DNA of 26,046 bases from the IMG/VR virus record IMGVR_UViG_3300037339_000216, positions 1 through 26,046 of that record; one strand, given 5' to 3'. Positions 1 to 26,046 of this stretch are shown here, piece by piece (position 1 is the first letter of the stretch; every line of letters starts with the position of its first letter). A program made the translations under genes and the position numbers. This DNA is from a virus. The notes beneath the pieces were generated by a model that saw nothing but the letters and a program-made list of their open reading frames with translations, searched no databases and was not told the origin of the DNA.

Positions 1-1
1 G

Positions 2-271
2 TCGCGCGGCTTGCCTAACTGCACCGGCACGAACCCGTGTTTGAACGGGTGCGAGGGCGTGCACGCAGAAATCAATGCGCTGCTCCAAGCCAGTGCGCAC
101 GAGGCAGCAACGTGCTACGTCTCCACGTTTCCGTGCTGGCATTGCGTGAAGTCCTTGCTCAACACCGCGATAAGGGTAATCGTCACGCCGACCGGTCACC
201 TCGACGACGACCAGTGCCGCGCGCTGGCACTATGGCTTGACACCGGCCGCGATTACAGGCGGCAGGCGTGA
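2..271 (+). CDS. dCMP/cytidine deaminase-family protein, 5'-truncated
   Basis: Zinc-dependent deaminase fold. The zinc-binding HAE motif (VHAEINAL) and the downstream PCxxC motif (FPCWHC) are both present, preceded by a Cys-rich loop (PNCTGTNPCLNGC) typical of deoxycytidylate deaminases. The family converts dCMP to dUMP for dTMP synthesis, a common step in phage nucleotide pools. The frame is open to the left edge (codons for S-R-G precede the TTG at 11), and in the family an Arg-Gly usually precedes this loop. The TTG is therefore probably not the start, and the N-terminal part with the first helix/strand lies outside the window. The gene ends in a GTGA overlap with the next one, which suggests translational coupling. 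A related cytidine deaminase cannot be excluded; the catalytic Glu and both Cys ligands are intact. Confidence 0.85.
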   Translation, partial: SRGLPNCTGTNPCLNGCEGVHAEINALLQASAHEAATCYVSTFPCWHCVKSLLNTAIRVIVTPTGHLDDDQCRALALWLDTGRDYRRQA

Positions 272-573
272 CGCTACAGGCACGCGCTGGCTTGCCACGC
301 TTGCGCGTGTCGCGTCGCCGTAGCGTGGCAGGTAGGCAGGTAGCCAAGCGCGATACGCTGCGGCGACACCGCCTGCTCGAGGCGCTGGCACGCGGCGAGC
401 GCACGGCAGGCGCGGCACGCGCGGCGGGTTACTCCGGCGCGGGCACAGCGCGCATGATACTGTCAATCATGCGGCGGGAGACGGGATGCACTACGACAAT
501 CGAGCTCGTGGTGCGCTACAGAGAAGGGGAGATAGATGCACTATTTAACCCAAGAAAGAAACGGCATGCGTAG
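268..573 (+). CDS. Small helix-turn-helix DNA-binding protein (putative regulator)
   Basis: A 101-residue, strongly basic protein. The N-terminal 35 residues are Arg-rich and low-complexity. Residues about 35-95 look like a helix-turn-helix of the LuxR/sigma-4-like type: a helix RLLEALARGE, then AGAARAAGYSGAGTARMIL, then GCTTTIELVVRYREGEI, which recalls the C-terminal recognition helix region of LuxR-type domains. The GTG start at 268 overlaps the deaminase stop (GTGA). No strong Shine-Dalgarno is visible, so translation probably depends on coupling; in-frame TTG 301 and GTG 307 are alternative starts. The last 38 bases overlap the next gene. The role as regulator is inferred from the fold only; no target site was identified. 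Confidence 0.6.
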   Translation: MTLQARAGLPRLRVSRRRSVAGRQVAKRDTLRRHRLLEALARGERTAGAARAAGYSGAGTARMILSIMRRETGCTTTIELVVRYREGEIDALFNPRKKRHA

Positions 574-691
574 GTTGGTGGTTATACTCGCCTTTGCCAT
601 AATGTGGGGCGGCATAATTGCGTTCGTGCTTGGCACGTGGCTCAAGTTTCTAACAACGATGTTCATGATAGGATGGGACCTGATATGGTAA
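536..691 (+). CDS. 51-residue single-pass membrane protein
   Basis: Short ORF starting with ATG, preceded by a good Shine-Dalgarno (AAGGGGAG, about 6 bases upstream). It translates to MHYLTQERNGMRRLVVI followed by a hydrophobic stretch (LAFAIMWGGIIAFVLGTW, residues about 18-35) and a short aromatic tail ending in WDLIW. Positive charge before the hydrophobic segment suggests an N-in inner-membrane orientation. It starts inside the helix-turn-helix gene (38-base overlap) and its TAA overlaps the ligase ATG (685) by 7 bases, the packing expected of a real gene in this operon. Function is unknown. A holin-like role is conceivable from size, but no lysis gene is next to it, so I do not assign one. 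Confidence 0.7.
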   Translation: MHYLTQERNGMRRLVVILAFAIMWGGIIAFVLGTWLKFLTTMFMIGWDLIW

Positions 692-1542
692 AGCTATTCA
701 AACCGATGCTGGCAGGCGAGGCTGACCTTGAGAACCTGCGGTTTCCGTTGCTTGCCAGCGCAAAGCTGGACGGGGTGCGGGCGCTGCGCATAGGCGGACG
801 CTTCATGTCGCGGAACATGAAGCCGATACCGAACCGGCAGCTTCAAGAAAGCATTGTCCTTGACGACGGACTAGACGGCGAGCTGATTGCCGGCAAGCCT
901 ACTGCAAAGGACTGCTACCGCCGCACCATGTCCGTCGTCATGTCTGACGACACAGAAGCGGAGAGCGTGCGCTACTATGTCTTCGATACATTTGATAACC
1001 CGCAAGAGAAGTATGAATGGCGGCGACCTGTCTCTGTGCCGCACCCGAAAGTAACTGTGCTACCGCAATGGAAAATCAAAGACCTCGCGACGTTGCTGCT
1101 CGTCGAAGAGAAGTCGCTCGCGGAAGGTTACGAAGGCTTGATGCTGCGCAGCTTGGACGGCGTGTATAAGAACGGCCGCGCGACGACACGCGAAGGCTGG
1201 TTGCTCAAGCTCAAGCGGTTCCAAGACGACGAGGCTTACGTCATTGGATTCGAAGAGCAAGAACGGAACGACAACGAGGCGACGACGGACGCGCTCGGCC
1301 GCACCGCGCGGTCTAGCCACCAAGAGAACAAGGTGGGAAAGAACACGCTAGGCTCGCTCATCGCTGTGTGGAAGGGCAAGTCGTTCAACATCGGCACCGG
1401 GTTCACGGACTCGGAGCGGCTGCATATCTGGGCACACCAGTCGGCATACCTCGGGCGTCAGGCGAAATTCAAATACCTTGCTGTGGGCATGAAGAACCTG
1501 CCGCGGCACCCTGTATTCTTGGGCTGGCGGACCGGCGACTAG
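685..1542 (+). CDS. ATP-dependent DNA ligase
   Basis: Seals nicks in DNA through a lysine-AMP intermediate; in T7-like phages it joins Okazaki fragments. The 285-residue product contains the nucleotidyltransferase motifs in order: motif I AKLDG with K27 as the adenylated lysine, Ia-type SRN (42-44), DGELI with E66, motif III YYVFDT (97-102), motif IV YEGLML (149-154) and motif V LLKLKR (173-178), followed by a small OB-fold-sized C-terminal domain. The length is close to minimal phage ligases, somewhat shorter than T7 gp1.3. ATG 685 was chosen over the longer frame from 604 because similarity begins at MVKLFKPMLAG, an AGGATGGGA element lies upstream, and the start overlaps the preceding stop. 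The stop codon shares CTAG with the convergent late operon. Confidence 0.95.
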   Translation: MVKLFKPMLAGEADLENLRFPLLASAKLDGVRALRIGGRFMSRNMKPIPNRQLQESIVLDDGLDGELIAGKPTAKDCYRRTMSVVMSDDTEAESVRYYVFDTFDNPQEKYEWRRPVSVPHPKVTVLPQWKIKDLATLLLVEEKSLAEGYEGLMLRSLDGVYKNGRATTREGWLLKLKRFQDDEAYVIGFEEQERNDNEATTDALGRTARSSHQENKVGKNTLGSLIAVWKGKSFNIGTGFTDSERLHIWAHQSAYLGRQAKFKYLAVGMKNLPRHPVFLGWRTGD

Positions 1543-2477
1543 AACGAAACTGTTCCGTAGAGGGTTCCGTCGTTGACGAGGTAAGTAATGTAGGAGCTAC
1601 CGTCAATGGCGGGACCACCTCCACCGCCGCTGCCGGGAGAACCTTCTGTAACCCAGTCGCCGCCTGCCTCGCTGAAAGTGCCGATTCCGCCTGCAGCACC
1701 GAGTCCTCCGCCTACCCCGCCGTCACCTGCATGAGCATCACCGAGTTCTCCACCATTACCGCCGCCGCCAGCGCCTGCGTTATTGCCATTTCCGCCGACG
1801 CTGCCTGGAAAGATTTGGGCGCCGCTGACTGGGCCGCCGTCACCTCCATTAGCCAGTGCGCCGCCACCTCCGGAACCGCCACCTCCGGCACCGCCACCTC
1901 CACCACCGCCACCGTAATTCACATCGACTTCCTTTGCGCCAGCAGCGCCGCCGCCTCCGCCACCGCCACCTCCTGAAATTGCAGAACCCGCGTTGAATGT
2001 AAGGTTAATGGGGCGGCGAACATAAAGGCCAACCCCGCCGCGCTGGCCTATAGACCCATCTGAGGCTACCTCGCTATGGCTCGCGCCGCCGGTGCCGCCC
2101 TTTCCGCCAACACCACCAAGCCAGCCGCTTATGTGCAGGTCAACCGTAGTCGCAAGGAGCGAAGCGTCAATAATCAAGCCGGTCCCACCCGGCGACAACG
2201 CATTGACGAAAGCGCCGACAGGAATGATTACGACAACCGGCTTGGTTCCATCATTTACAAAACCTGCGTTAACGAGAATGTCCGTCAGGTTATTCACATT
2301 GCTGACGTAATTGCCGAAGGTGTAAGTAAAGGTGGACAATTCCTTGAATTGCCGCCACGCGCCGCCGCGCGCTTCCCACGCGGCGCTGACCTTGCGCCAC
2401 ACGCCGCCGTGCGCGACCCATGTATCTTTCACGGTGCGCCACGCGCCGACGTGTGAAACGAAATGTTTCTTAGGCAT
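1539..2477 (-). CDS. Glycine-rich distal tail adhesin (putative receptor-binding protein)
   Basis: A 312-residue protein, last gene of the late operon. Residues 1-45 hold three near-repeats built on GAWR/GGVWRKV/GGAWRQF (Trp-Arg spaced by about 16), a short repeat seen at the start of other phage tail adhesins. Residues about 50-120 are beta-rich. From about 135 onwards there are several polyglycine blocks (runs of 5-9 Gly separated by short variable loops), reminiscent of the polyglycine-helix adhesins such as T-even gp38, where loops between Gly blocks bind the receptor. The ATG was chosen because it overlaps the upstream fibre stop (ATGCCTAA). No Shine-Dalgarno is obvious, so translation is probably coupled. 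A longer in-frame extension to 2552 has no support. Role inferred from composition and position. Confidence 0.75.
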   Translation of the reverse strand: MPKKHFVSHVGAWRTVKDTWVAHGGVWRKVSAAWEARGGAWRQFKELSTFTYTFGNYVSNVNNLTDILVNAGFVNDGTKPVVVIIPVGAFVNALSPGGTGLIIDASLLATTVDLHISGWLGGVGGKGGTGGASHSEVASDGSIGQRGGVGLYVRRPINLTFNAGSAISGGGGGGGGGAAGAKEVDVNYGGGGGGGGAGGGGSGGGGALANGGDGGPVSGAQIFPGSVGGNGNNAGAGGGGNGGELGDAHAGDGGVGGGLGAAGGIGTFSEAGGDWVTEGSPGSGGGGGPAIDGSSYITYLVNDGTLYGTVSF

Positions 2478-3987
2478 ATTGATACCAGATGTCGCCGTCG
2501 ACCGGGGTTTGCCCGGCTGTGATAGGGTCGGTGGTGGACACGAACCGCGCACCGACGCAGTTGTTGGCCTGCGCGCCGGTAGGGATGTTGGCCGTTAAGC
2601 GTCCATCGGATTCCTGTATTTGCAGGAATTTGGCGTAACCAATCCCACCCCACACAGGCCCTGTCGGGGTGCCCTTAATGGCAGAGTAGTTACCAAGACC
2701 ATCCGTGTGCTCGATGCCGCCAGCGTTCGTGGTGCCTACAATGCGACCGGCGACGTTTAGGACTGGAGCGCGCAGAGTCATTACCCCAGTGGCGCGTTCG
2801 ACAGACACCGGCGCACCTAAGAAGTTACCAGCATCATCATAACTGTATAGCGCAAAATCCGAACCTGCATTTGCGCCAGACTCTAGCGTTGTGTCGCCAA
2901 GTGCGAGCACCCAGCGCAGCGCATTTGCGGTCTTGCCTTGAACCTGGTTGATCGCCCCTGATGCAGATTTATTGAGTGTAAATAACGGCGTTGACTTGTT
3001 AATAGATAAATCCTGGTCACCGTTCCGCTCCGCGCCGAACACCCATAACCCATTCTTGCGCACGTAAGCGTTGCCATCAGACGGAGCGTCAGTAATGCCC
3101 ACAGCCTGCGGCCAGTCCGCAGCGACAGTCGCCCACACCGGGCCAACGGCATTGCCGCCGTAGCGGTAAGCGGTGCCGAGTGTGGACGGCCAGCGGTAGT
3201 CAATCAGCTCGTTGGGCGCTCGCGTGATGACGAGCGCGGTTGCCTGCGCGTTCCACGCCGCCTCTACCGTGCCTTGCGCGTCGCCGGTCGCGTCAGACAG
3301 GTAGTTAGTGATTATCGCGCCACCCACGAAGACGTCCACATACTGCTTGGTTGCAGCGTGCAGGCCAGCCGTAGGGTTCGTAGGCAGCGTGAGAAACCCG
3401 GTCAGCGTGCCGCCTGCCAGTTGCAGGTAACGCGCATCGCCGCGCGCGTTGGTATGGTATTGCGCGTGGTCATCGTCGCCCAGCCCATCTAGTGCGCCGT
3501 GGTCAATGCCTTGCCCGTGCGGCGTAACCAGCACCGCGCCCGAGCTATCAAAGCCGAGGTCCTTGCCCGCGCGCTCGGCCGGTGGAGGCAGCACGAGGTT
3601 CGGACCGACTGCTTCAACGACCGCCGCGCGGACAGCGCGGATGGAAACACTGGACAGGTCCTGCACCAGCAGCGTCAGCTTGTCCAGTGCCTGCTCGTGC
3701 GTCTCCGCAGGGAACGGGTCGAACGGCCGGTAATCGACTTCTTGGGTCGGTGACGTAAGCCGCACCAGGAATACAACAGCGTCCAACAGCGGCGCGACGA
3801 GGAACGTGACAGAGCCGCCGCCGGGCTCGTTCACACCAGCGACAGTGTATGCGCCCACGTCCTGCAATACGTCGTCCACATAGACGCGCAGACTGGGTGA
3901 CGTGACGATGCGGAACGGGTAAACAAAGACGAGCGTCACCCCGTCAGCAATATATGAGACATTATTCGTGATAGAAGTTACAGTCAT
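2470..3987 (-). CDS. Tail fibre protein A (T7 gp17-type N-terminal domain)
   Basis: A 505-residue virion fibre. The N-terminal ~110 residues (YIADGVTLVFVYPF ... DYRPFDPFPAE) resemble the T7 tail-fibre head-attachment domain that docks onto the tail tube. An Ala/Val-rich possible coiled-coil and linker of about 80 residues follows, then a repeat region (LHAATKQYVD ... GTVEAAWNAQ ... DWPQAVG) and a distinct C-terminal domain ending in GDIWYQYA. GAGGA lies 4-5 bases before the ATG. It is a paralogue of the adjacent upstream fibre gene, sharing the N-terminal and middle regions but not the extra linker or the C-terminus. Probably one of several receptor-binding or branching fibres. Confidence 0.88.
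   Translation of the reverse strand: MTVTSITNNVSYIADGVTLVFVYPFRIVTSPSLRVYVDDVLQDVGAYTVAGVNEPGGGSVTFLVAPLLDAVVFLVRLTSPTQEVDYRPFDPFPAETHEQALDKLTLLVQDLSSVSIRAVRAAVVEAVGPNLVLPPPAERAGKDLGFDSSGAVLVTPHGQGIDHGALDGLGDDDHAQYHTNARGDARYLQLAGGTLTGFLTLPTNPTAGLHAATKQYVDVFVGGAIITNYLSDATGDAQGTVEAAWNAQATALVITRAPNELIDYRWPSTLGTAYRYGGNAVGPVWATVAADWPQAVGITDAPSDGNAYVRKNGLWVFGAERNGDQDLSINKSTPLFTLNKSASGAINQVQGKTANALRWVLALGDTTLESGANAGSDFALYSYDDAGNFLGAPVSVERATGVMTLRAPVLNVAGRIVGTTNAGGIEHTDGLGNYSAIKGTPTGPVWGGIGYAKFLQIQESDGRLTANIPTGAQANNCVGARFVSTTDPITAGQTPVDGDIWYQYA
3707..3736. repeat. 30-base exact repeat, copy 1 (tail fibre A)
   Basis: This 30-base stretch is identical to 5070-5099. Both copies encode the DYRPFDPFPAE segment of the fibre N-terminal domain in the same frame. 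It marks recent duplication or gene conversion and could serve as a substrate for recombination between the two fibres. Confidence 0.85.
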
Positions 3988-3994
3988 AGGTTCC

Positions 3995-5347
3995 TCACGC
4001 TTTGATTATCTTGTTAACAACCGCGGACGGTTGCATGATGTTCGAAGCTGCGCCGCCGCCCGCGCTGCCACTTGGAGTATTCGCATTGCCAGGGACAGCA
4101 GTCAGTGGAGCGCCGCCCTGCACAGTATTGCTTGTGCCGACGTTGTGAGTGTGCGGAACCATCTCGGCCAGCGTCTGGACATGCGCCTCTTCACCGCCCA
4201 CGCTGCCGACGGTAACGGCAGGGCCGCTGATTTGGACACCGCCTGAACCAATCGTCGTGCGGCGTTGCAGGTCCGGGACATTGAAGGTTGTCGTGCCATC
4301 GCCTTGGCCCCACGGCGAAGCTGCGCCGCCAAGCGCGGCATAGAGTGCGGCATATGAGGTGCGGCTTACAGCCGAACCGTTGCAGGGGAAGTAACCGCCA
4401 GGGACTGCTGCGCCTGCGTAGTCAAGAATCGTTCCGACAGGTATGCCGCCGTTAGCAATCGGCACCAACCCGTCCGCGCCCAGCGGCGCAACCCCGTTCG
4501 CTGCGCCCTTCTGCGTAAGCGGGATAACCGTCTGAGCCTGAGGCACTTGCGCACCAATCGCACCAGCAGGCACTTCAATGTGACCCGTAAACGTGCCGCC
4601 TGCTTTCGGAACCAGCGCCTCCCACGTGGAATTCTTGCGCCCGTAGGTTTGTCCATCTACAGGAGCCTCTGCCACGCCGACTGATTGCGGCCAGTCCGTA
4701 ACCACGGTCGCCCACGCGGGACCCGCCTGGTTGCCTACGTAGCGGTAGACCGCGTTGTCCGTAGACTTCCAGCGGTAGAAGATTGTCTCGTTACCCGCGC
4801 GGGTAATGCCGAGCGCCGCGGCTTGCGCGTTCCAACCTGCTTCAACGGTAGCCGCCGCGTCGCCCGTAGCGTTGGACTGGTAAGTGGTGGAGAATGCGCC
4901 GGCAGCGAAATTCTCGACAAAGTTTTTTGTTGCCGCGTGCATCGCATCAACCGGGTCCGCATGCAGCGTGAGGAAACCGCGCATCGTGTCGCCGGACTGC
5001 TTGACGTAGCCATTGAGAAACTGCTGGCAAAGCATTACCACGCGGTCGAAGTCGTCCTCCACGCGCTCGGCAGGGAACGGGTCGAACGGCCGGTAATCGG
5101 AAAGCTGGACCGCGATTATCACGCGCGTGAGGAATACGTCGACGCCGGACAGCGGTGCAACCGTGAAGACAACCGTCCCGCCTACGTCCGCGCCGACACC
5201 GGTCAGCGTGTAACCGGATACTTGCAACACCTCGTTGAGATAAACCTGGAGGTCGTCCGACGCCAGCACTTTGAATGGGTAGACAAATGAAGTCGCGACC
5301 CCGTTCGCGACGTAGGCGACAGTGGACTGCGTGGTGGAAATCGTCAT
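3995..5347 (-). CDS. Tail fibre protein B with phage collar C-terminal domain
   Basis: A 450-residue fibre. Residues 1-110 form the T7-type fibre N-terminal domain (YVANGVATSFVYPF ... DYRPFDPFPAE), and residues about 115-245 are homologous to the middle of the downstream fibre. The C-terminal ~150 residues form a phage tail-collar type domain (PVGTILDYAGAAVPGGYFPC, then TTFNVPDLQRRTTIG), usually at fibre tips, with a Gly/Ser-rich end. The ATG overlaps the stop of the 960-residue internal protein (ATGA), and AGGA lies 8 bases upstream. Its stop lies 7 bases before the next fibre start. Probably trimerises and either binds the receptor or carries the other fibre. Confidence 0.9.
   Translation of the reverse strand: MTISTTQSTVAYVANGVATSFVYPFKVLASDDLQVYLNEVLQVSGYTLTGVGADVGGTVVFTVAPLSGVDVFLTRVIIAVQLSDYRPFDPFPAERVEDDFDRVVMLCQQFLNGYVKQSGDTMRGFLTLHADPVDAMHAATKNFVENFAAGAFSTTYQSNATGDAAATVEAGWNAQAAALGITRAGNETIFYRWKSTDNAVYRYVGNQAGPAWATVVTDWPQSVGVAEAPVDGQTYGRKNSTWEALVPKAGGTFTGHIEVPAGAIGAQVPQAQTVIPLTQKGAANGVAPLGADGLVPIANGGIPVGTILDYAGAAVPGGYFPCNGSAVSRTSYAALYAALGGAASPWGQGDGTTTFNVPDLQRRTTIGSGGVQISGPAVTVGSVGGEEAHVQTLAEMVPHTHNVGTSNTVQGGAPLTAVPGNANTPSGSAGGGAASNIMQPSAVVNKIIKA
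5070..5099. repeat. 30-base exact repeat, copy 2 (tail fibre B)
   Basis: Second copy of the 30-base identical stretch at 3707-3736, in the same orientation and reading frame, inside the docking domain of tail fibre B. The flanking bases differ immediately outside the repeat. Confidence 0.85.
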
Positions 5348-8226
5348 GGTTGAAATCCTATGGGTGACTGTTGCGGCAGTTGCATGAGCCGGTCTATAAC
5401 GTCATTCGTGACGCCGCGCGTGCGCAAGCGCGGAAGCTCGCCGGCCTTGTAGCGCCGCGCCAGCTCGACTTTGACTTTGGCTTGCCCAATAGAAAGGCCT
5501 GCGTGCGATGCCTGCTCCAGCGCAAGCATCTTCTGCTCGGGTGGGAGCTTGGCATAACCAGTCGCGCTGATAACTTTGTCCACTGCAACGCGCCGCGCCT
5601 TGCCGACTTCCAGAATGTAGTCGTCGTAAATCTTTCCCGCGCCTTCGTCGAGGTCAATCAACTCGACTTCGATACCGGGCAAGAACGTGAACCGCGAGCG
5701 CGGTTCCGCGGGCGAGACGCCATGCTCCACGAGCTCGGCCGTTGCCGCGTCGTCCTTGACTGCGCGCATCTTCAACGACGTAAGCATGCGCACCGCACGG
5801 CCTTCCTCGGGCACCATGATTTCGCCATCCCAGTAGCGCCGCGGCCGTGCCGTGTCGCGCCAGCCCGGCATGCGCAGCTTGAAGTCCTCTTCCACGGACT
5901 CGAGCAGGTCAGCGACGTAGCCCTCGCCGCCGAACCCCGGCGTCTTGGTGCGCGTCTTGGCACGCTCGGCGTCGTCCGCGGTGCGCGCTACCTGCGCGGT
6001 CAGGCCGGCGAGCGGAACGAATCCCGTCGCAATACCGCCTGCGAGCTCGGCAACACCTTTTCCGGCAGGGTCCTCGAACGCGGTTATCAGTCGCTTGAAT
6101 CCCTCGAGGTAGCTGGAGTCGAGCATGTATTCGCTCATGGCAAAGATTGCGGTCACTGCCAGCTTCTGCCATTGGGCTTCGTCGCGCGCCGCGCGCCCGC
6201 GTTCCATTGCCGTCGCCGCCGCGCCGACCACGCCCATGAGCGGGTCTGCCCAGTTCTTATAGGAGACATACTTGCCGCCGACGCGGAACGAGTAAGCCTG
6301 CCAGCCGGCTGCTTCCCATATCTTGCGCTGGTCAGGGTCGGCAGGACCCGCGCCCGTGATAGACATAGAATCCACGAGCGGATACATGACCGCCATCAGC
6401 GACGTAGCCGAGACAATTTTTGCGCCGGCAATATCCGCATCCGGACCGCCTGCCGCAAGCTGCTTGTAAAGCTTGGGGTTCACTGCGTTCAGGACCGTGG
6501 CCTCTATCGAGTAATCCAAGATGCGCGCCGGCGTGCGAATCCACGGAATAATAAAGCCGAGCACGGGGTAAGCCTGTGCCAGCCGGTAAGCATGCTCGGC
6601 CAGCGCGCTGAACGTCCAGCGCGGCGCCTCTTGCGACTGCATGATGACCTTGCGCGCGGCAGCGAGCGCCTGCTCGCGCCACTCGTAAGGCGGTTCCTTG
6701 TCAACGATAAGGTTGTCCACGTGCGCCCGCAGCGCGTCGCCAGTAAGGCCCAGCGAGATACCGTTGCGCGCCGCAAGTCCGGAGAGCTCGGCCATGTAAG
6801 TAGGATACATCAGCGCCTCGTCCATAGCTTGCATGACGCGGTAGGCAGGCGTAAGCAGAAGCTCGGACTGGTTCGGGGTCAGGCCCATGCCCTCGCCGAA
6901 TTGCGCGTGAACCTGGCTCACACCCGCTTCTTTACCCGCGCGGGCACCAAGCTCTGTCTCGCCTGTCGTTAGCGTGTTCCAGAACACGGCCAGCGAGTGT
7001 CGCACGCCGCTCATCGCGCCGACAATGGTCTCTCCAAACTCCGCCGCTTCGTAAGTATTCTCCGCACCCGCCGCGCGCCGCGCCGCTCCAATTGCCGCGG
7101 CAAGTCCTTTCTGCCCAAGCTCGAAAGCACTTACGGCAATGCTGCTGACCGCGTTCGAAGTCTGCGTCGCAAAGCTGGACAGGTTGTTCGATTTCCACAC
7201 GTCCATCGTTGCGCCAAACAAGGTTGCATTATCGATGCTTCCCTTGAGCGCCTCGGCCGGGTCCATGCCTTTCTTGAGCTTCTGCGAGAGCGCCTTTGCA
7301 TTGGCGAGGATTGCTTCTTTCCCGTTACCGGCTACGTCGAGCGCCTGCTCCAGACCCGCTATGTCCTGATAGTCCAACGTCGTGGCGACCATGCGCTGTT
7401 GCGCGAGCGCCCGCGCGACTTCGCGCGTTTGGCCTTTCTGGAAACGGAGTAACGCGGTTAGACTTTGGTTGAGCGTAAGGTATTCACCCAGCACCTCCGG
7501 CGTCTGGTTGCCTTGGTCGATTTGGTCGGCCATGGCTTTGTATTGGTCCCATAACGTGGCGTTGAGCGAGCGCAGCGCGTAGAGCTGGCGGTCGTTGAGC
7601 AGGCCACCGCTCTTGACACCGGTATAGAGTGTCTCCAAAGAAGCCTCGCGCGCGACCTGCTCCTGCGTGCGCGGCCGCTGCTTCATGGTTTCGCCGAGCT
7701 CGTTCAGCACGGTGCCGAAATCTTCCGCGCTCTCGATCATTCCCACGAGCGCCTGCGGGTCGTTGTCCGCAAGCTCCAACATCGTGCCGAGGTCTTGCGC
7801 GCGGCTTCCCGGGTGCGCGCGCGCGAGATTAAACTCTGCATCATCCGGAAACGGGGAGCCAGTCTCGGACACGACCGCGGCGCGCGGTCCTACGGGCGCG
7901 GCCACGCGCGTTCGCGCGCTGCGGCCTGACGCCAGCGAGGGCGGCAAGTCCGCGTCAGCAGTCGGCGGAACCTTGCCGAGTATGCGGCTGAGTGCCAGCG
8001 CCGCCTCGTCGGACCGCGTAGCGGGCGCCCGCTTCACGGACTTTGCAAGGCTGCGGCCCATCATGCGGCCGAGCGGACCGCCAAGTCCCGCGACGTGCGT
8101 CTGCTCCGGTTCGAGCGTATCCCACACGTGTCCCCATGCTTCGGCGTCGTCTTGCACGACAGCAGGCTGCTCCTGGGTCATTGCCCAGCCAGCAGCAAGG
8201 TCAGCAGCGTCAATCGGTTTCAGCAT
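5344..8226 (-). CDS. Large internal virion protein (gp16-position, polyvalent-protein-like)
   Basis: A 960-residue protein in the place of T7 gp16, the ejected internal core protein that helps carry DNA across the cell envelope. The N-terminal ~130 residues are Ala/Arg-rich. A long helical region follows, then a block around residues 555-645 with PWIRTPARILDY and ITGAGPADPDQR ... GWQAYSFRVGGKY. I recognise this arrangement from very large phage and plasmid polyvalent proteins. Hydrophobic helical segments (about 600-615 and 660-745) could insert in a membrane. The C-terminus is charged. No lysozyme or transglycosylase motif was recognised. ATG 8226 was chosen for its GAGGAAA Shine-Dalgarno and because it overlaps the preceding gene by 17 bases; the longer frame to 8265 lacks such a site. 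Confidence 0.75.
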   Translation of the reverse strand: MLKPIDAADLAAGWAMTQEQPAVVQDDAEAWGHVWDTLEPEQTHVAGLGGPLGRMMGRSLAKSVKRAPATRSDEAALALSRILGKVPPTADADLPPSLASGRSARTRVAAPVGPRAAVVSETGSPFPDDAEFNLARAHPGSRAQDLGTMLELADNDPQALVGMIESAEDFGTVLNELGETMKQRPRTQEQVAREASLETLYTGVKSGGLLNDRQLYALRSLNATLWDQYKAMADQIDQGNQTPEVLGEYLTLNQSLTALLRFQKGQTREVARALAQQRMVATTLDYQDIAGLEQALDVAGNGKEAILANAKALSQKLKKGMDPAEALKGSIDNATLFGATMDVWKSNNLSSFATQTSNAVSSIAVSAFELGQKGLAAAIGAARRAAGAENTYEAAEFGETIVGAMSGVRHSLAVFWNTLTTGETELGARAGKEAGVSQVHAQFGEGMGLTPNQSELLLTPAYRVMQAMDEALMYPTYMAELSGLAARNGISLGLTGDALRAHVDNLIVDKEPPYEWREQALAAARKVIMQSQEAPRWTFSALAEHAYRLAQAYPVLGFIIPWIRTPARILDYSIEATVLNAVNPKLYKQLAAGGPDADIAGAKIVSATSLMAVMYPLVDSMSITGAGPADPDQRKIWEAAGWQAYSFRVGGKYVSYKNWADPLMGVVGAAATAMERGRAARDEAQWQKLAVTAIFAMSEYMLDSSYLEGFKRLITAFEDPAGKGVAELAGGIATGFVPLAGLTAQVARTADDAERAKTRTKTPGFGGEGYVADLLESVEEDFKLRMPGWRDTARPRRYWDGEIMVPEEGRAVRMLTSLKMRAVKDDAATAELVEHGVSPAEPRSRFTFLPGIEVELIDLDEGAGKIYDDYILEVGKARRVAVDKVISATGYAKLPPEQKMLALEQASHAGLSIGQAKVKVELARRYKAGELPRLRTRGVTNDVIDRLMQLPQQSPIGFQP

Positions 8227-11182
8227 TTTCCTCTTCCTTGTTGAGCGCCGCGCCGAAGCCTGCAACCGCCAGCGGCACGCCGCCCTTCATTATACGCTCG
8301 CGCAACTGCGGCGTAAGCCGGATGCCCCACGCAACTTGCGCGCTGTCGTTCTCCGAGCTTTCGTTGACCTTAATCTGCTCGACCTTGCTGCCGTAGCGTT
8401 TGAGAAACTTGTTTGCCTCGTTCACCATCTCTGTGTCGTAAGACTTAAAGCCGGGCTTGCGCGCCTCAAACTCTTTTGCCAAAACAAGGTTCTGCAGAGC
8501 CACATTATTTGCCGGCGTAACCGCTCGCGCAGAGTGTTCTGTAAGCAACTTGCGCACGCTGAGGACGCGCTGCAGACTCTCCGCGTCGAGGTTCGGCTCC
8601 AGCTTCTCTAGGAATTCAACAAGCTCCTCTATAGGAAACGACACTACTTGCGAAGGACGCCTGATAGAATTTTCCGCGCCCCAATGAACATACGCGCCGC
8701 TACTCGTCATTTGAATGGTCACCGAACCTGGTGCCCACACCACCCCTTCTTTGCCCCACCGCTTCCGGTGCACTTCACCGGGCGTCCACGCCAGCCAGTC
8801 TTTGCCCGCCTTCGCCGCGTCGAACAGCGCGGAGCGTATCGTCGACGCGGGCCAGTTCTTCATGACTTCCATAGGCTGCACGTCGGACTCTCCGCCCATA
8901 GAAGCGTCTCCCCAGAACATCTTGTCCGCGAGGAACGCGCGTCGCTGGCGCGGCGTTACGTCTGCCCACTGCTCAGGCAAAGTCGCGAGGAGCTCGACAA
9001 TTGCTTTCCCGCGCGGAAGCTCGCCACCTGCGAGACGCACTTGTCCCAACTGATACTCTTTGTATTCTTCCCATACCATCTGGTCGTAGCTGCGCGGGTC
9101 GTTAGGGTGCGCTTTTTTCCAGGTTTTCTCCGCCACGCGCCGGTTCGCGTGCGCGTCCGACTGCGCCTCCTCGATGAAGCGCACGGACTCGCCCGTGGTT
9201 TCCACGTCTTTTGCTGTCCCTCCGATAACGCGCCTGCGGTCCGTGGTGCGGAGCCACGACACAATGCCTGCCCTTTCCCCGAAGTGCGCCTCCGCGCCGA
9301 CGACGCCTGCGCCGCCTTTGTGGTAGTAAAGCACCTCGCGGTAGTTTGACTCCGGCTGTTCGCCGTAGCGACCAACAGTATAGTTGCCGTGTTGTCCACC
9401 CTGAAGCGAGCGCGTCAAGTCGCCTACGTCTTCAAAAGAGCGGGACTCGATTTCAGCCATCTCTGCACGCCACGAATCAGCCTCATCTTCCAGTGCGCGC
9501 AACCGCGCATCGTCTCCCTCGAGCGAGCCGCGCCGGGATATTCGCGCTTGCAAAGTGTTCAATTCAAACGTAGTCGCTGCAAGCTCATCAGACAGAAAGA
9601 GGTAGCGCGGAGATTGCTGCATTAACCATTCCCGCCCGGTTGGTCCCGTAACTTCTATCACTTCTTCGGAGATACGCGGCCGCACGGACTCGACGTAATC
9701 TATGAGCTCGTTCTTCGTTACCTTGTCCTGCCCGGAGAACCGTTCCTCCAAACCGATGAAGTCGAGCTCGTCCTTGCGCACGTCTTTCGCTTTCTTGATA
9801 TGGGCGATTGCCTGCTCCGGTGTCAGTGGCTCATCCGGCAGCGACGCAACCGCGCGCGCAACGCCGGAGTAGAACCCGGTTTTGGGGTCGAACGCTTCCG
9901 GAAGCGTGAACGGAAGCTGGTCTTGCGCAGACTGCGGGTTGATTGCACCCATCTGCGCACGCCGCCCGCCCATGGACGGAGCAGACTGCGCGCCGGCGAT
10001 GTTCTTTGCCACTTTGCTAAGGACCAGTTTGCCCGCGTCGACCAGCTCGGGAACCGCGGCACTGAACGTCGCGCCTGCCACCAGTCCGCCTGCCGCGCCG
10101 AGCGCCACGTCGCCAGCCTCGGGCGTCTTGCCTTGCACCTGCGCACGCGCAACCTCGCCCGCCGCGCCTGCTACAGCGCCGCCAGCCGCACCGACCGACA
10201 TGCGCCCGATAACAGCACGCACCGCGACACGGCCTGCGGTCATTACAGTCGCCTTGCCGACACCCGCACCGGCAAGGTTCAAGGGGTCGATAAGTCCACG
10301 GCCGACGTTGCCAAGCTGGGCCAGCCAGCTCTTCTCCATCGCCGTCTTATCCCAGATGTCGAGCGCCTCGGTGTATGCCTTGAGCGTGGCCGCGTCCGCG
10401 TTCTTCACCTTGGTTATGATTGCTGCCTGCGCCACCGTATTCCAGTCCAGCCAGCGCAAGTGGTCGGACAGCCACTTCGCGGCGTCAAGGTCGGAGCCAC
10501 CTATGTCCGTGCCCCAGTTTGCCTTGTGCAGGATACGCGCTGCCGCGGCAAACTTCGGGTTCGCCATTGTCTCCTCGAAGGTTACGTCTGCGGGCTTGAC
10601 CTCTACCGGCGCGCGGTTCAGCTTCTCGAAGTGCCCGTGAAGCGACTGCATGTTCACTGCATCGACGCCCGCCTTCCACGCGCGGCGGCGCTGGTCGGGG
10701 TCGTGCGTCGTCGGCACCGCGCGGTCAAAGTCCGCATACGAGCGGCCGTGACGCGCGAAAGCCTGCGCGATGTTCGAGAGCGCGGTAACGTCCTCGTGCG
10801 GAGGCGGCTTTCCGGGCTGTTGCTTGGACTTGGACAAGCGGTCGTTTGCTTCCTTGATTGCGCCGCCTACGTCCGTCGGCACCGCGTCGAAATGCTTCTT
10901 CCCCGTTGCAAGGTTGTAACCCGCGACGTTGACCGGCTTGACGGTCAGGTGCTTGTTGGGAAGCTCCTTCGTCAAGTCCGTGCCCGCAGCATATGCGCCG
11001 CGGTAATCGTAGGGAATCGTCAGGCCCGTCGCGCGCCACGCTTCGTCCGCTTGCGTATCGGATTCCGCGCGCGCTACCGCCGCCTCTGCCGCTTCCCGCG
11101 ATGCTACCTCGAGCGTGCCAGCCGAGTCTTCACTCTGCTTTGCGCCCCACGCTTCGAGCAGGCTTGATTCTGTGGTATCCAC
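8210..11182 (-). CDS. Large internal virion protein with polyvalent-protein modules
   Basis: A 990-residue protein between the gp15- and gp16-position genes. Residues about 50-100 contain IPYDYRGAYAAG, a motif seen near the start of other large phage internal proteins. Residues about 295-400 are a Gly/Ala-rich hydrophobic stretch (DPLNLAGAGVGKA ... ALGAAGGLVAGATF) that could act as a membrane-active segment. From about 470 the protein changes character: LDFIGLEERFSGQDKVTKNE, NYREVL (~612), RFIEEAQSDAH (~665) and WLAWTPGE (~794). I associate this series with a module repeatedly found in large polyvalent phage proteins, probably enzymatic but of unproven activity. It starts with GTG preceded by GGAGGA, 2 bases after the upstream stop. 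Ejection with the genome is inferred from position. Confidence 0.7.
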   Translation of the reverse strand: MDTTESSLLEAWGAKQSEDSAGTLEVASREAAEAAVARAESDTQADEAWRATGLTIPYDYRGAYAAGTDLTKELPNKHLTVKPVNVAGYNLATGKKHFDAVPTDVGGAIKEANDRLSKSKQQPGKPPPHEDVTALSNIAQAFARHGRSYADFDRAVPTTHDPDQRRRAWKAGVDAVNMQSLHGHFEKLNRAPVEVKPADVTFEETMANPKFAAAARILHKANWGTDIGGSDLDAAKWLSDHLRWLDWNTVAQAAIITKVKNADAATLKAYTEALDIWDKTAMEKSWLAQLGNVGRGLIDPLNLAGAGVGKATVMTAGRVAVRAVIGRMSVGAAGGAVAGAAGEVARAQVQGKTPEAGDVALGAAGGLVAGATFSAAVPELVDAGKLVLSKVAKNIAGAQSAPSMGGRRAQMGAINPQSAQDQLPFTLPEAFDPKTGFYSGVARAVASLPDEPLTPEQAIAHIKKAKDVRKDELDFIGLEERFSGQDKVTKNELIDYVESVRPRISEEVIEVTGPTGREWLMQQSPRYLFLSDELAATTFELNTLQARISRRGSLEGDDARLRALEDEADSWRAEMAEIESRSFEDVGDLTRSLQGGQHGNYTVGRYGEQPESNYREVLYYHKGGAGVVGAEAHFGERAGIVSWLRTTDRRRVIGGTAKDVETTGESVRFIEEAQSDAHANRRVAEKTWKKAHPNDPRSYDQMVWEEYKEYQLGQVRLAGGELPRGKAIVELLATLPEQWADVTPRQRRAFLADKMFWGDASMGGESDVQPMEVMKNWPASTIRSALFDAAKAGKDWLAWTPGEVHRKRWGKEGVVWAPGSVTIQMTSSGAYVHWGAENSIRRPSQVVSFPIEELVEFLEKLEPNLDAESLQRVLSVRKLLTEHSARAVTPANNVALQNLVLAKEFEARKPGFKSYDTEMVNEANKFLKRYGSKVEQIKVNESSENDSAQVAWGIRLTPQLRERIMKGGVPLAVAGFGAALNKEEENAETD

Positions 11183-11184
11183 TA

Positions 11185-12894
11185 TTATTTCCTCCGGTCG
11201 CGCGCGCTGCTCGCCGCGCTGCGCGCGTTACTGTCGCCCAACTCGAGCGCGTCAAAAGCCCGCTTCTCGTTCTCCTTTGTTATACGCTTGTCACGTGCGT
11301 CCTTACGTATCTTCTCACGCGACGCTTCCCTGTCGATTGCTGTCCCGTCTGCAATTTCTTTTGCCGTGGCGCCAACCTTCATGACAGCATACTGTCCCAA
11401 GCCAATGCTGAACAGCTTGGTATAAGCTTGCTGGTCTGCCCGCGCCTTGTATGTAGGCAGGTTCTGGTCGACCCACGCACGCGGGTCCAGCTTCGGGTCC
11501 GCGTTCACCGCGTCGGCAAGAGCAGACTTCATCTCCACAGACAGCGACTTCCACCGCTGCGCGTCTTCGATAGACAAGCGGCCCAGTATATCTTGAGGCG
11601 GCGCGATGTTCGCCTCGATTGTGGATTCTGCGCGCGAGTATTCCGGCGAGGCTTTGGTCGGGCGGTCGCGGTATTTTGTAAGCAGGTTCGAGAGGTAGTC
11701 GCGGTCTGCCGGCGCAAGCTTGCCCTCGGCACTGTATGTCGTGATAAGGTCATCAATCGCGTTCGCGCGGTTGATTAACGTCGTGCCCTCAGGACCGGCT
11801 TTCGAAAGCCCGACAATCTGTCCTTCGAGCGAACGGAAAGTCGGCTGGCTCGTAACCACGCCCTTGCCACCATCCTTGCGGTCCACGAGCGCAATCAAAG
11901 CAAGGTAGTCCGCGCCAGTCAGCGTCTCGCGCGCTACCACAAGCTCTTGCTTGGAAGGCAGGTAACCCTCAAGCCGGATTTTCGTTGCAAGTTCTCCAAG
12001 GACAACTTTACTTTTCTCGCGTTGCGCTTTCTCTTCAGCCGCTGTCCTTGCGGCAGAAATCCGGTTAGCTTGCTCTGTAGCAGCGCGAACATACCCGCGC
12101 TTCTCGTCCGCGGTAAGCGGGACCTCGTTAGCGAGAATAGCCACACTGAATGCCTCGAGACCAGCAATGTCCTTCTTTTCGATAAGACTGGCAAGAGCCT
12201 GCGTAGCACGTAAGTCCGTAGCGTCATGGGTAACCTTCACCTTACGGTCAACTCCTTGCTTGGGTGTTAGCAAGCCGGAGCGGACCATGCTGTCCACGAC
12301 CGCGATTGCATCCGTCTCACCGCCAGGCGTGCGGATAAGCTGCTGGATTGCAGCCTCGTTCTTGCCCATCAACTCTTGCTTGCGCCCCTCGAAGTGAAAC
12401 TTCGCTACGTCATCGCGGGCTGCGGTCGCGGCGTTCTGTATTGAAGTCTCCAACTTCGCGCGCACGCCGCGGTGCTGCACTTGTTTGAGCGCCGCTCCTG
12501 AAGCTTGCGTATGTGCCTGGTCGTAGATTGCAGGCGCGACTTCCCACGAGGGCACGGCAACGCGGTCAACAGTTTGACCGCCCGGTGTTATCTCGGTCTT
12601 CTCATACGTTACGCCGTCGGGAATCTGTTCCACAGGTATTGCAGGCGACTTGCTCAGGTTCGTAACTGTGGAAGTCATGACCTCGCGGTAGTCCGCGAGC
12701 GCCTTGTTTGCGGTTGTCTCCTGTTCGGCAATAGCCCACGCCTCGACGACGCCGGCCGTTTGATTGATGGCCGCAGCTACCGCGCCGCGCGCGCTCGCAG
12801 CTTGGAATTGTGCGTGGCCCAGCGACAAGTAGTCCTGAGTCTCGCGTCCAAGACCCGACATTCCGCGACCGAATTCTGCGCCAGGCAGTTTCAC
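11185..12894 (-). CDS. Internal virion protein (gp15-position)
   Basis: A 569-residue, mostly alpha-helical, hydrophilic protein with many Ala/Glu/Lys-rich stretches and no membrane segment. Its N-terminus (MSGLGRETQDYLSLGHAQFQ ... VEAWAIAEQETTANKALADY) resembles the start of other podovirus internal core proteins, where an early helix precedes a long helical body. Its order between the gp14-like and giant proteins matches T7 gp15. It starts with GTG in a GTGA overlap with the preceding stop; GGTGG lies about 8 bases upstream. No lytic transglycosylase signature was recognised. Assignment rests on order, size and composition rather than a diagnostic motif. Confidence 0.65.
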   Translation of the reverse strand: MKLPGAEFGRGMSGLGRETQDYLSLGHAQFQAASARGAVAAAINQTAGVVEAWAIAEQETTANKALADYREVMTSTVTNLSKSPAIPVEQIPDGVTYEKTEITPGGQTVDRVAVPSWEVAPAIYDQAHTQASGAALKQVQHRGVRAKLETSIQNAATAARDDVAKFHFEGRKQELMGKNEAAIQQLIRTPGGETDAIAVVDSMVRSGLLTPKQGVDRKVKVTHDATDLRATQALASLIEKKDIAGLEAFSVAILANEVPLTADEKRGYVRAATEQANRISAARTAAEEKAQREKSKVVLGELATKIRLEGYLPSKQELVVARETLTGADYLALIALVDRKDGGKGVVTSQPTFRSLEGQIVGLSKAGPEGTTLINRANAIDDLITTYSAEGKLAPADRDYLSNLLTKYRDRPTKASPEYSRAESTIEANIAPPQDILGRLSIEDAQRWKSLSVEMKSALADAVNADPKLDPRAWVDQNLPTYKARADQQAYTKLFSIGLGQYAVMKVGATAKEIADGTAIDREASREKIRKDARDKRITKENEKRAFDALELGDSNARSAASSARDRRK

Positions 12895-13397
12895 TTTTTA
12901 GTCCACCAGTTATAGCCGCTCTGCGCAGCGCCTATACCGCTGCTCGCCGCGCCCCAGTAAGTTGCTTTGGATTTGCTCTTCATTGAAGAAGACTCCGCCA
13001 TGCCGCGGCGGAAGTCGAGCGCACCCCGCTCGCGTATCGTTGCCGCGCGGCTTGCGCCCGCACGCTGCTCCCAGTCCAGTTGCGTCGCGTTCTCCGCTTG
13101 CTGGTCCGCCAGCATGAGCGCAATTGAATTCGCGCCTGCCGGTGCAAAGCCGGAAGATGCGAACCCGCTTGCCGCCGCGCCTGCCCGCGAACGCGCCTCC
13201 TCGCGCTTCATGGTCTCGGAGAGGCGGCGTTGCTGCTCCGCTGCCTCTGCCTCCTCGCGTTGCGCGTTGCGCTCTGCCATAGCTTGTTGCTCGGCTGCAT
13301 ACGCCGCTTGCTGGCTCGCAGCCTTCGACTGCTCGCGGCCCTGTTGCATCTGTTGGGCCGCGCTCATCACCGCCATCGCTACCGCTACCCAGCCCAT
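12891..13397 (-). CDS. Internal virion protein B-like (gp14-position)
   Basis: A 168-residue protein beginning MGWVAVAMAVMSAAQQMQQG, a hydrophobic Ala-rich N-terminus followed by a Gln/Glu/Ala-rich helix (about residues 20-75), as in T7 gp14 and relatives that form the ejected outer-membrane pore. After a Gly/Ala/Ser segment (GASGF-like, about 80-100) comes a second helical region and a C-terminus SGYNWWTKK. A perfect AGGAGG lies 6 bases before the ATG, so the longer in-frame extension to 13451 is rejected. It starts 1 base after the preceding stop. Confidence 0.72.
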   Translation of the reverse strand: MGWVAVAMAVMSAAQQMQQGREQSKAASQQAAYAAEQQAMAERNAQREEAEAAEQQRRLSETMKREEARSRAGAAASGFASSGFAPAGANSIALMLADQQAENATQLDWEQRAGASRAATIRERGALDFRRGMAESSSMKSKSKATYWGAASSGIGAAQSGYNWWTKK

Positions 13398-13398
13398 A

Positions 13399-14004
13399 TT
13401 ATGCCTCCTGCATCCAAAGGAACATCGAGTTTTGCTTCTTCGAATCCGCAATCCACGGATTCATCATCTGCTCGGCGGTGACGCCCGCTGCGCCCGCGCC
13501 GCCCGCCACGCTTCCCAGCCCGCCACTCGCGGCTTTCGCCGCGCGCTTTTGTGCCTTCTCAGCCTCTGTCTCTTGCTCACCCAAATCGGCAGCGCCTGCC
13601 AGAGCCTCGTAGTATTGCTCAAAGCTCTGAGCCTTCGTCTCCGCAAAACCTGCTTGCCGCTCCGCAAAGTCGTCGTCGTCACCCTTATTGCCCGGCGCAG
13701 TCGCATAAGGACTTGCAACGTCGCCGCGCGCTATCTGGTAACCTTCCTGCAGCGTAGCGTATGTCGCGCCGGATTGCAAACCGGCAATGTCCTTTGAACG
13801 CTGCGACTCCAGGTGCTCAGTCTGCATCTTGAGCAGGTCTGGCGTAGCCCCGGCTGCGGACAGCCGCGCGCGCACGGACGCAAGCTCGCCCTCGTTGCGG
13901 CGATTGATGTTTGCCATTTCGCCGGAGTAAGTTTTCCACAGGGCGCTGTAATTTGGCGCTGCAGGACGTATCGGCGCGGGCGCAGACCTCTTACCGAATC
14001 CCAT
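13399..14004 (-). CDS. Virion-associated protein of unknown function
   Basis: A 201-residue protein, MGFGKRSAPAPIRPAAPNYS followed by a charged helical body (residues 25-75), an acidic patch GDDDD (about 105-110), an Ala/Glu/Lys-rich helix (120-160), a Gly/Ala linker, and a C-terminus ending in FLWMQEA. AAGGA lies 7 bases upstream of ATG 14004, and the start overlaps the gp13-like stop by 14 bases. The position within the internal-protein series suggests it is packaged or part of the tail/core assembly, but I do not recognise the family and assign no specific role. Confidence 0.6.
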   Translation of the reverse strand: MGFGKRSAPAPIRPAAPNYSALWKTYSGEMANINRRNEGELASVRARLSAAGATPDLLKMQTEHLESQRSKDIAGLQSGATYATLQEGYQIARGDVASPYATAPGNKGDDDDFAERQAGFAETKAQSFEQYYEALAGAADLGEQETEAEKAQKRAAKAASGGLGSVAGGAGAAGVTAEQMMNPWIADSKKQNSMFLWMQEA

Positions 14005-14446
14005 ATACGTATCCTTGTAAAGTGAGTCCATTCTCGACGAAATCAAGATTGCCAAACCGCTTGAAACCTAACATCTTCATCCACCGGTCGTTCTCGAGCG
14101 CGTTGTCGTAGTTCCAAGTAAAGTAGCACGAGATGCCAAGTTCCTTGATACCCATGTCAAGCAACGCCTTTGCCGCGCGGAATACTGCAACACCGAACCC
14201 GCGCGCCTTGTCAGTAAAGATAGCCCAAACGTGCGCGTCGCCAAGCATATCCGGCAACGAGCAACCCATTATAGCAAGCGGCACGCCGCGCTCGCTGACA
14301 ATCGTATAGCAACGTAGCGCGTCCATGCCGCGCGCTTGCGCTGCTTTAATTTCAGCAGGGTGCATTGACAAGCGGTCGCACAAGCGGCTATCTTTGAAGA
14401 CAACTTCAATGTCGGACTCTATTGACTTTCGTATCTGCAGGTTCAT
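13991..14446 (-). CDS. gp13-like protein with GNAT-type acyltransferase fold
   Basis: A 151-residue protein directly after tail tubular B, the position of T7 gp13, a protein needed for virion assembly whose family has an acetyltransferase-like fold. Visible pattern: an N-terminal strand MNLQIRKSIESDIEVV, central strands IVSERGVPLAIMGCSL and AHVWAIFTDKARGFGVAVFRAAKALLDMGIKEL, then NYDNALENDRWMKMLGFKRF. The last part matches the C-terminal GNAT signature N..A....K.GF. The canonical acetyl-CoA loop (Q/RxxGxG/A) is degenerate, so catalysis is doubtful. It starts in an ATGA overlap with the tail tubular B stop. Function as assembly factor inferred from synteny. Confidence 0.72.
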   Translation of the reverse strand: MNLQIRKSIESDIEVVFKDSRLCDRLSMHPAEIKAAQARGMDALRCYTIVSERGVPLAIMGCSLPDMLGDAHVWAIFTDKARGFGVAVFRAAKALLDMGIKELGISCYFTWNYDNALENDRWMKMLGFKRFGNLDFVENGLTLQGYVYGIR

Positions 14447-16533
14447 GCAGACTCCACAGCAAGGTCGCCAAAGATGCCGCTGATTGTAAGCGGCAACGGC
14501 AGCGGTTCCTCAACAGTAATCTCTGCTACGTCTTGATAACCCAGGTCTACCGCAAAGAATTTTCCTGTGCGTCGCGGTTCGGCAGTATTCATGGGCGTTG
14601 ACGGGTGGCGCTCCGCGCCGCGCTTGCCGTTGATAATCGGAAGACTCGCCGCGACCAGTTGCACATAGACTTTGTTGAAGCGGAAGTTTGAGGACTGCGA
14701 GCCTTGCGGCGACACGCCTGGTTCAAACGGAAGGCTCTTGAGACGGGCCAGGCTCGAGAAACCCGCTGCAACTTCTAAAGCCGTGCGCTGCAAAGAGACG
14801 ACACCCGCAGAAGAGACGACCACATCGGGATGCGTTGCGCCATCTGCAATCACGCTCACCGTCAAACCTGCAAGGTGCTTGAATCCTGAAAAGCTTGTCG
14901 TCAGTGTGGGCGAAACCACAGTCTTGCCTGCGTCAAGGAAATGCGATGCAGGCGAGAGAACCAACGCGCCAAGCTGCGTATAAGCAACACCCGCGCGGAT
15001 AACGCGCCACGACGCCCACGTTATATCTGTTCCGAAAAACTTGACGCTGGCTACGGAGCTGAATACAATTGATTTTGTCGGATGGCGGTGCCAGCCCACA
15101 ATGTTGTTCGGGCGGTCGTAGCTGCATCCGACCAGCTGCCCTTGCGAATCCACGAACCAGAGAATACTTTCCGGGTTCGCGGCATAGGCTTGCCGCACGA
15201 TGCGGTTGACAGGAACATGCTCGGCAGTAAATGCAAGGTCCGCAGAAATCCAACCGCTTTCATCAAAGCGGTAACCCATCGAATAAAGCTTGCGGCCGTC
15301 GCCCGAGACATAGAGCACAAGGTTTCCAATCTGTATCGGCTGCAACGGCGACGAACCATAAAAGCTTTGGGGTTCGATGTTGATGCTATCCGGCGTAATA
15401 ATCTCTTGCGAGCCTGCGGGCGCACTTACGACAAACTCGCCAAACTCCGTCCCGATGAGCAGGTTCTTCGCGCCGAGAATCCAGCGTATTGAACCCCGCT
15501 TCGCAATCGTATAGGCAATCGCATCGTCCGCAAGCGTGCCTAAAGTGAAGTTCAAATAGTCACCAGACTTCGAACCCCAGAACGTCGAAGGCGCCGCCGC
15601 TGTGCCGGCAAAGAACAAACGTCCTTGAAAAAACGTAATGCACCGCGGATGGTTCGTTCCAGTCCACGACGAGGGTGGCGACGTAAATGCCGCGTCCGTA
15701 ATCGTGAACGTGCCATCTCCATTGTAAAGAATTTGCTTGACAGGATACAACCCCGAGCAGACATACATGCGCAACCCGTCCGGCGACAAGTCGTATTGAA
15801 GCACGCTCAACACGTCCGCGCTATACGGAGACACAATTGGGACTGCCACCACGTCTTCTTGAACAGACACGCTGTCCAGCACGGCGTTCGCAAATGGCGT
15901 GAGACTGGTAACCTCTATCCAGTGCGAGACCGCGGTTGCCGTGAAAACAAACGTCGACACGCTGGCAGTTTGCGTGAGCTGGCCTACCTCAGCCCCGCCC
16001 GACGTTGTGCCTACTCGCAAGCGTAGCGAGTCCAGCGGGGACAGTTGAATCGTGCGCAGGCGATACGCGCGGCCGATAGTCAAGCCGGTGACGTTTTGAC
16101 GGATTGAGGCAGTCTGCGCGCCGCTCGCAGTAAGCGTGCAAGTCTGCGTTGTGAATACCGCTGTTGAGCCGCCGCCCGTAACCGGAGTCCAGTTTGCGCT
16201 ACCCGCAGCAAATTGCGTATTCAAAACCAACTCCGGCGCGACGAGCGTGCCGCTCTTGCTCAAGATGTAAAGTTTGAGGTCTGTGAACAGGAAAACATAA
16301 TAGTCGTCGTTCGCAACGGGAAAGATAATGATGCGCGCGGACGGCGTGGGCTCAGGCGTTTCGAACGTAAAGGAGAAACCAGACCGGCGTTGCGCGGGAC
16401 CTTGCGCCAGTGGAATCATGTTCTCCAAAAGGCGAACACCTTCCTTGTAACCTTTCGTAGAGACGCGCGAACCCAGGCGCGGGCTCAACTCGCCGGCGGC
16501 AAAGCTCTCTTGAATAGGAACAAGGTTCGGCAT
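14443..16533 (-). CDS. Tail tubular protein B (gp12-like tail nozzle)
   Basis: A 696-residue protein with the characteristic start of podovirus tail nozzle/stabilisation proteins: IQESFAAGELSPRLGSRVSTKGYKEGVRLLENMIPL, then QGPAQRRSGF. Beta-propeller-like repeats follow: VLQYDLSPDGLRMYVCSG, HPRCITFFQGRLFFAG, FWGSKSGDYLNFTLG, then a WILGAKNLLIGTEFGEFVVS block. T7 gp12 (794 residues) has the same role, forming the tapered tail tip below gp11. The ATG starts 1 base after the stop of the small membrane peptide. There is no clear Shine-Dalgarno (CCTGGGCCC only), so translation is probably coupled. Confidence 0.92.
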   Translation of the reverse strand: MPNLVPIQESFAAGELSPRLGSRVSTKGYKEGVRLLENMIPLAQGPAQRRSGFSFTFETPEPTPSARIIIFPVANDDYYVFLFTDLKLYILSKSGTLVAPELVLNTQFAAGSANWTPVTGGGSTAVFTTQTCTLTASGAQTASIRQNVTGLTIGRAYRLRTIQLSPLDSLRLRVGTTSGGAEVGQLTQTASVSTFVFTATAVSHWIEVTSLTPFANAVLDSVSVQEDVVAVPIVSPYSADVLSVLQYDLSPDGLRMYVCSGLYPVKQILYNGDGTFTITDAAFTSPPSSWTGTNHPRCITFFQGRLFFAGTAAAPSTFWGSKSGDYLNFTLGTLADDAIAYTIAKRGSIRWILGAKNLLIGTEFGEFVVSAPAGSQEIITPDSINIEPQSFYGSSPLQPIQIGNLVLYVSGDGRKLYSMGYRFDESGWISADLAFTAEHVPVNRIVRQAYAANPESILWFVDSQGQLVGCSYDRPNNIVGWHRHPTKSIVFSSVASVKFFGTDITWASWRVIRAGVAYTQLGALVLSPASHFLDAGKTVVSPTLTTSFSGFKHLAGLTVSVIADGATHPDVVVSSAGVVSLQRTALEVAAGFSSLARLKSLPFEPGVSPQGSQSSNFRFNKVYVQLVAASLPIINGKRGAERHPSTPMNTAEPRRTGKFFAVDLGYQDVAEITVEEPLPLPLTISGIFGDLAVESA

Positions 16534-16534
16534 A

Positions 16535-16702
16535 TCAGGGCCCAGGTGGGACTATTACAATACTTGCTCCGCCTTCCTTACATTGCGTCGTCGTCGTGCG
16601 CTCGCATGCTCCGAGCATCACCGCGCAACCCGCGAATGACGAGAGCACAATCGCAATCATCACGGCACCCAGCACGAACATGGCTGCGTCAACAAGTCTC
16701 AT
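16535..16702 (-). CDS. 55-residue membrane peptide between adhesin and tail tubular B
   Basis: MRLVDAAMFVLGAVMIAIVL is followed by SSFAGCAVMLGAC and a short polar tail rich in Thr (ERTTTTQCKEGG) ending VIVPPGP. One long hydrophobic segment covers residues about 5-32. The FAGC motif resembles a lipobox but has an atypical -3 residue, so lipoprotein processing is uncertain. ATG 16702 makes an ATGA overlap with the stop of the upstream 635-residue gene, and the stop lies 1 base before tail tubular B. That packing supports translation and makes the in-frame extension to 16789 unnecessary. Unknown function; possibly an accessory lysis or envelope-interacting peptide. Confidence 0.62.
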   Translation of the reverse strand: MRLVDAAMFVLGAVMIAIVLSSFAGCAVMLGACERTTTTQCKEGGASIVIVPPGP

Positions 16703-18606
16703 GGCCGCGGTCCCACGGTCCAGTATTCCATTTCCATATCGTCGAGCGAGCCAGTGTAGCCCTTGACGACACGGAAGTAGTATTCCCACATGTCATTGAG
16801 TTGGAAGTTGATATTATCGCTGGCCTGAATTGACCGCACAGAGAATTTGTCTACCAGCATCTGCGAAAACGGCGCAGCTTCGAGCAGCGGCACACCGTTG
16901 CGACCAGCCAAATCGGCGATAAACTGATGGACTCCGTTGCCAAACACGACCTCACCGCGGAATGCACCGATGCCCAACTGCAAGGAGCCAGACACGTAGT
17001 TGGAGATTGTTACCTCTACCTGGTCGCGGCCTACGCCGACAAACGGCGTGGTAGATGAGATGATGGAATTCGCCACGTTGTTACCGTTGATAAGTGCGCC
17101 AGGAAAGCCGACCGACCAGCCCAGTCCTTCTGTCCAGTTTGCCGTATTGAGGAATGTGGGATCTGTAATCTGCTCCGCGCCCAACGTCACGCCTGCGCCG
17201 TTAGCCAGCAGGAATTGCCGCTCTGCGTCGTCTATCTGCCCACTGGTCGCGCCGTTCGACTGATAGAAGCGGAGCAACTTGTCCTCGATTTGGTTCGCGG
17301 CGCCAACGTCGGGGATGGCCGCGTTGATGGCGTCGTTGATATGCACGCCACCGGCGGACAGGAATTTCAACACGTTGTCGGGCAGGCGCGTGTTGAAATA
17401 CTTGAGCGACTTGATTACGCCGTTCAAGTGACTAGCTGCATCCAAGTGCCCGACTTGTAGCACGAACGCCCCTGTCGGCAACGTCGCAACTGTATCCAGC
17501 AAACCCAACACGCCATTCACGGCAATGTTCGCACTATTCGCCGCATATGCGCCCGCAGCCTTTACAGGGATGCGCGATGACGGCGAACCCGCTGCGATGC
17601 TAAATTGCGCTGCGCCCAAGCGACTACCAAACCAGTTGACGACATTTGATGTGTCGTAGAACATATCGAACAAGCGGTTAGCCGTGTCTCCAGAAGGCTC
17701 AATCACTGCAATCCGCTCGTTATTCTGAAAAGGTGCGGCCAATCCCACATCCGCGAACATGGTTCCCGCTAACGCATTGAGCCAACCCGTTGTCGGATAG
17801 GTCAGCGTATCCGCAGCACGTATAACAGCGGCAACCGTAGTATAGATGAGGGATGTTGGCGAAGCACCGACTTCAAGCTGTGAGCCCCAAACGTAGAAAC
17901 CTTTGCCGACTTCGCCAAGGTAGATGGGCACGCCAGGAGATTCAAAGATTTCAAGAATTTGATAGCCCGTGATTGTCGCCGCATCCAACTTGCCCGACAC
18001 TGATACGCGGAACCAACCATTCGGATACCGCTTGATGGATGACGCCGTGGCGGTGCCTGCGCCAATCGCCAACGGCGCGGATATAGTGCCGTTTAGCAGG
18101 TCGAAGCTGGCGCGAACGCCAGAAGTTGAGCCTCCAATCACCCAGCCAATGTCACCATACCTGCGGCCATTCGCCTTGATCCAAAGCGAGTTGGTATAAA
18201 CGAAATTGGCGGTTACGGCCGGACCAATCGTGTTGAAAACCTGATGCGATGTATTCAACGCCGCTTCGGTGAACGCACTGGACTGCGCAGCACCGTCGGG
18301 CGCGGCCTCTGCAACCTGCACGACCTGCGCGTTGCCCTTAGTCCAGTCTACTGTGGATAAGTCCGTGTTCTGCAACGTCAGGTTCTGGCGACCCGGCTCC
18401 AGTAGCAACCCGTGATACAGCAACGATTCAGGTTCATAGGCGCTGCGCGGCACGCCGGTCGCAACACTGATGACCTTGCCGTTGCGGTCAATGGTAGTCG
18501 CGCCGCCTGCGCGCGTGAACGTAGCGACAACCCCGCCGACTGTAGGGACCAGGTTCGCTACGCCTGCGCCCAAGTCAGCGAAGGCAACGTCAAAGGTCGG
18601 TTGCAT
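16699..18606 (-). CDS. Virion-associated protein with carbohydrate-binding/LamG-like modules
   Basis: A 635-residue protein, beta-rich throughout. The N-terminal part, FTRAGGATTIDRNGKVISVATGVPR ... LLLEPGRQNLTLQNTDLS..DW, is the pattern of phage head- or tail-borne carbohydrate-binding proteins. A galactose-binding-like jelly-roll probably spans residues about 80-255 (RYPNGWFRVSVSG, FYVWGSQLEVG). A concanavalin/LamG-like domain probably spans 265-415, ending in GVIKSLKYFNTRLPDNVLKFLSAGG, a familiar close to such domains. A second jelly-roll lies at about 475-625 (DPTFLNTANWTEGLGWSVG). Its place between the two tail tubular genes suggests a virion component, decoration or side adhesin. Only a weak GGGA precedes the ATG, just after the micro-ORF stop, so translation is probably coupled. 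Confidence 0.7.
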   Translation of the reverse strand: MQPTFDVAFADLGAGVANLVPTVGGVVATFTRAGGATTIDRNGKVISVATGVPRSAYEPESLLYHGLLLEPGRQNLTLQNTDLSTVDWTKGNAQVVQVAEAAPDGAAQSSAFTEAALNTSHQVFNTIGPAVTANFVYTNSLWIKANGRRYGDIGWVIGGSTSGVRASFDLLNGTISAPLAIGAGTATASSIKRYPNGWFRVSVSGKLDAATITGYQILEIFESPGVPIYLGEVGKGFYVWGSQLEVGASPTSLIYTTVAAVIRAADTLTYPTTGWLNALAGTMFADVGLAAPFQNNERIAVIEPSGDTANRLFDMFYDTSNVVNWFGSRLGAAQFSIAAGSPSSRIPVKAAGAYAANSANIAVNGVLGLLDTVATLPTGAFVLQVGHLDAASHLNGVIKSLKYFNTRLPDNVLKFLSAGGVHINDAINAAIPDVGAANQIEDKLLRFYQSNGATSGQIDDAERQFLLANGAGVTLGAEQITDPTFLNTANWTEGLGWSVGFPGALINGNNVANSIISSTTPFVGVGRDQVEVTISNYVSGSLQLGIGAFRGEVVFGNGVHQFIADLAGRNGVPLLEAAPFSQMLVDKFSVRSIQASDNINFQLNDMWEYYFRVVKGYTGSLDDMEMEYWTVGPRP

Positions 18607-18609
18607 GTT

Positions 18610-18663
18610 CTAGTATCCCGGTTGCGGGCGCGGACGCTTCTGTCCTTTCTTGCGGCGCTTCAT
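18610..18663 (-). CDS. 17-residue highly basic micro-ORF with near-perfect Shine-Dalgarno
   Basis: The ATG is preceded by TAGGAGGTAAC, one of the strongest Shine-Dalgarno sites in the window, at normal spacing. It encodes MKRRKKGQKRPRPQPGY: 8 of 17 residues are Lys/Arg. Its SD includes the stop codon (TAG) of the 136-residue gene, and its own TAG lies 3 bases before the ATG of the 635-residue gene, whose own ribosome site is weak. Either a real minute protein or a translated leader that couples ribosomes onto the large downstream gene. No database comparison was possible. Confidence 0.6.
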   Translation of the reverse strand: MKRRKKGQKRPRPQPGY

Positions 18664-18671
18664 GTTACCTC

Positions 18672-19082
18672 CTACGCGTATTTCCGTTGCTTTTCCCACA
18701 TCGCTTCCATTATTTCCTTGATGCGGTTGGCGATTTCGGACGTTGAGGTCCAGGAGGCGTTCTGCCCAAGCCCGATGCCGACTTCGCCTGCTACGATAGA
18801 CGCGACGTTGGGTTGGTTATTGACCTGCGACTTGGGACCGCCGAGAACGCACTGGAAATACACAGGCGCGCTCGCGGTTTGGAATTGCGCCGCCTGCTCG
18901 CGGATGGTCTCCGCGATGCGCTCCAGCGTGTTCCACAATTCGTTGTCGCGGTAAGACTGACCTGTGACCAGGTTCACGTAGATGCAGATTTGATTGATGC
19001 CGGTAACCGTGAACCCCGCGGCGTTGAAGGTTACATTTGCTTTGTCACCCACATCAAAGTCGAGCGTTGCTTGCATGGTCAT
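18672..19082 (-). CDS. Hypothetical structural-operon protein
   Basis: A 136-residue protein with a beta-rich first half (TLDFDVGDKANVTFNAAGFTVTGINQICIYVNLVTGQSY), a central helix (NELWNTLERIAETIREQAAQF), and a second helix at the end (ASTSEIANRIKEIMEAMWEKQ-like). AAAGGAG lies 6 bases before the ATG. It sits between tail tubular A and the carbohydrate-binding-like protein, where other podoviruses often have small conserved hypothetical genes. I do not recognise the family; involvement in tail assembly is inferred from position only. Confidence 0.7.
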   Translation of the reverse strand: MTMQATLDFDVGDKANVTFNAAGFTVTGINQICIYVNLVTGQSYRDNELWNTLERIAETIREQAAQFQTASAPVYFQCVLGGPKSQVNNQPNVASIVAGEVGIGLGQNASWTSTSEIANRIKEIMEAMWEKQRKYA

Positions 19083-19093
19083 ACGGTTCTCCT

Positions 19094-19720
19094 TTACACG
19101 AATGGTCCTACGATACCGGTCGCGCCGGCGCGCCGCGCCTGATTCATTCCCGAGGCGCGCAGCACGCGCGTCCGTCCCTGCTTCGCGTCTTGGGCAATCG
19201 CGTCGCCCATCTTTGCGGAGTAAAGCTTTGCCATGTCCGCTTGCAGCGTGCGGGAGTGCGCAATCGGGATAGCCAAATCCGTGGCAAGCCGCGCGGCCAG
19301 CGCCTGACTGAACAGCGTGGAGAACAGGTTCGGGTCCTCGATACGCTGCACGCCGCGCACGAACACGGTGTTCGCATTGGTAAGCACCTTGTCGCCCTCA
19401 CGCACCCAGTCCGGAACAGGCTCGTCCTCTTCCCAGCGGTCGGACAACCCAAGGTAGATTACCCGTAACAGCGACGAAGGCAGTTGGAAAGCATACGCAT
19501 AGCCCCACCTGTTGGGGTCAGGTGCGAGCGGCGCGCCACCGGGGGCGCGCAGCATTGCGAAGGTCCAGTCCACGCTCTCTATGAGCGCGTCACGCAGGAT
19601 AGCGTAGTTAGCCTTGCAAAGCTGCGCCTCCGTCTGCTCGTCGTCCAGCGACGTGATAAGGTTGCCACCAACCCAGCCCAGGGCCAGGTTGCAGATGGCT
19701 ACGTCACTTATTGCGGCCAC
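19094..19720 (-). CDS. Tail tubular protein A (gp11-like)
   Basis: A 208-residue protein with the family pattern AICNLALGWVGGNLITSLDDEQTEAQLCKANYAILRDALIESVDWTFA, then WGYAYAFQLPSSLLRVIYL and a C-terminal helical part. gp11-type proteins form the ring between connector and nozzle (tail tubular B) and anchor fibres; T7 gp11 has 196 residues. The start is the GTG at 19720, giving an N-terminus (MAAISDVAICNLALG) matching the family's length. The ORF is open further to 19840 but that stretch overlaps the preceding gene and reads as Arg-rich noise. The overlap with the preceding gene is 17 bases; AAGGTG lies about 10 bases upstream. Confidence 0.88.
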   Translation of the reverse strand: MAAISDVAICNLALGWVGGNLITSLDDEQTEAQLCKANYAILRDALIESVDWTFAMLRAPGGAPLAPDPNRWGYAYAFQLPSSLLRVIYLGLSDRWEEDEPVPDWVREGDKVLTNANTVFVRGVQRIEDPNLFSTLFSQALAARLATDLAIPIAHSRTLQADMAKLYSAKMGDAIAQDAKQGRTRVLRASGMNQARRAGATGIVGPFV

Positions 19721-19991
19721 GGCGGAGCACCTTGGCAAACGCTTCCGCGCCTTCCGGCACGTCACCGTCCGCGTATTCGCTCTCGACCTTGGCGACCGTT
19801 GCTTGCACGGCGCCGCGCTTCGGGTCGAAACTGGCCACACACTCTACCTTGACCAGCAGCTCTTGAGAGATTGCTGCCGCAGTCTTGCCGCGTGCAAAGC
19901 CCTCGTTGATTCTCACAACGTCGTTCGGCGTCGCGCCCGGCTTCATGAACTCTTGTTGATTCAAGTGTGACACATCTTGGTCGTAAGACAC
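19704..19991 (-). CDS. Small protein with HTH-like segment, between capsid and tail tubular A
   Basis: A 95-residue protein. The segment VVRINEGFARGKTAAAISQELLVKVECVASF reads like a helix-turn-helix (Ala-rich first helix, ISQELLV turn, recognition helix), followed by a charged tail and RRGRNK. GTG 19991 was chosen because AAGGAGGT, a perfect Shine-Dalgarno, lies 4 bases upstream; the ATG at 20027 lies upstream of that SD and inside the post-capsid hairpin. Similar small proteins lie between capsid and tail tubular genes in related phages. DNA binding or a head-completion role are both possible; neither is shown. Confidence 0.68.
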   Translation of the reverse strand: MSYDQDVSHLNQQEFMKPGATPNDVVRINEGFARGKTAAAISQELLVKVECVASFDPKRGAVQATVAKVESEYADGDVPEGAEAFAKVLRRGRNK

Positions 19992-20010
19992 AGAACCTCC
20001 TTGTGAAGAG

Positions 20011-20039
20011 CCGCCGGCGGGCACCATGCCCGCCAGCGG
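20011..20039 (-). terminator. Strong 12-bp hairpin after the capsid gene, no U-tract
   Basis: Arms CCGCTGGCGGGC and GCCCGCCGGCGG (RNA sense) pair over 12 bp with one G-U, loop ATGGT. It begins 9 bases after the capsid TAA. The following CTCTTC is not a proper U-tract, so it may be a partial terminator, an mRNA 3'-end stabiliser or a processing site that lowers expression of downstream genes relative to capsid. Confidence 0.6.
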
Positions 20040-20048
20040 TTGTTACGC

Positions 20049-20924
20049 TTACGTCAGCGAGTTCTTCACATGGAGGTGGACGATTTGCTCGTCCTCCACC
20101 CGCACCGCGCCCATCGTCAGGGCGGTGTAGATGCGCCACGCGAAGCTGATGGACGGGTCCTCGGCGACGCGCGACCAGATGTCCTTGTTCACTTGCAAGC
20201 CAATGGCCCGCTTGGTGAACGCGAGGCAGGACAGCTGACCACCGGCGGGGGCGAGCAGTCTCGTGGACATAATCCACGTGAAGCCCATCCAACCCGGCAC
20301 GATGCCGGACGAGTTGAGCCGCTGCAACGCCTCGCGGTTCACGTAGTCGGCCGAAGTCTGCTCGGTCAACTGCATGAGCTTGCGCACCTGGGTCGGCCCG
20401 ACGACCATGCACTTGGGAATCGACGGGTCGATGTCGTTCTGCATGAACTTCTCCTGGACCGCCGTCACCAGGTCGAAGCTGATGGGAACCGTTCCGTCGC
20501 TGACTACCTGGCCGACGGGAAACGTGACCGCGCCCCCGGCACCGTCCATCGCGTCGCCCGTTGCCGCGGCGATGATGATGTCGTCGACCGCCCGCTTGGC
20601 GCCCATGCCCTGCTTCTCGGCAACGGACGATTTCGGGTCAATCAACATTTGCACGATGTCTTCCGGCTCCACCGTGTCGCCGTCGTGCTTGGTCAGCGCG
20701 ACGCTGGCGCGGCGTGTCCACGGAGAGTCGGTCGCCGGCGTTGCGGTCCGGGCGGCGCTCTTGGTCGTGAAGTCGCCTTTGCCGAGGCGGTCCCAGTTGT
20801 GCTTGTTGGCAGTGATACCGCGCTCCATTACCTTGTCGCGCAGCTTGGTCTCGCTTTGTTGGGCGAGTTGGCGCACTGTCCGCTCGTAAGCTTGGACATA
20901 CGCCGCAGTGATGGTGATAGCCAT
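20049..20924 (-). CDS. Major capsid protein
   Basis: A 291-residue protein in the capsid position, right after the scaffold gene. It shows the pattern of the podovirus phage capsid family (HK97-type fold): AYVQAYERTVRQLAQQSETKLRDKV, then TKHDGDTVEPEDIVQMLIDPKSS with RRAS before it, AVDDIIIAAATGDAMDG, and near the end GLQVNKDIWSRVAEDPSISF. The main shell subunit, assembled on the scaffold and filled by the terminase. ATG 20924 has AAGGA 8 bases upstream; that site is base-paired in a predicted leader helix. The gene has its own candidate promoter and is flanked by strong hairpins, fitting the need for the most abundant virion protein. Confidence 0.9.
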   Translation of the reverse strand: MAITITAAYVQAYERTVRQLAQQSETKLRDKVMERGITANKHNWDRLGKGDFTTKSAARTATPATDSPWTRRASVALTKHDGDTVEPEDIVQMLIDPKSSVAEKQGMGAKRAVDDIIIAAATGDAMDGAGGAVTFPVGQVVSDGTVPISFDLVTAVQEKFMQNDIDPSIPKCMVVGPTQVRKLMQLTEQTSADYVNREALQRLNSSGIVPGWMGFTWIMSTRLLAPAGGQLSCLAFTKRAIGLQVNKDIWSRVAEDPSISFAWRIYTALTMGAVRVEDEQIVHLHVKNSLT

Positions 20925-20933
20925 ATGAATGGT

Positions 20934-20966
20934 CCTTGAAAAGTTGAGCCAAAAAACCCTTCAAGG
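20934..20966 (-). promoter_or_regulatory. Helix sequestering the capsid ribosome binding site
   Basis: In the transcript CCTTGAAGGG pairs with CTTTTCAAGG over 10 bp (two G-U pairs), loop TTTTTTGGCTCAA. The 3' arm contains most of the capsid Shine-Dalgarno (AAGGA). A competing small hairpin GGCA-AC-TGCC (20965-20974) uses the outer bases of the 5' arm, so the two folds are mutually exclusive, as in a translational switch. Confidence 0.55.
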
Positions 20967-21077
20967 CAGTTGCCTCTCATCTTTCAGAGAGACCGCCTCT
21001 AGCCTTTTTCCCGGCTAGGGCGCCATCCTCAGGCGGACCCCGTTTCGAGGTTGCCCGCCGATTTCGAACAGCTAACG
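20967..21077 (-). promoter_or_regulatory. Structured 5' leader of the capsid transcript
   Basis: Upstream of the RBS helix the leader folds readily: CTCTC/GAGAG with an 8-base loop (20974-20991); CTAGCC/GGCTAG, 6 bp around GGGAAAAA (20999-21018); and an enclosing CCGCC/GGCGG pair (21032-21036 with 20993-20997). No ORF is present. I could not match it to a known riboswitch or phage RNA motif by eye. Confidence 0.45.
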
Positions 21078-21083
21078 GTGCGC

Positions 21084-21112
21084 ACTGTAGCACGCGCCGA
21101 AAAACTTTGCAA
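21084..21112 (-). promoter_or_regulatory. Sigma70-like promoter for the capsid unit
   Basis: On the - strand TTGCAA (-35) and TACAGT (-10) are separated by exactly 17 bases, and TG precedes the -10 at the extended position (TGCTACAGT). Predicted start is near 21077, about 150 bases before the capsid ATG. Each hexamer matches consensus at 4 of 6 positions. The position in an otherwise unexplained intergenic gap adds support. Confidence 0.6.
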
Positions 21113-21116
21113 ACAG

Positions 21117-21150
21117 CACGCCGCGCACGCTACACCACGCGCGCGGCGCG
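21117..21150 (-). terminator. Strong GC hairpin after the scaffold gene
   Basis: A 13-bp stem in transcript orientation, inner arms CGCCGCGCGCG and CGTGCGCGGCG (two G-U pairs overall), loop of 8. It starts 4 bases after the scaffold stop and is followed by the short, weak U-rich CTGTTTG that leads directly into the -35 box of the capsid promoter. Probably a partial or full terminator, or an mRNA stability element. Confidence 0.6.
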
Positions 21151-21154
21151 ACCG

Positions 21155-21988
21155 TTATGACGCGCCCGCAAGCTCCAGTAGCTCGAGGCGACGCTTGAGC
21201 AAACCCTCGTAGTCGGGGTCGCCTGCATTCATTTTGGCGATACGCGCCTCGACTTCCGTCACGCGCGCCATTGCCTCGTCCGAAGTCAGCCGCGACCCGC
21301 TGCCTTTGCCCTGCGACTGCATCTCGAACGGCTCGTCGCCTAATGCACTCATCACGCCGTAGAGCCAGCGCGTGGAGTCCGCATCCACGAGGCCTTCCTT
21401 GAAAGCGTTCTGCAACGCCTCGGGTGCCTTGTGCGTGGCGAGCAGGCGCTGGGTTTCCCCGCGGCGCGTATCGTGCGCCGCGGACCAGTCGGCTTTCAGC
21501 GCAGCATGGTCTGCCTCGAATTTCGACTTGCTCGCGAGCGTCCCCGCCTCTCGCGCCTTGGCCATGTCCGACACGACCTTCTTGAATTGCCGCGGCGTAA
21601 GGCCCGCGCGGTGCGCGACCTCCTTGAACGTCTCGGCTTCCGCCGGGTCGAACACCAGTCCCTCGGCTTTTGCATCGGGGATGACATACTCTTTTGCTTC
21701 CTTGGGTCGCCCGCTCGCCGTGTAGTAGGCGTCGTAGGCCGCGTCGTCGTCCGCTTCGCCGGGCAGCGGTATCAACCCGTGGTCCTTGCCGACCTCGAGC
21801 ATGCGCGCGCGGAACGCCTTGCGCCCGTCTTCGCCTGCTTCCTTGGACGGAAGCCGCACGGAACCGCCGAGCGCGGTCTGCGCCTCGAGGTAGGACTTCG
21901 CCAGCGCCCCTACGTCCTTCACGTCCTTCAGCGCCGGCGCGCCTTTCAAGTCGTCCGGCAATGCTGCTTTCCAGTCTGCTTCAGCCAT
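21155..21988 (-). CDS. Scaffolding protein
   Basis: A 277-residue, acidic, mostly helical protein. Its N-terminal pattern is typical of tailed-phage scaffolds: MAEADWKAALPDDLKGAPALKDVKDVGALAKSYLEAQTALGGS, then DAYYTASGRPKEAKEY. The C-terminal third has a long charged helix (SDEAMARVTEVEARIAKM ... LLKRRLELLEL). Scaffolds guide procapsid assembly and leave before packaging. Position just upstream of the capsid gene agrees. GAGG lies about 8 bases before the ATG and 2 bases separate it from the preceding gene. No protease domain is apparent. Confidence 0.88.
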   Translation of the reverse strand: MAEADWKAALPDDLKGAPALKDVKDVGALAKSYLEAQTALGGSVRLPSKEAGEDGRKAFRARMLEVGKDHGLIPLPGEADDDAAYDAYYTASGRPKEAKEYVIPDAKAEGLVFDPAEAETFKEVAHRAGLTPRQFKKVVSDMAKAREAGTLASKSKFEADHAALKADWSAAHDTRRGETQRLLATHKAPEALQNAFKEGLVDADSTRWLYGVMSALGDEPFEMQSQGKGSGSRLTSDEAMARVTEVEARIAKMNAGDPDYEGLLKRRLELLELAGAS

Positions 21989-21990
21989 AA

Positions 21991-22221
21991 TTAGACCTCG
22001 CCCTTTTCAGAATACTTCGTCATGTCGGCGATGTATATCAACACGTCGCGCGCACCCTCGAGATACGCCGTATGGTGAGGGTCGCCTTTCGCGTAGCAGG
22101 ACCCGCCGAAAGCGTCCTGCAGAATCTTGAGCGCAGCCTGACCGTCATCGGTGCCGAACGCGCGCGCGACGACCGCCGCGCGGCGCAACACCTCCAGGTT
22201 AGGCTTTCTTTGCGTTGCCAA
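21991..22221 (-). CDS. Bbp19-like small head-module protein
   Basis: A 76-residue protein between connector and scaffold. The pattern ARAFGTDDGQAALKILQDAFGG, then KGDPHHTAYLEGARDVLIYIADM, matches the Bbp19-type small proteins I know from the same position in other podoviruses (Bordetella BPP-1 type); function unknown. The start is a TTG at 22221: an in-frame stop lies three codons upstream and no ATG/GTG suits, while AAGGTGA is at the right distance. It overlaps the connector's 3' end by 23 bases. The rare start codon may keep its level low. Confidence 0.75.
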   Translation of the reverse strand: MATQRKPNLEVLRRAAVVARAFGTDDGQAALKILQDAFGGSCYAKGDPHHTAYLEGARDVLIYIADMTKYSEKGEV

Positions 22222-23851
22222 TTTCCGTCACCTTTGCCATGGATGCCATACCGGCGCCGGCATCCTTGAGCGCAGCCGCTTGCTGCTCCATCTGCGCACC
22301 CTGTTGCGCCTGTTGCTGTTGCGCCTCGCGCTCCTTCTGCAGCTTCTTGACTTCCGCCTCGGTGCGGATAAGCTTTGCCGGGACCGCGGTCAGCTTGGCG
22401 TGCTCCCGCAACGCGGCCGTCGCGTCGAGCGCGTCGAGCACGCCCGGCCCGAACGTCTCGGCCAGGTTCGACGCCAGCCCGAGCTCGCGCTCGATTGCCG
22501 CGGCGATGTCCGCTTTCTGGGAGATGGGCAGCGGACCAGTGAATTCTATGTCGAGGTCGGTGCCCGCTTCCGCTACGGACTGCGGCATCGCAGGCAACTT
22601 GCCCGCGCGGAACAGAAGGTTGAATGTGGTCTCGATTGCCGGCCCGAGCAACTCCTTCTGCAACCGCCCCAACGTCGGGCCCAGCAGCTTCTGCATCTGC
22701 TGCCACCGCCGCTCGACCTCGGTCGCGGTCATGGCCGGCGAGTCTTTCAGGTCCAACCGGGAAATCATGTAGTATTCCTTGATCATCCCGCGGCGGTTGC
22801 CCCGCTCCATGTTTATGACGTTCCACTCCGTGCCGAACAGCATCGGCTTGATGTCGTCGATGTTCCGCATAATCGTCAAACCTGCGGGACGCAGGTCTAC
22901 GTCGCCTATCACGCCGCGCTCCGTGGTCTTCTGCGGCGGGTCGATTGTTTTCTCGAGCGCGTCCAGCGTCAGTTGCTCCTGCCGGTTCAGCGCCTGCACG
23001 TCGTAAATCGCCACGTGCGACGGGCCGTGTCCCCACTTGCTTTCGCTCACCTTCGCCCAGCGCGCTACGAATACCGGCCGCTCGTAGTAACCGCCCTCGC
23101 TGCCGAGCGCCGCGCCGTCGCGCCCCATGATGTAGCGGAAACCCCACGGCCTGCGCTTCGGCGGCAGCGGTCCCGCATACGGCCGCTTGTGGCGCGGCCA
23201 CACGGCGAACACAACCTCGTATTTCTCGGTCGTCGCCGTAGGACCTTTCGCTTTCTCCTGCATGTCGGTCGGCGCCGACTCGCCGAATTTATCGACAATC
23301 TGCAGCGCGGTCCACATGAGCGACCGGTAGAAGTGCGCCAGGTTTCCCTCGCTGTCTTCCTCGAAGTAGCACTCCTTCAGCGGCAGCGCGGAAAACAGCG
23401 CGCCGTTCCAGTCGCGCGCACCCGCGCGTGCTTCCTCAAACATGAACGTGGTCGCAAACGTCGTCAGGTCGAGGTAGCACTCGGCTATTTCATGCGGGAA
23501 ATTCGACTCCTGCAGCGTGCCCCAGATCAATTCCGCGACAGCCTCGAGCCACTCGCGCGCATCCGGGTCGTCCACCAGCGCCGGGTCCTTGAACGACAGG
23601 CCGAACCACTTTACCCAGGCCGACGTCAGGTTTCCGTGGAGGTTTGCCGCGAGCACTTGCGCCGATTGCAGCGCCGTCCCGTCGTAAACCTCCGATTTGT
23701 CCAGGTCGACCGACTGCTCCGACCCGCTCGACCTGAAGAACTCGCCGCGGTAAGGCGCGATGAATGTCTCTATCGCGTTCCACCGTTCTTCCGGCGTGCT
23801 CCGCTCTGATTTCAAAAACGAAAGCCTTTGCCGTATCAGCTCTGCATCCAT
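22199..23851 (-). CDS. Head-tail connector / portal protein (gp8-like)
   Basis: A 550-residue protein of the T7 gp8-type connector family: RWNAIETFIAPYRGEFF at the N-terminus, YDGTALQSAQVLAANLHGNLTSAWVKWFGLSF, then YLDLTTFATTFMFEE and LPLKECYFEEDSEGNLAHFYR. The C-terminal ~100 residues are charged and Gln/Ala-rich (QQQQAQQGAQMEQQ), as usual for the internal crown. It forms the dodecameric DNA gate on which terminase docks. A perfect AAGGAGG lies 7 bases before the ATG; the start is 1 base after the terminase stop. Confidence 0.93.
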   Translation of the reverse strand: MDAELIRQRLSFLKSERSTPEERWNAIETFIAPYRGEFFRSSGSEQSVDLDKSEVYDGTALQSAQVLAANLHGNLTSAWVKWFGLSFKDPALVDDPDAREWLEAVAELIWGTLQESNFPHEIAECYLDLTTFATTFMFEEARAGARDWNGALFSALPLKECYFEEDSEGNLAHFYRSLMWTALQIVDKFGESAPTDMQEKAKGPTATTEKYEVVFAVWPRHKRPYAGPLPPKRRPWGFRYIMGRDGAALGSEGGYYERPVFVARWAKVSESKWGHGPSHVAIYDVQALNRQEQLTLDALEKTIDPPQKTTERGVIGDVDLRPAGLTIMRNIDDIKPMLFGTEWNVINMERGNRRGMIKEYYMISRLDLKDSPAMTATEVERRWQQMQKLLGPTLGRLQKELLGPAIETTFNLLFRAGKLPAMPQSVAEAGTDLDIEFTGPLPISQKADIAAAIERELGLASNLAETFGPGVLDALDATAALREHAKLTAVPAKLIRTEAEVKKLQKEREAQQQQAQQGAQMEQQAAALKDAGAGMASMAKVTEIGNAKKA

Positions 23852-23852
23852 T

Positions 23853-25277
23853 TCAGCGCCTCCTTGTTCTCACATCGGGCTCTTCGTCGAACCGCGGCGT
23901 ATATCCGGACTTCTGCCCGCCGCGCTTTACCAGCACGCGCGGTTTCGAGCGCATGGTAGCACGCCTGCCGCCCGCAAGCAAATCTTCGCCGTAGCCATAC
24001 GCGCCCGGCGCGTGCTTCACCGCACCCGTTCTCAATGCGTCCGCGCCGTGCGACGCCCAGTTATGCTCGGCCTGGTCCCGGTGCCTGCGCGTCTTCTCGT
24101 CCCACTTCCGCTCGTAACTTTCCAGCGCGTAGATGCCCTGTTCGCACTCCACACCGTCTATAAACATCGAAGGAAGCAAACTCCTTACTGCCGCCACCTG
24201 CTCCTGCAACTCCTCTTTATTCTTGGGTCGCTGTGTTATCTCGCTGACGCACGCCAGCTCGTCTTCCCACACCTCTTTGCGTGTCCTGCCGCTCGTCTGG
24301 TCGTGCTGTTCCCCGTCGTGCGGCAACCTGAGCAGGTCGATGTTCCAATTCCACTTGCGTATATCCCTTGCTATGACCGGTATCGAGGCGTTCTTCCACT
24401 CCTGATACCTTACCGCGCACAGCTTCATGCCTCTGGGCTGCATCGCCCACACCGCGGTCTGGTCGTTATACCCCAGGTCGAACCAGAGCTCCAACGGCCA
24501 GCCGCTATCGTAGGGAACGTGCGTTATCCGGCCCTGACTTCTCATCGCCTCGAGCTCTTTTGCGTAGAACGCGCCCGAGCTCAGCGCCGTGAACGAGCAC
24601 CAGAACTCCTGCCTGAGCAGCGCGTCCTCCATGCCTGCTCTTCTTTCCGCCTCCACGTCCTCCATCGTTATATGCTTGGTCTGCTCTATCGTCAGAAGCT
24701 CGCAGAACCACTCCGGGTTCCCCGCCGCCATGTTGAACAGGCTATACCCGTGGTTCCTGCCTCTGGGCGTATATAAAAACAGCGCCCAGCCGCCGTTCTC
24801 CGCCAGAATCGGCCTTATGTAATTCCACGCCGAAGGGTCTGCCAGCGAATACTCGCTGAATACCACGCCCAGCGGGTCCGACCCTACCAGGTGATTGTAG
24901 TTATCCGACCCGACTGCATACCACCGCATCGCGTTCTTCAATACGATGCTCATCTCCGACTTGTTTACATCCTTTACCAGCGCCGGCGGGAACACCCGCT
25001 CCAGCACCGGGCGCCCCGTTTCCCTGTCTACTGCGTCCCAGATGACCCTTCTCGCCTGCACGTTGGTCGGCAGCATATGCCAGTAAACCCCTGGCCGCTG
25101 CGCGCCCAGCACGCTGGTCAGGGCCAGTGCCGTCCTGTCTTTACCTGCTCTTCTTGGCCATACCACTACTCCTCTTTTCGCTCTTGGACCCGCCTGCGAG
25201 AACGCCCGGTATAGCGGTTGCTGATACGGTCTTGGTGTCCAGTTTGCGGGTAGCAGTATCGTCTGCGTCCTTGCCAT
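23853..25277 (-). CDS. Terminase large subunit
   Basis: A 474-residue ATPase/nuclease motor for DNA packaging. The Walker A variant PRRAGKDRT (41-49), Walker B-like VVFSEY (138-143) and coupling motif YTPRG (169-173) form the ATPase. The nuclease part shows FDLGYNDQTA with D267, later DIRKWNWNIDLLRLPHDG and a C-terminal HGADALRTG. It is shorter than T7 gp19 (586). AGGAG with 7-base spacing supports ATG 25277, even though this start lies 137 bases inside the preceding gene. Packaging mode (direct repeats or headful) cannot be decided from one protein by eye. Confidence 0.95.
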   Translation of the reverse strand: MARTQTILLPANWTPRPYQQPLYRAFSQAGPRAKRGVVVWPRRAGKDRTALALTSVLGAQRPGVYWHMLPTNVQARRVIWDAVDRETGRPVLERVFPPALVKDVNKSEMSIVLKNAMRWYAVGSDNYNHLVGSDPLGVVFSEYSLADPSAWNYIRPILAENGGWALFLYTPRGRNHGYSLFNMAAGNPEWFCELLTIEQTKHITMEDVEAERRAGMEDALLRQEFWCSFTALSSGAFYAKELEAMRSQGRITHVPYDSGWPLELWFDLGYNDQTAVWAMQPRGMKLCAVRYQEWKNASIPVIARDIRKWNWNIDLLRLPHDGEQHDQTSGRTRKEVWEDELACVSEITQRPKNKEELQEQVAAVRSLLPSMFIDGVECEQGIYALESYERKWDEKTRRHRDQAEHNWASHGADALRTGAVKHAPGAYGYGEDLLAGGRRATMRSKPRVLVKRGGQKSGYTPRFDEEPDVRTRRR

Positions 25278-25671
25278 TGCTTTCTCCTGATGTTGTTTCC
25301 TGGGGTATCTTATACGGCTCCTTGGTCCACTTTGCTTCGTATATCTTTCCTCCGCTTACCGGGTCTATTACCTGCACCGTTATCGGACCGCCGTCCGCTC
25401 CTACTACCTGCAGCGGCATCGCGCGCGGCATAATCTTCTCGTAGAACACGTCCTGGTTCCTCTTTGCCCACTCGACGAACCCGCGCGCGCCGCCCATCTC
25501 CTTTATCGCCGCGTTAATCAGCTCCATTACTGTCTGGTCTTCGGTAGCCGGCGGTATTACCATGAAGCCCGTTTCCGGGTCCGGCGCCGGCACGCGCGCG
25601 GGCGCGGTTCCTTTTACCTTCGTGTTCAGCAGCTTTGTCTTGAAAGGTTTCTTGCCGTTCAACGTTTGCAT
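25141..25671 (-). CDS. Putative terminase small subunit
   Basis: A 176-residue protein directly upstream of the large terminase. A central segment, MELINAAIKEMGGARGFVEWAKRNQDVFYEKIMPRAMPLQV, resembles the helical element often found in proteins preceding podovirus terminases. The N-terminus is basic (KKPFKTKLLNTKVKG), and the C-terminal ~45 residues are low-complexity, Ser/Thr/Lys-rich, encoded entirely inside the large terminase gene in another frame. AAAGG lies about 9 bases before the ATG. Small subunits recognise the packaging site; the assignment rests on position and this pattern, with no clear helix-turn-helix. Confidence 0.65.
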   Translation of the reverse strand: MQTLNGKKPFKTKLLNTKVKGTAPARVPAPDPETGFMVIPPATEDQTVMELINAAIKEMGGARGFVEWAKRNQDVFYEKIMPRAMPLQVVGADGGPITVQVIDPVSGGKIYEAKWTKEPYKIPQETTSGESNGKDADDTATRKLDTKTVSATAIPGVLAGGSKSEKRSSGMAKKSR

Positions 25672-25684
25672 GTTTGCATGCCTT

Positions 25685-25747
25685 TATCAGGGGATACTCG
25701 TTTCGCGTTTCCCGTTTCTATTAGGGGATACGCGTTGCCCGTTTCCC
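25685..25747. repeat. Two degenerate tandem repeat units upstream of the terminase genes
   Basis: Unit 1 (from 25685) has TATCAGGGGATAC then CGCGTTTCCCGTTT; unit 2 (from 25719) has TATTAGGGGATAC then CGCGTTGCCCGTTT. The repeat period is 34 bases at the first core, with a 6-base spacer (TCGTTT) present only in unit 1. They lie in the 5' leader of the small terminase-like gene. Possibly protein-binding sites. Confidence 0.7.
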
Positions 25748-25884
25748 GGTGCGTGGGAACTAATACAAACCAGCGCGTGCGAGGGAGCGGGCGTCTCGTC
25801 CCCCCACCCCCGTGCCCCTCAGAAGGTGCGCGCGGCGCGGTCCCCGTTACGCGCCTGGCGTCACCCGCGTCTTGCCTGGCGGGA

Positions 25885-25893
25885 AGTGTAGCA
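25885..25893 (-). promoter_or_regulatory. Candidate extended -10 element for the late operon
   Basis: TGCTACACT on the - strand repeats the TGCTACAGT -10 of the capsid promoter, and both are preceded by a GGCG...CG stretch. The -35 position reads GTCCCA, a poor match, so an extended -10 promoter or an activator-dependent one would be required. A further TGCTACAG copy lies at 25944-25951. Confidence 0.35.
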
Positions 25894-25956
25894 CGCCGCG
25901 CCGCACGTGGGACGCGCTTTGCGCTACGCCATGGCATACTGTGCTGTAGCATACCA

Positions 25957-25977
25957 ACGTGCGCGTAGCGCGCACGT
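25957..25977. other. Perfect 9-bp inverted repeat with TAG loop
   Basis: ACGTGCGCG-TAG-CGCGCACGT is a perfect hairpin, or a near-palindromic operator, with no U-tract on either side. It lies about 75 bases upstream (in late-operon sense) of the candidate -10, so a binding site is as plausible as an RNA hairpin. Confidence 0.55.
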
Positions 25978-26046
25978 GGGACCGTTCACCGCACCTGCGC
26001 GTGCGTCACGTGCACGTCAGAGACGCAAATCTGTAACTCGTAAACT

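Follow-up and report, generated by a model that had tools for sequence, protein, structure and literature searches.

The locus examined here raises the question of whether synthesis of a phage major capsid protein is controlled by its own leader RNA, in which the ribosome-binding site would be hidden in one fold and exposed in another. The window, that is, the whole 26,046-nt stretch of viral DNA that was analysed, encodes on its minus strand a 291-residue major capsid protein (20049..20924; PF19821 Phage_capsid_2, Pfam E=2.6e-49; phrog_3437, PHROGs E=2.8e-69). Its ATG start codon (20924-20922, minus strand) is preceded at 8 nt by the Shine-Dalgarno (SD) sequence AAGGA (20933..20937, minus strand). 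The upstream gene, on the same strand, encodes 277 residues beginning MAEADWKAALPDDLK (21155..21988) and was assigned to phrog_3742 (PHROGs E=1.8e-24), with a scaffold/protease-like character.

Because the capsid leader lies on the minus strand, a fold of the plus strand of 20925-21080 concerns the wrong strand. The 156-nt leader gave a fold of -69.6 kcal/mol, compared with -49.1 ± 4.3 kcal/mol for dinucleotide shuffles (z = -4.76; 0/200). The minimum-free-energy fold contains an SD hairpin, CCUUGAAGGGUU / AACUUUUCAAGG (20934..20966, minus strand), in which CCUUGAAGGG(UU) (20966-20955) pairs with (AA)CUUUUCAAGG (20945-20934), resulting in a 12-bp helix that includes two G.U pairs and is capped by the 9-nt loop UUUUGGCUC. 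AAGG of AAGGA (20937-20933) sits within this helix, and the SD has a pairing probability of 0.81 in the full leader. The helix proposed to bury the capsid ribosome-binding site is therefore real and encloses AAGG, but spans 12 bp rather than the predicted 10. Likewise, the run of six T assigned to the loop is present, with its first two T paired and only the final four in the loop.

A fold competing with this helix had also been anticipated, in the form of a GGCA/TGCC hairpin at 20965-20974. This hairpin would require a 2-nt loop and cannot form; its bases make up the bulge and the 3' strand of another structure, a 37-nt bulged hairpin that belongs to a conserved pair and is the actual competitor. 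The capsid leader (~21077-20925, minus strand) comprises two such bulged-hairpin modules (21059-21032 and 20999-20963), followed by the SD hairpin (20966-20934). Each module consists of a helix P, a G.U wobble, a 3-nt bulge (UAG, UUG, CAA, CAG, CUA or UUA) and a helix Q. Module 1, GGCGG-(G)-[CAA]-CCUCG-AAA-CGGGG-(U)-CCGCC (21032..21059, minus strand), bears its bulge on the 5' strand and was recognised by the structural descriptor, by family covariation and by covariance model (CM) R2, which matched 21033-21058 with E=0.049. Module 2, GAGGCGG-(U)-CUCUC-UGAAAGAU-GAGAG-(G)-[CAA]-CUGCCUU (20963..20999, minus strand), bears the bulge on its 3' strand and was recognised by the descriptor; a search of the window with CM R1 left it unmatched, and its 8-nt loop and P helix are unlike the sequences behind that model. 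The 5' arm of the SD hairpin opens with the final four bases of module 2 (CCUU), and it is through its Q helix that module 2 competes with the SD helix. Given this shared strand, the SD hairpin and module 2 are mutually exclusive folds.

A sigma70-like promoter, TTGCAA-17-TACAGT (21084..21112, minus strand), places the predicted start of the leader transcript at ~21077. It was the top site 5' of module 1, with a score of 6.1 compared with 4.4 for shuffled sequence, and matches 8 of 12 consensus bases; a stricter promoter scan listed none in the window. Many relatives carry strong TTGACA-17-TATAAT or TATACT sites at the corresponding place, 17 of 38 being over the strong cut-off, and in these 17 leaders the predicted transcript start lies 3-22 nt 5' of module 1. 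The two modules of the window are separated by a linker predicted to fold into the hairpin CUAGCC-GGGAAAAA-GGCUAG (21000..21031, minus strand), a position at which many relatives, as read by eye, have a different hairpin. One large clade has a conserved linker, in which CACCUCCGGUUG leads into an ACGNA-looped hairpin, with AAGCUG 5' of module 2 (e.g. L154, L159 and L213). A weakly conserved AAGCG box was also observed across a set of 65 leaders in the stretch from module 2 to the arm of the SD hairpin, 4-8 nt past the first Q base of module 2.

Querying 50,697 phage records with the leader by blastn returned no match; therefore, members of the family are linked by structure and gene position. 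Viral contigs encoding relatives of the capsid protein were retrieved (n = 61) and their leaders were read. These leaders are dissimilar overall, yet many carry one and the same hairpin twice, with 5'-GGU-CCG-3' opposite 5'-CGG-GUA-GCC-3'. Across 51 unique leaders, an initial descriptor detected 43 modules, compared with a mean of 0.7 and a maximum of 2 in shuffled sequences, and among leaders fetched by the capsid protein alone this initial, stricter descriptor found a module in 30/51. A wider set, assembled with a profile of 15 diverse capsids and three gene-blind DNA scans, comprised 288 capsid loci with 197 unique leaders, of which 89 carry at least two modules, 62 carry one and 46 have none by descriptor. 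The resulting 151/197 leaders with any module is a biased frequency, the set having been gathered in part through the module's own letters. In 83/89 multi-module leaders, a 5'-bulge module precedes a 3'-bulge module, such that the longer strand is 5' in the first copy and 3' in the second, and in 83/89 the bulge letters are identical in both copies (mainly UAG, but also UUG, CAA and UUA). Three or more modules or module-like strands occur in tandem in L358 (reverse strand near 1087), L360 and L147.

The pairing is upheld by sequence variation, with strong covariation in both helices. Although the descriptor demands the wobble, a G-C pair at P1 and a C-G pair at Q1, positions P3, P4 and P5 of module 1 showed all six pair types and other positions several. 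In MAFFT alignments, covariation was 0.603 for module 1, compared with 0.127 ± 0.019 when shuffled (0/500), and 0.307 for module 2, compared with 0.119 ± 0.017 (0/500); because the descriptor that selected the rows demands pairing, these counts are biased towards structure. Divergent leaders (L027/L028, L037 and L012-L016) have A.C in place of the G.U wobble and the bulges CAA, GAA, CUA or UUA. As A/C in place of G/U is an isosteric wobble, the element is best read as a P helix, a G.U (or A.C) wobble, a YWR bulge and a Q helix, and a relaxed descriptor allowing the A.C wobble would enlarge the family. GNRA caps close 37/112 module 1 loops. Module 2 ends 40 ± 6 nt from the start codon, a distance that varies less than the intermodule spacing of 35 ± 12 nt.

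In a gene-blind DNA scan, 32/36 matches lay 5' of a PF19821-type capsid gene, and matches to the covariance models numbered approximately one in each phage genome and fell for the most part at the capsid gene. Both modules are present in the cultured phages VP2, K300 and ZP6; the descriptor found no module in Pelagibacter phage HTVC010P or in one Manatee Spring phage. Rfam 15 returned nothing at gathering score for the window, at E<=5 for the leader or at E<=0.5 for four relatives, and no description of such an element was found in the literature within reach of our search, which covered only a minority of the subscription journals. The capsid leader almost certainly represents a conserved RNA structure family, and this family is previously uncatalogued and widespread. 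That the approximately one locus per genome and the short inverted repeats reflect a DNA-level element, such as an operator, origin or packaging signal that merely resembles RNA structure, is scarcely credible in view of the constant G.U pair, frequent further G.U pairs, GNRA loops, mRNA-sense placement and SD hairpin, all of which point to RNA.

Phages with this kind of PF19821-type capsid look lytic, since a search for the capsid in bacterial genomes found none. Both VP2 (L370) and ZP6 (L371) are annotated with PurZ (2-aminoadenylosuccinate synthetase), and their genomes therefore probably consist of Z-containing DNA.

The competition between module 2 and the SD hairpin was evaluated across 42 non-redundant two-module leaders, 40 of them with a recognised SD. 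The pairing probability of the SD was 0.78, compared with 0.67 when the upstream part was shuffled (p = 3e-5), and its main partner was the module-2 stretch in 24/40 leaders, mostly the 3' strand where this was readable, and lay elsewhere in 16/40. In 59 leaders, the module-2 3' strand with the bases following it paired with its own SD region at -10.8 kcal/mol, compared with -7.0 kcal/mol for SD regions swapped in from other leaders, a difference for which 0/5,000 permutations were as low. Such stems are exemplified by GCUCC.GAG.GUCUGA / UCAGAC..CUC.GGAGC in L308 and by GCUCCAGG / CCUGGAGC in L197, and both sides have changed even between close relatives, as in CCUUGAA/UUCAAGG of the window versus CCGAAAAA/UUUUUCGG of L005. 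The compensatory changes that the original prediction had asked for across related leaders were thus found in the SD hairpin. The opposite pattern, in which the ribosome-binding site is kept and compensatory pairing is absent, is not that of the family, although in some leaders the SD hairpin is slight or absent. When the region 3' of module 2 was folded alone, its mean stability barely exceeded that of shuffles (z -0.3), and the signal of an SD-proximal hairpin became clear only once the 3' strand of module 2 was included. The commonest Q2 pair of module 2 is U.G, as would be expected if pairing with the GGAG of the SD were a further demand on this strand.

When module 2 was forced in silico, the median cost was 4.5 kcal/mol and mean SD accessibility rose from 0.22 to 0.36 (p = 2e-4), without the SD becoming fully open. 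In the window, the cost was ~11 kcal/mol and SD accessibility hardly changed (0.19 to 0.20), as other weak pairs took over. The free RNA is thus predicted to favour the SD hairpin over module 2. An attenuator based on an intrinsic terminator was rejected: a U-tract after module 2 is present in 3/65 leaders and lacking in 62/65, and no terminator-like site occurs in the window region.

We consider the capsid leader to be, on balance, a translational switch of capsid synthesis and a cis-regulatory RNA of a new family. A switch on the capsid gene had been suggested originally, and this idea gains from the finding that a conserved SD hairpin competes with another fold, as it should in a switch. 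In the proposed mechanism, the two modules, each with its G.U wobble and 3-nt YWR bulge, would fold close to where the capsid transcript begins; the module-2 3' strand would either close that module or pair onward with the SD region. The default state would be OFF, with the SD held in the long hairpin and capsid translation low. A candidate factor, whether a small molecule or a protein of host or phage origin, would bind both bulges and keep module 2 folded; the arm would then be withdrawn and the SD would open, giving the ON state. We infer regulation within the cell, activation upon binding and a single effector for both modules; the last is suggested by the equal bulges of paired modules. 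Because the window SD gains almost nothing when module 2 is forced, the ON/OFF direction is deduced from topology: stabilisation of module 2 by a factor would be expected to free the SD, which speaks against simple autorepression by the capsid protein.

The same leaders might instead act constitutively, with 5' hairpins that protect the mRNA and an element that enhances translation of the most abundant protein, free of any switching. GNRA-capped module 1 hairpins are indeed common (37/112) at the predicted RNA 5' end, and TTAACTT occurs near the SD in 5/38 leaders compared with 0.6 expected, reminiscent of the T7 gene 10 leader; this reading is very doubtful, as it leaves unexplained the constant wobble and bulge, the matched bulges and the conservation of pairing by which the SD is hidden. 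The T7 gene 10 leader serves a very highly expressed capsid gene behind a phage RNA polymerase promoter and carries a UUAACUUU tract upstream of the SD together with a 5' hairpin. The capsid leader shares with it the highly expressed capsid gene, the 5' hairpin and the UUAACUUU tract; in contrast, the T7 leader is not known to have bulged modules or such an SD-hiding hairpin, and the promoter here is of the sigma70 type. The T7-like UUAACUUU enhancer (5/38 versus 0.6) is regarded as a lead and not as a claim.

The proposed switch does not account for every copy of the module. Approximately 60 scan matches, at first taken as false positives, were read singly, which revealed a second setting within coding regions. 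Of the remaining matches, most lie inside genes, within the first codons, and about a dozen of the ~60 are probably due to chance. In the phrog_3742 gene before the capsid gene (L253, L264, L285, L294, L305 and L379-L389), a module-2-type hairpin starts at codon 6 or 7, and the capsid leader of these phages likewise has either both modules or just one, giving a total of up to three modules. A second set comprises phages with the portal protein phrog_156 and the major head protein phrog_1328, in which the module lies at codon 6-10 of the capsid-adjacent gene, and twice in L226. The hairpin was observed near the start of the gene adjoining a capsid gene of the other family (phrog_1328 where tested) in L226, L282, L299, L310, L320, L344, L357 and L222. 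These phages are AT-rich and have no evident SD at the module-bearing gene.

Protein-based retrieval, performed without the DNA pattern, found the module in all 11 closer relatives of the phrog_3742-type gene. In L386, L388 and L389, the length of the loop is altered and GGGUCCG and CGGGUAGCUC are unchanged. The Gly-Ser codons are fixed and different, with GGG-UCC in the first pair and GGU-AGC in the second, and in L222 the Q helix is altered on both sides, with an amino-acid change. The coding-region module thus looks to be under selection on the RNA, and it also shapes the protein sequence, through Gly-Ser pairs kept as GGG-UCC and GGU-AGC. These copies do not overlap an SD hairpin, so that one wiring does not explain every copy; as the apparent selection on RNA occurs where the SD hairpin is uninvolved, the module probably serves for recognition and can be wired in more than one way.

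As to what recognises the module, an operator for a phage protein would be one solution, in which scaffold or capsid protein, when free, would attach to the bulged modules and thereby exert P22-like feedback on scaffold and capsid translation. The modules do mark head-assembly genes, both in the capsid leader and at the 5' end of the gene preceding the capsid gene, and bulges that match in 83/89 leaders are what co-evolution with one binding protein would yield. However, the letters GGGUCCG..CGGGUAGCYC recur in phages with sequence-unrelated capsids (phrog_3437 versus phrog_1328), which would require two unrelated proteins with one specificity, and the topology of the capsid leader makes a module binder an activator; we thus regard such an operator as unlikely. 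Autoregulation by the P22 scaffolding protein is post-transcriptional and resembles the module in that phage genes are controlled at this level by RNA at the gene start. We know of no sequence that the P22 and T4 systems have in common with the module, which differs from them in being common to unrelated capsid families. T4 translational operators likewise exert post-transcriptional control through RNA at the gene start (PMC3014915).

The two hairpins might also work as a put-like antiterminator, binding host RNA polymerase at the RNA 5' end to resist pausing and termination along the late operon. They lie just past a sigma70 promoter, as does the putL RNA of HK022 just behind PL (PMC9378689), and HK022 put likewise is a two-stem phage RNA directly behind a sigma70 promoter (PMC9378689). 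However, put acts on RNA polymerase, suppressing termination through the beta' zinc-binding domain, whereas the capsid leader is wired to the SD, the two have no sequence or model match, and the HK022 putL stretch was unmatched by either covariance model or by the descriptor. Antitermination would moreover leave unexplained why the SD hairpin covaries and why the distance to the start codon is fixed, and coding-region copies are often single, all of which makes it quite improbable.

A further, tentative reading regards the module as a bipartite sensor RNA of a new class, read by one widely conserved host factor or metabolite and acquired by unrelated phage lineages. If true, the copies before the capsid gene and in the first codons of the scaffold-like gene would allow one signal to set both the timing and the ratio of head proteins. 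A close parallel in architecture is the Guanidine-II riboswitch (mini-ykkC) of host genes, in which tandem small hairpins with a conserved ACGR tetraloop precede the SD and the second is wired to it. The capsid leader shares the tandem of similar small hairpins and the wiring of the second to the SD. In contrast to the conserved ACGR tetraloop, the phage module has free loops and a conserved internal bulge, whose strand switches side between the two hairpins; it is found on head genes instead of host genes, and the Rfam models were unmatched. The translational switch favoured here would represent a familiar type of device, in a new family and at an unusual location.

Structured RNA switches have rarely been reported on the particle genes of phages. 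Among environmental virome contigs, considerably more than a hundred distinct capsid leaders contain this module, which also occurs in cultured phages of Vibrio and Alteromonas. Should the leader be read by a ligand or a host factor, that factor is probably conserved among many hosts, and the leader would show how phages time the building of their heads; an effector that is a shared host factor or metabolite would make it more than a device of a known kind.

Resemblances to cellular RNAs were also considered. Mimicry of 23S rRNA, in which ACGGUCCUAAGGUAGC resembles module strands, was rejected, as rrnB contains no model match; neither model matched E. coli rrnB or the sense strand of rplKAJL-rpoBC, and weak matches were found only elsewhere. 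The module further resembles the asymmetric loop of SRP RNA, which is again a lead and not a claim. Finally, the terminase large subunit of L310 (3489-5738) contains an inserted stretch matching an HNH endonuclease family, which is perhaps an intein.
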